From Pseudanabaena yagii GIHE-NHR1 (GTDB lineage: Bacteria > Cyanobacteriota > Cyanobacteriia > Pseudanabaenales > Pseudanabaenaceae), in assembly GCF_012863495.1 (NCBI RefSeq), contig NZ_JAAVJL010000001.1:496001-560000 (forward strand): 64,000 bases of DNA. Direction: 5' to 3'. The notes below the pieces were generated by a model that did no database searches, was not told the DNA's origin, and was given only the letters and a program-made list of their open reading frames with translations. Position 1 is the stretch's first letter. Each line of letters starts with the position of its first letter. Shown piece after piece: positions 1 to 64,000 of this stretch. The position numbers and the translations under genes are program-made.

Positions 1-45
1 ATTTGGGGAGGAATTAGGATTATTCGAGATGCTCGAACAGTCTAG
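1..45 (+). CDS. possible 3' tail of an upstream gene
   Basis: Two forward frames are open at the left edge. One stops with TAG at 43-45, just before a strong terminator hairpin, which suggests the end of a gene lying mostly outside the window. The visible peptide (ending RIIRDARTV) is too short to identify. A second frame stays open through the hairpin to about base 170 and could equally be meant. Low confidence. Confidence 0.25.
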   Translation: MWGGIRIIRDARTV

Positions 46-46
46 A

Positions 47-86
47 AGAGAGGTCGCGCAAAGCGCGACCTCTCTCTTTTGTTTTT
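47..86 (+). terminator. rho-independent terminator
   Basis: A perfect 13-bp stem (47-59 against 63-75) with an AAA loop is followed by a T-rich run to 86. It would end the gene entering from the left edge. Confidence 0.75.
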
Positions 87-108
87 TACACTTTGTCAAG
101 GCATATAT

Positions 109-181
109 TGTGGAAGTGCACCCCTTCGGGGTGCACTTCCACAAACTCAAAAATCTACAAATGATTTAGGACTGCTATAGC
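109..181. repeat. family A palindromic repeat, copy 1
   Basis: A hairpin at 109-143 with a TTC-type apex is followed by a tail (about 150-181) that ends in the reverse complement of the ATAGCAGTCCTAAATCATTT sequence found at the left end of the copy at 4269-4358. The shared outer arm with a different hairpin core marks these as members of one short, non-coding repeat family. The rest of the gap up to obgE (182-343) holds only the palindrome at 266-312. Confidence 0.6.
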
Positions 182-265
182 ATAATAGATATAAAACTAA
201 ATAAAGATAACGCTGCAAGTAAATTGCGTTATCTTGCTTAGCGCTTTGCGCTTACTTAAAAACCC

Positions 266-312
266 AAGGAAAGTTTAGAAAGGATGGCTGCCATCCTTTC
301 TAAACTTTCCTT
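266..312. repeat. near-perfect 23-bp palindrome upstream of obgE
   Basis: The arms 266-288 and 290-312 are exact reverse complements around a single base. An in-frame ATG at 284 sits inside the left arm, so a longer Obg start there would be an artefact of the repeat. The structure could attenuate or stabilise the obgE leader. Confidence 0.7.
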
Positions 313-343
313 GAACTCCTCAGAGCAATTAATCGGATTAGCA

Positions 344-1339
344 ATGCATTTTATCGATCACGTTACGATACAAGTAAAGTCAGGAAATGGTGGAGATGGG
401 CTAGTTGCCTTTCGCCGTGAAAAATATGTACCTGCGGGTGGTCCTGCAGGTGGTAATGGCGGTAATGGTGGCTCGGTGATTTTACAGGCAACTACCGATC
501 TGCAAACCCTTCTAGACTTTCGCTTCGAGAATATTTTTAAAGCAGAAGATGGCGAACGTGGTGGTCCTAGCAACATGACTGGCAAACGCGGCAGCGATCG
601 CATTATCAAAGTGCCATTGGGTACGGTGGTAATGAATGCGGAAACAGGAGAAGTTTTGGGTGATCTCACTGATACTGATCAAACCTTGGTAGTAGCTAGA
701 GGCGGTAAAGGCGGCTTAGGTAATAAATATTTCTTGAGCAATCAAAATCGTGCCCCTGACTATGCTTTACCTGGATTACCCGGAGAGGAGCTATCTCTTT
801 ATCTAGAACTAAAACTTATTGCTGAGGTGGGGATTATTGGGTTGCCAAATGCAGGTAAATCAACGCTGATCTCAGTCGTTTCGGCAGCCCGTCCCAAAAT
901 TGCAGATTATCCTTTCACCACACTAGTACCAAATTTAGGTGTAGTGTCTAAGCCTTCAGGTGATGGTATTGTCTTTGCGGATATTCCTGGCCTTATTGAA
1001 GGTGCATCCGATGGCATTGGCTTGGGACATGACTTTTTGCGCCATGTGGAACGCACTAAGCTCTTAATTCACTTAATAGATGTGACTCAAGATGATCCTT
1101 TAGCGGCTTACCATACGATTCAAGAAGAGTTAGCTGCCTATGGTCATGGCTTAGACGAAAAGCCTCAGATTCTAGTTCTCAATAAAATCGATGCAATGTT
1201 GCCTGAAGATGTTGAGGCAATTTCCTCACAGTTTGATATCCCGATTCTCGCGATTTCGGCTGCCTCGAAAAAGGGGCTAGACAAGCTCTTGCAATCAGTC
1301 TGGAAACTATTGGAGCAGTTTGATCAAGACAATCCTTAG
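344..1339 (+). CDS. obgE: GTPase Obg/CgtA
   Basis: Obg is a ribosome-associated GTPase that acts in large-subunit assembly and stress control. The protein shows the glycine-rich Obg fold over about residues 1-158 (many GG and GNGG turns), then a G domain with GLPNAGKST at about 166-174, a DIPGLIEGA switch region and a NKID motif. I place the start at ATG 344 (331 aa), where the sequence begins MHFIDHVTIQVKSGNGG as in other Obg proteins. The ATG at 284 lies within a palindrome and would add 20 unrelated residues. It has no obvious operon partner and ends at a strong terminator. Confidence 0.95.
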   Translation: MHFIDHVTIQVKSGNGGDGLVAFRREKYVPAGGPAGGNGGNGGSVILQATTDLQTLLDFRFENIFKAEDGERGGPSNMTGKRGSDRIIKVPLGTVVMNAETGEVLGDLTDTDQTLVVARGGKGGLGNKYFLSNQNRAPDYALPGLPGEELSLYLELKLIAEVGIIGLPNAGKSTLISVVSAARPKIADYPFTTLVPNLGVVSKPSGDGIVFADIPGLIEGASDGIGLGHDFLRHVERTKLLIHLIDVTQDDPLAAYHTIQEELAAYGHGLDEKPQILVLNKIDAMLPEDVEAISSQFDIPILAISAASKKGLDKLLQSVWKLLEQFDQDNP

Positions 1340-1340
1340 T

Positions 1341-1369
1341 AAACAAGGGGCTTAAGCCCCTTGTTTTTA
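1341..1369 (+). terminator. terminator of obgE
   Basis: A fully palindromic AACAAGGGGCTTAAGCCCCTT-type hairpin followed by TTTTT lies two bases after the obgE stop. The same hairpin sequence recurs at 21476-21500 and, degenerated, near 47850. Confidence 0.8.
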
Positions 1370-1696
1370 TTTGAGCATATGAAAATTACCAAAGGCTGCG
1401 ATCGTCGTTACTTTTTTATTCGGTAGATCAGTTTCGTAAAGGCTGAACAATACATAATTTTGCTGCTTTGTGGAGTTGTTAACAATTCTCTTGATTACAC
1501 CTTTGCCTTGAGAGATCACAAATTTACAGGATTGTTGAGCAGCGATCGGCATATTCTCACCAGCACAAATTGAGGTTTTACCTGTTTCCGAAAACTGCTC
1601 CGTTGCATATTCGATGTAGCGATCTTTACTGGGATTAGTGATTGCCATACCGACAGCAACTACGGCAATCCCAATTAAAACTATTTGTAATTTCAT
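1367..1696 (-). CDS. DUF4359-type small secreted or anchored protein
   Basis: This 109-aa protein has an N-terminal hydrophobic segment (about residues 3-19), directly followed by TNPSKDRYIEYATEQ. That layout is typical of the DUF4359 proteins common in cyanobacteria. The remainder is predicted soluble and has two cysteines (in SICAG and SCKF) that could form a disulfide outside the cytoplasm. The function is unknown. It lies convergent with obgE and its end abuts the obgE terminator. The family call rests on pattern memory only. Confidence 0.7.
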   Translation of the reverse strand: MKLQIVLIGIAVVAVGMAITNPSKDRYIEYATEQFSETGKTSICAGENMPIAAQQSCKFVISQGKGVIKRIVNNSTKQQNYVLFSLYETDLPNKKVTTIAAFGNFHMLK

Positions 1697-1702
1697 ACTC
1701 CC

Positions 1703-1757
1703 TTCTCACTGAAAGAATCATTGGTGCGCGGCAAAGCCACGCACCAATAATTCTTTC
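1703..1757. repeat. palindrome between two minus-strand genes
   Basis: The arms containing GAAAGAATCATTGGTGCG and CGCACCAATAATTCTTTC flank a GCAAAGCC apex. It sits just after the stop of the phosphatase gene at 1756 and may act as its terminator or as an mRNA stabiliser. Confidence 0.6.
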
Positions 1758-2604
1758 ACTTTTTGATTGGCGCGATCGCATCTTGGCTAATTTGACAAAT
1801 CTGATCATGACAATGACCATTGCTAGCTACGATGGTTCCCCATTGCCGCAATTCGAGATTGTTGTAGGACAGTGGCGATAGGTCTGCGTGGGTAAGCTGT
1901 CCCCCTGCCTCAGTCAAGATAATTTCAGGAGCGCAATAGTCCCAGTCCTTGGGGGCAGACTTACCTGAAACAGAGATATAAACATCAGCATTACCTGAAG
2001 CGATCGCCGCAAATTTGCCACCGATACTACCCACCGCAATTTCTGCTGCCTTGGGCAATTGTTGAAGAATACTTTCTAACTGGTAATTGCGATGGCTACG
2101 ACTTGCCACCACCACCATTTTTTCGAGATTAACCTTATCAGAGACATGGATACGTTGCTTTGTGCCATCTCTTGTTTCCATATATGCACCATTGCCCAAA
2201 ACCCCTTGAAATAGGCGATCTTGAGCAGGAGTTGCCACCAATCCCAGTACAGGACGTTGGCGATAGCTCAGCCCAATATGTACAGCAAACTCATTAGTCC
2301 GCCGAATAAAGTCGCTCGTACCATCCATCGGATCAATGATCCATACCCATTCATGATCGAGGCGATCGGTACTGTCTTCGGTTTCTTCGCTGAGATAGGC
2401 AAAATTTTCTGTGCCGAAGGTCTGCTTTAACTGCCCCAAGATAAAATCATTAGCGGCTAAATCGGCGGATGTGACGTTACCATCTTCAACACCCTTAAAT
2501 GTGATCTTTAAATCCTGTGGCGCTTGATAATACTTCATCAGAATGTCCCCTGCGCCCCAAGCGATCGGGCGAGCCAGTGACATAATTTCGTTTAAATTCA
2601 GCAT
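1756..2604 (-). CDS. cysQ: 3'(2'),5'-bisphosphate nucleotidase / inositol monophosphatase family
   Basis: This 282-aa protein is a Mg2+-dependent phosphatase of the IMPase superfamily. The metal-binding motif DPMDGTSDF is at residues 91-99, preceded by the LSEET acidic motif (about 71-75). The second metal motif WDYCAPEIILTEAGG is near residue 220. CysQ-type members hydrolyse PAP/PAPS by-products of sulfate assimilation, which would fit the sulfate transporter genes elsewhere in the window. Inositol-1-phosphatase activity cannot be excluded from sequence alone. It has its own ATG start and is followed by a palindrome. Confidence 0.75.
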   Translation of the reverse strand: MLNLNEIMSLARPIAWGAGDILMKYYQAPQDLKITFKGVEDGNVTSADLAANDFILGQLKQTFGTENFAYLSEETEDSTDRLDHEWVWIIDPMDGTSDFIRRTNEFAVHIGLSYRQRPVLGLVATPAQDRLFQGVLGNGAYMETRDGTKQRIHVSDKVNLEKMVVVASRSHRNYQLESILQQLPKAAEIAVGSIGGKFAAIASGNADVYISVSGKSAPKDWDYCAPEIILTEAGGQLTHADLSPLSYNNLELRQWGTIVASNGHCHDQICQISQDAIAPIKK

Positions 2605-2655
2605 CTTGAATTTTGGTGAAGCTAATGATCTGTACTATACCGCAACCAAAAGCCA

Positions 2656-2802
2656 AAAAGAAGAAGACAAGTGTTACTAGCCTTCTTCTTCCTCCTTAAG
2701 AATGAGTGGCGCGGGCTTTGCCCCACACCACTCATTCTGGAATTTATATTTGTTACGTTTTTGAACGTGCAGCTTCGCTGCACATTCAAAAACTAGGGAG
2801 TG
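2656..2802. repeat. cluster of two to three hairpins in an intergenic gap
   Basis: Between the cysQ start and the end of the next minus-strand gene there is a GAAGAAG/CTTCTTC hairpin near 2660-2695. It is followed by AATGAGTGGCGCGGG/CCACACCACTCATT (2701-2738) and by a TTTTTGAACGTGCAGC/GCTGCACATTCAAAAA hairpin (2757-2793). The last two probably terminate transcription of the gene at 2832-4001. Confidence 0.55.
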
Positions 2803-2831
2803 CAACTACTCCAAGGCGCTCTTGTGTCTTA

Positions 2832-4001
2832 TTAAGAACATCGCAGGGATATAGTGTATTTGCCATTTACTGGCTGAAGTTCAACTTTTTTCATTGGTAA
2901 AGTCCCATAACCCTCAATAGAAAAGTTGTCATTACCAATCCAAGAAGCACTTCTGTCAGCGGTTTCAGCAATATAGTAAAACACCCCATTCATAGATGTA
3001 GCATTTCTACCGCTGCGTTGCTCAAGTTGAGTCGTTTTCAAAGCAGGCAAGTTATACCTTGGAAAACCAGCAATTTGCCAATTACCATTAGGTCTTTGAT
3101 AGCGAACCAAAATTCTTAAAGGTTGGTTACAACGATTTTCGATGAAAATCGGTAATGCCGAATTAGTCGTAGTTGGGAAACCAGAATTATTAGTTGGTAG
3201 CTGGGCGCTAGTAGTCGGCAAAGCGGCATTATTTGTAGTGGTCGGCAAATCTGAATTAGCGATCGCTGAAGTAGTGGTCGGTAAAACGGAATTAGTAGAC
3301 GGGAGGATTGAACTAGTAGTAGGCACAGGCGCAATGCTATTAGCCAAGATTTTTGATTGATCTACTAATTTAGTTGTCTGCTCTGTAATTTTACTAGCAT
3401 CACCTAGATAACGCTGTCTGAGCAAAATCCTGATATCTGCACTCGCAGCAGGTGATTTGGTATAGCTAAACGAAATCTTTTCGTTCCCGCCGCTTGCAAC
3501 TACTTCACTCTTGTATTTAGCGATCCTGCCAAGCAACTCATCAATCGAGCTGATTTGATTTTGCAGTGATGTGCAGACAGAAGGGCTACAAATTGCTCCT
3601 TTAACTTGCAATTCCGCTTTCGCATCGGTTAAGCGCTGGGTCTCACGTTGCAGAAGATCGATTATTGCCGCATTGCCAGAGGAACTAATGATCTTGGCTG
3701 TCAATGGGGAAACATTACCAATCACCTTATCCCGAAACTCTTGGTAGTCAAGGATGACATGATTTGGTGATGCTCGATCAACTACAAGGCTTTGGGTTTT
3801 ACTACCACTTCCAAGAATCTCACCAAGGACATCCCCTAATCCGATCTGATCATTATTTGGGAATTTATGCTCTGTGTAGCAGATTTCCCCAGCTTTTTGG
3901 TTAGGATCTCCACATATTGGGCTATCAGCCTCTGCTGCTGCTACAGCAACTATTAATGAGGGGAGAATCAATACATACTTTGTCAATGCTTTTAATTTCA
4001 T
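2832..4001 (-). CDS. secreted protein with a Thr/Pro repeat linker and a DUF1036-like C-terminus
   Basis: This 389-aa protein has a signal peptide (about residues 1-26, ending AAAEA). Its N-terminal part is helical, with paired cysteines near residues 30 and 41 (ICGDP, ICYTE) and CSPSVC in the middle. Residues about 228-285 form a low-complexity linker of LPTTTNSALPTT-like units. The C-terminal ~105 residues (IENRCNQPLRILVRY...) have the pattern of the DUF1036 family: an N-terminal NRC motif, an aromatic-rich middle and a final CS. It is probably periplasmic or cell-surface, and its function is unknown. The repeat-rich linker suggests length variation between strains. Confidence 0.6.
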   Translation of the reverse strand: MKLKALTKYVLILPSLIVAVAAAEADSPICGDPNQKAGEICYTEHKFPNNDQIGLGDVLGEILGSGSKTQSLVVDRASPNHVILDYQEFRDKVIGNVSPLTAKIISSSGNAAIIDLLQRETQRLTDAKAELQVKGAICSPSVCTSLQNQISSIDELLGRIAKYKSEVVASGGNEKISFSYTKSPAASADIRILLRQRYLGDASKITEQTTKLVDQSKILANSIAPVPTTSSILPSTNSVLPTTTSAIANSDLPTTTNNAALPTTSAQLPTNNSGFPTTTNSALPIFIENRCNQPLRILVRYQRPNGNWQIAGFPRYNLPALKTTQLEQRSGRNATSMNGVFYYIAETADRSASWIGNDNFSIEGYGTLPMKKVELQPVNGKYTISLRCS

Positions 4002-4089
4002 AGCTCTTAAACCTAGTTGGTTAGTTTATGGCGTTTCCCAGTCTAGTGAAGTAATAGCCTCAAAAAAATCATAAATATAATCATCGTAC

Positions 4090-4173
4090 CTAAGTAGCGC
4101 CAAACCCTGTGGCGCACGCTCAGTGTGCACCATAGGGTTTAGGGTTTTATATTCAATTGCGCCCAGCTACTTA
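4090..4173. repeat. family C palindromic repeat, copy 1
   Basis: The outer arms TAAGTAGC and GCTACTTA enclose an inner GCACACTGAGC-type hairpin flanked by AACCCT/AGGGTT. Copies with the same outline occur at 12339-12438, 14528-14595 (half) and 52585-52645 (half). Confidence 0.65.
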
Positions 4174-4268
4174 CTCTATTGTGATTATTTCTATAACAGA
4201 AATTTAAATAATATTTGAATTTCTATTACGATTCAGTGAAGCTTTTTGTTTAAGACTAATTATAAAAT

Positions 4269-4358
4269 ATAGCAGTCCTAAATCATTTGTAGATTTTTGG
4301 ATTTATGGAATCACATCCCTTCGGGATGTGATTCCATAAACCATTTAGGATTGCTATA
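4269..4358. repeat. family A palindromic repeat, copy 2 (complete)
   Basis: Both outer arms are present (ATAGCAGTCCTAAAT and ATTTAGGATTGCTAT). The core is an almost perfect TGGAATCACATCCC / GGGATGTGATTCCA hairpin with a TTC apex. It resembles a miniature palindromic element without coding capacity. Confidence 0.7.
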
Positions 4359-4811
4359 TGTAAAACATTTGAAAATAAATTGCAAGCATCTAATAATCTC
4401 GCGAAAATAAAAAACTGAGTTAAAAGATTGAGTTAAATTATTTAGCAAAAATACTGATGCTTTTTAATTGAATTTATGGTGCACAACATCATCAAATAAA
4501 CTTTATCATTTAATTTAAAGCTATTAGATTTAATTCAGGAGTGTGTTTGAAATAATGTATATGTAAATGGTTGAGTTGTGGGATTAGCATGAAAACGTAT
4601 TAAGGATCAACAAGCAAATTAATTAAAAGCCATTGTAATGGATTTGTAAAAACTAGTTTTAAATATTTAGTTGACTTAAATTACAACATTAATACGTTTT
4701 GTAATGTAATTAATCAACTAACTGATTAAATCAATCATGCATCTTCATATAGTAGTGAAGTAAGAGGAAAAGCTCATCTCATCGAAACTATATATTTGGA
4801 GATTTTAACTC

Positions 4812-5411
4812 ATGCAAAAACTACTTATAAATTGCTTAATTACTGGTTGTTCGATCGCGATCACAGCAACTACAGCCGTAGCATCTATCGAAGCTCAATC
4901 TGCTGATGAATATCTAGACAGCACTTCACCTCAAGTCATCCAGAAGATTGATGGTAATATCGTTACCTTTAAAAATTCATTAGGAGAGGCACACAACTAC
5001 TATGTTCCTAATTGGATGTTTTCTAAATACAATCTCCAAGTAGGGACTTCGGCAAATCTCTACAATCGCAATATAGTTCAGGGAATCTATCACGATCGCT
5101 ATATTGATGGGGCAAGCTCCAGTTTACTTAATACGGATGCTTTTTCACTTAACGATTCTCGAAGTGATTGTCTAATTTCCTCACGCTATGCAACTGAAGG
5201 CTTGGCATCGGGCAAACGAGTTTGGTTTAAAACAAAAGATTGTCCATCGACTATTCCTATCGTCGGTTCGATGTCATTTTATCAACCGAAAACAGTCGCT
5301 TCTGTAACGCCGATTGATAGCAGCGCATCTCTTCCTGCCACAACTCCAACATCAGTTCCGAATACAATAGAAACACCTATTGAACAAACTCCAGTTCAGG
5401 GTCTATGGTAA
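4812..5411 (+). CDS. secreted protein of unknown function
   Basis: This 199-aa protein has a signal peptide (about residues 1-24, ATTAVA/S). Its middle part is a small beta-rich domain starting around QKIDGNIVTFKNSLGEAHNYYVPNWMF. It has a disulfide candidate pair (DCLISS and DCPST) and a Pro/Thr-rich tail (about 165-199). A GGAGA ribosome site lies 8 bases before the ATG. I do not recognise a named family. The repeated 'XQKIDGNIVT' beginning resembles cyanobacterial exported proteins that read as small OB- or SH3-like domains, but that is only an impression. Confidence 0.6.
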   Translation: MQKLLINCLITGCSIAITATTAVASIEAQSADEYLDSTSPQVIQKIDGNIVTFKNSLGEAHNYYVPNWMFSKYNLQVGTSANLYNRNIVQGIYHDRYIDGASSSLLNTDAFSLNDSRSDCLISSRYATEGLASGKRVWFKTKDCPSTIPIVGSMSFYQPKTVASVTPIDSSASLPATTPTSVPNTIETPIEQTPVQGLW

Positions 5412-5413
5412 GA

Positions 5414-5462
5414 ATATTTATTTTTAAAAGTGCTGTTTGGTAGCACTTTTAAAAATAAATAT
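5414..5462 (+). terminator. terminator hairpin after the secreted protein gene
   Basis: The arms ATATTTATTTTTAAAAGTGCT and its exact reverse complement (5414-5434, 5442-5462) lie just after the stop codon at 5411. The stem is long and AT-rich, and works in both directions. Confidence 0.65.
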
Positions 5463-5479
5463 ATCAATACTTCTTTAGA

Positions 5480-5562
5480 TTCTGTTGAAGCTTTAAAGTA
5501 TTCCATAGAAAATTTTGAAAGCATGGCTTAGCCGCACTTTCAAAATTTTCTATAGCTTTTAA
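5480..5562. repeat. family D palindromic repeat, copy 1
   Basis: It begins with a TCTGTTGAAGCTTTAAAG outer arm, followed by a CATAGAAAATTTTGAAAG / CTTTCAAAATTTTCTATAG hairpin with a GGCTTAGCC apex. Relatives are at 13299-13393, 14594-14668 and 32366-32463. Confidence 0.6.
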
Positions 5563-5624
5563 TTCAACGTCAGTTCGGGTTAAGCTAGCAAATTTTATAG
5601 TTGTTTTAAATAATTTGCAGAGGG

Positions 5625-5675
5625 GCTTCGACTCCGCTCAGCCATCGGTGTAAGCTAGCTGAGCGAAGTCGAAGC
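5625..5675. repeat. inverted repeat GCTTCGACTCCGCTCAGC
   Basis: The left arm 5625-5642 and right arm 5658-5675 match with one mismatch, around a short spacer. Sequences of the type CTGAGCGAAGTCGAAG are widespread dispersed repeats in cyanobacterial genomes. The interval 5412-5736 contains this, the family D repeat and the terminator, and no gene. Confidence 0.65.
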
Positions 5676-5736
5676 TGTAGTTCTTATTTGAATTATCTCT
5701 CAAAGCCCGTTTCAAATTATCCAGAACTCGCGTTAC

Positions 5737-6951
5737 TTAGTAAATTTTCTCGGCAATATATTTAGCAATACTTGCCGATGCTCCAGCTTGCCCCATTCTT
5801 TCCAAACCATTGCGACTAACTTCTTGAAAATAGTCGGGATCTTGCAGAATGCTATTGAGGACATCGGCAACTTGTGCAGGTTTATCGATCAGGTTTACTG
5901 AGCATCCTAATAAATCAGCCTGTTCTTCTGCGAACTTGCGCGTAAATTGAGGACCATTTCCTGCGATCGTGATTACTGGCTTGCCTAAGCCCACTAGTTG
6001 CTCCGTTGCTGTACCTGCCATTGCCAAACCCAAATGACATTGATGCAAGCAATCGCTAAACCCCTCACGCAATAAAATTAGCCGCGCATTTTGGACTTTA
6101 AAAGTAGTTTCATCAATGCGTAGCCAACCTTTTTGAATGATGCTCTGTCCGATTATTTCTAGATCTAAATCTGGGGCTATCGCTACTAAAAAATGCACAT
6201 CATGGGGAATTGTTCTTGCTACAACCTGAGCGCAAAGCATCAGGGTCATCCAATTTTCATAGGCTTCTGGCGATCTCGAACCAGGTAAAATCGCCACAGC
6301 CCAGTCATTTTCGCCAATGCCAAAATCAATTCCCTTTGGTTCTAGCCCATCCATCATCGAATTTGCAAGATAAATCGCAGGCAATTTAAACTCTTTATTC
6401 AGTATTTCCGCAGTGAGCAAATCACGGACAAATACAGCCTTGCAATGACTGCTGCTCATTAGAGTGCGTTCCCAAGGGAAAAAATTGGAGCCGCCGAAGG
6501 GCTTTTTGACATGGGGCAAATAGCCTTGGCGATCGCGCCAAAAATATTCAGACTTGGCGGTGGCGACAAAGACAAAATCGCACCCACCCAACTTGGCTGG
6601 TAACCATGCAAATAGCAATGGCACAATATCACCCACCGCTAAAATCAATCTCTTGCCCCTGCGTCCTCCCCGTGACCATTTCCATGCAAAGCCTAATTGT
6701 TTACTAGTTAGTCCCACTAATCCACTTTTGACATCACGGGCGAGTTGACGGCTATCCATGCGGACAAATCCCCCCGATGGCATTGCCTGAGTAACTTGAT
6801 CGGCAATTGGGATATTGGCTTTAGTATAGGCATGACCCACGCCCACAAGTGGCAAAGCGATCGCTGAAAATCCTAATTTTTCCAGTTCAATGCAAATACG
6901 GGCAGCGATGAGATCTTCACCATGTCCGTTACTAATACATAAAATTTCCAC
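5737..6951 (-). CDS. lipid-A-disaccharide synthase-related glycosyltransferase
   Basis: This 404-aa protein begins with ILCISNGHGEDLIAARI, has PSGGFVRMDSRQLARDV near residue 60-75, and continues with a GT-B type C-terminal half (AILPGSRSPEAYENW; HLGLAMAGTATEQLVGLGKPVITIAGNGPQF). This is the layout of the cyanobacterial and plant 'LpxB-related' family rather than true LpxB. The substrate is unknown. The start is GTG at 6951, next to a divergent promoter region shared with the ion channel gene. Confidence 0.75.
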   Translation of the reverse strand: MEILCISNGHGEDLIAARICIELEKLGFSAIALPLVGVGHAYTKANIPIADQVTQAMPSGGFVRMDSRQLARDVKSGLVGLTSKQLGFAWKWSRGGRRGKRLILAVGDIVPLLFAWLPAKLGGCDFVFVATAKSEYFWRDRQGYLPHVKKPFGGSNFFPWERTLMSSSHCKAVFVRDLLTAEILNKEFKLPAIYLANSMMDGLEPKGIDFGIGENDWAVAILPGSRSPEAYENWMTLMLCAQVVARTIPHDVHFLVAIAPDLDLEIIGQSIIQKGWLRIDETTFKVQNARLILLREGFSDCLHQCHLGLAMAGTATEQLVGLGKPVITIAGNGPQFTRKFAEEQADLLGCSVNLIDKPAQVADVLNSILQDPDYFQEVSRNGLERMGQAGASASIAKYIAEKIY

Positions 6952-7049
6952 GTTTTACCAAAAAAATCTAATCTAGGATCTGGATACTGGGAATAGCTCC
7001 TCTAATGTAACTTTAGTAGAAACCGCGACATTATGCTTACTGGTTGTCT

Positions 7050-7832
7050 ATGCTAAGACAGAAAATCAGCTTTTATCTTGATGACCTTGCCACCCCGATT
7101 GGCAAATTAATTAACATTGCGATCGCCTTGCTCGTTCTTGCCTCCGCCACCAGCTTTGTCGCTCAAACTTACCCAATTCCTGATGTTACGCGCTATCGAC
7201 TCAATTTACTAGATGACATCATTCTGGGGATCTTTGTCTTTGAATATTTTCTGCGCCTGTGGTGCGCCGAAGAAAAGCTGAAATATTTATTTAGTCTCTA
7301 TGCAATCGTCGATCTTTTAGCGATTTTGCCATTCTTTTTAGGCGCGATCGATGTGACCTTCATTCGGCTTCTGCGGTGGTTTCGGATTTTGCGTCTCATT
7401 CGCTTAGTGGAGTCACGATCGCTATTTGTCAACAAGACCGAAGATATCGCGATTTTATTGAGAATACTGTTTACGCTATTTGCGATCGTCTTTGTCTTTT
7501 CAGGATTGATTTACCAGATCGAGCATCCGACTAATCCCAAATTTCATAACTTCCTTGATGCCTTTTATTTCTCCATTTTTACAATGACAACCGTGGGCTA
7601 TAGTGATGTGATGCCCAAATCCGATGCAGGGAAACTTACAACTGTAATCATGGTACTTACGGGGATTGCCCTCATTCCTGTACAGTTAGGGGAACTGTTT
7701 AAGCGCTTGATTAAAACTGCTAATCAAAGCGATCGCTTTGGTGAAATGAAGGATATTACCTGCTCTGGTTGTGGCTTATCTTTACACGATGCCGATGCTC
7801 AGTTTTGCAAGGTATGTGGGACTAAGATTTAA
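7050..7832 (+). CDS. voltage-gated potassium channel with C-terminal zinc ribbon
   Basis: This 260-aa membrane protein has a six-transmembrane voltage-sensor/pore layout. The S4-like arginine-rich stretch RLLRWFRILRLIRLVESR is at about 106-123. The K+ selectivity filter TVGYSD is at about 181-186, in FTMTTVGYSD, with the pore helix before it. After the last membrane helix, residues 238-260 form a CSGCG...CKVCG zinc ribbon, which would face the cytoplasm. An in-frame TTG at 7044 is an alternative start, but I prefer the ATG at 7050. It presumably carries K+ flux; the zinc ribbon may be a gating or partner-binding module. Confidence 0.85.
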   Translation: MLRQKISFYLDDLATPIGKLINIAIALLVLASATSFVAQTYPIPDVTRYRLNLLDDIILGIFVFEYFLRLWCAEEKLKYLFSLYAIVDLLAILPFFLGAIDVTFIRLLRWFRILRLIRLVESRSLFVNKTEDIAILLRILFTLFAIVFVFSGLIYQIEHPTNPKFHNFLDAFYFSIFTMTTVGYSDVMPKSDAGKLTTVIMVLTGIALIPVQLGELFKRLIKTANQSDRFGEMKDITCSGCGLSLHDADAQFCKVCGTKI

Positions 7833-7941
7833 TTTGCTATGATGGAAGTCTAGAGGCGCAGTATGAGTTCAATCTTTGCAATAGAGAAATTTGAGATAGT
7901 CCTATTTATCTTTACTATTTACCATTATTTATGCAATTACT

Positions 7942-9054
7942 ATGCGTAAGCCAAGCTTCCATTTTTTAGCTACTACATTACTGACATTTGCGACAATTCA
8001 GGCGATCGCTCTGGGGTATAGAGATCGCCAGCTAGATGCATTGCTTCAGCAAGATCAACAAGCCTACGCTAAAAGTAGTGCGGGACGCAGTAGTGGCGGC
8101 TCTTTTACTCGTTCAGCACCTTCGAGCTCTAGCAGTAAGTCATCCTCGTCTTCCAGTTCCAGTAGTACCTCTAAACCTTCCAGTCCCAGCAATTCATCTA
8201 GTTCATCATCTCCATCAAGCCCTAGCAGTTCATCTGATAAAGACTCCTTTAGCTCAAATCAGCGACCATCATCAGGTAATACCATCGTTGCTCCTGTAAT
8301 TATTGATAATGGTTATTCTCGTCCTAACTATTCCAACCCTAATTCCTATTACGCACCCTATAGCTCTAGTTCAACTGGCACGCCTTGGTATGTCTGGCTA
8401 ATTCTGTTACTAATTGGCGGCACGATTACTTACTTTATTATTCGAGCGCTATTTTTTGGATCTAAGCCTAGTGTTGCCAAAGAGTTAGAGAATGACACTG
8501 TTACCGTTACTAAGCTCCAAGTTGCACTCCTGTCTCAAGCGCGTGAAGTCCAATCTCGGTTAACTGAGTTAAGCCTAGAAGTGGATACGGATACTTCCGA
8601 AGGCTTACTGACTCTATTACAAGAATCTGCCCTCGCATTGATTCGCACGCCCGAAAATTGGACGCATGTTTGCAGTAGTTCTCAATCGGTAAAGCGCGAT
8701 CAAGCTGAAGGAGTTTTTCAAAAACTTTCTCTCGCCGAACGTAGCAAATTTAGCCATGAATCTTTAGTTAATGTCGGCGGTAGGGTTTCCCAACGCCAAG
8801 CCCCGATCGCTTCTCCTGATAAAGACCCATCGGCATATATTGTCGTCACCTTGCTGATCGGCACAGAACATGACAAGCCACTCTTTGGCGAAATTAGAAA
8901 TACTCAAGAGCTACGCACCGCTTTAGAAGCGATCGCTGCTATACCTGACACGCATTTACTAGTATTTGAGCTGCTCTGGTCTCCCCAAGCGGATTCTGAC
9001 AGTCTCACCTATGACGAGCTACTCACTGAATACACCGACATGATTCAGATCTAA
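7942..9054 (+). CDS. DUF1517 family membrane protein with a serine-rich region
   Basis: This 370-aa protein has a signal or anchor segment (residues about 5-25). It continues with GRSSGGSF, then a long Ser/Pro low-complexity stretch (about 55-110), and a second membrane helix (WYVWLILLLIGGTITYFII, about 150-168). The C-terminal DUF1517 domain is VVTLLIGTEHDKPLFG... ending ELLWSPQ...LTYDELLTEYTDMI. The family occurs in cyanobacteria and chloroplasts, and its biochemical role is not established. The Ser run is encoded by mixed codons, not by a perfect microsatellite. Confidence 0.85.
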   Translation: MRKPSFHFLATTLLTFATIQAIALGYRDRQLDALLQQDQQAYAKSSAGRSSGGSFTRSAPSSSSSKSSSSSSSSSTSKPSSPSNSSSSSSPSSPSSSSDKDSFSSNQRPSSGNTIVAPVIIDNGYSRPNYSNPNSYYAPYSSSSTGTPWYVWLILLLIGGTITYFIIRALFFGSKPSVAKELENDTVTVTKLQVALLSQAREVQSRLTELSLEVDTDTSEGLLTLLQESALALIRTPENWTHVCSSSQSVKRDQAEGVFQKLSLAERSKFSHESLVNVGGRVSQRQAPIASPDKDPSAYIVVTLLIGTEHDKPLFGEIRNTQELRTALEAIAAIPDTHLLVFELLWSPQADSDSLTYDELLTEYTDMIQI

Positions 9055-9084
9055 TAACTTGCTCGCAATGCGAGCAAGTTATTA
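9052..9084. terminator. bidirectional hairpin between convergent genes
   Basis: A 16-bp stem TAATAACTTGCTCGCA and its complement (9052-9067, 9069-9084) overlaps the stop of the DUF1517 gene and faces the convergent oxidoreductase gene. Confidence 0.65.
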
Positions 9085-9092
9085 GCAATTTA

Positions 9093-11153
9093 TTAGGGTG
9101 ACTGATTTCTTGCCCATTTAAGCCATTGCAGCACCGAACTCCATCCATTGAGATGCTGTAACTGGGGAGCGTGAGCTTTTACCAAATTATCAACCGATCG
9201 CAAAGCTGCAAACTGTAAACCCAAGAAGCTATCAACAGCCGCATAGGAACCTCCTAAAGTTGCGGCTCCTGCGGCATATACCCTTCCCTCGTTATTCCGC
9301 AATTCCGCAATTTCAAAATCATTAGTCACACTCAAGCGCCCCAAAGCATTGGTAGAAATGTTATAGCAATCGAGCAAATCAGCGAATAGAGGATTAGTCT
9401 GCACCTTCGCATCTAAACCCGTCGCATCAATAATGAAATCTGCCGTTAATTGCAAGATTCCTTCCATTTGACGCGGACGAATGTATGTGGCTGTGCGGCG
9501 ATCGCTCAGTTGTTCCACCTTCTCCACATCACCAAAGGTAATCTGATACCAACCCTCATTCAGCCCTGTTTGGACGATCCTTTTCCAGTCATGGCGATCG
9601 GCTGTTGTCGTTCCACCCCAATCCTTGAGCAAAGCTTGCCTTGTCTGTGGATCAGCTTCCTCTAATACTGCGCGTAAATCTCCACCCCAACAAGCTTTAG
9701 GCCAGTTGAAGGGCTGAAATTCGTAATGATTTTTCACGGTGCGGTGGGCGCTTCCGTAGCTATTGCCTTGGGCTTTGGGCGATCGCATTAAATGTAAGAG
9801 ATTAATTTTTTGCTGTGGCGATCGCTGTCGTACTTCATAAATGCGCTGCACAATCCGCGAAGCAACTATTCCACGTCCACGAATCAACACCGTACCGCCA
9901 TGATTTTGTAAATGCTCATAAATATGCTCATGTTCCTCATAGCCATTCACCACCGCTCGAAAATCCTCAGTTTCACTGCGATAGGTTTGGAGATCGGGCA
10001 AAAACTGAATCGCCGCATAGCCCATCGCCAAATGGAGATATTTGGCGACTAAAAAAGCATGGTTCCCCCGTCCTAGGGAATAGGCGATCGCATAGCGTCC
10101 ATCGGTAGTTTTGCGAATGGAACGGACTCTTCCATAGCGATAGATTTTATCCCACCCAATACGGCTCGCTTCGCGATCGATGGAATCAAACACATTGCCC
10201 GATCTCGGTGTATAGGTTTCGGCTAAATCAGGCTCAGCAAAGACTTGCCAGAGATATCTACAAGCTGCACTAACCTTGCCGTGAGTGAAGTCATGCCATG
10301 CCTCGCGCCATGCGTAACTCGGAAATCCCCAAATATTATCGGGACAGGAATCAGAATTAGAGCGCAGTCTTTCATGTAAAGGAATTTGGGAATTAAGGCA
10401 GAGTCTCTTATATCGAGCATAGGGTTGTGGTTCTAAACCAAGGGCAACAATCTGATCCGCCGCCACACCAAAAATCCTGAGATAGTCAGTCCAGATATAA
10501 CTTCCTAATCCGCCACCGAGCGCTCCGTAGGTTGTCTCATGCACTGGTAGCCCCAAACTATACAAAGATTGAACTTCTACATTCGGTAATTGAAAGAAAT
10601 CGGGAGGGAATGTTTGAGTAGATTCTAGGCTTTGTCCAGTATTAACAGGCTGTGAAATAGCTGGACTTGTTTCAGACTTGAGCAATCCCGTTTCAGGATG
10701 AAAGAGAATTGTAGGAACAGAAGAAGAGAGCTTAACGGTATTACTTGATGAATTATGGGGCGATCCCGTAATAATTGTTTGACTCGTTGATGGCAAATCA
10801 AAGGCGATCGCAATTTCATAGCGTCCAATCGTTAAGAGATCGCCACTCGCTAGCACTCTCCGTAATCCCATCCCCTGTTCAATTAATGCCCCATTTACCA
10901 AAATCCCATTGGTACTATTTTGGTCAATTACTACTACGTTACCCTGCTCGAATACCAGCAAAGCATGGTATCGCGACACCGAGCGATCGCTTAGCACTAA
11001 TGGCGATACCTGATTCCCATCAAGGTCATTTGGTAAAGAAGTTTGCTCCTTGCCAATCGCGATTGGTAAACTCAACTGTAAGCTCTGCTGCTGATTTGTA
11101 TTGATTTCCAGCCAACTTAACTGAACAAAAATTTGCATGTTATTCAAAATCAT
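9093..11153 (-). CDS. FHA domain fused to a FAD/NAD(P)-binding oxidoreductase-like protein
   Basis: This is a 686-aa fusion. The N-terminal FHA domain spans about residues 8-120, with the core LSDRSVSRYHALL and DQNSTNGILVNG that normally binds phosphothreonine. A linker follows (about 120-195), then a flavin-type region with HETTYGALGGGLGSYIWTDY, a Rossmann-like VLIRGRGIVASRI near 430 and IIDATGLDAKV near 590. The start is ATG 11153, or the internal ATG at 11138. The pairing suggests an oxidoreductase recruited by a Ser/Thr kinase signal. The substrate cannot be read from sequence. Confidence 0.75.
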   Translation of the reverse strand: MILNNMQIFVQLSWLEINTNQQQSLQLSLPIAIGKEQTSLPNDLDGNQVSPLVLSDRSVSRYHALLVFEQGNVVVIDQNSTNGILVNGALIEQGMGLRRVLASGDLLTIGRYEIAIAFDLPSTSQTIITGSPHNSSSNTVKLSSSVPTILFHPETGLLKSETSPAISQPVNTGQSLESTQTFPPDFFQLPNVEVQSLYSLGLPVHETTYGALGGGLGSYIWTDYLRIFGVAADQIVALGLEPQPYARYKRLCLNSQIPLHERLRSNSDSCPDNIWGFPSYAWREAWHDFTHGKVSAACRYLWQVFAEPDLAETYTPRSGNVFDSIDREASRIGWDKIYRYGRVRSIRKTTDGRYAIAYSLGRGNHAFLVAKYLHLAMGYAAIQFLPDLQTYRSETEDFRAVVNGYEEHEHIYEHLQNHGGTVLIRGRGIVASRIVQRIYEVRQRSPQQKINLLHLMRSPKAQGNSYGSAHRTVKNHYEFQPFNWPKACWGGDLRAVLEEADPQTRQALLKDWGGTTTADRHDWKRIVQTGLNEGWYQITFGDVEKVEQLSDRRTATYIRPRQMEGILQLTADFIIDATGLDAKVQTNPLFADLLDCYNISTNALGRLSVTNDFEIAELRNNEGRVYAAGAATLGGSYAAVDSFLGLQFAALRSVDNLVKAHAPQLQHLNGWSSVLQWLKWARNQSP

Positions 11154-11184
11154 GTGTTAAGAGATTTACAGCGCAATTCTTTAC

Positions 11185-11281
11185 CTAAGGGTTCTGCAAT
11201 TTAATAAAGAACCAGATTTTTTGTGGCGCGGCTTCGCCGCGCCACAAAAAATCGGTTCCTTATTTCCCTGTATGTCCCTAA
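11185..11281. repeat. family B palindromic repeat, copy 1
   Basis: It contains a CTAAGGG outer arm, AATAAAGAACC, the core TTTTTTGTGGCGCGGC / GCCGCGCCACAAAAAA, GGTTCCTTATT, and the closing CCCTAAG arm. The right end overlaps the stop codon of the FHA-zinc ribbon gene. Other copies are at 18661-18744, 28868-28996 and 32585-32680. Confidence 0.75.
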
Positions 11282-11766
11282 GCAAGAGGCAAAATACTAC
11301 TGGCAGCACCAGCTAAGGAAGTACCACACCAAGGACATACGAGGGTTATCTTCTCATAGCTAGAAATCTTAGCGCATTTGAGATTTGGACATTGCAATCC
11401 ATAGGCTTGGTTGGGATTATTGCTATGAGGATTTGGTACAGATTTGGGGGGGGATTGAGTGACGATTTCCGTAATTTGCAAAATTTGATGTCCCAATGCG
11501 ATCGCGCTATTTTGCTGAAGTTCGATTTCTCCCTGCACTAACCGCTTACCGTCAACAACTGGCGGATTGGATTCACGCATATTCCTAAGCCAAAATTTTC
11601 GCTTCTGCGGGTCAAAATAAATCACCACATGCAAGCCTGACACTGTGGGATCGGATAAAACTAAATCACACCTTGCAGGGTCACGCCCAACCCGCACCAT
11701 CGTGAGACCAATTTTATATTGTTTCGTAATGTCAGATTCCACCCAAGTTAGTGTTAATTCAGACAT
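11278..11766 (-). CDS. FHA domain protein with C-terminal zinc ribbon
   Basis: This 162-aa cytoplasmic protein has an FHA domain at residues about 5-95 (VRVGRDPARCDLVLSDPTVSGLHVVIY, with arginine and serine/histidine positions of a phosphothreonine pocket). A Pro/Asn linker follows, then CPNLKC...CPWCG, a four-cysteine zinc ribbon at about 125-150. It lies downstream of the divergent membrane protein gene at 11876. It may read phosphorylation by the kinases of this genome; the partner is unknown. Confidence 0.8.
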   Translation of the reverse strand: MSELTLTWVESDITKQYKIGLTMVRVGRDPARCDLVLSDPTVSGLHVVIYFDPQKRKFWLRNMRESNPPVVDGKRLVQGEIELQQNSAIALGHQILQITEIVTQSPPKSVPNPHSNNPNQAYGLQCPNLKCAKISSYEKITLVCPWCGTSLAGAASSILPLA

Positions 11767-11803
11767 AATTGTCCTTAATGCTTGATTCTAAATATAGCGT
11801 TTT

Positions 11804-11854
11804 CCCGATAGGATGTTTGTATTCTTGCCGAAGGTAAGAATACAAACATCCTAA
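11804..11854. repeat. hairpin in the divergent promoter region
   Basis: TAGGATGTTTGTATTCTT and its complement AAGAATACAAACATCCTA flank a GCCGAAGGT apex. It lies between the FHA gene (minus) and the membrane protein gene (plus), so it may affect the leader of either. Confidence 0.6.
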
Positions 11855-11875
11855 AAAGACCTAACATTAATTTCC

Positions 11876-12304
11876 ATGACTCCGACATTACTTGGACGAT
11901 GGCAAACTCGCCTCTTACTTTTGGGAACCTTGGGAGTACTCATTACCATTCCCTTTTCTCTGATCAATGGTGACGCGATTTACTTTCAAGTTTTACTATG
12001 TATTGCAGTTCTAGGATGTATTTGGGATATTGTCTACAATCTACTTCAGCAAATACGTTGGGATCATGATTGGTCAGCATTGTGGCAATTAGCCGCAGGG
12101 ATTTGGGAAGCTTTTTTCTTTTATGTTCCCTTTAAATTTCTACTCGGTAATGTCTTGAAATTACCTTGGCTCAACTCAGACCTTCCCTTCGACAAATTTT
12201 TATTACATTACATATGTATATGGCTAGCTGTCTTTACTGCCTCTCAAACGATCATGCGAGTCATCTTTCCCCGTTGGCGATTTCATGGAGGAGAATGGCT
12301 ATGA
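11876..12304 (+). CDS. small conserved membrane protein, function unknown
   Basis: This 142-aa protein has about four hydrophobic helices (residues 12-28, 36-54, 68-90, 112-130). Its C-terminus is conserved-looking: LPFDKFLLHYICIWLAVF followed by FPRWRFHGGEWL. Proteins ending in RWRFHGGEW occur in many cyanobacteria next to FHA genes, by my recollection. No catalytic motif is visible. It is divergent from the FHA-zinc ribbon gene, which hints at a joint role. Confidence 0.6.
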   Translation: MTPTLLGRWQTRLLLLGTLGVLITIPFSLINGDAIYFQVLLCIAVLGCIWDIVYNLLQQIRWDHDWSALWQLAAGIWEAFFFYVPFKFLLGNVLKLPWLNSDLPFDKFLLHYICIWLAVFTASQTIMRVIFPRWRFHGGEWL

Positions 12305-12338
12305 ATCAAACAGGGGATGTATCACACACACTCTGTTC

Positions 12339-12438
12339 TTAAGTAACTGGGTGCAATTAAATATAAATCCCCAAAACCTGTAGCTCACACGCAGCGTGAG
12401 CTACAGGTTTTGGGTTTTAATTACGCTCAGCTACTTAG
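12339..12438. repeat. family C palindromic repeat, copy 2
   Basis: A TAAGTAACTGGGTGCAATTA outer arm and a closing AATTACGCTCAGCTACTTA enclose an AACCTGTAGCTCAC / GTGAGCTACAGGTT hairpin. The rest of the 396-base gap (12305-12700) has no open frame I can support. Confidence 0.7.
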
Positions 12439-12700
12439 ATAAGCTATTTTGCTGATGCAATAATCAGATTTTTTTGAGAAACTAAACACAGCAACATAGA
12501 TGTTTCGTTAAGCCCATTTGCAGCGAGATTTAGACTGAAAGGTTTGAGTCTCGCTATTTTTGTGTTTTGTTTTAGGAATATCAGTTTGCAATCAACATCA
12601 ATAACCTGATTACTAGCGCCCTACTAGTTTTTAAGATTATTTATTGCAAGTCAATATAGTAACATAAGTTGAGAGATCTGGTCAGAAATTTTTTGCTTTT

Positions 12701-13291
12701 ATGGATGCAACCCTTATTCGTCAACTTGTATGGCTAGACTATCGATTAGCTCTGCTATTTGTTGTTTTTGTCCCTTTTGGATTGTTATGCTGGGCTTTTC
12801 GCAGTGGCAGTGAGGCAGTAAAGCGATCGCTACTTTTATATTGGCGCGTCGCCAGCCTCTTTCTCATTACGATCTATTTAGCGATCGGTAGTTTACCAAT
12901 ATCCTTTATTTCAGGTATCGTTGCGGAGATTCTCATTGTCTTAGCACTGTGGTTTTGGCAAGATCTTAATGAAGATATTGAAGCTTCTCGCCAAAGTCTG
13001 AGACCAGTTTATTTAGGATGGCGTTGGGCAACCACTATTTATTGTGGTGTAAGTATTGTATTAAGAGCATTATTTGCTAACTGTGCCTTTACCTCAATTG
13101 ATAAACTTAGCGATACTTGCAAAATTTGGTTCGAGCCACCTCTAAGTTTTAGCGCTACATTTCATCATGGAATGCCTGTAGAAAACTTGGCATTTTTTGG
13201 AGCAGTTGGGGGAATTGTTTATGGTCTATACCTATTCTCCTTTCTCGCCTTTAGTCTGCCAAAAACAGGCAGAATCGCATTTCGTGACTAA
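12701..13291 (+). CDS. DUF3177 family membrane protein
   Basis: This 196-aa protein has five or so transmembrane segments. The opening LVWLDYRLALLFVVFVPFGLL is followed by a first loop RSGSEAVKRSLLLYWRVASLFLI, both typical of cyanobacterial DUF3177 proteins. The mid-protein motif WQDLNEDIEASRQ is cytoplasmic. Function unknown. It is monocistronic, with a family D repeat directly downstream. Confidence 0.75.
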   Translation: MDATLIRQLVWLDYRLALLFVVFVPFGLLCWAFRSGSEAVKRSLLLYWRVASLFLITIYLAIGSLPISFISGIVAEILIVLALWFWQDLNEDIEASRQSLRPVYLGWRWATTIYCGVSIVLRALFANCAFTSIDKLSDTCKIWFEPPLSFSATFHHGMPVENLAFFGAVGGIVYGLYLFSFLAFSLPKTGRIAFRD

Positions 13292-13298
13292 TTTGTAT

Positions 13299-13393
13299 TA
13301 CAGCGCTTTGCGCTCACTTAAATTTTTGAAAGTGCGGCTTTGCCTGTCGTACTTTCAAAAATCCCTCTCGGTTTTAAGCCTCAACAGACTGTA
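13299..13393. repeat. family D palindromic repeat, copy 2
   Basis: The element starts with CAGCGCTTTGCGCTCACTTAAA, has a core TTTTTGAAAGTGCGGC...GTACTTTCAAAAA hairpin, and ends with AAGCCTCAACAGACTGTA. It lies between convergent DUF3177 and NAD kinase genes. Confidence 0.65.
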
Positions 13394-13427
13394 AAGAAAG
13401 GTGGCGATTTGTAACACATTCTTGATA

Positions 13428-13457
13428 AGAAAAGCCTCGCAATGCGAGGCTTTTCTT
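13428..13457 (-). terminator. terminator of the NAD kinase gene
   Basis: An AAGAAAAGCCTCGCA / TGCGAGGCTTTTCTT hairpin overlaps the stop codon of nadK on the minus strand and ends in A/T-rich sequence that reads as a T-run on that strand. Confidence 0.7.
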
Positions 13458-14385
13458 ATGGTCTATATTGATTGGGATAACGAACCCTTGCTCCTGTCCA
13501 TAAAAGCTTTTGACGTAGCGCCTGATAATAGGAATATTCTTCACGTAAAACGATAAACTGCGCCTGACAATCTGACATCCGAATATCAACTCTCTGTCCG
13601 GGGAACACTGAAGTAGCGATCACTCCGTCTGTCCATAATTTCAAACTAAAATCATCGGTAGTTAGTGACCAAATGCTCACCGTTAGTTTTGGCGGAATCA
13701 CGATCGCCCGACTCGATAGGCTCAAGGGACAAATTGGTGTAATCGCGATCGCATGCATTCCTGAATGCACAATGGGACCATTTGCCGCCACCGTGTAGGA
13801 AGTCGAGCCAGTAGGTGTCGCCACAATCAGCCCATCACCATGATATTGATCGACCACTTCACCATCGATCTCTAGTTCTAAAGATGCTGTCACCATGCGA
13901 TCAGGAGAAGCAGGCTTAACACACATTTCATTGAGACATAAAAAAGGACCGCAGGGCTGCCCCATTCTGCTCCCTAAACCTTCATCAACATTGATGACCC
14001 GCGCTTCGAGCATCATCCGCCGCTCGATCGCAAAGCGATCGGATAATAGCCTTTCCCAGATTTCCTTGGTATTGCCACATTCCTCGATCGAGTGGGTCAG
14101 AAAGCCCAAATGTCCACCGACATTAATCGCTAAAATCGGTACTTCCAATCTTGCCAAATATCTCGCCGCCCCCAAAGTTGCCCCATCACCACCCAAGACA
14201 ACGGCTAGATCAATTTCTTGGTGCATGGATTCCAGAAACACAGGATAGGGATTATCGGTAGCTCCCGTTGGACCAATTAAGACTTTGACACCAAGTTCTT
14301 CTAGCTCACAGCTACATCGCTCCGCCCACATTTTGCCAATTTGACTACCCGACTTATAGGCGATTATTGCTTTACGAATCTTCAC
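13456..14385 (-). CDS. nadK: NAD kinase
   Basis: This 309-aa protein is an ATP:NAD+ 2'-phosphotransferase that makes NADP+. Diagnostic features are VVLGGDGATLGAARYLA (GGDG motif near residue 65), AINVGGHLGFLTH, and the second-domain motif DGLIVATPTGSTSYTVAANGPIVHS near residues 180-205. Cyanobacteria often carry two NAD kinases, and this one resembles the longer type. The stop is covered by a terminator and the start is at a free ATG. Confidence 0.93.
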   Translation of the reverse strand: MKIRKAIIAYKSGSQIGKMWAERCSCELEELGVKVLIGPTGATDNPYPVFLESMHQEIDLAVVLGGDGATLGAARYLARLEVPILAINVGGHLGFLTHSIEECGNTKEIWERLLSDRFAIERRMMLEARVINVDEGLGSRMGQPCGPFLCLNEMCVKPASPDRMVTASLELEIDGEVVDQYHGDGLIVATPTGSTSYTVAANGPIVHSGMHAIAITPICPLSLSSRAIVIPPKLTVSIWSLTTDDFSLKLWTDGVIATSVFPGQRVDIRMSDCQAQFIVLREEYSYYQALRQKLLWTGARVRYPNQYRP

Positions 14386-14834
14386 GAATATCTCTCAAGT
14401 GGGAACGTAATGATTAGCAAGATAGGCAGCACTAAGCGCTGTAAATCTCTGGATGGAATGCCTTCATGTTATATCAATTGTCATTTTTAAAGATGGGACA
14501 AAGAGCACATTGGCATCTTTTCTCTACTCAGTGGCTGGGCACAATCACAAAACCTGTGGTTTGCCCTGTGCGTGAGCCACAGGTTTATGGTTACAGTCTG
14601 TTGAAGTTTAAGAGAAATTGTTGAAAGTGAGGCTTAGCAACGCTTTCAACAATTTCTCTACAAAGCTTTGTATCTTGCTATTAGAGGTAAATGGCAGAAT
14701 TTGTCTTATTTTTTGTTGGTTCTTGCTGCTATTGTCATAATCTTTGTTTAATTAATGAAAATTAATGATACAAAAAACAAATTTTTGAGATAAGATTTGA
14801 CACTAAGTAAAATTCTTTGTGTGAAGGGTAAGTC
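14386..14834. other. 449-bp gap with two repeat fragments and the promoter region of the coiled-coil/ruvA operon
   Basis: The divergent gap contains a partial family C repeat (14528-14595) joined directly to a family D repeat (14594-14668). The last ~150 bases before 14835 are AT-rich and probably hold the promoter. No open frame is convincing. Confidence 0.55.
14528..14668. repeat. family C half-copy fused to family D copy 3
   Basis: GTGGCTGGGCACAATCA and a AACCTGTGGTTTG / GTGAGCCACAGGTT hairpin match family C. From 14594 the TACAGTCTGTTGAAGTTTAA arm and the TGTTGAAAGTGAGGC...CGCTTTCAACA hairpin match family D. The shared ACAG junction suggests one repeat inserted next to another. Confidence 0.6.
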
Positions 14835-15917
14835 ATGAGTCAGGCAGGATTTAGCGATTCATCATCACAAGAGAGCATCAATCCATTGATCACGGAACCG
14901 CAATCCCAATCTCAGAGTTTGTCTTCTAATGTACTCGGAGATTCGTCTACTCTGCTTAATACCTTGCCCCGTCAAGTTTTAGAGCAAGAGCTACAGTTTT
15001 GCAACGAGCGCAGTCAACAGGCTCAGGTTTTGTTGCGTCAGGCTCAAGAGCAATTACAGCTTTCACAATTAGTAATCCAACGACAGGAAACTTTAACTCA
15101 AACTCTCCAAGCAAGGATTGACCAGCTAGAGCGTGAGTTACAAGATGTGCATACTAATTGCGATGAGTTGCGCGATCGCCTCAAGCGTCAACAGCACCAC
15201 ACATCACAGTTAAAGGCTGCCCTCGAACGTTGCCTCGATACATCGACCCCTGCCCCCAAGGATATGGCACTGTCGGCATTAGAGTCTTGGTCGATCGCCA
15301 AGATGGCTGATGAAAAAATTGCACCAGTAGAAGCTGCTAGTAATTCTCCTTTGCAAAATGTAGTCAAAATTGTGCCTACTCCCCAGCCTATTGCTGTACC
15401 TGAAACCCCAGAGTTAGTTACTCCGATTAAGCAATCTGAAGAACCTGAAGCTATTGAAGAACCACTGAGATTATCCATTCCTGCTAAAAATCAGCCAATT
15501 TCACCTCTAATTGTTAGACCTCACAAGGCTTCTCAAGGTTCACCGATCGCCCCAAATTTACCCAAGTGGCAGCCAAGCATTGTGCCTGACGTGAAATCTG
15601 AAGTTAAAAATATAGATGATCGCTCAGTTGATGTGGCAAATAGCCACAGTATCTACCAATCAGAGCAAGAAAGCTCCTTCAATGAAGAAAGCAATGTTGC
15701 CAATGATTCAGCAATTTCTTCAGCACCAACATTAAAAACTTCGACAGTAATGTCTACAGTAGCTGCACCTAAGTTTATGCAGGCTTTGTACGGCAATGCT
15801 AACCATGAAGAGGAAGAGCCACCGCAACTAGCGATCGCCAATTCAGCTTCTCGTAAAGCCGTGACATCGTTAGCCGCAGTGCAGCTTCCCCAGTTCCCTC
15901 CCTTGCCGCGCCGATGA
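14835..15917 (+). CDS. coiled-coil protein of unknown function, coupled to ruvA
   Basis: In this 360-aa protein, residues about 45-135 are a strong heptad-rich coiled coil (RQVLEQELQFCNERSQQAQ... LQARIDQLERELQDV). The rest is Pro/Ser/Glu-rich and probably disordered, ending VQLPQFPPLPRR. The stop overlaps the ruvA start by four bases (ATGA), so the two genes are likely co-translated. No enzymatic motif is seen. A scaffold or regulatory role is possible but is inference only. Confidence 0.65.
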   Translation: MSQAGFSDSSSQESINPLITEPQSQSQSLSSNVLGDSSTLLNTLPRQVLEQELQFCNERSQQAQVLLRQAQEQLQLSQLVIQRQETLTQTLQARIDQLERELQDVHTNCDELRDRLKRQQHHTSQLKAALERCLDTSTPAPKDMALSALESWSIAKMADEKIAPVEAASNSPLQNVVKIVPTPQPIAVPETPELVTPIKQSEEPEAIEEPLRLSIPAKNQPISPLIVRPHKASQGSPIAPNLPKWQPSIVPDVKSEVKNIDDRSVDVANSHSIYQSEQESSFNEESNVANDSAISSAPTLKTSTVMSTVAAPKFMQALYGNANHEEEEPPQLAIANSASRKAVTSLAAVQLPQFPPLPRR

Positions 15918-16558
15918 TTGGGTTTTTACGTGGTGCGATCGCTGCCTGCAAAGCTGCTGACAGTTCTCGCAAAAATACGCCTAGCTATTGGCTCACCCTT
16001 GATGTTCAGGGTGTTGGTTATGATATTCAAATTACAGCTAGTGCAGCGGGTAAGTTACCGCCTGTAGGCGAAGAAACACAGGTATTCACCCATTTGCTTG
16101 TCCGTGAGGATCAAATGGTGCTGTTTGGATTTCCCACTCTCGCCGAGCGTGAGCTATTTCGCCAATTAATCAGTGTTTCAGGGATTGGCACACAAGTGGG
16201 CTTAGCTCTATTAAATAGTTTAGGAATTCAAGATCTGGTTAAAGCGATCGTTTCGGGCAATACCAGAGTTTTGAGTTTAACGCCAGGGGTAGGGACAAAG
16301 ACTGCTGAGAGACTTGCATTAGAACTAAAAACGAAACTTGCGGATGGTCGCCTAGCTCAGGTTGGCTCAACGCGATCGCCAAGCAGTATTTTAAGTGTGG
16401 CGCTCCAAGAAGAATTAGAGATGACTTTGCTAGCTCTAGGCTATACACCTACGGAAATTAGTAATGCGCTCAATGCGATCGTCAGTTTACCAATTCTTGC
16501 GAAAACTCAAGATATCGAAGCATGGATTAAAGAGGCGATCGCATGGCTATCTCGATAA
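15914..16558 (+). CDS. ruvA: Holliday junction branch migration protein RuvA
   Basis: The 214-aa subunit binds Holliday junctions and loads RuvB. Domain I is an OB-fold (MIGFLRG..., DVQGVGYDIQ, near 1-65, with an insert SSRKNTPSYW typical of cyanobacteria). Domain II holds two helix-hairpin-helix motifs (ISVSGIGTQVGLALLN and LTPGVGTKTAERLALELK). Domain III is at the C-terminus (LLALGYTPTEISNALNAI). It overlaps the upstream coiled-coil gene by 4 bp. ruvB is not in the window. Confidence 0.95.
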   Translation: MIGFLRGAIAACKAADSSRKNTPSYWLTLDVQGVGYDIQITASAAGKLPPVGEETQVFTHLLVREDQMVLFGFPTLAERELFRQLISVSGIGTQVGLALLNSLGIQDLVKAIVSGNTRVLSLTPGVGTKTAERLALELKTKLADGRLAQVGSTRSPSSILSVALQEELEMTLLALGYTPTEISNALNAIVSLPILAKTQDIEAWIKEAIAWLSR

Positions 16559-16567
16559 ATTGACATT

Positions 16568-17179
16568 TCAAGATTGACTATGATTTAAAAGTTTCGCCTG
16601 ACAATCCGCAAATAAATAATTTAAAATTCCGAGAATATCGGCTAATTGGGTTTCTGAATAGGCAAGACTTTCATAGCATTCTTGTTTGCTTAATTGATAA
16701 AATCGCCATATCGTAGCATTAGTGACAATGCCATATATAGGAAATGAATATTGCGGTTGATTTAATGTGAGACAGGCATACATTTCCATTAAGCATTGCG
16801 CTAATCCTTGTTCAAAATCATCTTTTTTAGCTTCGACAATACATAATAAAGGTGATTGGTATACCTTCCCCTGTCCAGCAATTAAATAATCAACTACACC
16901 TGTTAATTGTTCAGTTTGTAATTTCGCTTCTTTCCAGATTTTCAAGGTCGAATAACTATCAATTGCTTCGAGTAAAATAGCATCAATTAATAATGATTTA
17001 GCTGATTCAGATAAGGACAAATCAAAATGTGCTTTGAGTTTTTGTGTACTTGTCAAATAATATTCCGAAGCTTGTTTAGGCGTAAAGTTTATTTGCCATT
17101 CTTTTAATTCATTAATCCCGATAATTTGCAAAGCACTACGCAAATCAATTTGGGAAAAACGTTGTTTTTTGCTAGCCAT
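16568..17179 (-). CDS. PD-(D/E)XK nuclease-like protein
   Basis: This 203-aa protein has the pattern TGVVDYLIA - LLCIVEAKKDDFEQGLAQCLMEMYA (residues about 105-150). The aspartate, Glu-x-Lys and following helix match the PD-(D/E)XK fold of type I restriction HsdR N-termini and related small cyanobacterial proteins. No helicase or partner gene is next to it. It could be a solitary restriction-like nuclease or a house-keeping protein of that fold. Converges with ruvA. Confidence 0.6.
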   Translation of the reverse strand: MASKKQRFSQIDLRSALQIIGINELKEWQINFTPKQASEYYLTSTQKLKAHFDLSLSESAKSLLIDAILLEAIDSYSTLKIWKEAKLQTEQLTGVVDYLIAGQGKVYQSPLLCIVEAKKDDFEQGLAQCLMEMYACLTLNQPQYSFPIYGIVTNATIWRFYQLSKQECYESLAYSETQLADILGILNYLFADCQAKLLNHSQS

Positions 17180-17250
17180 AAGGTTACCTTGAATTTGTTA
17201 AATAATGTCAGTTCAGGTTAATCTTACAAAGAGAGATTCTAGACTTGTCC

Positions 17251-18492
17251 CTACAAATCTTGCATAAGAATTGATTCTACAAAAGCGATCGCCTCTGCTC
17301 TAGAGCTAATTTTGCCTTCTACCTGAGCAATTTTCACACTTTCGAGAAACTCTCCAATTTGTGGACTAGGCGGTATTCCTAAATCCTTACGAAGATCATC
17401 ACCTGTAATTAATGTAATCGGATAGGCAATCGCATCATTCGGATTGAGCCAACGCTCTAACCAAGGGCTAATCCGCTCTAACTCATAACCACTTGCGAGA
17501 GTTAAAGTAGCGATCGCTGGAAAAAACTCTAGAGTTGATTGAAAAAATTTATATTGCTCCTTAGGGGTAGCTTGATCTAGCAAGTTAATAAATTGAGGCA
17601 AATATCTCAAAATACCTACTAACCAGCGTTGCTCAGCACGACTTAAGCCCAGAGACTCAAGAGCAGTTGCACTATTGCTTAAAGCTGCCAATTTGACGAT
17701 CACAATGGCATAGCGATCGCCTGATAAATGTTTACTAAAAAATAATTCTAAATTAGGAAACTGGGCTAGCAAACTGGAGATTACTCTCTCGATCTCTGCA
17801 AATCTGGGCAAATTTAAATGCTGACTTGGTAGCCAATCCTCTAAAATGCGATCACTAATTGCTTCCATCATCCATTGGCTACCGTTGTTAATTGACAATA
17901 GATAACCTAATTCTGTGCGTACTCGTTCTGCTGCCACAGACTTTAATCTTGGCGCAAGTTTAATCAAAACCTGTCGCGTTAAATCTTCGATCGCAAAGCC
18001 CAATTGTGCTGATTGACGATACCCCCGCAAAATCCGTAAAGGATCTTCCGCCAAGTTCTCAGGAGCAACCATCCTAATTCTCTTCGCTTTTAAATCCCCA
18101 ATTCCATCAAAAGGATCTATAAAATCTTCTCCTGCCAACCGATCACCAATAGACCGATCACCAATTAATTGATGACATTCCATTGCGATCGCATTCATAC
18201 AGAAATCACGCCGCCCCAGATCTTCCTCCAAACTACTGCCCATCTGCTGAGCAAAATCCGCCGTACCATTCTTAAAAACAACCCTCGCAATTTTGCGCTC
18301 AGCATCTAGAACGACAAAGCCTGCTTTATATTTACGAGCAATCTCTTGGGCTGTCTCCACAGCATTCTCAGGTAATACAAAATCCAGATCAAGATATTTA
18401 CCTTGACGCTTTAATAGGCGATCGCGCACCCATCCCCCCACGAGATAAGTTGGTGTAGGCAAATCATTAAAATCAAAAGGAAACTGCTGCAA
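17251..18492 (-). CDS. cca: CCA tRNA nucleotidyltransferase / poly(A) polymerase family
   Basis: This 413-aa protein carries the class II nucleotidyltransferase signature YLVGGWVRDRLL near residue 17-28, with LDLDFVLP (catalytic aspartates) near 36, and RRDFCMNAIAM and DPFDGIGDLKAKRIRMV, all of the tRNA CCA-adding/poly(A) polymerase family. AEDPLRILRGYRQSAQL is the neck motif. In cyanobacteria the A- and CC-adding activities may be split between paralogues, so the exact product (CCA, CC or A) is open. The start is TTG at 18492; no better ATG exists upstream. Confidence 0.85.
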   Translation of the reverse strand: MQQFPFDFNDLPTPTYLVGGWVRDRLLKRQGKYLDLDFVLPENAVETAQEIARKYKAGFVVLDAERKIARVVFKNGTADFAQQMGSSLEEDLGRRDFCMNAIAMECHQLIGDRSIGDRLAGEDFIDPFDGIGDLKAKRIRMVAPENLAEDPLRILRGYRQSAQLGFAIEDLTRQVLIKLAPRLKSVAAERVRTELGYLLSINNGSQWMMEAISDRILEDWLPSQHLNLPRFAEIERVISSLLAQFPNLELFFSKHLSGDRYAIVIVKLAALSNSATALESLGLSRAEQRWLVGILRYLPQFINLLDQATPKEQYKFFQSTLEFFPAIATLTLASGYELERISPWLERWLNPNDAIAYPITLITGDDLRKDLGIPPSPQIGEFLESVKIAQVEGKISSRAEAIAFVESILMQDL

Positions 18493-18660
18493 AATCGATT
18501 TATATTCCGCTTTTTATAAGGTTTTGATGACTTAAGCTATGTTATCCGATCATTGCACTGACAATATAAGCGATCGTACTTCGTTTGAATTTCTTAAGTC
18601 ACAGATCTGACCCTAAAACAAATCGAAAAACTATAGAAACATTCTCTGATAAGGATTATA

Positions 18661-18744
18661 AGATTTAATAAGGAAACGATTTTCTGTGACGCGGCTTCGC
18701 CGTGCCACAGAAAATCGTTTCCTTATTTTCCTGCATGCCCCTAG
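18661..18744. repeat. family B palindromic repeat, copy 2
   Basis: AGATTTAATAAGGAAACGAT, the core TTTTCTGTGACGCGGC / GCCGTGCCACAGAAAA and ATCGTTTCCTTATTTTCC are followed by GCATGCCCCTAG. This is the same outline as the copy at 28868-28996, but the outermost arms are degraded. The surrounding 328-base gap (18493-18820) holds nothing else I can support. Confidence 0.7.
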
Positions 18745-18820
18745 TCCAAAGTTAAAAAGCACCCTAAATCTAAAAAGTGCGCGTGCAATAACTAAGGTTT
18801 TATTTAACTCAAAATTTCCT

Positions 18821-19519
18821 TCACTCTGAGACTTGGTTAGAGGTTTCTGAAGATTCCTCAGAGTCTGTCAAATTGAACGATAGCTCTAATTGATCGCTTG
18901 CTTGTTCTTCTAATTGTTCAGGCTCATTAATAATAGAACTTTCTACTAAATCACTAGCATTACTTGTAACTTGCTCCTTAGGTATATCAGCAATAGGAGC
19001 ATCTATTTCTAAATTTTGTTTTTGTGATTTATTTGCCGCGTTCCTTAATTTGTTCGCTACTTCAGTAGTCCGCTCAGCAAGTTCTGTAGTGTTTTCTAAA
19101 CTCGAATTTTCTGGAGCTAATTTGGTATTTTCTTTTGCTGCGATCGCATCAAGTGCCTCGTCGGCAAATTGATCCATCTCTAAAGCTAATGGGTCAGTTT
19201 GCTCAGAATTTGTTTCTTGGCTAGTCTCATCAAAAAGCGCGACCAGATCTGGTAGCTCTTCGCGCACCATCCTAATGGGCAAATTGGCAATTAATGCGGT
19301 CATCCGCTTATCGGACTCTAGGCGAATATCTAAAGAACCCTCATCAAGCTCAACATATTTAGAGACAACGCGCATAATTTCGTGGCGCATATTATCAAAC
19401 ACCTGTGGCTCGATCGCTGCCCGATCATGGGCGAGGATAAACTTCAAACGCTGTTTGACTTGCGTTCCGCTAGTAACATTTTGGCGTTGAAAAAGGCGAT
19501 CGAGCAGTGTTGAAATCAT
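18821..19519 (-). CDS. minE: cell division topological factor MinE with long acidic C-terminal extension
   Basis: MinE stimulates MinD ATPase and sets the division site. Residues 1-~95 are MinE (ISTLLDRLFQRQ membrane/MinD-binding start, then VKQRLKFILAHDRAAIEPQ and EIMRVVSKYVELD). The remaining ~135 residues are Glu/Ser/Asn-rich and probably disordered (AENTTELAERTTEVANKL..., QLEEQASDQLELSFN). MinE is usually about 80-100 aa, so this is an unusually long form. It starts 8 bases after the minD stop (minus strand), as last gene of minC-minD-minE. Confidence 0.9.
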   Translation of the reverse strand: MISTLLDRLFQRQNVTSGTQVKQRLKFILAHDRAAIEPQVFDNMRHEIMRVVSKYVELDEGSLDIRLESDKRMTALIANLPIRMVREELPDLVALFDETSQETNSEQTDPLALEMDQFADEALDAIAAKENTKLAPENSSLENTTELAERTTEVANKLRNAANKSQKQNLEIDAPIADIPKEQVTSNASDLVESSIINEPEQLEEQASDQLELSFNLTDSEESSETSNQVSE

Positions 19520-19527
19520 CTCAAACC

Positions 19528-20331
19528 TCAGGAGTTCCCACTAATCCAGCTTGACAGACGGGCAAAGATTCCTTTAGGCGGGACTTCGAGTTGCAAAAAC
19601 TCAACCTCTTTACCTTCCAGTCGTTTTGCCACATTCATATATGCAGTGCCTGCGAGTGAAGCTTTATCTGACAACACCAATGGTTCCCCTTTATTGGTGG
19701 AAACGATCACCTGTTCGTCATCGGGTATTACGCCAATTAATTTAACTGACAAAATATCCAGCACATCTTCGACACTCATCATGTCGTTATTTTTTACCAT
19801 AGCTGGGCGAATACGGTTCAAAATTAACTTAATATCCGTAATTCGATTAGCTTCTAAAAGCCCAACGACGCGATCGGCATCACGTACCGCCGAGATTTCG
19901 GGAGTTGTGACAATAATTGCTTCTTTTGCACCAGCGATCGCATTTTGAAATCCTGACTCAATCCCTGCGGGGCAATCGATCAAGACATAATCAAAATAGC
20001 GGCTTAAAACTTCCACCAAAGCCTTCATATGCGCGGCAGTAATCGCCGTTTTATTACGAGTTTGCGGTGCTGCTAATAAAGATAGATTCGGTTGGCGTTT
20101 ATCTTTGACTAGGGCTTGGTCGAGTTTACACTCACGCGCAATCACCTCTAGGGCTGTATACACGATGCGATTTTCTAATCCCAATAACAGATCGAGATTT
20201 CGCAAGCCAAAGTCAGCATCCACTAAAACCACTTTGCGTCCGAGCTTAGCGATCGCCATGCCGAGATTTGCGGAAGATGTGGTCTTGCCGACACCACCTT
20301 TACCAGAGGTAACAACGATAATGCGACTCAT
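19528..20331 (-). CDS. minD: septum site-determining ATPase MinD
   Basis: This 267-aa member of the ParA/MinD ATPases has the deviant Walker A SGKGGVGKTTSSANLG at residues 9-24, the switch motif VDADFGLRNLDLLLG, and DYVLIDCPAGI (Walker B). Its C-terminal amphipathic helix (GIFARLSSWISG) anchors the ATP form to the membrane. It sits between minC and minE in the same orientation, with minE close downstream. Confidence 0.95.
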   Translation of the reverse strand: MSRIIVVTSGKGGVGKTTSSANLGMAIAKLGRKVVLVDADFGLRNLDLLLGLENRIVYTALEVIARECKLDQALVKDKRQPNLSLLAAPQTRNKTAITAAHMKALVEVLSRYFDYVLIDCPAGIESGFQNAIAGAKEAIIVTTPEISAVRDADRVVGLLEANRITDIKLILNRIRPAMVKNNDMMSVEDVLDILSVKLIGVIPDDEQVIVSTNKGEPLVLSDKASLAGTAYMNVAKRLEGKEVEFLQLEVPPKGIFARLSSWISGNS

Positions 20332-20391
20332 GTTTACAGGTTACTATAGGTTACTATTTGACGATTAATAGCGCTTTGCGCGACTAAATAC

Positions 20392-21438
20392 TTATTTCTT
20401 AGAATAATCAACAGCTTGGACAATTTGGATCGCAGGTACACCTTGCGTACTTACAAAGGCAACTTCTGGACAAAAATAAGTACTCGGACTCTCAACACGG
20501 GCGATCAAACTGGCAATTCTAATTTGGGTAGCATCGAGGTGCAAAGCCATAACCACCGCTTGGGCATTGCCTTTAACACCTGCATGAGCCATGCCCTTCA
20601 GCTTGCCCCATACAATAATGTCACCTTCAGAGATTAGCTCTGCACCAGCATTGACATCACCGAAGATAATAATACTGCCAGAATGCCGAATTTCTGTACC
20701 AGATCTTACGGTCGCCTTAATATATAGGGGATCATCTAGAGGCGCATCAGGAATCGGATTGAAACCTAATATTTCACGAAAGATGGTTCCCTGCTCTACA
20801 CAGAAGCCCATGCTCGCAGCATTAATTGCCGTCTGGCGGCGATTTGTCACCACACAATGTAACAGCAATTGATGATTTTGTAATGACTCGGATAATTCTT
20901 GGAGTTGGCGCGTATCTAATAAGCGATCGCCTGCTTGCAAATATACCTGTGTGCGGGGCTTCCAGTCATGTCCACTTGCCGCCATTCTTTGTTCTAGCTG
21001 GGCGAGTAGCTCTTGCCAAGTTAGACTTAATAATGGAGTTGCCGAGGCATTAACATTGCCATCGTTACCAGCATTCGCAACTGCTTGATCCGCACTGGTA
21101 GATACTTTGTCAAGCGTGATACTTGTCTTGTTTTCTGTCGGCAATAGCAGATTTAGCTTGCCATCTAAGGTTTTAAATCTGACTTGAAAAACCTCAGGAT
21201 CGCTACTCGGTTCAGATTGCGGTTGCTTAGATGGTTTGATCGGAATCGGCTTAAGCTCCCCACCCTCGACATCCGCAAGAGTTAAAGGTGCAGGAATGTT
21301 GCCCACAGGTTCCTGATTGTCAGGGATAACAATCACTTCAGGCATCTCCGCAGATGACAAATCCCCTGCACCTGACTGGAGTTTGCTAGGCGACAGAGGA
21401 TTAGTTCTCACGGCTATATTACGCTCGTTTACATTCAT
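20392..21438 (-). CDS. minC: septum site-determining protein MinC
   Basis: This 348-aa FtsZ-assembly inhibitor has its C-terminal MinC_C beta-helix at about residues 225-330 (VRSGTEIRHSGSIIIFGDVNAGAELISEGDIIVWG). The central part (from about 95) holds the MinC_N-type domain, and the first ~95 residues are a Pro-rich extension not seen in enterobacterial MinC. It is the first gene of the min operon, ending 60 bases before minD. Confidence 0.92.
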   Translation of the reverse strand: MNVNERNIAVRTNPLSPSKLQSGAGDLSSAEMPEVIVIPDNQEPVGNIPAPLTLADVEGGELKPIPIKPSKQPQSEPSSDPEVFQVRFKTLDGKLNLLLPTENKTSITLDKVSTSADQAVANAGNDGNVNASATPLLSLTWQELLAQLEQRMAASGHDWKPRTQVYLQAGDRLLDTRQLQELSESLQNHQLLLHCVVTNRRQTAINAASMGFCVEQGTIFREILGFNPIPDAPLDDPLYIKATVRSGTEIRHSGSIIIFGDVNAGAELISEGDIIVWGKLKGMAHAGVKGNAQAVVMALHLDATQIRIASLIARVESPSTYFCPEVAFVSTQGVPAIQIVQAVDYSKK

Positions 21439-21475
21439 GAAGCTTTGGTCAAGCTGAAAAATCTAAATATCACGA

Positions 21476-21500
21476 AACAAGGGGCTTAAGCCCCTTGTTT
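21476..21500 (-). terminator. terminator between clpC and minC
   Basis: AACAAGGGGCTTAAGCCCCTTGTT is the same palindrome as that after obgE. It ends clpC transcription and separates it from the min operon. Confidence 0.7.
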
Positions 21501-21503
21501 ATT

Positions 21504-23993
21504 CTAGGCTGAAGGCAGTAACTGAAGGTTGTTATCAGAACCACTTAAAGCTTCTTGTTCAATGACTTTGACCTTGCCATCGTCATCGACATCTACCTGT
21601 ACCGATGCGCCTTCACGGACTTTGCCCGTCAAGATCTCTTCAGCAAGAGAATCTTCGAGCAAGCGCATGATCGCTCGACGTAATGGACGTGCACCGTAGC
21701 TAGGGTTATAGCCTTCTTGGACTAACAGATCCTTAAAGCGCTCAGTCACGGTCAGAACAATGTTCTTATCGAGCATCCGCTTGAAGAATTCGTTGAGCAT
21801 GAGATCGGCGATCTCCTTGACTTCGGGCTTGGTCAATTGACGGAAGACGATGATTTCATCAAGACGGTTGAGGAATTCTGGACGGAAGTACTGCTTCAGT
21901 TCTTCGTTAACTAGAGAGCGAATGCGGGTATAGAGCGCATCCTCTTGACTAGCAGCGAAGTCAAAGCCGAGTCCACCACCACCCTTTTCAATGACCTTAG
22001 AACCAACGTTGGAGGTCATAATCAGCAGAGTATTCTTGAAGTCAACGGTACGCCCCTTCGAGTCAGTCAAGCGACCATCTTCAAGGACTTGTAAGAGCAA
22101 GTTGAAGACATCGGGGTGAGCTTTTTCGATTTCGTCGAATAGTACCACCGTGTAAGGACGGCGACGGACGGCTTCGGTAAGCTGACCACCTTCGTTGTAG
22201 CCGACATATCCTGGAGGTGAACCGATCAGCTTAGATACGGTGTGACGCTCCATGTATTCAGACATGTCAAGGCGAATCATCGCATCTTCGGAACCGAAGA
22301 AGTAGGACGCAAGTGCCTTGGTTAGCTCAGTCTTACCAACGCCTGTAGGTCCAGAGAAGATAAAGCTTGCGATCGGACGGTTAGGACTCTTCAGACCGAC
22401 ACGGGCACGACGGATCGCACGGGAAATCGCTTTAACGGCTTCATCCTGACCGATTACGCGGCTATGCAGAGTTTCTTCCATCTGCATGAGCTTAACGGAC
22501 TCGGATTCGGTGATCTTGAGGACAGGTACGCCAGTCCAAGAACTGACGATATAGGCGATGTCCTCTTCGGTAACGCGAATTTCGGGAGCATCCTCGGTGG
22601 GGGCTTCGGCTTTTTTAGTTTGGCTAAGGGCGCGAATTTGTTGCTTGAGGTCGATTTCCTTGTCGCGCAATTCCGCAGCCTTGTCAAAGTCTTGCTTGCG
22701 AACGGCATCATCCTTATCTTTGAGGGTTTGACGCAATTCTTTGTCAAGTTCTTTGGCGGCAGGGGGCAACTGCGAGTTAATCAAGCGTACGCGAGAACCA
22801 GCTTCGTCGATCAGGTCGATCGCTTTGTCTGGCAAGAAGCGATCGCTAATGTAGCGATCGGACAATCTTGCGGCGGCAACAAGGGCTTCGTCATCGATCT
22901 TCAGCTTGTGGTGTTCTTCGTAGCGCTGACGCAAACCGATCAAGATTTCGATGGTTTCTTCAACGCTAGGTTCACCGACCATGACGGGTTGGAAGCGACG
23001 CTCAAGGGCTGCATCTCGCTCAATATGCTTACGATATTCATCGAGAGTAGTTGCGCCGATGCATTGCAATTCGCCACGAGCAAGGGCTGGTTTCAAGATA
23101 TTCGCGGCATCGATCGCGCCTTCGGCAGCACCAGCACCGATCAAGGTATGGACTTCATCAATTACCAAGATCACGTTACCAGCCGTACGGATTTCTTCCA
23201 TGATTTTCTTGAGGCGTTCCTCAAATTCACCACGGTACTTTGTACCCGCTACGAGCAAGCCGATATCGAGGGTGACAACCCGCTTTTCTTGTAAAATGTC
23301 GGGGATGTCACTGTTAGAGATGCGCTGAGCTAAACCTTCAGCGATCGCGGTTTTACCTACGCCAGGTTCACCGATCAAAACAGGGTTGTTTTTGGTACGG
23401 CGACCGAGGATCTGGATTACTCGTTCAATTTCTTTTTCACGACCCACAACAGGATCAAGTTTGCCATCTTGGGCTAGCTGAGTCAGATTTGAGCCAAATT
23501 CGTCAAGGGTAGGTGTTTTGGTGCGTCCCGATGAACCGCCACCTGCGGATACTTCGGCAGTCTCACCGAGCATTCTGATTACTTGTGTGCGAACCTTGGA
23601 GAGATCCACGCCGAGATTTTCTAAAACTCTAGCGGCAACGCCTTCGCCTTCGCGAATTAGTCCTAGCAATAGATGCTCAGTCCCGATATAGTTATGTCCC
23701 AACTGGCGAGCTTCTTCTAACGACAACTCTAGGACTCTTTTGGCGCGAGGCGTGAAAGGTATTTCAACTGCGACAAAACCAGAGCCGCGTCCGATGATTT
23801 TCTCAACCTCGATGCGGGCATCTTTGAGGTTTACACCCATGGACTTAAGTACTTTGGCGGCAACGCCAGTTCCTTCTCCGATTAGACCCAATAGGATTTG
23901 CTCTGTGCCGACAAAGTTATGACCGAGGCGGCGAGCTTCCTCTTGAGCCAGCATGATGACTTTAATTGCTTTTTCTGTAAAGCGTTCAAACAT
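21504..23993 (-). CDS. clpC: ATP-dependent Clp protease ATP-binding subunit ClpC
   Basis: This 829-aa Hsp100 unfoldase partners ClpP/R. It has two Clp_N repeats (residues about 1-140), a first AAA+ domain with [15 protein letters not shown] (about 205), a UVR motif region ([21 protein letters not shown], about 425-445), a second AAA+ domain with [15 protein letters not shown] (about 548) and a C-terminal domain with [15 protein letters not shown]. Length and order match cyanobacterial and chloroplast ClpC. A 276-aa open frame on the opposite strand is a shadow of it. Confidence 0.97.
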
Positions 23994-24233
23994 GGCGTTT
24001 CCCCATACTTTGCTGCGTTCTGGTTAAAGTTAATACTAGCACAGCATTAGCAGCATTCTGTGTGTACGGCTTTCACTCCTTTTTACCCAAATTGTTAAGA
24101 TCTCTCTTAGGGATTATGTTGGTTTTTTATAGGGCGTTTTAACTCAATATTTTTAGCTTTTTGTTGCCTGTGCAACCGATTAAAGAGCCTCTTTGATGTA
24201 GCAAAATGTTTTTAGCAATACTTTGAGTAAATC

Positions 24234-24602
24234 TTACAACTGGATTATTTGATTAAGGCGATCGCATACTTGATCAAACAAATCATTATTCAACTTTCCT
24301 AAAGGATGGGGTTTTGCACCACGTAATCGCCAATCAAAAGATTTGGGCTGATGACAGAGAACATAACTAGTTTTACTGGCTTTACGTCCTGAAACTTTTC
24401 CTACGGAGATTGCAAAAGGATTGTCGGCATTGTATGCGGCTGTTGTCATCGGTAAGCCAATTACGATCGCTGTTTTATCATTAAAAATGCTTGGTGATAG
24501 CACTAGGAAAGGATGAACGTCTTTCATTTCTTGTCCAACCTGTGGATTGCAGTCGATCCAGATAATGTCTTGGCGATCAGGTATCCATAGTTTTTTTACC
24601 AT
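24234..24602 (-). CDS. mazF: MazF/PemK-family endoribonuclease toxin
   Basis: This 122-aa toxin-fold protein has RQDIIWIDCNPQVGQEMKDVHPFLVLSP at residues about 9-36 and TAIVIGLPMTT (about 44-54). It ends with VLCHQPKSFDWRLRGA...GKLNNDLFDQVCDRLNQII, the usual MazF closing pattern. It overlaps the upstream antitoxin gene by 7 bp, so it is co-translated. It presumably cleaves mRNA when free of antitoxin; the cleavage site is unknown. Confidence 0.9.
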   Translation of the reverse strand: MVKKLWIPDRQDIIWIDCNPQVGQEMKDVHPFLVLSPSIFNDKTAIVIGLPMTTAAYNADNPFAISVGKVSGRKASKTSYVLCHQPKSFDWRLRGAKPHPLGKLNNDLFDQVCDRLNQIIQL

Positions 24603-24847
24603 CGCTCTGCGCCAAGTCTTTGCGATGTTGCCATCACTTCGCCACCATGTCGGACTGGATCAAATTTAGCTAGCCGTTCTTCAAGAGTTAACGGCTCATC
24701 TACAGGTGTGATAACGACTTGATTATCAATAACAGACAGTTTTACTCGTTGGTTGACGTGGAGATGGGCAGCACGAGCGATCGCTGCGGGTAGCCGAACA
24801 CCTAAGTTATTGCCCCATGTTTTGATATCGAGTATTACTTCAGCCAT
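24596..24847 (-). CDS. mazE: MazE-like AbrB-fold antitoxin
   Basis: This 83-aa protein has an N-terminal swapped-hairpin DNA-binding domain IKTWGNNLGVRLPAAIARAAHLHVNQRVKLSV. A toxin-binding tail (TLEERLAKFDPVRHGGEVMAT...) follows. First gene of the mazEF pair; probably autoregulates its own promoter. Confidence 0.9.
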   Translation of the reverse strand: MAEVILDIKTWGNNLGVRLPAAIARAAHLHVNQRVKLSVIDNQVVITPVDEPLTLEERLAKFDPVRHGGEVMATSQRLGAERW

Positions 24848-24955
24848 AGTAGTATTTCAAAAGAGAAATGTTTAAACACTAGTATAAACGTTATGCCTTT
24901 TTGATAGAAATTTCAAGGATCTAGAAACATAAAAATTAGTATTTTGCAGAAGCAG

Positions 24956-25087
24956 ATACTCTTTACATCATTCTTTTCTCAAAAAACGCCTGCGAAAACG
25001 CGAGATTTAGATGAGAATACCTTATTGGATTTAGATGAGGATGGTCAACTTTGCAGTATGACGATTGAACACGCTAAAGAAAAGTAG
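24956..25087 (+). pseudogene. remnant of a DUF2283-type gene
   Basis: A forward frame without a good start ends RDLDENTLLDLDEDGQLCSM followed by TIEHAKEK and a TAG at 25085-25087. The DxDENTLLDLDEDGQL pattern resembles the C-terminal half of DUF2283 proteins, with the N-terminal half missing. It lies in the 24848-25166 gap between mazE and the next gene. The assignment is tentative. Confidence 0.4.
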
Positions 25088-25166
25088 GAGTTTTAGAGAT
25101 AAATTATCAATAAATTACTACATGTACTCTGTGCAGCTTCGTTTATAAAATTTGGAGAAATTTGTT

Positions 25167-25976
25167 GTGAGATGGCTTATTGCAATAGAGGGAGTTTCTG
25201 AAAACCAATATTTAGAAGACTTACTCAAGAAACTTGATATTTCAATACATATTGAAGCTGATGAAACTTACATAACTAGTAATCAATGGGACTCGTTAGA
25301 ATCTTGGCAAGCTTGGCAGAAAGCTGCGTTCCTCCAGAACCTTATACCCGAAATAAATAATAGCCTAAGCTTTACTTTGAAATCCATTTGTGAATACAAA
25401 GAAAATCGCTTATGTCTTCCTGTTGTATTTGGTCATATTGTTGCACAAGCACAGCCCGCGAGAGCTTATGGAAGTATTACTGTCACTGAACAGATTCCTA
25501 CTTCAGAAGAAGAGATCTCAATATTAAAACTAGAACAAGAAAAATTAGAAGATGCATATCAAGATAAGTTAGTTCAAGATTCATCTCGTATATTACTTAT
25601 TCTCCAAGATGAACGTGCAAGAAAAATTCACCAATTCTTACATCAAGAATTAAACGCTTATCATATGTATAACATTATTCAACTAATTGAAGAAGAGCTT
25701 GAGATAAGTGAGGGACTCCATGGTAGAGGAAGATCTCTTTTGACCAAGATCTTGAGTATTAATAAGACAAAATTAACAAGATTTTATGAGTCAGTTAATC
25801 ATCCATATGTCTTTGGGAATGATGCTAGACACATAGCAAAAAAAGATAAGCCTCCTGAAAATGAACCTATGTATTTAGATGAGGCTAGGCTTTTTACATT
25901 ACAAGTTGCTAACTCATGGTTTGAGAAAAAATGTAGTGAGAATTATCAATCATTTATAAGACATTCAGAACCTTAG
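25167..25976 (+). CDS. accessory protein of unknown function
   Basis: A protein of about 269 aa if started at GTG 25167, which has GGAGAAA nine bases before it; a TTG at 25152 lies upstream in frame. It is all-helical in the middle, with a coiled-coil-like EEEISILKLEQEKLEDAYQDKLV (about 120-145). It ends FTLQVANSWFEKKCSENYQS, and contains CEYKENRLCLPVVFG. I recognise no family. It lies in an accessory patch with mazEF and the gene remnants at 26.2-26.5 kb, and is AT-rich. Confidence 0.5.
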   Translation: MRWLIAIEGVSENQYLEDLLKKLDISIHIEADETYITSNQWDSLESWQAWQKAAFLQNLIPEINNSLSFTLKSICEYKENRLCLPVVFGHIVAQAQPARAYGSITVTEQIPTSEEEISILKLEQEKLEDAYQDKLVQDSSRILLILQDERARKIHQFLHQELNAYHMYNIIQLIEEELEISEGLHGRGRSLLTKILSINKTKLTRFYESVNHPYVFGNDARHIAKKDKPPENEPMYLDEARLFTLQVANSWFEKKCSENYQSFIRHSEP

Positions 25977-26058
25977 ATTACAGAGTTTTAAAACATTTGT
26001 GTTTATATGAATAACTTAAATGTTGATGAGGTGATCGTCTTGCTTTAAATTTTCCATA

Positions 26059-26176
26059 AATAAGCGATCTATATTTAGTGATTTGAATGATATGGCGAGC
26101 ACCTTATTTTGATTTTTAGTGAATAGGCGATCGCTGTTTTGTAATGTCCAATGGTGGGTCGATCGCATTTGATCAA
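26059..26176. repeat. HIP1-spaced repeat, copy 1
   Basis: It contains the block TTATTTTGATTTTTAGTGAATAGGCGATCGC, then GTTTTG, and ends with a degenerate HIP1 (CGATCGCATT). The same block recurs at 26548-26640 and 27264-27312. Confidence 0.6.
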
Positions 26177-26218
26177 GTAAGCTAGAAACACAAGATCTCA
26201 GATTATGGAGCGACTGAC

Positions 26219-26434
26219 ATGACATTAGCCGAAGTAATTCCAGCAGCACGGCGACTCAGTGCGATCGAAAAGCTCAAACTAATTCGTGTTCTGGTAGAAG
26301 ACTTAGACATAGCTGAAGATATTGCACCAATAGAACCATTTAAAACCTATGACCTGCTGACTCCTTACGATATGTTTGGTGCTGGTGCAATTTTAATGGA
26401 AACACTCAAACAGGCAGACACAAATCATCAATAA
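26219..26434 (+). CDS. small antitoxin-like protein
   Basis: This 71-aa acidic protein begins MTLAEVIPAARRLSAIEKLKLIRVLVEDLD, a short helical layout seen in small cyanobacterial proteins that precede a partner gene. The end carries YDLLTPYDMFGAGAILMETL. It is followed directly by the remnant at 26438-26521, so its partner appears to have been lost. Function inferred only from size and context. Confidence 0.5.
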   Translation: MTLAEVIPAARRLSAIEKLKLIRVLVEDLDIAEDIAPIEPFKTYDLLTPYDMFGAGAILMETLKQADTNHQ

Positions 26435-26437
26435 TCT

Positions 26438-26521
26438 ATGCGCTTTCAGTATTCCACCACTAGCCCAAATCAAAACGAATTTGATAGTCTTCCGAGAGTT
26501 TCACTAACACTACAACTTTGA
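26438..26521 (+). pseudogene. truncated partner gene, probably aspartyl-protease-like
   Basis: A 27-codon frame starts 3 bases after the stop of the small gene before it and reads MRFQYSTTSPNQNEFDSLPR then VSLTLQL, stopping at a TGA. The opening resembles the N-terminus of retropepsin-like aspartyl protease proteins in cyanobacteria, of which the rest is missing. The bases after the stop do not continue the frame cleanly. Low confidence in identity, moderate in its being a remnant. Confidence 0.4.
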
Positions 26522-26547
26522 AATTAAACCCAAATCTTGAATTGTCA

Positions 26548-26640
26548 AGATCGCCTTATTTGGTTTTTGGTAAATAGGCGATCGCTGTTTGGTGAGTTGA
26601 ATGATGTGGCGATCGCATTGTTTTAATTTTTGTGAATAGA
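26548..26640. repeat. HIP1-spaced repeat, copy 2
   Basis: GATCGCCTTATTTGGTTTTT and GTAAATAGGCGATCGC, GTTTGGTGAGTTGAATGATG, GGCGATCGCATTG and TTTTGTGAATAG correspond to the copy at 26059-26176. It flanks the remnant at 26438-26521 on its right. Confidence 0.65.
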
Positions 26641-26705
26641 TAATGAGGCAGGTATTATGAATTAAATTGCTATTATTTAGCTAGATTAGCGATCGCAACT
26701 AGCAA

Positions 26706-27002
26706 GTGCCACCAAACGACATTTACCGCATCAGAGAAAAAATTCGCCTCTGTCAGTATGATATGACCGCCCATGCAATGGAAGAAATGGCGGAAGATCT
26801 ACTAACTATCTTGGATATTGAGGAAGCAGTTTTAAGTGGTCGTATTATTCGAGCAGAAAAAGATGATCCAAGAGGCACAAAATATGTCGTAGCTGGCACT
26901 GCACTAGATCAACAAACACCTGTCGGAGTAGTTGGACGGTTTCTTGGTAACGGACGCTATCTAATCATCACAGTTTATGAAATTACTGAACTTGAGGTCT
27001 AA
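26706..27002 (+). CDS. DUF4258 domain protein, likely toxin
   Basis: In this 98-aa protein the core DMTAHAMEEMAEDLLTILDIEEAVLSGRII, a small insertion (EKDDPRGTKYVVAG), and the end VVGRFLGNGRYLIITVYEI match the DUF4258 fold, which is related to RelE-type toxins. The start is GTG 26706. It is followed after 5 bases by a YgiT-type zinc-finger protein. That pairing, common in prokaryotes, is the basis for calling it a toxin-antitoxin system. Confidence 0.75.
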   Translation: MPPNDIYRIREKIRLCQYDMTAHAMEEMAEDLLTILDIEEAVLSGRIIRAEKDDPRGTKYVVAGTALDQQTPVGVVGRFLGNGRYLIITVYEITELEV

Positions 27003-27007
27003 ATCTT

Positions 27008-27250
27008 ATGTATGGATATCAATGTGAGTATTGTCAAGGAACAGTCCAACCCCGAACCGTTAAACAACAGGTTTTCAAACATAGAGATGGATTTGTTATC
27101 CTCGAAGATGTAACGATTGGTGTGTGTGATAACTGCCGTAATCGCTACTATTCAGCCGATATCCTTCATGCTGTACATGCCGTTGCAACTGGAAAAAGTT
27201 CTCCTGAAAGAACTGAGCAAATTCCAGTCACTCACCTAAAATCAGCTTAA
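27008..27250 (+). CDS. YgiT-type zinc finger protein, likely antitoxin
   Basis: This 80-aa protein has YQCEYCQGTVQPRTVKQQVF and VCDNCRNRYYSADILHAVHAV, the two CxxC motifs of the MqsA/YgiT zinc ribbon. The DNA-binding helix-turn-helix half of MqsA is absent, so regulation, if any, must use another part. It is transcribed directly after the DUF4258 gene, probably as one unit. Confidence 0.75.
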   Translation: MYGYQCEYCQGTVQPRTVKQQVFKHRDGFVILEDVTIGVCDNCRNRYYSADILHAVHAVATGKSSPERTEQIPVTHLKSA

Positions 27251-27263
27251 ATAGTAATGTTTG

Positions 27264-27312
27264 ATGGATAGGCGATCGCCTTATTTTGGTTTTGGTGAAT
27301 AGGCGATCGCCT
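27264..27312. repeat. HIP1-spaced repeat, copy 3
   Basis: TGGATAGGCGATCGCC, TTATTTTGGTTTTGGTGAAT and AGGCGATCGCC: two full HIP1 sites spaced by the same linker as in the copies at 26059-26176 and 26548-26640. Confidence 0.65.
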
Positions 27313-27328
27313 CAAGACTTAGCTCTAA

Positions 27329-28243
27329 CTACAGAATATTTAAAAACAGACTTCTTTGTTGCCATAGCATCCAGGAGCCACCAAGTGCCATAAAAGCAAG
27401 CACCACTTGGCGGAACTGTTGAGGACTCATGCGATTGAGAAGATATTTACCAATGAGATTTGCAGGTATTGCGGCTAAGCCGATCGCTAATCCTGCCACA
27501 ATTTGCTCCTTCGACATTACTGCTAGCGCTCCGTAGGTGATGATTTTCACGACATGGATAATCGTCATGTGAGTTGCTTTGGTTGCTAGCATTTTCTCCT
27601 TGACTAAGCCATAGCCCAGATAAAAGGGATTTAAGACAGGACCAGTTGTGCCGACTAAACCCGATACATATGCTTTTAGGAAACCCGCAGGCATAATGTG
27701 CCAAGCCTGAAGTTTAAATTTGGGCTTTACTTCTTGAGGAATTAAATCTGATTTTTCTAGAGCGCTTAACTCACTTAATTCACCTAGCTGATTGATCTCG
27801 ATGAGTTCTTCAATCTCTTCTAACTCCTTGGAATCATTGACCAGTTTGATCTGTTTTGCTTGATCCTGAGCAACGTTTTTTTCGGGACTTTTTTCTAGTT
27901 CAAATAAAACAGCACTCACAATTAGGAAAATTGCAATCACGATTTGCAACCAATCGAGATGGATTTGGGTAAAGGTATAGGCTCCCAAAATTGCCCCTGC
28001 GATCGCCCCCGGTGCATACCAAGCGGTCAATACCCAATCAATATCTCGCCAAAACAGGAAAACTCGGTGGGCATTGCCAAAAAACATGCCGATTGTGATT
28101 ACAGGTGGTACGGCATTGGCTCCCATGAGCAGGTTAACTAATGGAATTAAGATGAATGGACTACCACCACCCGCTAGAGTGCTAACAATCCAAGCAAAAA
28201 AGCTAACCACACTGAGATATACAATTGGCATGAGTTCTGACAT
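27329..28243 (-). CDS. TauE/SafE family permease
   Basis: This 304-aa protein has about eight transmembrane segments in two halves, separated by an acidic cytoplasmic loop (about 140-170). The first half starts LSVVSFFAWIVSTLAGGGSPF, the family's ATP-independent sulfite/sulfonate exporter signature; the second starts GFLKAYVSGLVGTTGPVLNPF. Members transport sulfur or other anions, and the substrate here is unknown. A second TauE/SafE protein is at 45209-46000. Confidence 0.85.
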   Translation of the reverse strand: MSELMPIVYLSVVSFFAWIVSTLAGGGSPFILIPLVNLLMGANAVPPVITIGMFFGNAHRVFLFWRDIDWVLTAWYAPGAIAGAILGAYTFTQIHLDWLQIVIAIFLIVSAVLFELEKSPEKNVAQDQAKQIKLVNDSKELEEIEELIEINQLGELSELSALEKSDLIPQEVKPKFKLQAWHIMPAGFLKAYVSGLVGTTGPVLNPFYLGYGLVKEKMLATKATHMTIIHVVKIITYGALAVMSKEQIVAGLAIGLAAIPANLIGKYLLNRMSPQQFRQVVLAFMALGGSWMLWQQRSLFLNIL

Positions 28244-28323
28244 TGATCGATAATCCGTTGGTATCAGGCTAGTTACGGCGCTTTGTGCCGCAAATCCTAT
28301 GAATGTTTAGATAATTACAACAC

Positions 28324-28863
28324 ATGAGCCTATCGACCCGAATCTATCTAAGTGAGATTGATCAAAAATTTTTAGCGCAGTTAAGGGCTATTGACTGTGC
28401 GTGCCTAGGTGATTTTTGGAGTTTAGAGGCTTATCAACGTGAAATCGATAACCCTAGTAGTTGCGTACTCGGCTTAACAACGGAAAATCATGAATTACTG
28501 GGGTTTGGTTGCCTTTGGGCTGTTATGGAAGAAGCACATATTACGGTTTTAGCGGTACGTCCTGAATATCAAGGTCAAGGGTTGGGTAAAGCTATTGTTT
28601 GGGGCTTACTCAAAAAAGCTCGCGATCGCCATTTGGAATGGGCAACCCTCGAAGTCCGTGAGTCTAACCACGTAGCGATCGCCCTGTATCAAAGCTTTGG
28701 ATTTCAAGAAATTGGGAGAAGACCTAATTACTACGAGGTTACAAATGAAGATGCCCTCATGCTATGGCGCAAAGGCATCCATACGCCAGAATTTGGAATT
28801 TTGCTAGAGCATTGGCATGAGTCAATATCTCTAAATTTATTAGTTAAGGGATGGAATTTGTAA
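28324..28863 (+). CDS. rimI: ribosomal-protein alanine N-acetyltransferase RimI
   Basis: This 179-aa GNAT acetyltransferase has the acetyl-CoA binding motif AVRPEYQGQGLGKAI at about 76-90, LEVRESNHVAIALYQSFGFQEIGRR, and a tyrosine-rich end (PNYYEVTNEDALML). RimI acetylates the N-terminal alanine of ribosomal protein S18, but cyanobacterial copies may act on others. It ends near a large family B repeat. Confidence 0.85.
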   Translation: MSLSTRIYLSEIDQKFLAQLRAIDCACLGDFWSLEAYQREIDNPSSCVLGLTTENHELLGFGCLWAVMEEAHITVLAVRPEYQGQGLGKAIVWGLLKKARDRHLEWATLEVRESNHVAIALYQSFGFQEIGRRPNYYEVTNEDALMLWRKGIHTPEFGILLEHWHESISLNLLVKGWNL

Positions 28864-28867
28864 AAGT

Positions 28868-28996
28868 ATTACGAGTTGTCGCACTAAGGGGGCTGCGATT
28901 TAATAAGGAAACGATTTTTTGTGGCGCGGCTTCGCCGCGCCACAAAAAATCGTTTCCTTATTTTGCTGCATGTCCCTTAGTGCGACAACTCGTAAT
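28868..28996. repeat. family B palindromic repeat, copy 3 (long complete form)
   Basis: This is the only copy with intact outer arms: ATTACGAGTTGTCGCACTAA (from 28868) matches TTAGTGCGACAACTCGTAAT (to 28996) exactly. Inside are AATAAGGAAACGATTTTTTG and a GGCGCGGCTTCGCCGCGCC core. A 129-bp near-perfect palindrome would fold as one large hairpin in RNA or single-stranded DNA. Confidence 0.8.
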
Positions 28997-29083
28997 ATGG
29001 GGTGAAAAAATAATCAAGGGATTGCTATAGAATTAATTTAGGTTTCAGAACAATTAAGTTGCTTTAGGGTTAAAGGGTTAAAA

Positions 29084-29686
29084 ATGATGAAAATGCCCGA
29101 CTGGACAAAGAAAGCTATGGGCTTCGCGATCGCTAGCTTAGGATCATGGAACTTGGCGATCGCTAGCGCCAATGCCCAACTAGGAAATATTCTTGTTTAT
29201 GTCGCAGGCAATAATCCTGTAACTCTAAATATCGCAAGGCAAGTTGTCACAAATCCTGTAGTTGCCTCAGTCAATGGACAAACTGCGATTGTTGCAGGTG
29301 CTTTTGATGCTCCCACCGCAGATTATGTCACTAGAGAGCTACAACGGCGTGGTGTCGTGGCTCAACAAACTTATCAAACAGCCCAAAATGTACAACCGCT
29401 TCCTACGCCTAATTCACCCTATGTGAACTTGCCAAGCTATCTCCCTACAAATCTCTCCAATGGGGATAACTTGGCACAATATCGCTACGTGACAGCAGTA
29501 CCAATGAGTTCAGGAGGTTTGAGCGCTTTAGCGCAAGTACAGCGATTGATCCCGCAAGCCTTTGTTTCTAAATCAGTTCGAGGTGACTACATTTATGCTG
29601 GTGGGTATAACAACCGTGATGCGGCTGAATCCTTGAAACATTTCTTGCGATCTCAGGGACTAGATGCCCGTGTGCTTTATTTTTAA
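29084..29686 (+). CDS. secreted SPOR-like protein
   Basis: This 200-aa protein has a signal peptide (residues about 1-31, ANA/Q). Two repeats of similar sequence look like SPOR-type modules: ILVYVAGNNPVTLNIARQVV...VVASVNGQTAIVAGAFDAPTADYVTRELQRRG, then the C-terminal AVPMSSGGLSALAQVQRLIPQAFVSKSVRGDYIYAGGY. The end LRSQGLDARVLYF fits the same fold. It is probably cell-wall associated. A peptidoglycan-binding repeat protein is encoded 41 bases downstream, so both may serve the envelope. Confidence 0.6.
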   Translation: MMKMPDWTKKAMGFAIASLGSWNLAIASANAQLGNILVYVAGNNPVTLNIARQVVTNPVVASVNGQTAIVAGAFDAPTADYVTRELQRRGVVAQQTYQTAQNVQPLPTPNSPYVNLPSYLPTNLSNGDNLAQYRYVTAVPMSSGGLSALAQVQRLIPQAFVSKSVRGDYIYAGGYNNRDAAESLKHFLRSQGLDARVLYF

Positions 29687-29727
29687 ACACAACCGCGAAC
29701 TATTAATTTGAGAAAATTAGGCTAATT

Positions 29728-31038
29728 ATGGACGCAACATTAAGACAAGGTAGCAAGGGTAATGCGGTAGTTGAATTGCAGCAACTACTCCAAGCTAAGG
29801 GATTCTATACTGGCAAAATTGATGGTGATTTTGGTGCTGGTACTGCCAATGCAGTTTTAAAATTTCAAAAAGCTAATGGGCTAACTGCTGACGGCATTGT
29901 GGGCAATGCTAGTTGGTCAAAACTGCGAGAAGCCAGCCCATCACCAAGTAACCCACAAACTACTCCATCAACCCAAGCCTTACCAACTCTATTGCCCGGC
30001 TCTCAGGGACAAGCTGTGGCTCAAGCTCAACAACTTCTCAAAGCAAAGGGCTATTATCAAGGACGCATTGATGGTGATTTTGGCGTGGGCACAAGGGATG
30101 CGATCGCTGCTTTTCAAAGGGCGAATGGTTTAACTGTCGATGGCAAGGTAGGGGCACAAACATGGCAAAAATTACAAGCACCTGCGATCGCGGATGTTAC
30201 TTCCCAACCTTCAGTCACACCGCCAACTGATGTCGTGATTGTGCGCCCACCAGTGGCAACGCCAACGCCAACGCCTACTCCATCAGTAACACCAACACCG
30301 ACACCCCCATCTTCAGTTTTTGTACCTGCTCCAACTGGCACTACTAGTACTGACACAACACCTGTTACCTCAATCCCTCCAGCTAGTGCGATTAGTTTAG
30401 TGGATGCAGCTAATAGTTATAGTCGCGCGAGGTTGCCCAATCAGACTGTGGCGCTTAATAACTTACAAGCAAATATCTCCCCTGAAATCTTGCAGCAATT
30501 TCTGCAACGTTGGCAAATCGCCTCTGGCCAGGCAAATACAGCTCCATCATTACAGGATGCGCTCAGTACCTATAACAGCAGCCAAATGCTTAACCAAAAT
30601 TTGGCTTTGCAATGGTTACAGAACCAACTACTCCCTCAAACCCTAGATCAGTTCCGTCAGGATTGGTCAAATCTCAACGTAGCTGTGGGTATAAGCACAG
30701 GTACACCCTTTACTCCATCTCAGCCTGCGCCAACCACAACTCCTCCAACGCTACAGTTGATTAATCTCACTGATGCTGTCAAAGTTTACAAACGTACACC
30801 TAGTCAAGTAACTGCTCTCGAAAATCTGCAATCATCTGTGCCTGACCTAACCTTGCAGCAGTTTTTCCAACGCTGGTCAACGGCTTCCGATCAAAGTGCG
30901 ATCGCTATTTCGTTGCTAGATGTTTTTCAAGACTACAACAGCCAGCAATTTCCGAGTCAAGTTACTGCCTTGCAATGGCTAGAAAAGGAATTGACCTCTG
31001 CTCAGTTAGCGCAGTTTTCACGCGATTGGCAAGCCTAA
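29728..31038 (+). CDS. peptidoglycan-binding protein with four C-terminal repeats
   Basis: This 436-aa protein has two PG_binding_1 domains (residues about 3-68, LRQGSKGNAVVELQQLLQAKG; about 85-150, LLPGSQGQAVAQAQQLLKAKG). They are followed by a Pro/Thr linker (about 155-225). The rest holds four ~43-50-residue repeats of the type LxDAxxxYxxxxxxxQxxALxxLQxxLxxxxLxQFxxRW (about 229-275, 280-325, 343-387, 391-436). No signal peptide is visible. I do not know a family for the repeat unit. Confidence 0.7.
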   Translation: MDATLRQGSKGNAVVELQQLLQAKGFYTGKIDGDFGAGTANAVLKFQKANGLTADGIVGNASWSKLREASPSPSNPQTTPSTQALPTLLPGSQGQAVAQAQQLLKAKGYYQGRIDGDFGVGTRDAIAAFQRANGLTVDGKVGAQTWQKLQAPAIADVTSQPSVTPPTDVVIVRPPVATPTPTPTPSVTPTPTPPSSVFVPAPTGTTSTDTTPVTSIPPASAISLVDAANSYSRARLPNQTVALNNLQANISPEILQQFLQRWQIASGQANTAPSLQDALSTYNSSQMLNQNLALQWLQNQLLPQTLDQFRQDWSNLNVAVGISTGTPFTPSQPAPTTTPPTLQLINLTDAVKVYKRTPSQVTALENLQSSVPDLTLQQFFQRWSTASDQSAIAISLLDVFQDYNSQQFPSQVTALQWLEKELTSAQLAQFSRDWQA

Positions 31039-31068
31039 AAAAAGGTGACGCTAAGCGTCACCTTTTTA
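31037..31068. terminator. bidirectional terminator between convergent genes
   Basis: AAAAAAAGGTGACGC - GCGTCACCTTTTT gives a GC-rich stem flanked by A and T runs, so it can end the genes converging from both sides. Confidence 0.85.
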
Positions 31069-31644
31069 AAACTTGATTGCCCCTTGCCGACGAACCAACC
31101 AATTTTCTGCTGTCCATTCCACGACCGTTGACGGCAAACCACTTCCTATTGGCTCATCAATATCAAGACCATCGCCTAAAGTCCATACATTTGGGAAATT
31201 AGTAGATATATCTCGCATTTTCCTGAGTGGTGGCTGATTACTTTTGTTAGCGCTAGTAGTCAGCATTGCTCCTGTTTGCTGCAAAATCGCGATCGCAATT
31301 TTACTATCAGGAATTCTGATCCCTAAAGTTGTAAAACCTTGATTTAAATTTGCGCCGCGATCGCTAGCAGGCAAAACCAAAGTTACGGCTCCTGCAAAAT
31401 ATTTCGCAGCAGTTTGTTCCCAAATTTCTAAAGCAGGATTCCCAATATCAATAAATGGTAAAAACTCCTGCCAACTCGATGCCATCAAAATCAATGGCTT
31501 ATCAGGCGATCGCTGCTTGAGGGTAAAAATATCAGCACTGCGATCGGGTCGTACTGCTAAAGCAGGCACAGTATCAGTCGGAAAGCTAACCAATTGCCCC
31601 GATCTTGCACCTGCTACTAAAGCGGCTAAAGACACTAAACTCAT
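31066..31644 (-). CDS. tsaC: threonylcarbamoyl-AMP synthase (YrdC/Sua5 family)
   Basis: This 192-aa protein makes the activated intermediate of the tRNA modification t6A. Key motifs: FPTDTVPALAVRPDRSADIFTLKQRSPDKPLILM (residues about 21-54) and LGIRIPDSKIAIAILQQTGAMLTTSANKSNQPP (about 123-155). It is the short single-domain form, without a Sua5 C-terminus. Its partner gene is not here. Confidence 0.9.
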   Translation of the reverse strand: MSLVSLAALVAGARSGQLVSFPTDTVPALAVRPDRSADIFTLKQRSPDKPLILMASSWQEFLPFIDIGNPALEIWEQTAAKYFAGAVTLVLPASDRGANLNQGFTTLGIRIPDSKIAIAILQQTGAMLTTSANKSNQPPLRKMRDISTNFPNVWTLGDGLDIDEPIGSGLPSTVVEWTAENWLVRRQGAIKF

Positions 31645-31712
31645 GGCTATGATTGCATTTTTGTAATTGTTAATATGGATTTCTAAAAGCTAATAGCTAA
31701 CAGCTATTAGCT

Positions 31713-32288
31713 CTAACTTGCTGCGTTCTGGGAGATGAGACGCAGGTCAACTTCCTTATTTGCTAACTCAGTGACAACAGCAACAATTCCAGGTCCAAAA
31801 AATCTCGTTAACTTGTCTTGTTTTTGTTGCCAAACATCAAAGCCCATCAAGGGAGATTGAAACCGCAAAACTAGACTGTAAGCCCCCTTAGTTTCTTCAG
31901 CCTGAGAAATCTCTTCATAGATGCCGATTAAAAGGGGGCGCTCCTCATCAGTGGGACGCATTCCTAATTTTTCTAAAACTTCATCTAAATGAGCCTTAAT
32001 TCCGTAACGATAGCGAGTGACATCTCTGCGTAATTGCTTCTGGGTTGATGTCTCTTGTAATTTGCGGAGCGCTACAACCTCTTCAGATTCAGGCACAATT
32101 ACAGGTACTGGTGCGACCTCTGATGATTTAAAAGCAAACCCCCCTAAGAGAATCGGAAACCCGTAGAAAAAGCCAACTAGATTTAAGGTCGAGTTTCCCT
32201 TGGCATAAGCCCAAAAACCAACTAAAAAGAGAATTCCACCAACAAACAAGCCAATTGAAGCAAGTGATATTTTATTAAGCTTAAGCAT
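31713..32288 (-). CDS. DUF2854 family membrane protein
   Basis: This 191-aa protein has two transmembrane segments near the N-terminus (about 10-28, 35-50). They are followed by a cytoplasmic domain (RKLQETSTQKQLRRDVTRYRYGIKAHLDEVLEKLG, then SLVLRFQSPLMGFDVWQ...FGPG). DUF2854 is restricted to cyanobacteria and plastid-bearing plants; its role is unknown. I use ATG 32288; a TTG at 32294 is an alternative. Confidence 0.75.
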   Translation of the reverse strand: MLKLNKISLASIGLFVGGILFLVGFWAYAKGNSTLNLVGFFYGFPILLGGFAFKSSEVAPVPVIVPESEEVVALRKLQETSTQKQLRRDVTRYRYGIKAHLDEVLEKLGMRPTDEERPLLIGIYEEISQAEETKGAYSLVLRFQSPLMGFDVWQQKQDKLTRFFGPGIVAVVTELANKEVDLRLISQNAAS

Positions 32289-32365
32289 AATCAAAAATTA
32301 ATAATACTTAATAAATGTATCCGCTTTTTCGCAAAATATTGTGATCCCTAGGAAATAAGTAGTTG

Positions 32366-32463
32366 AGCATACAGCGCGTTGCGCTGAATTAAAAAACAGA
32401 GAAATTTTTGAAAGCGGTGCTTCGCCACGCTTTCAAAAATCTTTAAGCTTCAACAGGCTGTAA
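32366..32463. repeat. family D palindromic repeat, copy 4
   Basis: CATACAGCGCGTTGCGCTGAAT, the hairpin ATTTTTGAAAGCGGTGC / CACGCTTTCAAAAAT and the end TTAAGCTTCAACAGGCTGTAA align with the copy at 13299-13393. Confidence 0.65.
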
Positions 32464-32584
32464 TTAAAGCCCCATGACCATAAATTTATTTGCTAATGAC
32501 TAAAATTCTTTCAAAAGTAAGCAGAGCATCGTTAGACTATAAATATATAAGTAGGAATTACACCAGTCGGACAACTTTCAAGTA

Positions 32585-32680
32585 TTAGGGATTTGCAGTA
32601 GAATAAAGAGCCAATTTTTTGTGCTGCGGCGAAGCTACACCACAAAAAATCGGGTTCTTTATTAAATGGCAGCACCCCTA
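32585..32680. repeat. family B palindromic repeat, copy 4
   Basis: It contains TTAGGGATTTGCAGTAGAATAAAGAGCC, TTTTTTGTGCTGCGGC (mutated core) and CACCACAAAAAATCGG followed by GTTCTTTATT. The left end starts TTAGGG and the right end has CACCCCTA, matching the family outline. With the copy of family D it fills most of the 523-base gap before rpoD; the ~130 bases upstream of 32818 probably hold the rpoD promoter. Confidence 0.65.
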
Positions 32681-32817
32681 TTAACTAACTTTTAGAAGTT
32701 GTTTTCATGATTCTGAGTAGCTACAATCACCATTTTTGTGTTTGTCAAGCTACAATCATCTAGGTGTAAATCCCCGTAGACACAAGTTTTAGACAGTACG
32801 GATCTGAGGAATCTGGC

Positions 32818-34008
32818 ATGAGCAAAGCAGCCATCGACCTACCTATTGACATCAAGTTGCCTATTGGCAAACTTGGCGGAAATCTTGATGAAATTGAAGA
32901 AGACCTTGAAGATTTAGATGATGATATTGATCTTGACAAGGATGACTTACTTGATGATTCAGATGAAGATCCAGACCTTGACGATGATCCCGATAAAGCT
33001 GGCAAATTAAAGGGGGCTAAAGCAAAACGAGCCAGTCAAACTAAGAAAAAGCATTTTACCGAAGACTCAATTCGTCTCTATTTGCAAGAGATTGGTCGTA
33101 TCCGTCTGCTCAGGGCTGATGAAGAAATTGAGCTAGCACGTAAGATTGCTGATCTTCTGGAGTTAGAGCTAAAGCGTGAAGAAATAGCGAATGAAATCGA
33201 CTGCCATCCCGATGATGTCAGAGAGCCAGATTGGGCTGTCAAAATGGGGATGCCCCTTGGTGAGTTTCGCAAGCGTCTTCATTCTGGTCGCCGAGCCAAA
33301 GACAAAATGGTGCAGTCGAACCTCCGTCTAGTGGTATCGATCGCCAAAAAATATATGAATCGGGGCTTGTCCTTCCAAGACTTGATCCAAGAGGGCAGTT
33401 TAGGTTTAATCCGTGCCGCCGAGAAGTTTGACCATGAAAAGGGTTACAAATTCTCGACCTATGCGACATGGTGGATTCGTCAGGCAATTACCCGTGCGAT
33501 CGCCGATCAATCGCGTACTATTCGTCTTCCCGTCCACCTTTACGAAACTATTTCCCGAATTAAGAAAACAACTAAGTTGCTTTCTCAAGAAATGGGGCGT
33601 AAGCCTACCGAGGAAGAAATTGCTACTCGTATGGAGATGACGATCGAAAAGCTCCGCTTTATCGCCAAATCTGCACAGTTGCCAATTTCCCTCGAAACTC
33701 CTATCGGTAAGGAAGAAGATTCTCGCCTTGGTGACTTCATCGAGTCTGAAGGTGAAACCCCTGACGATCAAGTTGCTAAGAGCCTCTTGCGCGAAGATCT
33801 TGAAAGCGTATTGGGAACTCTCAGCCCTAGAGAGCGTGATGTATTACGGCTTCGCTATGGCTTAGATGATGGTCGGATGAAGACTCTCGAAGAAATTGGA
33901 CAAATCTTTAACGTTACCCGTGAACGTATCCGCCAAATCGAAGCTAAAGCTCTCCGCAAGTTGCGCCATCCAAACCGCAATAGTGTTTTAAAAGAGTACA
34001 TTCGTTAA
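32818..34008 (+). CDS. rpoD: principal RNA polymerase sigma factor (RpoD/SigA)
   Basis: In this 396-aa sigma-70 group 1 factor, an acidic N-terminal region (about 20-75, [18 protein letters not shown]) is followed by region 1.2 ([30 protein letters not shown]), region 2 ([30 protein letters not shown]...[19 protein letters not shown]), region 3, and region 4 ([52 protein letters not shown]). It directs housekeeping transcription. It ends at a terminator. Confidence 0.96.
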
Positions 34009-34009
34009 A

Positions 34010-34044
34010 AAGTAAAGGGAATGCTATGCATTCCCTTTACTTTT
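34010..34044 (+). terminator. terminator of rpoD
   Basis: AAGTAAAGGGAATGCTATGCATTCCCTTTACTTTTT: a perfect 15-bp stem followed by T's, directly after the rpoD stop. Confidence 0.85.
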
Positions 34045-34093
34045 TGGGATTTAAATCTTAATATCTTCTGGCAAAAAATATTTTCAAATATTC

Positions 34094-34433
34094 ATGCTTG
34101 TATTTCTAATTCACGGTGTCGCAACTCAAGATGCTGGTTACGGGGATCAGTTTAAGAGAAAAGTTAAAGAAAACTTGACTAACAAGAATGTTGCCTCACC
34201 TGTTTTTTATTCAAGTTTTTGGGGGCATACATTTAAGAACAAAACCGATCAATTATTTAATTGGGTTCGTGCTGATGTAAAAGATTTGTCTGATAAGTGC
34301 AAGGAACTTCGAGGCAGTGAGAAAGATATTTATCGCTATCAAGAAGCTCGCGAAGATTTTATCGCTAAGTTTTTCGGTGATTTTTTAACTTATTTGAATG
34401 TTAGTACAGGTGCAGCAATTCGCAGAGAAATCC
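34094..34433 (+). pseudogene. alpha/beta-hydrolase gene, 5' part (split by an insertion sequence)
   Basis: The first 113 codons code for a cytosolic protein beginning LVFLIHGVATQDAGYGDQFKRKV, with HG near the N-terminus (oxyanion-hole type). The frame is broken at base 34433 by the insertion of a 1418-bp element. Removing the element and one 9-bp repeat copy restores an intact 315-codon frame to 36468. Domain type by the LIHG motif and the SHSLGT nucleophile elbow in the 3' part. Confidence 0.75.
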
Positions 34434-35851
34434 CAGCAATTCTCATTATGAACGAAGGCTAGTCAAACCGTTGATATAGGGATATTGTAAATAACATGAT
34501 GATTGATTTAGGGGAAGAGCTTTGAAAGCACAAGGCTCATTCGACAGAATTGTAGAAATTTTCCGACAACAACTAGAATCATTGCCAGACAAGCGGACAG
34601 GCAAAAATAGTCGCTATGGCATGGAAGATGCAGCCATGAGTGCATTCAGTGTATTTTTCACTCAAAGTCCATCATTCTTGTCTTACCAGCGGACAATGGA
34701 GCAGACAAAAGGGCGAAGCAACGCCCAAAGTTTATTTGGGGTGCATAAAATACCAACGGATAACCATATCCGAGACTTGCTAGACCCAGTGCAACCTAAA
34801 GAAATGTTTCCAGTGTTCGAGACAATCTTGGAGACGATAGAGCAAAAGGGGAAACTGCAAGGATTTCGAGGATTCGCCAACAATCTATTAATGGCGCTAG
34901 ATGGGACAGAGTACTTTAGTTCAAAACAAATACACTGTCACCATTGTTCGAGTAGGAAAATGAAATCAGGAGAAATTCATTATTTTCATAGCGTAGTTAC
35001 GCCAGTTATCGTCAGTCCACATCAATCGCAAGTGATTCCCCTAGTACCAGAATTTATTGTGCCGCAGGATGGAAATGACAAGCAAGACTGTGAGAATACA
35101 GCCGCCAAAAGATGGTTGTTACAACATGGCAGTAAGTACAGTGCATTCAAGGTAACTGTTTTGGGTGATGACCTTTATTCTCGCCAACCCCTCTGCCAAA
35201 TGCTATTAGAGCAACAGTTCAACTTCATCTTAGTCTGCCGCCCCGAATCTCACCCCACTATCTATGAGCATATAGAAGGGATTGCTTTGCCAACGGTGGT
35301 TGTCAATAAGTGGACAGGGAAAGTTCAAGAGACCTATACCTACCAATATGTCAATGGGCTACCTATCAAAGATGGTGACGATGCTTTGCTGGTTAACTGG
35401 TGTGAACTAACTGTGACTAGACCTGATGGCAAGGTAGTTTACAAAAACTCTTTTGCCACCAATCACCTGATTACTGAGCAAACAGTGGTGGAAATCGTGC
35501 TGGCTGGTCGTACTCGTTGGAAAGTGGAAAATGAGAATAACAATACTCTCAAAACTAAGGGCTACAACCTAGAACACAACTTTGGACATGGCAAGGAGCA
35601 TCTTGCTTCATTCCTAGCCACCCTCAATATTTTGTCCCTACTATTTCACACGTTATTGGAATTGGTCGATGACAAGTACCAGTTATTGCGCTCTCATTTG
35701 CCAACCCGCAAAACCTTTTTTAACGATTTACGCGCCTTGACTCGATATCTTGTTTTTGATAGTTGGGATCATCTTTTGACTTTTATGATTCAAGGTTTGG
35801 AGTTAGATCTCCCTCCCAACAGTAGTTAATTTTTCATAATGAGAATTGCTG
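34434..35851 (+). mobile_element. insertion sequence, ISNCY-like, 1418 bp
   Basis: Terminal inverted repeats CAGCAATTCTCATTATGAA (from 34434) and TTCATAATGAGAATTGCTG (to 35851) are exact. The target duplication is GAGAAATCC, at 34425-34433 and again at 35852-35860. One transposase gene fills the element. The intact ends and exact duplication indicate recent insertion. Confidence 0.9.
34522..35829 (+). CDS. DDE transposase, ISNCY-type
   Basis: In this 435-aa protein, LLMALDGTEYFSSK (first acidic residue, about 120-133) and VLGDDLYSRQPL (about 214-225) are followed by RTRWKVENENNNTLKTKGYN with a Glu/Asn-rich stretch (about 331-350) and an HNFGHG motif. This matches the DDE pattern of the ISNCY-type elements I recall from cyanobacteria. 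It starts with TTG at 34522, five bases after GGGGAA. The family name is from memory; the DDE nature is seen. Confidence 0.8.
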   Translation: MKAQGSFDRIVEIFRQQLESLPDKRTGKNSRYGMEDAAMSAFSVFFTQSPSFLSYQRTMEQTKGRSNAQSLFGVHKIPTDNHIRDLLDPVQPKEMFPVFETILETIEQKGKLQGFRGFANNLLMALDGTEYFSSKQIHCHHCSSRKMKSGEIHYFHSVVTPVIVSPHQSQVIPLVPEFIVPQDGNDKQDCENTAAKRWLLQHGSKYSAFKVTVLGDDLYSRQPLCQMLLEQQFNFILVCRPESHPTIYEHIEGIALPTVVVNKWTGKVQETYTYQYVNGLPIKDGDDALLVNWCELTVTRPDGKVVYKNSFATNHLITEQTVVEIVLAGRTRWKVENENNNTLKTKGYNLEHNFGHGKEHLASFLATLNILSLLFHTLLELVDDKYQLLRSHLPTRKTFFNDLRALTRYLVFDSWDHLLTFMIQGLELDLPPNSS

Positions 35852-35860
35852 GAGAAATCC

Positions 35861-36468
35861 TGAGCCAATTTCAAAATTTTATTAAAAGCCATCCTGAAGA
35901 CAAGGAAATAGCAATAGTTTCACATTCTCTTGGCACAATAGTCTTATGGGATCTCCTCTTTGCTAAAGATTTACCTGAAGATGATCCTGCTCATGAATTT
36001 CGTGAATTTTTTAATTCTAATAAATTTGCTTTGAAATTGTGTGGCATCGTAACGATGGGTTCACCACTTTTATTTATGCGATTAAGGCAAAATATTGACT
36101 TTTCCTATGTTGACGATTTTGTGGAAACAAGTAATAAAAACCTCATTTGGTTAAATATAATCCATGCCTCAGACCTAATTGCTTATCCTTTAGGTAACGC
36201 AATTGAGCATGACAAATCTGATAATTATTTTCTATTCACCGATCAATTCCTGTGGATGCACGCTAATGGAGCAGAATCAGGGGCTTTGCGTTTTGGGCAG
36301 GCTCATGCTGGCATGGCTTTAGCAATGGCAGATGCTCATGGTGGTTATTGGAGTAATGATGTTGTTGCTGATTTGATGGCATCTCTTGTCATAGGAGATT
36401 TAAAAACATTAACCACAAAGAGAGTTCACACAGGCTGGCGAAGCTATAGTGAAGATACTCACTCCTAA
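35861..36468 (+). pseudogene. alpha/beta-hydrolase gene, 3' part
   Basis: Continues the split gene in frame: LSQFQNFIKSHPEDKEIAIVSHSLGTIVLWDLLF carries the GxSxG-type elbow (SHSLG). VTMGSPLLFMRLRQN and HAGMALAMADAHGGYW follow. The ATG at 35839 lies inside the right inverted repeat of the element and is not a real start. Without the element this would be an intracellular lipase/esterase-like protein of unknown substrate. Confidence 0.75.
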
Positions 36469-36545
36469 TGTTCTAAATTATTGCAACTAAATATGTGCAA
36501 TTCCCGCATTGGAAGCGCTTTTGTGAAATTGAAATAGGTTTTATT

Positions 36546-37925
36546 TCAATTCAGTTTTTTACCTTGAATGGAGTAGTCTAAAAGCTGCATTGGATGCATG
36601 AGCAGAACATTCTTATTTTGGAGCTTTAGATGTTTGCGAATTTGGGTAATACATCCCACATTTGCTGATGCAATCACCTCAGCGCCAGTATCAGTCAGAT
36701 TTGTCACCTTCATTTCTCCCAACTCATGCCCAACCTCTGGCTGCAAAATATTATAAATTCCTGCACTACCACAGCAGAGCGAAGCATCAATAGACTCTCT
36801 TAACTGGACATTGGGAATTTGGCGCAAGAGGCGGCGAGGTTCAAGACTGATCTTTTGTCCATGCAGCATATGACAAGCATCTTGATAGGCGATCGCTAAA
36901 GGTTGATCTTGCAATGGTGACAACTTAGCAGTTAAGCCCACATGATCGAGAAATTCCTGTACATCCTTAACCTTGCTAGAGAACTCCTTCGCCTTTGCAG
37001 CATATTGGCGATCATCTTTGAGAATATGTCCATATTCCTTGAGCGTATGACCACAACCTGAAGCATTAATGAGTACTGCATCCAAATTGAGATGGGCAAA
37101 GGTATCAATAGTTTGCTTCGCTAGCTCTAGGGTTTGGGCTTCCTGTCCTTGATGGTGAGTCAAAGCACCACAACAGCCTTGCAATTTAGGAATGACAACT
37201 TCACAACCATTTGCCGTTAATACACGCACAGTCGCATTATTCACCTCTGGCAAAAATACACGCTGCACACAGCCTAGGATCATGCCAACGCGATAGCGCT
37301 TCTCTCCCTTAGCAGGAATTACTTCTGGTAGCTGATCTTTAAAGGATTCGGGCGTAAGATCGGGTAGTACTGACTCCATTGCCTTTAGCTGTTGAGGCAG
37401 GAATTTCTCTAGCCAACCCGTCGATCGCAATAGTTTTTGCAACCCTAATTTCTGATAAGCCAATAGGGGCGCAAGCAAGACTCGCAGGCGGTTAGGATAG
37501 GGAAATGTCGCAAAGATAAATTGGCGTAATAATTTCTCAGGTAGCGATCGCGGATGGTTTCGTTCAACTTGGGCGCGAGTTGCCTCAATCAACTGGTCGT
37601 ACTGCACACCAGAGGGACAAGTGGTCACGCAGGCGAGACAACCCAAACAAGTATCGAAATGCTGAGCGATCGCAGGAGATAAGGGAATATCACCTTCATT
37701 AATTCCATCCATCAAGTAGATTCTTCCCCTTGGCGAATCCGTCTCTTTGCCGATAATGCGATAACTGGGACAAGTGGATAGACAGAAGCCGCAATGCACA
37801 CAGGCATCAATGAGTTCAGGGCTAGGAGGATTCTTGCTGTCAAATGTTTCTGAACCTATTGGGGTTAGGGAAGTAAGCAAATTAGGAACGAGGTTATTAG
37901 AGTTAGGCTGATCAGAAACTTGCAT
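36546..37925 (-). CDS. glcF: glycolate oxidase iron-sulfur subunit GlcF
   Basis: This 459-aa protein has two 4Fe-4S ferredoxin-like motifs at the N-terminus (CVHCGFCLSTCPSY, CLGCLACVTTCPSGV, residues about 37-95). Two CCG domains follow (GCCGALTHHQGQ near 249, LCCGSAGIYN near 389) that coordinate a further cluster. It works with GlcE and GlcD in oxidising photorespiratory glycolate to glyoxylate. It is 67 bases downstream of glcE on the same strand. glcD is not seen in the window. Confidence 0.93.
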   Translation of the reverse strand: MQVSDQPNSNNLVPNLLTSLTPIGSETFDSKNPPSPELIDACVHCGFCLSTCPSYRIIGKETDSPRGRIYLMDGINEGDIPLSPAIAQHFDTCLGCLACVTTCPSGVQYDQLIEATRAQVERNHPRSLPEKLLRQFIFATFPYPNRLRVLLAPLLAYQKLGLQKLLRSTGWLEKFLPQQLKAMESVLPDLTPESFKDQLPEVIPAKGEKRYRVGMILGCVQRVFLPEVNNATVRVLTANGCEVVIPKLQGCCGALTHHQGQEAQTLELAKQTIDTFAHLNLDAVLINASGCGHTLKEYGHILKDDRQYAAKAKEFSSKVKDVQEFLDHVGLTAKLSPLQDQPLAIAYQDACHMLHGQKISLEPRRLLRQIPNVQLRESIDASLCCGSAGIYNILQPEVGHELGEMKVTNLTDTGAEVIASANVGCITQIRKHLKLQNKNVLLMHPMQLLDYSIQGKKLN

Positions 37926-37992
37926 ATTGATGGTGATGAAAAGATTGATGGAAAATTTCTAGAAAATGGACAAAAGGAATTTGAGATGGGAA

Positions 37993-39351
37993 CTAAACAA
38001 GTCGCTCAGGACTGAGTAAACCTCGCGGATCAAACTGTTGTTGAATTTTGACCATAAGATCACGGACATTACCTGTATATCCCCAAACATTTCCGAAAAC
38101 TTTGTTATTAAATTTCAACTCTTGAGGCGATTCGAGAAGGCTTAGAAATCCACTCTGGGCTTCGGCAATACTTCTCACCTTCGCTAACTGCTCTGCAATT
38201 TGAGGGGCGGTTCCATTTTCTATTCGCAAGATACCTAAACCGCTACCAGCATGAATTTGTAAGAAATAGGATTGCTGACTAAAAATTTGTTGGCATTGCT
38301 GCGTGAGGGAAACGCTGGCTGAGGGCAAGATACCTAATTTACAGATAACAGGATGATTAGTGGATGCTGATGATGCATTACGCAGTTCATTTTGCCAAAG
38401 TAAATTTTCTAGCGATCGCCAAAAATCTGTCACTGCATCAACAACCTGCACTTGTAAATTCAGTTCTTTTGCAAGTACTGCAAGGCGATCGCATTGTTCG
38501 AGAACGCTAATTTTGAGGCTAGAGAATTGCACCGCTAAGCCAAGGCTATCGCCTAATCCCAACTTGGTAATTAATGAAGCCGACAATAAATCGCAAGCTG
38601 TGGGAGTCAACACCGATGTACTAAGTTTTTGTTGTAATTGAGCGATCACTTCGGCTGCCCCTGTTGCTATTACAATTTGCGTGAATTCAGGTAAAGGATA
38701 GAGTCTAAAGGTAATGCTGGAGGCAATGCCCAAAGTTCCATAGGAACCCGTTAATAGTTTCATCAGGTCATAGCCAGCCACATTTTTCACAACGCGCCCA
38801 CCAGCCTTGACTACTTTCCCATCGGCGCGAACAAATTCAATACCTAAGCACATATCGCGGACACTGTTATAGCGATGTCGCAACGAACCCGCACTTCCCG
38901 TTGCTAAAATGCCGCCAATGGTTGCATTGGGATAGGGGGGATCGATCGCTAAAAATTGCCCTTGTTTGGATAAGACTGCTTGTAAATCCTGATATGTCAC
39001 TCCCGCTTGCACTGTCACAGTCAGATCGCCAATACAATGCTCGATGATTTGGTTTAGCCGTGAGGTACTAATCACCACATCAGCTCGACTAACTAAACCA
39101 CCCCAATCCAACTTTGTAGCATTACCGCAGGGGAGTACTCGCAATCGCTGTTCATAGGCTAAAGCGATCGCCTTAGATAACTCATCAATAGTTTGTGGAT
39201 AGATTACGCAAGCTGGTGACAGACTATCAGGTGTGAGACTCTGCACAATTCGATCATGCAAATGGGAATTGAGGCTTGCAAATGCAAGAACGCGATCGGC
39301 TCCCAAAAGCTCTGTAAATAGTGCAACTAATTGATGATCTGTAAGTCTCAC
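37993..39351 (-). CDS. glcE: glycolate oxidase FAD-binding subunit GlcE
   Basis: This 452-aa flavoprotein of the FAD-binding oxidase type 4 family has CGNATKLDWGGLVSRADVVI, the FAD-binding VQAGVTYQDLQAVLSKQGQFLAIDPPYPNATIGG (about 113-147), and GSLRHRYNSVRDMCLGIEFVRADG with AGGRVVKNVAGYDLMKLL. The start is GTG at 39351. It is transcribed ahead of glcF. Confidence 0.92.
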   Translation of the reverse strand: MRLTDHQLVALFTELLGADRVLAFASLNSHLHDRIVQSLTPDSLSPACVIYPQTIDELSKAIALAYEQRLRVLPCGNATKLDWGGLVSRADVVISTSRLNQIIEHCIGDLTVTVQAGVTYQDLQAVLSKQGQFLAIDPPYPNATIGGILATGSAGSLRHRYNSVRDMCLGIEFVRADGKVVKAGGRVVKNVAGYDLMKLLTGSYGTLGIASSITFRLYPLPEFTQIVIATGAAEVIAQLQQKLSTSVLTPTACDLLSASLITKLGLGDSLGLAVQFSSLKISVLEQCDRLAVLAKELNLQVQVVDAVTDFWRSLENLLWQNELRNASSASTNHPVICKLGILPSASVSLTQQCQQIFSQQSYFLQIHAGSGLGILRIENGTAPQIAEQLAKVRSIAEAQSGFLSLLESPQELKFNNKVFGNVWGYTGNVRDLMVKIQQQFDPRGLLSPERLV

Positions 39352-39496
39352 AAAGTTAACATCCGTACATAAATATACTAAACACCAATTCTATAGCAAA
39401 CCCTTAAGATTGAGAGGCAGCGCTGTGCGCCGCCTCTCAATCCAATTAGTAATTTGAAAGTACTATGAAGGAGCACTTTTAAAAATTTCTTAATTG

Positions 39497-41125
39497 TTAT
39501 AAAAACCGCTTACTGCCATCGGGGCGAATTGTACCCCAATTGGTTTTTGCTTGAGATAATTGTTCATCAGAAATCTTAGCTCCTTTCAAATCCGCATTAC
39601 AAAGATTTGTTCCCTTGAGATTAGCTTGACTCAAGTAAGCTCCCTTTAAATTTGCCCCACTTAAATTAGCACCCGCTAGATCGGCTTTACTCATATAGGC
39701 TGACTGAAGATTTGCCTCACGCAAGTCCGCAGATATCATCGAAGCACTACCTAGATCAGCCTTAACTAGAACTGCACGCTGCATTTTGGCATCTCGCAAA
39801 TTAGCACTATTTAACTTTGCTTGAGACAGATTTGCACCTTGAAAACTTGCCCCAACTAAATCACTATGACAAAAATCTGCTTCAACTAATTTCGAGCGAC
39901 TCATCACAATTCCTGAAAGAGTCGCGCTACCAAAGGCAGCTTTAGAATAGTCTTGGTTGGCAAAATTACGTTTACCTTGACTGTACTCAACAATAACTTT
40001 GCGCCCACCTTTAAGTTCACCTCCAAGCCGACTCGTCGCACCAGCACGGGTATTGCCAGCTGTCAGCATTCCACTATCCCATCCTTGGGTACTGCTATAT
40101 TTTTGTGCTTGAATACGCGAGTTTGGTGGCTGAGTATTCGCGGCTTTGATCGTCACAGATGAAGGTGTTGATGGTACTTGACCATTAATTTTAGGAATAG
40201 CAGTAGCTTTAGGGGCTTCCTCAGATATACCACCAGATTCTAAAGCCTTTAAAGCTTCTTCGGCAGAACGAAAGCGCTGTGATACGGACTGCTGAAGCAA
40301 TTTCTCAAAGACAACTCTCATGCGATCGCTGAATTTAACACCCGCTTTCCAGTTAATCTCCCCTGTATAGGGATCATGGGGTAAATCCTTGGGCGATCGT
40401 CCTGTCATCAAGTACAGACAACTCATCGCCGTGGCATACAAATCACTGGAATATACAGGACGCATCGCCATCTGTTCTGGTGGTGCGAATCCAGGCGTGC
40501 CGATCGCAAAATTTGTTAAGAGACCACTTGGATCATCATCGGCAGAAGGCTTATTAAGCTGACTAGAAACCGCACCAAAGTCAATTAAGACCAATTGACC
40601 ATCTTGTTTGCGGCGCATGATGTTCGCAGGCTTAATGTCACGGTGAATCACCCCATTTTGGTGCATGAAGCCAAGGGCGGGAAAGATTTCCGCCAAAATT
40701 TTACGAATCTCAATTTCACTGAAAGGACCACGCCTCTCAAACTCTTGCTTTAACGTTTCCCCATCAACAAATTCTTGGACTAGGTAAAAATTACCATCCT
40801 CTTCAAAATAATCTAATAAGCGAGGAATCTGAGGATGACTACCAATCTTGCCTAGGGTATAAGCTTCACGCTCAAATAATTCCCTTGCCATTTTCATCAC
40901 ACTAGGCGATTGGGTATTTGGGCGTAATTGCTTAACGACACAAGATGGAAACCCCGGTAGTCCTTCGTCGGCAGCAAGAAATGTTGCTCCAAATCCACCC
41001 TTTCCCAGTGGACGACTTGCCCGATAACGGTTTCTCAGCTTCAAACTAGAACCACAGCTAGCACAATTAGTAGCAAATGGTTCGTTATTTGGATTAGCAC
41101 AGTTCGGATTAACGCAATAACTCAC
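39497..41125 (-). CDS. spkB: serine/threonine kinase with zinc ribbon and pentapeptide repeats (SpkB type)
   Basis: From GTG 41125 the protein is 542 aa. It begins with a zinc ribbon VSYCVNPNCANPN...FATNCASCGSSL, then a kinase domain with LGKGGFGATFLAADE (P-loop, about 38-52), VIHRDIKPANIMR (catalytic loop) and LIDFGAVSS (DFG). A linker follows and a C-terminal pentapeptide repeat region of A(D/N)LxG-type units (about 395-535). This is the layout of Synechocystis SpkB. An earlier in-frame ATG at 41263 adds 46 residues unlike SpkB, so I do not use it. Confidence 0.9.
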   Translation of the reverse strand: MSYCVNPNCANPNNEPFATNCASCGSSLKLRNRYRASRPLGKGGFGATFLAADEGLPGFPSCVVKQLRPNTQSPSVMKMARELFEREAYTLGKIGSHPQIPRLLDYFEEDGNFYLVQEFVDGETLKQEFERRGPFSEIEIRKILAEIFPALGFMHQNGVIHRDIKPANIMRRKQDGQLVLIDFGAVSSQLNKPSADDDPSGLLTNFAIGTPGFAPPEQMAMRPVYSSDLYATAMSCLYLMTGRSPKDLPHDPYTGEINWKAGVKFSDRMRVVFEKLLQQSVSQRFRSAEEALKALESGGISEEAPKATAIPKINGQVPSTPSSVTIKAANTQPPNSRIQAQKYSSTQGWDSGMLTAGNTRAGATSRLGGELKGGRKVIVEYSQGKRNFANQDYSKAAFGSATLSGIVMSRSKLVEADFCHSDLVGASFQGANLSQAKLNSANLRDAKMQRAVLVKADLGSASMISADLREANLQSAYMSKADLAGANLSGANLKGAYLSQANLKGTNLCNADLKGAKISDEQLSQAKTNWGTIRPDGSKRFL

Positions 41126-41567
41126 GGTTGATCGAAAGCCCAAGTAATGGTTGATCAAATTAAATAGCAAGGCTTTGATGACATTTGGGATTGTCTTTTG
41201 CCTAGACTTAATATCGTAAACTACCCCAACCTCCTTAAGTAAGGCTAAGGTTTCCTGTCTCAATGGGCTTTACTCTTATCTGCAAAAAGATAACTAGCTT
41301 GTCCCTCCACAGGCAGGAGTCCTAGTTCCTAAGACCCATACTTTTTCTTCCTCCCCATTCAGCTTGATTTTTGGCTGTGGGGAAACGGTCAAGACTTCTT
41401 GATCGTAGCATTGATTCGTAATCGCTCAAGTTTATTTGCTGGTAGCTTTTTTCCGTTTCGGCTGCCCTAGAGAGACGATTCAGGTGATTTTGCTCCATAC
41501 ATTAAAGCAATAATTTTAAGATATTGCCTTAAAACAAACACTTTAATATTAACTTTAGCAAATAAAT
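41126..41567. other. gene-free interval, possible decayed transposase tail
   Basis: Between spkB (minus) and ycf66 (minus) there is no convincing gene. A minus-strand open stretch of about 43 codons stopping at 41294-41296 ends with RTPACGGTS, reminiscent of the tails of TnpB-type proteins. I treat it as a possible remnant only. Confidence 0.3.
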
Positions 41568-42314
41568 CTAAAAATCGTCAGTGTCAGGGATTTCATTGTT
41601 TGGATATGATGGGCGAGTTGATGGTCTCCTTCTTCTTCCCGAAGCAAAATTGTCCTTGCTAGATCCATCGCCATTGTTAAACCCATCGGATTCACTATTA
41701 CGATTTCTGGGGCGATCGCCATTGCTACCATCACTGCTAGGACGTGGACGACGCTTAGGGCTTACAGGACGAATATCATTTTCGTCGATATCGATTACTG
41801 AATCATTGTTGCTGGTGCTAGTGCCTCTCTTAGGGCGACGTGACGACCGACGTTCATCGGTAGTATCTCCTCTTAGCTCACTGGCTTCTGCTCCACTAGG
41901 AACTGCTCCACGCATCCGACGGGCTGAATCGCGAGTGGGACGGGGCGCAATTTCGCGAGTGGGATCAATTTCCACCCGATAGTCTGAACCAATTGGTTCT
42001 TCGTCATCGACTAATGGACTTGATGGCGCTCTGCGTGCTTGATTGGCAAGGGCTTGACGCAGTACTAAAGACTCGACAGCAAACCAACCTGCAAATCCCA
42101 CAACTAGTACCTGTGCTAGCTGTGTGGTAATTTCCATCCGAAAATTAAAGGCTAGCAGGATGATGCCATAGACCAAGGCGATCGCGGAGAAAAATATATC
42201 GTGGTCGCGGGCTAATTCAGGTCGAAAGTTTCGCACAAAATATAAACCCACACCTCCTAAAGCGGCAACGATTGCCAAAAGAATCATTAGCGGGTTGCCA
42301 CCGATGTTGATCAT
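41568..42314 (-). CDS. ycf66: Ycf66 family protein
   Basis: This 248-aa protein has an N-terminal membrane part (residues about 1-90: GGNPLMILLAIVAALGGVGLYFVRNFRPELARDHDIFFSAIALVYGIILL... MEITTQLAQVLVVGFAGWFAVE) that is the Ycf66 domain. The remainder is a highly charged Arg/Asp/Ser tail. Found in cyanobacteria and some plastids; function unknown. Long charged tail variation between species is expected. Confidence 0.85.
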   Translation of the reverse strand: MINIGGNPLMILLAIVAALGGVGLYFVRNFRPELARDHDIFFSAIALVYGIILLAFNFRMEITTQLAQVLVVGFAGWFAVESLVLRQALANQARRAPSSPLVDDEEPIGSDYRVEIDPTREIAPRPTRDSARRMRGAVPSGAEASELRGDTTDERRSSRRPKRGTSTSNNDSVIDIDENDIRPVSPKRRPRPSSDGSNGDRPRNRNSESDGFNNGDGSSKDNFASGRRRRPSTRPSYPNNEIPDTDDF

Positions 42315-42572
42315 GGTTCTATATTTCTCCTAAAGACTTGAATTTTGGTTGCTATTAAGTAGCTATTAATTGGTCGCTATTTTGCCACTAAAGTATAGTG
42401 ATTTTCATTCTGGCATAGGCAAAATAAAAAAATAAAACTTTGCCGTGATTGATTTCGTATTTTGTAAATGAGTAACTCACTTAACAAAATGCTGATAATA
42501 GTGAGCTAGACAAGCTTTATCAACCAGTATAGCAATACAGCGCTATCGGCTGAGTCAAACAAACCACAAAAA

Positions 42573-42600
42573 AGAACCCCGCAAGGCGAGGCTCTTTTTG
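42573..42600 (-). terminator. terminator of psbX
   Basis: AAAAAGAACCCCGC - GCGAGGCTCTTTTT stem, reading as a T-run on the minus strand just downstream of the psbX stop. Confidence 0.65.
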
Positions 42601-42614
42601 TCTATAAGCTTATA

Positions 42615-42734
42615 TTAACCGCGACGAACAATTTTGTCCTTTTGGCTAACGAAATACAATGCTCCGAAGATGAGTCCAAGAACTACGCCGCCTGCGACAA
42701 GGCTGCCTAGAAAGTTTGTTAATGATTGTGTCAT
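42615..42734 (-). CDS. psbX: photosystem II protein PsbX
   Basis: A 39-aa single-span membrane protein: MTQSLTNFLGSLVAGGVVLG then LIFGALYFVSQKDKIVRRG. The SLTNFLGSLVAG start and the SQKDK end are characteristic of PsbX, a peripheral low-mass subunit of the PSII core near cytochrome b559. It is too short for most gene finders. The stop is at 42615-42617 and ATG at 42732-42734 on the minus strand. Confidence 0.9.
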   Translation of the reverse strand: MTQSLTNFLGSLVAGGVVLGLIFGALYFVSQKDKIVRRG

Positions 42735-42848
42735 ATAGCTTCGTAGGTAAGTTTTTTATATTACAGACTAAATACTTAGCATAATTTTAACATCTGGCAG
42801 CATCAGGAGATCGCAACTCCGCAAACCACATATAGCAAAGCAAGTTAT

Positions 42849-42904
42849 AAAACCAGAAGAAGATTTGCGGCGCTTCGCGCCGCAAATCTTCTTCTTCGGT
42901 TTTG
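42849..42904. repeat. hairpin near the psiE-like gene
   Basis: AAACCAGAAGAAGATTTGCGGCGC / GCGCCGCAAATCTTCTTCTTCGGTTT is a long stem with a TTC apex, between psbX and the next gene (both minus). It may terminate the latter. Confidence 0.6.
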
Positions 42905-42929
42905 GTTTGTACTAGCTAACTCTTTTGGA

Positions 42930-43403
42930 TTAGTGCTTCCTCGATTGATTTTGACTGCGGACGATCCAGTAACTAATGGAGAGGGATAGAACGGCGATCG
43001 CTAAACCAGTTAAATCTCCATCGGATTTGCTATCAAAAATCACGATCTTACGGGCAACCGCCGTCAGTGCCGTAATTATGACTAGTTCTAGCTGCACTAC
43101 ATGTTGACGTAGATAAGCTGTGACATTTTCCATCAGTTCCAAAGCAATGAGCACATTGAGGAACATCCCAAATATCTTTAGAAGTGGTGCAGTAAAGAAT
43201 CCTTTGGGATCAGTGAAGAATAAGTCAATCGTCAAAAGTTTAAGTAGATCAAATAGAGCAATGAAGATCACAAATACTAGAGCGATCGCTAACACCTTAG
43301 AGACAATGTTTTCGATAGTGCTAATAGCTTTTAAAAAACTGTCATCTTTTGCAGCGATCGCCAGATAACGCCATAAATTTGTAATCCGTTGCCTAAATCT
43401 CAT
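42930..43403 (-). CDS. PsiE-like membrane protein
   Basis: This 157-aa protein has four transmembrane helices (about 32-50, 72-90, 98-112, 128-147). The motif ALELMENVTAYLRQHVVQLELVIITALTAVARKIVIFD matches the PsiE (phosphate-starvation-inducible) family. The family is of uncertain function; in E. coli psiE is under PhoB and CRP control. No phosphate box was identified here. Confidence 0.75.
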   Translation of the reverse strand: MRFRQRITNLWRYLAIAAKDDSFLKAISTIENIVSKVLAIALVFVIFIALFDLLKLLTIDLFFTDPKGFFTAPLLKIFGMFLNVLIALELMENVTAYLRQHVVQLELVIITALTAVARKIVIFDSKSDGDLTGLAIAVLSLSISYWIVRSQNQSRKH

Positions 43404-43557
43404 TGTGATCCTACTTTTAAAGCCTTATATAACGTTTTTCTTTTTACCTACGGCAAAAAGAAACCTCAAAATGTCTTCCTTAAGAAGACATTTTGCATAT
43501 TCCTTAAATGATTATATAAACCAAATACATAGAATAAAAATATATATTGGTGCTAAA

Positions 43558-43579
43558 ATCATAGAATATAGTCTATGAT
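43558..43579. promoter_or_regulatory. LysR-type dyad at the 5' end of the regulator gene
   Basis: ATCATAGA and its exact reverse complement TCTATGAT, spaced by six bases, match the T-N11-A-like geometry of LysR binding sites. It covers the ATG at 43575. This supports translation from the next ATG at 43593 and suggests autoregulation. Confidence 0.55.
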
Positions 43580-43592
43580 TTTGCAGCTTACT

Positions 43593-44540
43593 ATGACTTA
43601 CCGCCTATCAGATTCGCAATTAGCAAGCCACATTACGCTACACCAGTTACAGGTTTTTGAAGTAGCGGCTCGACATGGTAGCTATACCCGTGCTGCTGAG
43701 GAGCTATTTCTCACCCAACCCACCGTCTCTATGCAAATTAAGCATTTGACAAAAGCAATTGGAATGCCTTTATTTGAGCAAGTTGGAAAAAGACTATTTC
43801 TCACTCAGGCGGGGCATGAATTATTTGCCACCTGTCAAGAAATTTTTGGACGCATATCACAATTTGAAATGAGCGTTGCGGATATGAAGGGCTTGAAGCA
43901 GGGATATTTAAAAATTACGGTAGTAACAACTGCAAAATATGTGATCCCACGTTTGCTAGGACCATTTTGTCAGCGCTATCCTGGTGTAGAAATATCTCTG
44001 AAAGTGACAAATCATAGTGGCATTTTAGAAAGATTGTCTGAGAACAAAGATGATTTATATATTCTCAGCCAAGTTCCCGATGAGCCAGATGTTAAAGCTC
44101 ATCCATTCCTGGCAAATCCTTTAGTTGTACTTGCCAATCATGATCATCCTTTGGCAAATGAAAAAAATATTCCGATTCAGAAGTTAGCCGATCAGCCTTT
44201 TATCACTAGAGAGTCTGGTTCGGGGACAAGAGGATATGTCCAAAAATTGTTTGATGACCATAAAATTACGCCCAAAGTCAAGATGGAACTATCAAGTAAT
44301 GAGGCAATTAAGCAAGCGATCGCAGGTGGTTTAGGGATTTCTATCCTATCGCGCCACACGATCGCTTTAGAGGGAGCTTCAGGACAGATTGCAGTATTAG
44401 ATGTTGAGCATTTCCCGATTCCCTGCAATTGGTATGTGATCCACCTTGCGGGCAAACAACTATCAGTCGTTGCCCAAGCTTTTTTGGAATATTTGCAAAC
44501 TGAAGGCAAACAAATTGCGGAAGAAACATCAGCTTGGTAA
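43593..44540 (+). CDS. LysR family transcriptional regulator, CbbR/CmpR type
   Basis: A 315-aa protein with an N-terminal winged helix (LHQLQVFEVAARHGSYTRAAEELFLTQPTVSMQIKHLTKAIGMPLFEQ) and a LysR substrate-binding domain (YLKITVVTTAKYVIPRLLGPFCQRYPGVEISLKV..., about 90-300). Its sequence style is that of the cyanobacterial RbcR/CmpR/NdhR regulators of carbon uptake and fixation. Which of these it is cannot be decided here. An ATG at 43575 lies in the dyad and is less likely. Confidence 0.85.
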   Translation: MTYRLSDSQLASHITLHQLQVFEVAARHGSYTRAAEELFLTQPTVSMQIKHLTKAIGMPLFEQVGKRLFLTQAGHELFATCQEIFGRISQFEMSVADMKGLKQGYLKITVVTTAKYVIPRLLGPFCQRYPGVEISLKVTNHSGILERLSENKDDLYILSQVPDEPDVKAHPFLANPLVVLANHDHPLANEKNIPIQKLADQPFITRESGSGTRGYVQKLFDDHKITPKVKMELSSNEAIKQAIAGGLGISILSRHTIALEGASGQIAVLDVEHFPIPCNWYVIHLAGKQLSVVAQAFLEYLQTEGKQIAEETSAW

Positions 44541-44544
44541 AAAA

Positions 44545-44577
44545 AAGACTGATTGCATTGCAATCAGTCTTTTTTTA
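44545..44577 (+). terminator. terminator of the LysR gene
   Basis: AAAGACTGATTGCATTGCAATCAGTCTTT hairpin followed by a T run. It also ends close to the tRNA-Cys on the other strand. Confidence 0.85.
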
Positions 44578-44648
44578 AGGCGGCACCCAGATTCGAACTG
44601 GGGGTGAGAGTTTTGCAGACTCCTGCCTTACCACTTGGCTATGCCGCC
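44578..44648 (-). tRNA. trnC: tRNA-Cys (GCA)
   Basis: Read from 44648 down: acceptor GGCGGCA, D-arm GCCAAGTGGTAAGGC, anticodon stem-loop GGAGT CTGCAAA ACTCT with anticodon GCA, and TPC-arm CCCAGTTCGAATCTGGG. The 3' acceptor arm TGCCGC closes with a G-U pair at position 1-72. No CCA is encoded. Length 71 nt. Confidence 0.93.
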
Positions 44649-44760
44649 GAACGAACGGATACCTAATATAACAAATTAGGTAACTAGTTGCAAACAAACT
44701 GAGGATTTTTTGCATTATGTCTTGAGCCAAGCTCCCATATAATGGCAATTATCCTTTTAG

Positions 44761-45030
44761 CTACAAACCTGTATTGGAGTCATGTTTATCTTCCCAAATC
44801 TCAATATCGAGGTCGTTAAGATAGGCGATCGCATTTTGAATTTGGGCATGAGTACCTTTGAGGCTAAGGTGAAACCATCCACTACCAGCATTTACACCTA
44901 GAGTTGCCGATACGATATTGACAACCAATCCATAGCGGGAGGTCAACTGCGAAATTACAGGCTCACCATGAAGATCTTCAGGAATCCGAAGTCGAATATC
45001 TTGAATTATAGAACGAGTATCAATAGTCAT
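44761..45030 (-). CDS. NIL domain protein
   Basis: This 89-aa protein is a single NIL domain: RIPEDLHGEPVISQLTSRYGLVVNIVSATLGVN, GWFHLSLKGTHAQIQNAIAYL. NIL domains usually occur at the C-terminus of ABC ATPases for methionine and in some ferredoxin-like proteins; free-standing copies are found in cyanobacteria near sulfate uptake genes. Here it lies downstream of sbpA-cysT-cysW-tauE on the same strand, in keeping with a sulfur role. Confidence 0.8.
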   Translation of the reverse strand: MTIDTRSIIQDIRLRIPEDLHGEPVISQLTSRYGLVVNIVSATLGVNAGSGWFHLSLKGTHAQIQNAIAYLNDLDIEIWEDKHDSNTGL

Positions 45031-45060
45031 TTAGAGAAACTCCTTACTAGTCTTTATTGT

Positions 45061-45149
45061 TTAGGAATTACGCATTGAGGCGATGTAGTGCAAGATTCTC
45101 CCGCACCACTCAAAACCCCGTAAACTCGTTAGCATTGCGTAAGTCCTAA
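45061..45149. mobile_element. short inverted-repeat element, MITE-like
   Basis: TTAGGAATTACGCA (45061-45074) and TGCGTAAGTCCTAA (45136-45149) are inverted repeats with one mismatch, enclosing 61 bases without a gene. The sequence TTAGGACTTACGCA is a known type of dispersed terminal repeat in cyanobacterial MITEs, from memory. A flanking target duplication is not obvious. Confidence 0.45.
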
Positions 45150-45208
45150 TTGTCACTTCCATTTAACACGATTTACGAAATTTTCAAGGATTCGTAGACT
45201 ACAATTCT

Positions 45209-46000
45209 TTATGCCATCATGGTTTTGATGGCAAGGATGATGACTGTCACTAAAAAAATTCGGCGTAACCAGAGGTTATTGAGCTTGAGGGCAATCTTAG
45301 AGCCGATAATTCCACCAACAAACATAGTGATACTCAAGACAATTCCCAAGGGATAGTCAATAATCCCGCTTAGGGTAAAGAGGCAAGTTGCGAATAAAGA
45401 AGAGAAAATATTTACCAGTTTGGTTGTGGCGATCGCTTCTACATAGGTCATCTGAAATAATCCAACGTAGGCAGCCGTAAGCATAGTTACATAGCCACCA
45501 CTAAAAAATCCTCCATAGATGCCAAGGATAAGTGTTGCCACATAGCCCATAAACTTTTTAATTTTAGATGGATGGCCTTTAGATATAACTCCAGCACGAT
45601 GATTGAGCAAGGAGAAAATCACAATTGCAATCATAAATACGGAGACTAACTGCGGCAGCACTTTTGATGGCACGAATAACAGTAAGGCGGCTCCCAATCC
45701 TGATCCCACCAAAGTTAGTAATATCAATAGGGGTAAGCGACTAAGGTTAATCGTCTTTTGCTTGAGGAAAGGTAAAGTTGCACCAATGCTCATAAATGTG
45801 AGTGCCATCATATTTGTGGCTAAAGCGGTGCGCGGTTCAATTCCTGTTTGCAACATCACAGGTACGGTGATTAGGGAAGTACTACCTGTAATCACACTGA
45901 TAATACTGGTAACAAGGAAAGCAGCGATGAGGGTAAGTAATTGGATAGAGGGCAAAATTGGATTATGACTTTGCATTGGTAATAATCTTTGTGTTGCCAT
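45209..46000 (-). CDS. TauE/SafE family sulfite exporter-like permease
   Basis: This 263-aa membrane protein has eight hydrophobic helices. It contains LVTSIISVITGSTSLITVPVMLQTGIEPRTALATNMMALTFMSIGA in the first half and LGIYGGFFSGGYVTMLTAAYVGLFQMTYVEAIATTKLVNIFSS in the second. Located between cysW and the NIL-domain gene, it likely moves a sulfur compound across the inner membrane. Confidence 0.85.
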   Translation of the reverse strand: MATQRLLPMQSHNPILPSIQLLTLIAAFLVTSIISVITGSTSLITVPVMLQTGIEPRTALATNMMALTFMSIGATLPFLKQKTINLSRLPLLILLTLVGSGLGAALLLFVPSKVLPQLVSVFMIAIVIFSLLNHRAGVISKGHPSKIKKFMGYVATLILGIYGGFFSGGYVTMLTAAYVGLFQMTYVEAIATTKLVNIFSSLFATCLFTLSGIIDYPLGIVLSITMFVGGIIGSKIALKLNNLWLRRIFLVTVIILAIKTMMA

Positions 46001-46026
46001 TCGCGCAACACAAAGATTATTTTTCG

Positions 46027-46908
46027 CTATTCCCGTTCATTAGGATTATGGGTTTTGCGTTCCAAGATTTCCTTGAGAACTAGAGTTACTACTGCTAACA
46101 ACGCTAGTAATACCGCCGCCGAATAGGCGACTTCATTCTCATAGTTCTTATATGACTCTTCTACAAATAGAGGTAAGCTCTGAGTTTTGGCAGCAATATT
46201 GCCTGATACAACAGATACAGCACCAAATTCACCCATGGCTCTAGCGTTAGTCAAAACCAAGCCATAGAGCAGCCCCCAACGGATATTAGGAACGACCACT
46301 TTCCAGAAAATTTGCCAGTCGTTAGCGCCAAGGGTACGGGCGGCTTCTTCCTGCTCGGTTCCCATTTCATCTAATACAGGAATTACTTCACGGGCAATGA
46401 AGGGCATACTGACAAAGATGGTAGCCATCAGCATTCCTGGGAAAGCAAAGATAATTTTGATATCATTTGCTTCGAGCCATGAACCAAACCAACCGAGGCG
46501 ACCATAGAGTAGAACGATCATTAAACCTGCAACTACGGGCGAGATCGAGAAGGGCAAATCGATGATGCTGAGTAATAAGGCTTTACCAGGGAATTTATTA
46601 CGGGCGATCGCCCAAGCCGCACTCAAGCCAAAGATCGTATTTAGCGGTAAGGCGATCGCTGCTAGACCTGCGGTTAACTTAATCGCTACCCATAAATCCT
46701 CCCGCTTAAACGCATCGATCAATGGAGTCAGTCCTTTATGAAAGGCTTCATAAAATACGTTGGCGGCGGGTATGAGTAATACTAAGGAGAGATAAGTAAT
46801 AGCGATCGTAATTAAGATTGCAGGGGCAAAGCTTTTTTTCTCTTTGATCTGGGTTGGTTCGGGAGCGCTTTGAGGATATTTGCTGGCAGAAGAATTTAAA
46901 TTAGCCAT
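46027..46908 (-). CDS. cysW: sulfate/thiosulfate ABC transporter permease CysW
   Basis: This 293-aa inner-membrane permease has the ABC-permease EAA loop at about 195-215 (EEAARTLGANDWQIFWKVVVPNIR). The start ATG 46908 overlaps the end of cysT by 8 bp; an upstream in-frame ATG at 46956 is less fitting. It works with CysT, a CysA ATPase (not in the window) and the sulfate-binding protein. Confidence 0.9.
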   Translation of the reverse strand: MANLNSSASKYPQSAPEPTQIKEKKSFAPAILITIAITYLSLVLLIPAANVFYEAFHKGLTPLIDAFKREDLWVAIKLTAGLAAIALPLNTIFGLSAAWAIARNKFPGKALLLSIIDLPFSISPVVAGLMIVLLYGRLGWFGSWLEANDIKIIFAFPGMLMATIFVSMPFIAREVIPVLDEMGTEQEEAARTLGANDWQIFWKVVVPNIRWGLLYGLVLTNARAMGEFGAVSVVSGNIAAKTQSLPLFVEESYKNYENEVAYSAAVLLALLAVVTLVLKEILERKTHNPNERE

Positions 46909-47758
46909 ATCGCTTGCTCCATGCTTGTAATAGATTAATCGCCAATAGACTCGCAAAGGAAATAGCCAGCATTACCACGCCGATCACAGTTGCGCCAACA
47001 TAGTCATACTGTTCTAGGCGTTGAAAGATCAAAACTGGTGTAATTAAATCCTTAAAAGGAGTATTGGACGCAATGATTACGGTTGAGCCATACTCACCAA
47101 CAGCACGGGAAAAACCCAAGGCAACCCCTGTCAAGATCGAAGGTGTAAGTGGTGGCAAAATTACTTGGATAAAGGTTTGGAATTGAGAAGCACCTAATGA
47201 CCATGCGGCTTCTTCGATTTCCTTTTCTAATTCTTTAAGGACGGGCTGAACCGTTCTGACAATAAAGGGTAATGAGATAAAGGTCATCGCTATAAATACA
47301 CCGATGCGACTAAAGGCAATTTTGATGCCAAAGGGAGCAAAATATGCACCAATAAAACCTTTATTACTATACATTGTGGCTAGGGTTAAACCTGCGACTG
47401 CTGTCGGGAGTGCGAAGGGTAAGTCAACAACAGCTTCGACAAAGCGCTTGCCCCAAAAGTTGTAACGCACGATTACCCAAGCGATCAATGTGCCGAATAT
47501 GCCATTAATCGCGGCAGCAGCAAAGGCAGTCACAAAGGTAACTTCGTAACTAGAGAGGGCAATGGGTGATGTCGCAGTTGCCCAAAACTTTTCAAAAGGC
47601 TCTTGAGAAGCTTTGACAATCATAGCGATGATTGGCAAAATTAGCAGGAATGCGAGATAGACAAAAGTAATTACCCATGTCCAAGGAATTTTGCCAAGGA
47701 ATTTTAAAACAGGATTAGATTGGCGCTTTCTGTCAGGCAGAGGTGTTGTCGTGACCAT
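46901..47758 (-). CDS. cysT: sulfate/thiosulfate ABC transporter permease CysT (CysU)
   Basis: This 285-aa protein has the EAA motif EIEEAAWSLGASQFQTFIQVILPPLTPSILTGVALGFSRAVGEYG at about 180-225, and about six transmembrane segments. It forms the membrane channel together with CysW; genes overlap. The typical order sbpA-cysT-cysW is kept. Confidence 0.9.
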   Translation of the reverse strand: MVTTTPLPDRKRQSNPVLKFLGKIPWTWVITFVYLAFLLILPIIAMIVKASQEPFEKFWATATSPIALSSYEVTFVTAFAAAAINGIFGTLIAWVIVRYNFWGKRFVEAVVDLPFALPTAVAGLTLATMYSNKGFIGAYFAPFGIKIAFSRIGVFIAMTFISLPFIVRTVQPVLKELEKEIEEAAWSLGASQFQTFIQVILPPLTPSILTGVALGFSRAVGEYGSTVIIASNTPFKDLITPVLIFQRLEQYDYVGATVIGVVMLAISFASLLAINLLQAWSKRYG

Positions 47759-47908
47759 ATTGTCTTTAAATTTTCAAAAAGCTTGGGCATTTAGCCTAAA
47801 TTCTATAAAACCGCAGCAAAGCTACGATTTTATAGAATTTAGTTATTAATTTAGGCAAGGGGCTTAAGCCACTTGTTGATGACTTGATTAATTAGCTATA
47901 GCTAAGCT

Positions 47909-49111
47909 CTAGCGCTTGATTTTGGATTGAACTTGGTCAAAGATTCCACCATCGGCAAAGAACTTCTTATCGGCATTTGGCCAACCACCAAAATCTTTAT
48001 TAATGGTTGCAAGCTCTTTAACTGCGGGGTAAAGTTCAGTAAACTGCTTCTCTTTGGCAACAGCTTCATCGACAGGACGGAAACCGATCTTGGCAAATTC
48101 GGTTTGTGCTTCAGTGGAGTAGAGGTACTTTACAAATGCTTCGGCTACTTCCTTAGTGCCATGCTTAGCAACGTTTTTGTCAACAACTGCAATCGGATTG
48201 TCGATGGAGAGGTTCACATCGGGAATTACATAGCTGACTTTTTCGCCCTTCTGAGTAGCAAGAATTACTTCGTTTTCGTAATTAACCAAGACATCGCCCT
48301 GCCCTTGCTTAAGGAAAGCGTCGCTGGCTTCCCTAGCGTCTTTAGTCAAGATTGGCACATTGGTAAATACTTTCACTAAGGTATCGATGCTCTTGGCTTC
48401 ATCCTTATTATTTGCCTTGAGAGCCGCATTCCAGATTGCCAAGAAATTCCATTTAGCAACACCTGAAGTTTTAGGGTCAGCAGTGATTAGCGCAACCCCT
48501 GGTTTTTCGAGATCAGACCAAGTTTTAATATTTTTGGGATTGCCTTCACGAACGATAATTGCTGGTACGGACTTCGAGACAATTCCATCATTAGGATATT
48601 CTTTTTCCCAACCTGACTCAATTAGTCCTGCTTTTTCTAGTTTGAAAGTGTCAGCACTAAGGGCGAGGTGGACAACATCAGCTTCGAGTCCGTCAATAAC
48701 GGCGCGAGTTTGCGAACCTGAGCCACCATAGCTCTGTTTAAAGGTAACTTTTTGATTTTGTTCCTTTTGCCATTTTTCCACAAACTTAGGAATGATCTTC
48801 TCGTGAGCTTGCTTGGTAACAGCAAAAGACACAAGGGTTAATTCAACATCTTTTTTAGGTGCGCCTGCGGCAGGTGTGGTTTGAGCGGCGGGGCTGCCAC
48901 CTGTAGTTGGGGTTGTTGCTGTGGGTTTAGTGTCAGTCGTTGCAGTGCAAGCTGCCATCGTGACACTAATCAATGCACCTGCCAAAAAGAAGGAGACAAA
49001 TTTGCGTCCCCATTTATGGCTGAATATGTTTTTAAATGTATTGCTAAATAATTGGGCGATCGCCTTGACCGCTGATTGTGAACGTTTTAAGGGATGTTGT
49101 CCTAAACTCAT
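47909..49111 (-). CDS. sbpA: sulfate-binding lipoprotein SbpA
   Basis: This 400-aa protein has a long positively charged N-terminus followed by a lipobox (TMAAC, Cys about 55), then a Thr/Ala linker. The periplasmic sulfate-binding fold follows: VELTLVSFAVTKQAHEKIIPKFV, TFKQSYGGSGSQTRAVIDGLEADVVHLALSADTFKLEKAGLIE, DVLVNYENEVILATQKGEKV, and YLYSTEAQTEFAKIGFRPV. It captures sulfate and hands it to CysT/CysW. First gene of the operon. Confidence 0.93.
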   Translation of the reverse strand: MSLGQHPLKRSQSAVKAIAQLFSNTFKNIFSHKWGRKFVSFFLAGALISVTMAACTATTDTKPTATTPTTGGSPAAQTTPAAGAPKKDVELTLVSFAVTKQAHEKIIPKFVEKWQKEQNQKVTFKQSYGGSGSQTRAVIDGLEADVVHLALSADTFKLEKAGLIESGWEKEYPNDGIVSKSVPAIIVREGNPKNIKTWSDLEKPGVALITADPKTSGVAKWNFLAIWNAALKANNKDEAKSIDTLVKVFTNVPILTKDAREASDAFLKQGQGDVLVNYENEVILATQKGEKVSYVIPDVNLSIDNPIAVVDKNVAKHGTKEVAEAFVKYLYSTEAQTEFAKIGFRPVDEAVAKEKQFTELYPAVKELATINKDFGGWPNADKKFFADGGIFDQVQSKIKR

Positions 49112-49444
49112 GAGATATCTCCAAGAAAGTAATCTACGATATCTTGATGGGAATACCGTGTTTAAATACCATACAATACTTTCCTTTGAGATACAAATAA
49201 AATCTGTCTAGTTTTATTTAGACATTCAGAGATTTAGCAGAAATGTTAGAGAAGCTAATATTCTCTTTGTCTAACATCTTTTTAATCTGGCTAACGCAAG
49301 TTCAGGATAATTTAAAACGATCTGAGATAGAGGGTTTGCGTAACAAACCCTCTATCTCAGACCAAAAGTAAAAGCCTTGCTATGTAAGGTTTTTACTTTT
49401 GGTCTGAGAATACACCGTGCTAAGCATGGTGCATTTATCTAGGG
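49112..49444. other. 333-bp gap with two long hairpins and the sbpA promoter region
   Basis: Hairpin 1 (49322-49360, CTGAGATAGAGGGTTTG and its complement) and hairpin 2 (about 49359-49404, GACCAAAAGTAAAAGCCTTG against AAGGTTTTTACTTTTGGTC) follow directly on each other. They sit between the CNNM gene end and the sbpA start and may terminate or attenuate. No gene is evident. Confidence 0.6.
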
Positions 49445-50788
49445 TTATCTATTTTTTAAATTACCCTTAGGTTCTTCATCTAGAGGTAATAATGGGGACA
49501 AATTAATTAGCACTTTATCTACTCGATTTCCATCCATATCAACTACTTCAAAACGGATTCTTTGCCAAGTAAAGTGCTCACCAACCATCGGAATATGTCG
49601 GAGATAAGTCATCATCAATCCCCCCAGCGTATGGTAATTGCGCTCTTCTTCATAGGGTAAATCTTCAATTTCGAGAATCTCTTTGAGCCGATCGCTAGAA
49701 ATCATCCCATCAATTAGCCAAGACCCATCTTCTCTCTGAATTGCATCGGGATCACCTTGGCGATCGCTTGATGGCAAATCACCAACGATCGCCTCAAGTA
49801 GGTCAGTGAGAGTTACCATTCCCTCGACACCACCATACTCATCAGTCACCATAGCAACGCGATCGCCTGATTGTTTAAATTGCTCTAATACGCTCAAAGC
49901 ACTGGCAGTTTCCGCAACATATAGGGGAGGACTACTAACTTTTAATAAATCTATAGGTACACCATGAATACTGGCGTTGAGAAATTCTCGAATATCGACA
50001 ATTCCCACACAATCATCCAGATTTTCCCTAGCTACTGGAAATCTTGAATGACCACTCTCTAGAACTTCGCGTTGCGTTTCTTCAAATGGAGAATCGATGT
50101 CAATCCAATCAATCTCAGTGCGGGGAGTCATGAGGGCTTTAATAGGGCGATCGCCTAGACGAAATACTCGTTCTACCATGTCTTGTTCAGCTTCTTCAAA
50201 CATCCCCGACTCTGCACCCTGAGCAATCATCACCTTAATTTCTTCTTCAGTAACCTGCGCCTCTTCATTGGCTTGAATTCCTAACATACTCAGCAATGCT
50301 TCGGTAGAGGCGCTAAGTAAGTACACAATCGGTGTGCCAATATTGGCAAGAAATCGCATCGGTGGGGCAACATTACAGGCAATCTGTTCAGCATTACTCA
50401 TCGCCAATCGCTTGGGCACAAGCTCTCCGACAACGAGAGATAAATAAGTGATAATTCCAACAACAATCGAAAAGCTGAGGGATTCGCTGTAGGGCTTGAT
50501 AATTGCGATCGTATCCAACAACTCTTTCAAACTTTTTGCTACGGTTGTACCACCCAAAGCGCCACTCAAAATTCCGATTAAAGTAATGCCAATTTGGGTG
50601 GTTGACAAAAAATTGTTGGGTGAGCTGATTAGCCTTAAAGCAGCTCTAGCTTTAGCATTTCCTTCTTTTGCCCATTGTTCTAGGCGTACTTTTCGAGCTG
50701 AGACAATGGCTAGCTCAGACATCGAAAATACACCATTGGCAATAATCAGCAAAATAATGAATAAAGCTTCAAAAGCGAGGGAAGACAT
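49445..50788 (-). CDS. CNNM/CorC-type membrane protein (hemolysin-like, TlyC family)
   Basis: This 447-aa protein has an N-terminal DUF21/CNNM membrane domain with about four helices (residues 1-170, LVVGELVPKRLAMSNAEQIA). A CBS pair (about 210-340, VFRLGDRPIKALMTPRTEIDWIDID; DRVAMVTDEYGGVEGMVTLTDLLEAIVGDLP) and a CorC_HlyC C-terminal domain (about 350-430) follow. It is thought to mediate Mg2+ or Co2+ efflux. The hemolysin label is historic. Confidence 0.88.
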   Translation of the reverse strand: MSSLAFEALFIILLIIANGVFSMSELAIVSARKVRLEQWAKEGNAKARAALRLISSPNNFLSTTQIGITLIGILSGALGGTTVAKSLKELLDTIAIIKPYSESLSFSIVVGIITYLSLVVGELVPKRLAMSNAEQIACNVAPPMRFLANIGTPIVYLLSASTEALLSMLGIQANEEAQVTEEEIKVMIAQGAESGMFEEAEQDMVERVFRLGDRPIKALMTPRTEIDWIDIDSPFEETQREVLESGHSRFPVARENLDDCVGIVDIREFLNASIHGVPIDLLKVSSPPLYVAETASALSVLEQFKQSGDRVAMVTDEYGGVEGMVTLTDLLEAIVGDLPSSDRQGDPDAIQREDGSWLIDGMISSDRLKEILEIEDLPYEEERNYHTLGGLMMTYLRHIPMVGEHFTWQRIRFEVVDMDGNRVDKVLINLSPLLPLDEEPKGNLKNR

Positions 50789-50892
50789 TGTTTTTAGAGC
50801 AGAACGACCTTATGGGAATCGTTTGAGAAATTTGTTTAATGATAGTTATATATTCTCATACCAAATTTTGTGTCAAGTTTCCTAAGACTCAA

Positions 50893-50932
50893 AAAAAGGT
50901 GTGACCAGAAGTGTCACACCTTTTTTTTAACG
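50893..50932. terminator. terminator between malQ and the CNNM gene
   Basis: AAAAAAAGGTGTGAC and GTCACACCTTTTTTTT form a strong stem with A and T runs on both sides. It lies just after the malQ stop on the minus strand. Confidence 0.85.
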
Positions 50933-52456
50933 GCTATAGAGTTGGGTCACATCCAACAAGCGATCGCTCAAATCTTGGTTGAGTAAATCGGGATCGCTAT
51001 AGCGCCAGCCCCAATTGCCTGTGGCAGTTCCGGGGACATTCATCCGCGCACTATTGTCTAAACCAAGAACATCCTGTAGCGGAACGATCGCAATTACAGC
51101 TACTGATGCCATTGCTATGCGGATTAGCGCCCAGTTAATTGGCTCTCCTGAGGCAAAACCAACTACATATTTATAAAACAGTTGCTTTTCATAATTGCTG
51201 GAACGCTGCCACCAACCCACTGCGGTGTCATTATCGTGAGTCCCAGTGTACACAACACTATTGTGTCTGTAGTGGTGGGGCAAATGAAAATTGCCAGAGT
51301 CACCACCAAAAGCAAACAGTAGTACCTGCATTCCTGGAAAGCCAAAATCATCCCGTAATTTGATGACTTCAGGAGTGATTACCCCAAGATCTTCGGCAAG
51401 AATTGGCAGATCACCCATTACTTCCTTGAGCTTCGTAAACAGCTCATCTCCCAAGGCAAGCTTCCACTCACCTTTGATGGCATTCTCCTCACCTGCGGGA
51501 ACTTGCCAAAATGATTCAAAACCTCGAAAGTGATCGATGCGGATAATATCTACATAACGATTTAAAAATCGGAAGCGATCGATCCACCAAGCAAAATTAG
51601 TTTCTTGAAGATAATCCCAGTTATAGACAGGATTTCCCCAGAGCTGACCTGTTTCGCTGAAATAGTCGGGTGGGACTCCCGCCATCTGTGTGACTTCGTA
51701 GGTTTCAGGATCGAGCGCAAAGTTTTCAGGATTTGCCCAAACATCAGCACTGTTATGAGAGACATAGATGGGAATATCGCCAATAATCCGAATATTTCGC
51801 ATATTGGCATATTGCTTGAGTTTCAACCATTGATCGAAAAAGAGAAACTGCACAAATCTCTGAAACTCGATTTGCTCATGTAACTCTTCGCGTTTTTGTT
51901 GTAATGCTTGGGGTTCCCGTTTGGCGATCGCAGGTTCCCACTGATTCCAAAGGATTTCGGGATTTTCTTCATGCAATGCAACAAACAGCACATAGTCTTC
52001 GAGCCAATCGGCTTCTTCGTAGCAAAACTTTTTGAACTGCTCTTGGATTAAATACAAATCATGATGATGTTGGGGATCTTGATCCGCATAACCCTGTTTG
52101 AATCTTGTATAGGCAATCTCTAGTAACTTGCGTTTGTAAGGTATCACCGCTTCAAAATCAACACGATTTTGATCAAAATCAGGAATATCTTCCCAATCTT
52201 CTTCTTTAAGTAAATATTGCTTCGCTAAAAGCTCTGGACTAATGAGATAGGGATTACCTGCGATCGCACTAAAACTCATGTAGGGAGAATTACCATATCC
52301 TGTAGGTCCAAGGGGCAGGACTTGCCAAAGCTTCTGACCACTACGGGATAAAAACTCAATAAACTGATAAGCCGTTTCTCCTAAATCCCCAATCCCAAAT
52401 TTGCTGGGTAATGAGGTTGGATGCAGCAAAACGCCACTAGCACGTTGAAAAGCCAT
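50927..52456 (-). CDS. malQ: 4-alpha-glucanotransferase (amylomaltase)
   Basis: This 509-aa GH77 family enzyme of glycogen metabolism transfers maltosyl units. It has LHPTSLPSKFGIGDLGETAYQFIEFL near the start, YGNSPYMSFSAIAGNPYLIS, RIDHFRGFESFWQVPAGEENAIKGEWK (catalytic nucleophile Asp, about 294), LAEDLGVITPEV and VVYTGTHDNDTAVGWW. I use ATG 52456; a TTG at 52462 would add two residues. Confidence 0.95.
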   Translation of the reverse strand: MAFQRASGVLLHPTSLPSKFGIGDLGETAYQFIEFLSRSGQKLWQVLPLGPTGYGNSPYMSFSAIAGNPYLISPELLAKQYLLKEEDWEDIPDFDQNRVDFEAVIPYKRKLLEIAYTRFKQGYADQDPQHHHDLYLIQEQFKKFCYEEADWLEDYVLFVALHEENPEILWNQWEPAIAKREPQALQQKREELHEQIEFQRFVQFLFFDQWLKLKQYANMRNIRIIGDIPIYVSHNSADVWANPENFALDPETYEVTQMAGVPPDYFSETGQLWGNPVYNWDYLQETNFAWWIDRFRFLNRYVDIIRIDHFRGFESFWQVPAGEENAIKGEWKLALGDELFTKLKEVMGDLPILAEDLGVITPEVIKLRDDFGFPGMQVLLFAFGGDSGNFHLPHHYRHNSVVYTGTHDNDTAVGWWQRSSNYEKQLFYKYVVGFASGEPINWALIRIAMASVAVIAIVPLQDVLGLDNSARMNVPGTATGNWGWRYSDPDLLNQDLSDRLLDVTQLYSR

Positions 52457-52584
52457 ACACAAAATACAAAAGCTTTTAGATCTGGCTCTACTTTACCGCC
52501 TTATGTATCGTCTTACAGAGTTTTGTTTCCCCACCTTTGGCGGGGAAACAAAAACATACTTCACCAGACTGGGAAATACTATTT

Positions 52585-52645
52585 GAGTAGCTGGACGCAT
52601 TTAAATAGTATTTGGTGCACGCTGCGCGTGCACCAAAGTCTTTAG
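52585..52645. repeat. family C palindromic repeat, copy 4 (partial)
   Basis: GAGTAGCTGGACGCATTTAA and a TTTGGTGCACGC / GCGTGCACCAAA hairpin match family C, but the right outer arm is missing or degraded. Confidence 0.55.
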
Positions 52646-52672
52646 GGGGGTGAGGCAAAATGAAAACTGCTA

Positions 52673-53932
52673 TCAGATAATTCCATCTGCTGCCATTTCT
52701 TCACGGGTGTAATTAACAGAAAAATCTAAGAAAGACGAATGAAGTTCAATTTCAGCAACCGCAGGAAAAAGTCGCAATGTACTAATTCCTAAGTTTTTAG
52801 GATTATCCGCAAGCCATCCAAAAGCTTCGCGAGTATGGGTTTGGATGATTAAAATTTCGCCTTCAGGAGTTTGATTTAACGATAATTCCGCATCCCCCGG
52901 TTTCAAATACATTTCGCTATAAATTTGTCCTAGCATCCGCCACTGCTGCCGCCAATAGGTCATCCCCTGTCGCTCATGGGCGATCGCATATTCTGCAAGG
53001 ATGGCAATATTTCGCCATGTAATATCATCCCGTTGAAAAATGAGGCGTAACTCTTTAATTGCCTGTTCGCAATCCTCTTCAAACTTGAGCAATGGAAGTG
53101 GATCGGCAAGACGACGAGGCGTTTTACTTAATGTCATCATTGCTTGGATCACCGTTGACTCAATTTGACTTGCTATTTGCTCTTTTGCCTTTTGGGTTTG
53201 CCAAGCTACCCCTTGCTCAGTCGTGGCATACATCGGTGGTAACCGATTGAGAACATAGGCAGATACATCATCAATACCGACCTTGCGCGGCAACACATTT
53301 GCCATATGTACTAATTGATTTTTTACTTCCTGCTGTACTAAATCTTCGAGAACATTAGTGAGGGAATAAGAAGCAGAAATAATATAGGAATTTAGCTCAG
53401 GATCAGGTATTTCAGTATTTTGCTGATGCCAGTTTTCATGGTCATGATAATGCCCCTTACGCTGTAAATAACCTTTGATTTCCCGAATGCGATTGCGATC
53501 GTAGATGCTCAATCCCGCATATTCTGGGGAGTGCGTCACTAAGGTTAGCGTTTCTTGAAAAGCTTGTGGGACATCTTGCCATACCAGAGATGGCTTACTA
53601 AAAAGTTGTTGGAGTTTGGCTAAAACATGGGCAGGGGTTTCAACTTTGCTAGCCGCAATCTGAGTAGCTTTTCGGAGTGGATCACGCTTTACCCCCAATA
53701 ATGCATGTTGAACAGCACTTACAACTTGATTTTTCAATTCATTGTGGGCACGTTTGCGCTGTTGCAACCAACCTCGGCTAGTACTAGCGTATAGCGCTGG
53801 CAAACGATTCAGAGCAAAGGCAGTTACTTCACTAAGGTTAATTGTTTCACGTGATGCCTTGTTCAGTTGCTTTAGTTGCTCCTGTACTTCTACGACAACG
53901 ATTTCCTCAAGGGCATTTTTGAGGCTAGTCAT
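52673..53932 (-). CDS. late-competence ComFB protein with two ComFB domains
   Basis: In this 419-aa protein, residues about 1-95 (EIVVVEVQEQLKQL...INLSEVTAFALNRLPALYASTSRGWLQQRKRAHNEL) and about 190-285 (LEDLVQQEVKNQLVHMANVLPRKVGIDDVSAYVLNRLPPMYATTEQG) are two copies of the ComFB domain. The tail about 285-419 adds a third unit (WRNIAILAEYAIAHERQGMTYWRQQWRMLG...) and an unrelated end. ComFB-domain proteins in cyanobacteria are reported cyclic dinucleotide receptors; whether both domains bind a ligand here is unknown. Confidence 0.85.
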   Translation of the reverse strand: MTSLKNALEEIVVVEVQEQLKQLNKASRETINLSEVTAFALNRLPALYASTSRGWLQQRKRAHNELKNQVVSAVQHALLGVKRDPLRKATQIAASKVETPAHVLAKLQQLFSKPSLVWQDVPQAFQETLTLVTHSPEYAGLSIYDRNRIREIKGYLQRKGHYHDHENWHQQNTEIPDPELNSYIISASYSLTNVLEDLVQQEVKNQLVHMANVLPRKVGIDDVSAYVLNRLPPMYATTEQGVAWQTQKAKEQIASQIESTVIQAMMTLSKTPRRLADPLPLLKFEEDCEQAIKELRLIFQRDDITWRNIAILAEYAIAHERQGMTYWRQQWRMLGQIYSEMYLKPGDAELSLNQTPEGEILIIQTHTREAFGWLADNPKNLGISTLRLFPAVAEIELHSSFLDFSVNYTREEMAADGII

Positions 53933-54450
53933 AAGTTTGTGCTACGAGAAATTCTATGTGTATAAGCCTTGTTAAATATTACTGTCAATTACTATCAATT
54001 CAATGAGAATACTCACTAGGTTTGTGCTTTTGACAGGCTAGTTACCAAAAATGATATTACATTCTTCAGGATTTATAATGTTATATGGTTAGCGTTTTGC
54101 ACCAAGCATATGACACTGTTTTTATAAATACTTGGCGATAAAAGCCGTTAGAAAAACTATGGACACAAATGGACTCGAACCATCGCCCCCCACGATGTCA
54201 ACGTGGTATCGTTATTTGCTGGAAAATTTGTAGAGTAAGGCTTTTGGGTATTGTCAACAAGGTGACGGGGTAAAAATCGGGGTAATTGATTTTTCCTTAT
54301 AAGCAATTATACATTTGCAAATCAGGGATTAATCGGGCATTAAAGTGAAATAAAAATAGTATTAGATATATGCCGATCGCCTCTGATTGATTAACTCAAA
54401 CCGCCTGTAGTTGTGTAAGATCAAGAATCTTCATAATTTTTTCGTTGGCT
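53933..54450. other. 518-bp gap with a tRNA-Val fragment at the edge of a likely genomic island
   Basis: The interval separates core-like genes from the restriction-modification island. It contains the tRNA-Val 3' fragment (54160-54208). The remaining sequence (54209-54450) is AT-rich and contains no full gene. The last ~200 bases include the likely promoter of the hsdM gene. Confidence 0.6.
54160..54208 (-). tRNA. 3' fragment of a tRNA-Val (GAC), likely integration scar
   Basis: Read from 54208 to 54160: anticodon stem-loop CCACG TTGACAT CGTGG (anticodon GAC), then GGGGC, TPC-arm GATGG TTCGAGT CCATT and acceptor end TGTGTCC plus A. The 5' half (D-arm and start of the acceptor) is absent: the sequence changes to unrelated bases beyond 54208. 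This is a partial gene, not functional as tRNA. Tyrosine-recombinase elements typically leave such a 3' piece at one end of an integrated island. Confidence 0.7.
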
Positions 54451-55401
54451 ATGGACTACACCATCAATAATAAAATCGTCTCCTTTATCTGGTCGATCGC
54501 GGATGATTGTTTGCGGGATGTGTATGTGCGGGGCAAGTATCGCGATGTGATTTTACCGATGTTTGTGTTGCGTCGTCTGGATTGCCTGTTGGAGAAAAGC
54601 AAGGCGGCGGTTTTAGAAGAGGTGCGGTTTCAGCGAGAGGATGCAGGATTAACTGATCTGGATCAGCAAGGTTTGCAGGAGGCAAGCGGCTATGTTTTTT
54701 ACAATATTTCTGACTGGACGCTGACGAAGTTAGTCAAGACGGCTACGAATAATCGTCAGATTTTGGAGGCAAATTTTAAGGCTTATCTGGATGGTTTCAG
54801 TGAGAACGTTAAGGAGATTATTGAGAAGTTTGAGCTACGCAACCAGATCAAGCGGATGGTGGAGGCGGATGTATTGTTGGGGGTGTTGGAGAAGTTTATC
54901 GATCCGCGTATTAACTTGAGTCCTGATGAGGCGATCGATCCTGATGGGCGTAGGTTGCCACCTTTGACCAATTTGGGTATGGGTTATGTGTTTGAGGAGT
55001 TGATTCGGAAGTTTAACGAAGAGAACAACGAAGAGGCGGGTGAACACTTTACGCCTCGTGAAGTAATTGATTTGATGACACATATTTTGTTTGAGCCTGT
55101 GAAGGAGCGTTTACCGCCTGTAATTACGGTCTATGATGGCGCTTGTGGATCGGGAGGGATGCTGACGGAATCGCAGAATTTTATGATCGATCCTGATGGG
55201 AAAATCAGATCTAAGGCGGCGGTTTATCTCTATGGGAAAGAGGTGAATGGAGAAACCTATGCGATTTGCAAATCGGACATGATGATTAAAGGGAATGATC
55301 CTGCAAATATTAAGTTTGGTTCGACTTTGGCGACTGATGAGTTTGCGGGGATGCGCTTTGATTTTATGTTGTCGAATCCTCCCTATGGGAAGTCTTGGAA
55401 G
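54451..55401 (+). pseudogene. hsdM: type I DNA methyltransferase HsdM, 5' part (split by ISAs1-family element)
   Basis: N-terminal HsdM helical region (MDYTINNKIVSFIWSIADDCLRDVYVRG...), then VFEELIRKFNEENNEEAGEHFTPREVIDLMTHI, the SAM-binding motif DGACGSGGML (about 229) and the N6-adenine methylase motif NPPY (about 310). The frame is cut right after NPPYGKSWK by the element at 55402. An in-frame TTG at 54445 precedes the preferred ATG at 54451. The rejoined protein is 823 aa. Confidence 0.85.
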
Positions 55402-56683
55402 CAGGGTGGTTTCATTTTCGGAAAAGCAAGCAGGAAGGGAGAAGCAGAAAATTTAGAAGGAGGAAATCAGTAAGAATAAGAGCAGGAGAGAATATCAAAA
55501 ACTTGATGAACCTGATTCGCGAGAACCCGTTGCCCCTGAGGAATCGTCCGAAAGCCAAGGCGACGAACAGTGGTCATGATAAAACAGTGAATAATTGCCC
55601 AAATAGTAGGAGCATTACCACCACGACGTAACCCCGTATCCTCTTGAAAAAGGACATCGCGCACCCAATGTAAGCGATTTTCAATGCCCCAGTGTAGGCG
55701 AATCGGGTCAAGAAACTGAGCCGCCTTGAGAGACAAGTCAGAAATATAACCAACTGATTCGACAAAAGGCTTGTCATCACGCCAGCCCTCGCGTTCCACA
55801 TAAATCAAAGACTGTAGAGACGACCATTGTTTACGTAGGTGAGTCGGCGCAGGATAAACCCAAACGCGACGGCGCACTTGACGGCTATGAGATTTGTCAA
55901 ACTCTTCAGCATAGCTAAGGGCTTCCGTGGTTTGATGTAAGTTATCCAAAATCTTGAGCAAATTCGGTTGATTATTTTTGAGCGCAATCAAATAATGCTG
56001 TTCCTGTTCAACAATTAATTTCACCGTATCTTTTTGGCAATGTAAGGCATCTAGGGTGAAAGAGGCTTTCTGCCCTTGTAAAGAGGTAATCACTTGTTTA
56101 ACGACTTCGATTTCACTAATTTGTTTGTTTTCGGATACGGCAAGGGCTATTACTTCTCCCGTTTCATGGGTAAAGGCTGATACGGTACTGGTAAAGTTTT
56201 GCCTAGAATCAGTCTGATTGGAGACAGTACATTTGATGCTTTTTCCGTCCATCGCCAGCCATTGCCCTGATTCGCCTGTATAGCTATTTCTACACCACTC
56301 GTTAAATAGTTTAACTATTGGCTCAATTTCTACTCCTTGAATGACACGACGAAAGGTCGAATATGACGGGATTCGACTCTCTGGTGCTAGCTCTAGCCTT
56401 GTTTGTAGGGTTTGCCAATGTTTCTCACAGAAATCTGCTAAGGGTCGATATCCGTGATAATTACACAATACTCCCAGCAAGGTTAAGCACATGACTAGCC
56501 ATAGTGGATGTCGCTTACCTTTACTTTTCCGATGGTCTGGGATCTGCTTTAATTGTTCTATAAAGTTCATGGTCTGGTTTTGCTTTTTGTTTAGCTCTTA
56601 ACAGACCATTTTTTACTATTTTGGCTTTGCTGTTTTTCTGTAATCCCTTCTCACTATCACTTCCCGAAAATGAAACCACCCTG
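55402..56683 (-). mobile_element. ISAs1-family insertion sequence, 1282 bp
   Basis: Inverted ends CAGGGTGGTTTCATTTTCGG (from 55402) and its complement CCGAAAATGAAACCACCCTG (to 56683) match exactly over 20 bases. The host sequence CTATGGGAAGTCTTGGAAG occurs on both sides (55383-55401 and 56684-56702): a 19-bp direct repeat, longer than the 8-10 bp normally reported for this family. One transposase gene is encoded on the minus strand. Confidence 0.9.
55467..56570 (-). CDS. ISAs1-family transposase
   Basis: This 367-aa DDE transposase starts with an N-terminal DUF4338-like half (IPDHRKSKGKRHPLWLVMCLTLLGVLCNYHGYRPLADF), followed by the catalytic motifs WLAMDGKSIK (about 123), FTLDALHCQKDTVKLI (about 198) and HWGIENRLHWVRDVLFQEDTGLRRGGNAPTIWAIIHCF (about 295-335), as in ISAs1 elements. 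It is oriented against hsdM. Confidence 0.95.
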   Translation of the reverse strand: MNFIEQLKQIPDHRKSKGKRHPLWLVMCLTLLGVLCNYHGYRPLADFCEKHWQTLQTRLELAPESRIPSYSTFRRVIQGVEIEPIVKLFNEWCRNSYTGESGQWLAMDGKSIKCTVSNQTDSRQNFTSTVSAFTHETGEVIALAVSENKQISEIEVVKQVITSLQGQKASFTLDALHCQKDTVKLIVEQEQHYLIALKNNQPNLLKILDNLHQTTEALSYAEEFDKSHSRQVRRRVWVYPAPTHLRKQWSSLQSLIYVEREGWRDDKPFVESVGYISDLSLKAAQFLDPIRLHWGIENRLHWVRDVLFQEDTGLRRGGNAPTIWAIIHCFIMTTVRRLGFRTIPQGQRVLANQVHQVFDILSCSYSY

Positions 56684-56702
56684 CTATGGGAAGTCTTGGA
56701 AG

Positions 56703-58223
56703 GGGGAACAGAAATCGATTTTGGATGGCAAGGATGTTATCGATCCACGTTTCCAAGTATCGTTACCCAATTTTAAAGGAGTTGCGGAAATAGTTCCTGC
56801 GATTCCGCGATCTTCGGATGGACAGCTATTGTTTTTGATGGATATGGTCAGCAAGATGAAGCGGCTAGATGATAGTCCTCTGGGTTCACGGATTGCGTCA
56901 GTGCATAATGGATCGTCTTTGTTTACGGGGGATGCTGGTAGTGGTGAGAGTAATATTCGCCGCTACATTATCGAAAATGATTGGTTAGAGGCAATTATTC
57001 AACTGCCGAATAATTTGTTTTACAACACAGGGATTACTACTTATATTTGGGTTTTGGCGAATCATAAAGCGCCCCAGCGTCGGGGTAAGGTGCAGTTGAT
57101 TGATGCTTCGGAGATGTATCGCAAGTTGCGTAAAAATTTGGGTGCGAAGAATTGTGAGTTTGCGCCTGAACATATTGAGAAGATTACGGAAATATATTTA
57201 GGAATGCGATCACAATTCGCTAAATATGACTCAGAGGGAGAGGGGAGTAAGAGAGAGATTTCTAAGGTTTTTGATAATCGGGATTTTGGCTATTACAAAG
57301 TAACGGTGGAGCGTCCTTTGCGGTTGGCGGCTCAGTTTACGGCGGAACGGGTGGAGAGTTTGCGGTTTGTCCCTGCTTTGCGGGAGGTGATGGAATGGGC
57401 TTATGGTGAATGGGGCGATCGCCTATATGCTGAGTTGGAGACAGATGCTAAGTACAAAAAAGCGATCGAGGAATATATCGATAAAGAAGAGCTTGCTATA
57501 TCTCCTAAGAATCGTAAGGATTTGCTATCGGTGAAGACTTGGGAGACTCAAAGAGATTTGATGCGATCGGCTGAGAAGTTAATGGGGCATATTGGCGGGG
57601 AGCTATATCTAGACTTTAATCAGTTTGCGATTATGTTTGATGAGGCTTTGAAAAAGTTAGAAATCAAGCTGTCATCGAGTGAGAAGAATCAAGTTTTAAA
57701 TGTGATTAGTTGGCGCGATGAGTCGGCAGCTAAGGTGGTGAAGAAGTTGCATAAACTCAAGGGGGATAAGCTCAATGAGTTGCTTGAGTCTTTGGGAACG
57801 GTGCAGGAGCATTTACAGGATTATGGCTTTTGGGCTACAGGGGTTAGTGGTGAGTGGGTTGAGTATGAGTCGGATAGTGAGTTACGGGATAATGAGAATG
57901 TGCCGTTAAATTATGCCCTCACCCCCAGCACCTCTCCCAGTGGGAGAGGGGAGCAGAAGAACCTCACCCCCAGCCCCTCTCCCACTGGGAGAGGGGAGCA
58001 GAAGATCCACGCTTATTTTGTGCGGGAGGTGCGTCCTCATGTGGCGGATGCTTGGATTGCTTTGGATAAGACGCAGATCGGCTATGAGATTAGTTTTAAC
58101 AAGTATTTTTATCAACATAAGCCTTTGCGAAGTTTGGAGGAGGTGACCTCGGAGATTTTGCAGTTAGAGCAGGAGACTGAGGGTTTGTTAAAGCGGTTGG
58201 TTAGTTTTGGTGAGGTAGGATAA
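56703..58223 (+). pseudogene. hsdM: type I DNA methyltransferase HsdM, 3' part
   Basis: Continues in frame after removal of the element and one direct repeat: GEQKSILDGKDVIDPRFQVSLPNFKGVAE, then MKRLDDSPLGSRIASVHNGSSLFTGDAGSGESNIRRYIIENDWLEAIIQLPNNLFYNTGITTYIWVLAN. The end is YFVREVRPHVADAWIALDKTQIGYEISFNKYFYQHKPLRSLEEV, typical of long cyanobacterial HsdM proteins. Two in-frame 45-bp repeats at 57917-58006 add LTPSTSPSGRGEQKN and LTPSPSPTGRGEQKI. The stop overlaps the next gene's ATG by 1 base (TAATG). Confidence 0.85.
57917..58006 (+). repeat. two 45-bp tandem repeats inserted in hsdM
   Basis: Unit 1 is 57917-57961 and unit 2 is 57962-58006, nearly identical (CCTCACCCCCAGCCCCTCTC and CACTGGGAGAGGGGAG). 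Each unit is a palindrome-bearing sequence and codes for 15 amino acids in frame. The repeat type (CTCTCCC..GGGAGAG) is a widely dispersed element in bacterial genomes, here captured inside a coding region. Confidence 0.8.
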
Positions 58224-58639
58224 TGTCAGCGAAGGATACTTTTCATGATGCGGTTAGAAATGGTTTAGAAAAGGATGGTTGGACTATTACATCTGATCCA
58301 TTACGGTTTGATTATGGTGATGTTACCTTTCAGGTTGACTTGGGCGCAGAGCGTTTACTGGTGGCAGATCGAGGTAATGAGAAAATAGCGGTTGAGGTCA
58401 AGAGCTTTTTAAGACCTTCGGCGATAACAGATTTTTATGCAGCTTTGGGGCAGTTTATAAGTTATCGTTTGGCGTTGCAGCAAGTGGAGCCAGATCGGTT
58501 ACTCTATTTAGCAGTACCAAATGATGCTTTCAATAGTTTTTTTCAGACTGAGTTTGCCAAGGTTGTTGTCGATCAATATGCGGTTTTGCTAGTTGTTTAT
58601 GAACCTATTGAGGAGGTAATTGTAAAATGGATAAACTAA
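58223..58639 (+). CDS. xisH: XisH family protein, first copy
   Basis: In this 138-aa protein, DTFHDAVRNGLEKDGWTITSDPLRFDYGDVTFQVDLGAERLLVADRGNEKIAVEVKSFLRPSAITDFYAALGQF matches XisH, one of three products needed for excision of the fdxN element in Anabaena. The pattern D...VEVKSF suggests a PD-(D/E)XK nuclease-like fold, which is my inference. It overlaps xisI by 13 bp. Located between hsdM and hsdS. Confidence 0.85.
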   Translation: MSAKDTFHDAVRNGLEKDGWTITSDPLRFDYGDVTFQVDLGAERLLVADRGNEKIAVEVKSFLRPSAITDFYAALGQFISYRLALQQVEPDRLLYLAVPNDAFNSFFQTEFAKVVVDQYAVLLVVYEPIEEVIVKWIN

Positions 58640-58962
58640 GTATTTATCGTAAATATATTCAAGATATTTTGACCACTTACGCTTCTTGGGGTAATCCTAA
58701 AGATGGTTTGGAAACACAGTTGATTTTTGATTGCGATCGCGATCATTATCAATGGCTAGATATTGGTTGGGAGGGGGCGGTAAGGGTCTATTCTTGTGTG
58801 ATGCATTTTGATATTCGGGATGGCAAAATCTGGCTACAACGCAATATGACGGATCTCGATCCTGCTGAGGAATTGGTGGAGTTGGGTGTGCCGAAGGAGG
58901 ATATTATTTTGGGTTTACAGCCGCCTTATAAACGCAAATATACTGATTATGGTGTGGCTTGA
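58627..58962 (+). CDS. xisI: XisI family protein, first copy
   Basis: This 111-aa protein has YRKYIQDILTTYAS, LIFDCDRDHYQWLDIGWEG and IWLQRNMTDLDPAEELVELGVPKEDIILGLQPPYKRKYTDYGVA, as in XisI, partner of XisH. The 13-bp overlap with xisH implies coupled translation. Its role outside the fdxN element is unknown. Confidence 0.85.
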   Translation: MDKLSIYRKYIQDILTTYASWGNPKDGLETQLIFDCDRDHYQWLDIGWEGAVRVYSCVMHFDIRDGKIWLQRNMTDLDPAEELVELGVPKEDIILGLQPPYKRKYTDYGVA

Positions 58963-59014
58963 GGTCAAGATTTCTGATAATATTTAGGTTGGGACAGTCA
59001 AAGCTGTTAATTTT

Positions 59015-59506
59015 ATGGAAACTTCAATGTTAGAAAAACTGATTTTATTCTTTGTGTGCAAGAGCAAGGGATACATTACCAAAACTCAGTTGGTGAAGTT
59101 TCTGTATCTTGCTGATTTGTATTCGGTGAAGTGGACAAAGAAACAACTTACAAATTTAGATTGGCGTTATTATCGCTTTGGTCCTTGGAGTGAGGATATT
59201 GATAGCTGTTTGACGGCTCTCTATACGCAGGGCGTTTTAGGTGAGGTTCAAAATAATCAAGCTGTTTTGATTGAACCTCGTGAAAATTGCCCAGATGTTA
59301 ATGATTTGAGATTTTCTAAGGGGCTGGAGTTGATGTTGAGAAATATCCGTAAGGAATGGATTGGGGCTAAGTTAGATGATCTATTAGCTTATGTTTATCA
59401 AACTGAGCCAATGCTAGAGGCTAAAAAACATTATCAACCTGAAGAGAAGGCGCATTTAAATCTTTTTTTAGAGCATGAAAAAGTAGTTGCTGAGTTAGGT
59501 GTGTAG
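59015..59506 (+). CDS. Panacea (SocA-like) antitoxin
   Basis: This 163-aa protein has MLEKLILFFVCKSKGYITKTQLVKFLYLADLYSVKWTKKQLTNLDWRYYRFGPWSEDI, the typical opening of Panacea/DUF4065 domain proteins. These have been shown to act as antitoxins for many toxin folds. The next gene starts 1 base after its stop and has a PemK/MazF fold, so a PanA-PanT type toxin-antitoxin system is likely. Confidence 0.8.
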   Translation: METSMLEKLILFFVCKSKGYITKTQLVKFLYLADLYSVKWTKKQLTNLDWRYYRFGPWSEDIDSCLTALYTQGVLGEVQNNQAVLIEPRENCPDVNDLRFSKGLELMLRNIRKEWIGAKLDDLLAYVYQTEPMLEAKKHYQPEEKAHLNLFLEHEKVVAELGV

Positions 59507-59507
59507 A

Positions 59508-60125
59508 ATGGCGGGTCAGCGTCCCCGACAGGGTTGGATCTATATGATTAACCCTTATCGAGTTTCTTTGTCTTGTGGTAGAAGGCATCAGTATTTTTAT
59601 GATTTGACTGAACCCGATGAGGTTAGTTGCAAACATTCAGGTTGCGATGAGGTTATTAATTCTAGTCGAGTTTTTAGAGGAGCGCATCCGTATATTATTT
59701 GGTCAAGTGATGAGTTTCAGGATGATACGGACTACATCAAGACTTTTACAGTAATTCCTTTAACTTCTAAACAGACTTCTGCGGGGTTGCCGAGTGTTTA
59801 TCCAATTACAAAGACAAAGGCTAATGGTTTAACAGCTAATTCTTATGCTTTGGTGCATCAAATTTGTACGGTTGATGGTAATTGTTTTAAGGATGGTAAT
59901 GGGGATTGGTTAGTAAGAATGGGGCAGTTGTCTTTGGATGATAAGGAAGAGATTAATCAAACTTTAATTTATTATTTCGATCTTTCTGGAGATCCGACTG
60001 ATGATTGGTTTCGAGAAAATGCTTCTCCTGATTTGGTGCAAAAGGTGTATGGTTTGCTGTCTGATGTTGATAAGGAGATGGTTTTAGAAAAGTTATTAGA
60101 TAATTATGGTAAGGGGGACAAATAA
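59508..60125 (+). CDS. PemK/MazF-like toxin partner of the Panacea gene
   Basis: In this 205-aa protein, the front reads RPRQGWIYMINPYRVSLSCGRRH and contains RGAHPYIIWSSDEFQDDTDYIKTFTVIPLTSKQTSAGLPSVYPI; the middle reads SYALVHQICTVDGNCF, and then RMGQLSLDDKEEINQTLIYYF, the closing pattern of the MazF/PemK fold. The tail (about 165-205) is extra. I start at ATG 59508; a GTG at 59499 overlaps the previous gene. It is presumably an mRNA-cleaving toxin. Confidence 0.75.
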   Translation: MAGQRPRQGWIYMINPYRVSLSCGRRHQYFYDLTEPDEVSCKHSGCDEVINSSRVFRGAHPYIIWSSDEFQDDTDYIKTFTVIPLTSKQTSAGLPSVYPITKTKANGLTANSYALVHQICTVDGNCFKDGNGDWLVRMGQLSLDDKEEINQTLIYYFDLSGDPTDDWFRENASPDLVQKVYGLLSDVDKEMVLEKLLDNYGKGDK

Positions 60126-61427
60126 ATGGTTATGGCTTTTCCTAAGTATGAGAGTTATAAAAATAGTGGTGTGGAATGGTTAGGAGAGATTCCTAGTCAT
60201 TGGGAAGCTAAGAGAAATCTTGGTTTATTTGATGAAAGAAAAGAAACTAATCGCCCAGATATGGAGCTGTTATCAGTAACCATCGATCAAGGTGTTATTA
60301 GACAAAGTGAGATTTCAATCAAAAAGGATTCGTCAAACGAAGATAAGGCTAAATACAAGGTAGTGTATCGAGGCGATTTAGCTTATAACAAAATGAGAAT
60401 GTGGCAGGGTGCGATCGGTATGTCAGATTTTACTGGTATCGTCAGTCCAGCTTATATCATTCTGAATACGCGCAACAAAAATTACGCTAAATTCTTCCAT
60501 TATCTCTACCGTACAGAACTATTTATTAAAGAAGCTAATCGACATTCTTATGGACTATGTAGTGATATGAATAGTTTGCGGTATGAAGATTTTAAAACCC
60601 TTTATTCACCAGTACCACCTCATGATGAAGTCAATAGAATTGTTGATTTTCTCGATCGCACCACTACCTCCATAGACCAAGCGATCGCCAAAAAACAACG
60701 CCTAATCGAACTCCTCAACGAACAAAAAGCCATCCTCATCAATCGCGCTGTCACTAAAGGGCTAAACCCTAATGTCCCTATGCGTGATAGTGGTATTGAG
60801 TGGATAGGCGAAATTCCTGAGCATTGGGGAGTCTCTCGAATTAGTTTTATCGGTAAGATAGGAAATGGAAGTACGCCTAACAGATCAAATGCTTCTTATT
60901 GGAATAATGGGGCAATTCCTTGGCTTAATAGCTCAAAAGTAAATGACATTATTATCAAATCAGCTGAACAGTTTGTCACCCCAAAAGCTGTTCGTGAGTG
61001 TCATCTTCCTTTAGTTAAGCCAAATAGTATTGTCATAGCAATCACTGGCGAAGGAAAAACTAGAGGGAATTCAGCAATATGCAAAATAGAAACAACTATT
61101 AATCAACACCTTGCTTATATAGAAATATTGGATAAAGACATCCTGCCAGAATTTCTTCATCTTTATCTTCAAGGAATGTATGAATTGATAAGGCTTAGTT
61201 CTTCGGGAAATGGCAGTACAAAAGGAGCTATAACTTGTGATGACATTAAAAAATATAAAATTCCAGTTCCTCCATTAGAGGAGCAGAAAAACATTTTAAA
61301 TGTGACTTCTAATCGGATTAAAGATATAGAAGAAGTTAGCCAAAAGACATTGGAAGGTATTGAAAAGCTTAATTCTCTAAAACAAGTTTTTATTAGTGAA
61401 GCAGTTACAGGCAAAATCAAAGTATAA
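60126..61427 (+). CDS. hsdS: type I restriction specificity subunit HsdS
   Basis: This 433-aa protein has two target recognition domains: the first starts at about 8 (YESYKNSGVEWLGEIPSHWEAKRNLG), the second at about 220 (MRDSGIEWIGEIPEHWGVSRIS...GNGSTPNRSNASYWNNGAIPWL). Coiled-coil spacers are at about 180-210 (DRTTTSIDQAIAKKQRLIELLNEQKAILI) and 385-430. It sets the DNA target of the methylase and nuclease. It follows the toxin gene with 0 spacing. Confidence 0.92.
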   Translation: MVMAFPKYESYKNSGVEWLGEIPSHWEAKRNLGLFDERKETNRPDMELLSVTIDQGVIRQSEISIKKDSSNEDKAKYKVVYRGDLAYNKMRMWQGAIGMSDFTGIVSPAYIILNTRNKNYAKFFHYLYRTELFIKEANRHSYGLCSDMNSLRYEDFKTLYSPVPPHDEVNRIVDFLDRTTTSIDQAIAKKQRLIELLNEQKAILINRAVTKGLNPNVPMRDSGIEWIGEIPEHWGVSRISFIGKIGNGSTPNRSNASYWNNGAIPWLNSSKVNDIIIKSAEQFVTPKAVRECHLPLVKPNSIVIAITGEGKTRGNSAICKIETTINQHLAYIEILDKDILPEFLHLYLQGMYELIRLSSSGNGSTKGAITCDDIKKYKIPVPPLEEQKNILNVTSNRIKDIEEVSQKTLEGIEKLNSLKQVFISEAVTGKIKV

Positions 61428-61492
61428 GTAAAGTAAAGGCGAGCCTTCGTTAAACATATAATAAAAATTAGAAAAATTTAAGTTGCGTAAAT

Positions 61493-61909
61493 ATGCCTGC
61501 AAAAGACATTTACCATGATGCGGTCAAAAACGCGCTTATTCAAGACGGATGGGAAATTACCGCCGATCCTTACTTCATTAAGTACGAAGACGCTGAACTT
61601 TATGCAGACCTCGCCGCCCAAAAGCCGATCGCCGCACAACGTCAAGAACAGAAAATCGTTGTCGAGATCAAAAGCTTTATTGGTAGATCTCCCATGTATG
61701 ACTTTCACAACGCTATCGGGCAGTACATCGTTTACCGTAACCTCATCCAGATCACTGAACCTGAATATAATCTTTATCTAGCGATCGACGACCTCACCTA
61801 CGAAAACTTTTTTCAACGTGCCTCAATTCAATTAATCACCAAACAAAACAACTTAAAAATTATCGTTGTAGATACTCAACAGGAGCGCATACAGTTATGG
61901 ATAAATTGA
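61493..61909 (+). CDS. xisH: XisH family protein, second copy
   Basis: This 138-aa protein has DIYHDAVKNALIQDGWEITADPYFIKYEDAELYADLAAQKPIAAQRQEQKIVVEIKSFIGRSPMYDFHNAIGQY, the same length and layout as the copy at 58223. The two copies are clearly diverged, not recent duplicates. It overlaps the second xisI by 13 bp, as in the first pair. Confidence 0.85.
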   Translation: MPAKDIYHDAVKNALIQDGWEITADPYFIKYEDAELYADLAAQKPIAAQRQEQKIVVEIKSFIGRSPMYDFHNAIGQYIVYRNLIQITEPEYNLYLAIDDLTYENFFQRASIQLITKQNNLKIIVVDTQQERIQLWIN

Positions 61910-62268
61910 CCTACTATCGCGACACAATCCAAACCCTGCTCATCGACTACTACAACCTTAACCAACAGCAAAACCAAAACAATCCAATTTGCGATCGCCT
62001 AGCCCTCGACCCAGAACGAGATCAATACCTATGGCTTCGCACTGGATGGGATGGCAAAAAACGAGTTCAACATATCATCCTTTATTTACAAATCCAAAAC
62101 GGTAAAATCTGGATAGAAGAAGACAGTACCAACTTTTGTATTGCTGACGATCTGCTCAACGCCGACATACCTAAACAAGACATCATCCTCGGCTTTCAAC
62201 ATCCCAGCAAAAGACACCTCACCGAATTTGCAACCAATAGCGAAAACGAAATTTTACTCATAAGGTAA
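61897..62268 (+). CDS. xisI: XisI family protein, second copy
   Basis: This 123-aa protein has YYRDTIQTLLIDYYNL, DRLALDPERDQYLWLRTGWDGKKRVQHIILYLQIQNGKIWIEEDSTN and DIPKQDIILGFQHPSKRHLTEFA. Closely follows xisH with a 13-bp overlap, and precedes the Uma2 gene by 5 bases. Confidence 0.85.
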   Translation: MDKLTYYRDTIQTLLIDYYNLNQQQNQNNPICDRLALDPERDQYLWLRTGWDGKKRVQHIILYLQIQNGKIWIEEDSTNFCIADDLLNADIPKQDIILGFQHPSKRHLTEFATNSENEILLIR

Positions 62269-62273
62269 TCAAA

Positions 62274-62885
62274 ATGGTTCAACTTGCCCCAAAACTACTC
62301 AGCACCGATACCTTTATCGCCAAATATGGCGACACAACGCAATACGAACTAATTGATGGAGAACTAATTGATTTGGAACCAACAGGACTACATGAACAAG
62401 TAGCCGCCCTCATCGGACGGAAACTCAACATCGCGATCGATCAGCAAAACGCACCATTTTTTATTCCCTATCGCTGCTTGATCAAACTATTAGGCACAGA
62501 AACCGCCTTTCGTCCTGATGTCATCGTCCTTGACCAAAGCCAACTCCACCAAGAACCATTGTGGCAACAAGAACCGATCATTTGCTTAGGTCAATCGATC
62601 AAACTGATCGTTGAAGTTGTCAGCACCAACTGGCAAAATGACTATGCTCGTAAAGCCGAAGACTACGCTCAACTAGGCATCCCCGAATATTGGATCGCTG
62701 ACTATCTTGGACTTGGTGGCAGAGAATATATCGGCACACCCAAACAACCCACCCTCACGATCTGCACATTGCAAGGCGATCGCTACCATCGACAACTATT
62801 TAGAAATAGCGATCGGCTGCAATCTCCCACATTCCCAAGCCTAGAACTCACCGCCGATCAAATCTTTGCAGCAGGAAAACCGTAA
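62274..62885 (+). CDS. Uma2 family endonuclease-like protein
   Basis: This 203-aa DUF820/Uma2 protein, abundant in cyanobacteria, has a PD-(D/E)XK-like pattern: AFRPDVIVLD (about 83-92), IKLIVEVVSTNWQNDYARKAEDYAQLGIPEYWIADY (about 115-150). Predicted restriction-fold nuclease; function unknown. It lies between xisI and hsdR. Confidence 0.85.
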   Translation: MVQLAPKLLSTDTFIAKYGDTTQYELIDGELIDLEPTGLHEQVAALIGRKLNIAIDQQNAPFFIPYRCLIKLLGTETAFRPDVIVLDQSQLHQEPLWQQEPIICLGQSIKLIVEVVSTNWQNDYARKAEDYAQLGIPEYWIADYLGLGGREYIGTPKQPTLTICTLQGDRYHRQLFRNSDRLQSPTFPSLELTADQIFAAGKP

Positions 62886-62917
62886 AGATAGGCGGCGCGT
62901 TGCGCCGCTTATCTTTG
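62884..62917. terminator. hairpin between the Uma2 gene and hsdR
   Basis: AAAGATAGGCGGCGC and GCGCCGCTTATCTTT enclose a GTT/T loop. It lacks a long T run and may be a dispersed palindrome or weak terminator. Confidence 0.5.
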
Positions 62918-62945
62918 CCATCATAAATTTTAGAAATATCAAATT

Positions 62946-64000
62946 ATGGTCAGCCAAACCAACGAAAAAAAACTAGAAGACCTCATCGAGAGATCGCTAA
63001 TTACCAACTCACGCTATGAAAAAGGGGATTCGGCTGACTACGATCGCGAATTTGCGATCGACAAACAAAAATTTTGGCAATTTCTTGAAACCACTCAATC
63101 ACAACAACTCGACAAACTACGCGATCGCCCCAATTGGCAACGCCTGATCCTCGAACGCCTTCATCGCAAAATTCAAAAAGATGGCATTATCTCAGTTTTG
63201 AAAAAAGGACTAGCGATCGATGATGCACACCTCACCCTGCTCTATAGCCTTCCCCACAACGACAACAACCCCGAAATTCAAGCCAATTTTGATCGCAACA
63301 TCTTCTCCCTAACGCGCCAAGTCTACTATTCCGAAAGTAACCCCCAACTCTCCATTGATATCGTTCTATTTATCAATGGCATTGCGATCGCCACCCTCGA
63401 ATTAAAAAATCCTTGGACAGGTCAAACCACTTACCACGCTAAACAACAATATTGCAGCGATCGCGACCCTAAAGAACCGCTATTTCAATTTGCCTGTTGC
63501 CTCGTTCACTTTGCCGTTGATACCGATGAAGTTTGGATGACTACCAAACTCGATCGCCAAAGCACCTATTTCTTACCCTTCAACAAAGGCGACAACTATG
63601 GTAAAGGCAATCCAGTTAACCCCAACGGACACAAATCCGCCTACCTCTGGCAAGAAACCCTCACCCGTGAAAGCCTATCCAAAATCATCGAGCATTTCGC
63701 CACCCTCTCCACCAAATCGAAAACCCTACTTTTTCCCCGTTACCATCAACTCGATGTTGTCCGCCAAATCCTCAGCCATGCCCAACAAAACGGCGTAGGA
63801 CATAAATATCTGATCCAGCATTCCGCAGGTTCAGGCAAATCCAACTCGATCACATGGACAGCCTATCAACTGATCGAACTCTATGCCCAAGGTGCATCCA
63901 CACCCCTCTTTGATTCCGTCATCGTCGTCACCGATCGCCGCATTCTCGACAAACAACTAAAGGACACCATCCAAGGTTTTGCCGCCGTTAAAAACATCAT
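62946..64000 (+). CDS. hsdR: type I restriction endonuclease HsdR, 5' part
   Basis: This frame is open to the right edge (351 residues visible). The N-terminal nuclease domain (about 1-200) includes LSIDIVLFINGIAIATLELKNPWTG with the D...ELK pattern of PD-(D/E)XK enzymes. The first helicase motif SAGSGKSNSITW is at about 294-305 (Walker A). The rest, with the SF2 helicase, lies outside the window. Start ATG 62946. Co-directional with hsdM and hsdS. Confidence 0.9.
   Translation, partial: MVSQTNEKKLEDLIERSLITNSRYEKGDSADYDREFAIDKQKFWQFLETTQSQQLDKLRDRPNWQRLILERLHRKIQKDGIISVLKKGLAIDDAHLTLLYSLPHNDNNPEIQANFDRNIFSLTRQVYYSESNPQLSIDIVLFINGIAIATLELKNPWTGQTTYHAKQQYCSDRDPKEPLFQFACCLVHFAVDTDEVWMTTKLDRQSTYFLPFNKGDNYGKGNPVNPNGHKSAYLWQETLTRESLSKIIEHFATLSTKSKTLLFPRYHQLDVVRQILSHAQQNGVGHKYLIQHSAGSGKSNSITWTAYQLIELYAQGASTPLFDSVIVVTDRRILDKQLKDTIQGFAAVKNI

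Follow-up and report, generated by a model that had tools for sequence, protein, structure and literature searches.

The hsdM gene of Pseudanabaena yagii GIHE-NHR1 lies in a stretch of 64 kb (the window, i.e., the whole stretch of DNA that was analysed) and holds two adjacent palindromic units within its coding sequence, which raises the question of where such a segment comes from and what its presence in a protein means. A preliminary description had placed two tandem 45-bp units at 57917-58006; their coordinates, length and orientation were re-found, the peptides given for both agree with the translation, and the reading frame is kept, as claimed, through both of them in an open reading frame (ORF) of 517 aa (56670-58223). 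We consider it probable, at roughly 85%, that the segment consists of a small dispersed palindromic element in two copies side by side, and that it is one of many in-frame captures of this element in the genome and the genus. The locus comprises the following features.

54445 to 55400, forward strand: 5′ part of hsdM (HsdM_N and first part of N6_Mtase; PF12161, PF02384), an ORF whose open frame extends into the insertion sequence to 55473
55384 to 55400, forward strand: left copy of the 17-bp target repeat of the insertion sequence
55401 to 56684, no strand assigned: insertion sequence cutting hsdM, with terminal inverted repeats of about 25 bp
55467 to 56570, reverse strand: transposase of the insertion sequence (domain matches to DDE_Tnp_1_assoc and DDE_Tnp_1)
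56685 to 56701, forward strand: right copy of the 17-bp target repeat
56685 to 58223, forward strand: 3′ part of hsdM with both units (PF02384; PADLOC MTase_I PDLC03029, E 6.9e-139)
57917 to 57961, forward strand: element unit 1, encoding LTPSTSPSGRGEQKN, hairpin CCTCTCCC-AGT-GGGAGAGG
57962 to 58006, forward strand: element unit 2, encoding LTPSPSPTGRGEQKI, hairpin CCCCTCTCCC-ACT-GGGAGAGGGG, -11.6 kcal/mol as DNA
60126 to 61427, forward strand: hsdS, type I specificity subunit, open frame (PF01420; PADLOC Specificity_I)

Pairs of ORFs flank hsdS on either side (58223-58962 and 61493-62268), the first of which starts with an XisH family protein and the second of which is similar by eye.

The two units, of 45 nt each and arranged head to tail, are alike at 42 of 45 bases (93%) and together amount to an insert of about 30 residues in HsdM. 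The point at which the unit starts is a convention, and other copies suggest that it runs from CCCTCACCCC to GAACAAGAA. Its palindromic core gave four strand-wise matches in the window against 0.03 expected, far above chance, and has no further occurrence within the 64 kb; a chance match was rejected as the origin of the unit on this ground and because the palindrome pattern had no match in the reversed controls of the searches of the own genome, the genus and the phylum. Identity with an RNA family was also rejected, no match at gathering score having been returned by an Rfam search of 57600-58300. The second unit may derive from tandem duplication, or from a second insertion beside the first.

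The gene that carries the units is itself broken just after its NPPYG stretch, where an insertion sequence (IS) flanked by identical 17-bp target repeats separates the two pieces. Because the IS cuts hsdM, the tolerance of the insertion, which the preliminary description had asserted, cannot be read from HsdM, and that part of the claim was given up for this gene. The identical target repeats, together with the fact that no closer relative of this hsdM allele was found (the best match has 72% identity), would also fit an entry of the units only after the break, in which case the gene would say nothing on tolerance. Such a late entry is unlikely: the 3′ part of hsdM still forms a 517-aa open frame, and a younger age of the IS is suggested by its identical target repeats and by the exact match of all 12 IS ends to the end pattern, given that 3 of 45 bases distinguish the two units. 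Moreover, Leptolyngbya PCC 6406 (L088) has, in a frame of 830 aa without interruption, PLNYA and a decayed unit at the corresponding place. As for the IS itself, six copies are present in the genome (the one at 55401-56684 included; L327-L338), all six with 17-bp target repeats, and megablast returned no match to it on plasmids. Since three of the six lie inside copies of the element and one more (L327/L328) is inserted in a palindromic repeat of another kind, the IS seems to favour palindromes as targets.

Comparison of HsdM proteins bears directly on whether the segment is native, and the outcome in which all homologues carry it did not occur. Among 88 homologues, 82 are without insertion and have VPL and the IHxYF stretch separated by just four residues, so that the insert was rejected as an ancestral part of HsdM; four, all distant paralogues, have an unrelated 11-residue segment at the site, and two (L084 and L088) have a repeat-like insertion of their own at the same place. 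The insertion of L084, LTPALSHGERE, is a unit of the same kind. Repeat-like peptides also occur in the loop just upstream of the insert site in the HsdM of L083, L085 and L051; one survey of HsdM loci used 39 of the 73 eligible. In the AlphaFold (AF2) model of the C-terminal part of HsdM (mean pLDDT 81.4), residues 420-439, which link a strand to a helix, fall below 50, with mean values of 94 and 89 for the blocks 401-410 and 441-450, and the insert is accordingly modelled as an unstructured loop. A fold search with HsdM returned type I M subunits and other adenine methyltransferases with low TM-score, and gave no information on the insert. An origin from native HsdM sequence, by local tandem duplication or slippage and with no mobile element involved, might account for two tandem units, and the HsdM of two cyanobacteria of another family (L161 and L163) carry tandem, unrelated NLN-type peptide repeats after PLNY in the same loop. 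We give this origin a negligible probability: the unit matches dispersed copies in and between other genes, which refutes slippage as the source of the unit itself, and only the second copy may still have arisen in this way.

The dispersed element has, from aligned copies, a consensus of approximately GCCCTCACCCC(T/C)AGCCCCTCTCCC-loop-GGGAGAGGGG with a short tail; copies begin with (R)CCCTCACCCC and most end in GAACAAGAA or similar, and they occur singly, head to tail or as inverted pairs. Patterns for the two unit halves recovered tens of copies in the own genome, where the half-unit pattern with 3 mismatches gave 51 matches against 28 in the reversed control, so that its weakest matches are unreliable and the closer ones were relied on. 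The element was found in all 26 genomes of the genus, with 2 to 98 matches each, and in 57 of the 292 genomes sampled from the phylum (three of the 57 within the genus), with a maximum of 285 matches in G321. The search for the unit in intergenic and coding positions, which had been proposed as a check, thus retrieved dispersed copies in both, and the earlier statement that the repeat is widely dispersed in intergenic DNA is right only in part. When counted on the fetched loci with a still looser pattern, ORFs of 200 aa or more contain 19 of 40 clusters of the own genome, compared with 1042 of 1412 random stretches from the same loci; in the congener G005 they contain 13 of 51 clusters, compared with 1358 of 1805 random stretches (about 75% of random stretches in either genome). 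In both counts copies within 150 bp were merged and clusters less than 300 bp from the end of a locus were left out, and the count for G005 rests on about half of its 98 matches. The element avoids genes, yet only about 1.5- to 3-fold.

What the element contributes to a protein depends on the frame in which it is read. Of the six frames, five are stop-free in its CCAG form and four in its CTAG form. The 51 genic copies of the own genome and G005 use five of the six frames, with different peptides, and the sixth has a stop. A different peptide from each frame speaks against a function of the peptide. Exact copies of the two forms are distributed unequally: those inside ORFs make up 8 of 8 with CCAG versus 7 of 25 with CTAG in the own genome (p 5e-4), and 12 of 15 versus 3 of 38 in G005 (p 6e-7), a split between genic CCAG and intergenic CTAG for which the one extra stop frame of CTAG is too small an effect. 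Tandem units inside ORFs are spaced by 36 to 57 nt and by a multiple of three in 21 of 21 pairs, several of which are orthologous, as against spacings of 58, 58 and 48 outside ORFs, a multiple of three in one of three; because an ORF was required, there is some circularity in the spacing by threes and in the non-use of the sixth frame, and neither constitutes independent proof.

The element lies well inside 17 ORFs of the own genome, so that the in-frame capture of a dispersed palindrome described for hsdM stands and is not an exceptional case. By Pfam these are polA, mfd, uvrA, a UvrD-like helicase and recJ among repair-type genes; cobB, NFACT, a sulphite/nitrite reductase, an oxoprolinase, ChlH/CobN and an AMP-binding enzyme; and hsdR, a DUF559 protein, two nSTAND1 proteins, hsdM and one ORF without Pfam match. 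In G005 they are ligA, recJ, a UvrD-like gene, uvrC, mutL, cobB and uvrA (an identification for which the places of L196 and L303 agree), as well as a DUF1156/DUF559 methylase, two nSTAND1 proteins, a CHAT protein and one ORF without match. The polA gene is the sole DNA_pol_A match in the genome and its frame is open over 962 aa. Tolerance of the element, which the interrupted hsdM cannot attest, is evident from its in-frame presence in such housekeeping genes.

Merged over the own genome and G005, the element-bearing ORFs form 23 families, from which copies near ORF ends (trpF, methyltransferase, MFS, FAD and NERD ORFs) and short ORFs are excluded. Eight belong to replication/repair (polA, mfd, UvrD-like, uvrA, recJ, ligA, uvrC, mutL) and four to restriction-modification (hsdM, hsdR, L017, L315), as sorted by the author of this report, with L017 assigned by its DUF559 domain and its looks (11 of 22 without it). 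None of 30 control ORFs falls into either class, giving Fisher p values of 6e-4 (repair) and 5e-6 (the two classes together) against controls that were drawn with length weighting (30 scanned of 40 drawn from 107), are shorter on average than the element-bearing ORFs and include four without Pfam match. In G168, of another family, three ORFs were fetched for their tandem spacing, and all three are restriction-modification methylases. The leaning to repair genes might arise if enzymes that bind hairpins or nicks were active close to the genes encoding them, a conjecture to which we attach little weight.

The flanks of 11 element-bearing genes were sought in eight congeners and the sites compared. 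Clean empty sites were found in the UvrD-like gene of G007 and G012, in the oxoprolinase gene of G012, G020 and G021 and in hsdR of G012, while further sites are filled at the same places with differing unit numbers and the uvrA site of G012, G019 and G023 holds apparent remnants of the element. One loop of ChlH/CobN bears the TM-like element in G000, G007, G023, G015 and G011; the same loop in G005, G019 and G021 (L264, L265, L266) holds a different repeat, PPTPLAKGGE...PLYKGDLGGS. The recJ genes of G007, G015 and G020 failed to align in this comparison; recJ matches L252, L253, L254 and L255 (from G015, G007, G020 and G019) lie apart in two frames, as if split or interrupted. Sites that are filled, empty, decayed or swapped in related species make the process testable.

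Between species, genic copies of the element have a mean divergence of 0.22, compared with 0.44 at the 4-fold sites of their flanks, and are the less diverged in 82 of 88 pairs, which are non-independent since they share species and genes. Because genic copies diverge less than flank 4-fold sites, simple neutral decay is insufficient, and so conversion, re-insertion or selection also acts on them; conversion or repeated insertion is the likeliest cause. The inserted peptide could instead be a selected module, such as a flexible linker or contact site useful to the proteins, and the low divergence would suit this, as would the filling of the HsdM and ChlH/CobN loops by different repeats across species and the over-representation of repair and restriction genes. 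Selection of this kind is nevertheless very improbable in view of the unrelated peptides encoded by five reading frames, the absence of the element from congeners at several sites, the low confidence of the loop in the HsdM model, and differences by codon position that are far more even in the element (100/81/142) than in the flanks (186/45/885). We infer instead that the dispersed element is copied to new sites by a transposition-like process and that its copies are near neutral. Copies with a length divisible by three that enter genes would add a short Pro/Ser/Gly/Arg peptide, since the CCAG form is free of stops in five frames and the CTAG form in four, and these peptides would survive in loops and between domains; an endonuclease of the DUF559 type framed by the element is a lead to what might drive the movement.

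The single DUF559 match of the genome is a module inside L017, with a copy of the element at aa 495 before it and copies at aa 642 and, inverted, at aa 669 behind. A DUF559 module lies inside a DUF1156 methylase of G005, preceded by a copy at aa 241 and followed by an inverted one at aa 380; another occurs in an HsdR-like ORF of G018 with the element on both sides, and a third, on a plasmid of Pseudanabaena galeata, has inverted pairs on either side and belongs to a CDS of about 1620 aa that also encodes Eco57I methylase domains. All four in-gene modules examined (own genome, G005, G018 and the P. galeata plasmid) thus have the element on both sides, and the nearest DUF559 module among plasmids comes from a Pseudanabaena plasmid. 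In Synechocystis sp. B12, a DUF1156 gene is split by a DUF559 gene at the corresponding place, and plasmid homologues of the DUF1156 protein (eight of 63 records covered) match in two pieces with 82-84% coverage, as would be expected if these homologues were without the DUF559 module.

Beyond the genus, plasmid DUF559 genes of several phyla were inspected in a sample of 17 of 28 records, the remainder being five Azospirillum, two Sinorhizobium duplicates, two Neisseria and two E. coli. Exact inverted repeats of at least 20 nt between 220-nt flanks occur in six of the 17 (20-45 nt, mostly G/C-rich) and direct repeats in two more; nine show neither kind at the cut-offs used. As a control, 2000 stretches of 300 nt were taken at random from five of the replicons; such inverted repeats occurred in 0 of them and direct ones in 10. 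A nuclease gene is thus framed by a palindrome more often than chance, both in the four modules and in the plasmid sample. The loose element pattern matches 71 of 400 random 200-nt pieces in the DUF559 plasmid loci, where the repeats themselves are present, compared with 6 of 400 in the HsdM loci, so that L103, found by this pattern alone, counts for little. DUF559 is paired with other palindromes in Deinococcus, Sphingomonas, Azospirillum and Pseudanabaena, and gave ten weak matches in viral contigs. One strain of Sphingomonas parapaucimobilis has three DUF559 genes (L357, L369, L370) on three replicons; one of these genes separates sufB from sufC within an operon and another interrupts an operon of transhydrogenase genes, as would be expected of a mobile gene. 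From these arrangements we tentatively propose, with the odds against it, DUF559 endonucleases as candidate movers: the framed nuclease gene would be autonomous, the dispersed units its short copies, and both would be able to insert in frame into genes, chiefly those for restriction enzymes and methylases. The link is one of association, and palindromes might come to lie beside a DUF559 gene for reasons other than DUF559 activity. No earlier description of palindromes with DUF559 was found in the open-licence literature searched. We know of no enzyme for the TM-like repeat class, for which palindrome-framed DUF559 genes would provide a candidate.

How the element relates to known systems depends on which of its traits is compared. 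The open-licence literature searched likewise yielded no earlier description of the element in frame in cyanobacterial genes; Elhai and colleagues reportedly published a study on Nostoc repeats in 2008. Intragenic GTAG/CGTC REPs and REP dimers are described, in the section devoted to them, as lying in many cases in replication/repair genes such as uvrA, UvrD/Rep, polA and recBCD, and cyanobacteria are not among the cases named in that section (PMC3733652). The element resembles these REPs in being intragenic and in leaning to replication/repair genes (PMC3733652), but its listed copies bear no GTAG or CGTC tag at the palindrome end. Three Y1_Tnp genes are present in the genome, none flanked by the element in loci of 3.1-3.4 kb; a RAYT as the partner of the element was rejected, none having been found beside it. 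Two Y1_Tnp matches, L222 and L224, resemble RAYT and have no element nearby. Because of the missing tags and because no element-flanked Y1 transposase gene was found, the element is not filed with the GTAG/CGTC REPs. In-frame REPs in repair genes are already known for other REPs and the element adds a variant, in which the same leaning recurs in an unrelated repeat and another phylum.

As with REPINs, some copies form inverted pairs, and the element-framed DUF559 gene would be the counterpart of the REP-framed RAYT, the candidate being an endonuclease-like domain and not a Y1 transposase (PMC3116915). Rickettsia palindromic elements are presented, in the passages that concern them, as selfish palindromes found in frame in many genes of the genus, with fading identity (PMC3733652, PMC6649704). 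The likeness to them that had been proposed holds as a mode of working, i.e., a palindrome in frame in genes of known function and absent from some orthologues; the element differs from them in host and sequence, with units of about 45 bp here.

By sequence, the element matches the G/C-rich intrastrand triplex motif (TM, as in TM-ECO; earlier named PIT); the folding energies computed are those of the hairpin. The rule for this motif, as worded in the relevant part of the article, calls for a C-rich stem, a G-rich stem and a third G-rich block in mirror order with loops of 1-6 nt, and allows at most one mismatch where the stem exceeds 7 nt (PMC4666352). On inspection, unit 2 obeys it with a 9-nt stem and one T-for-A difference; its reverse strand reads CCCCTCTCCC-AGT-GGGAGAGGGG-CTG-GGGGTGAGG, compared with CCCTCTCCCTGTGGGAGAGGGCCGGGGTGAGGGC for no. 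1 (type B) of Table 1, and the two share three blocks, similar loops and inverted pairs (PMC4666352). The same source reports such G/C motifs as numerous in cyanobacteria, Microcystis especially (PMC4666352). It also lists all 23 TM copies of E. coli MG1655 as intergenic (Holder et al., 2015; PMC4666352), whereas about half of the element clusters in the own genome and a quarter in G005 lie in ORFs. A repeat reported as strictly intergenic in E. coli is, in this free-living genus, a recurrent source of new protein segments in core enzymes.
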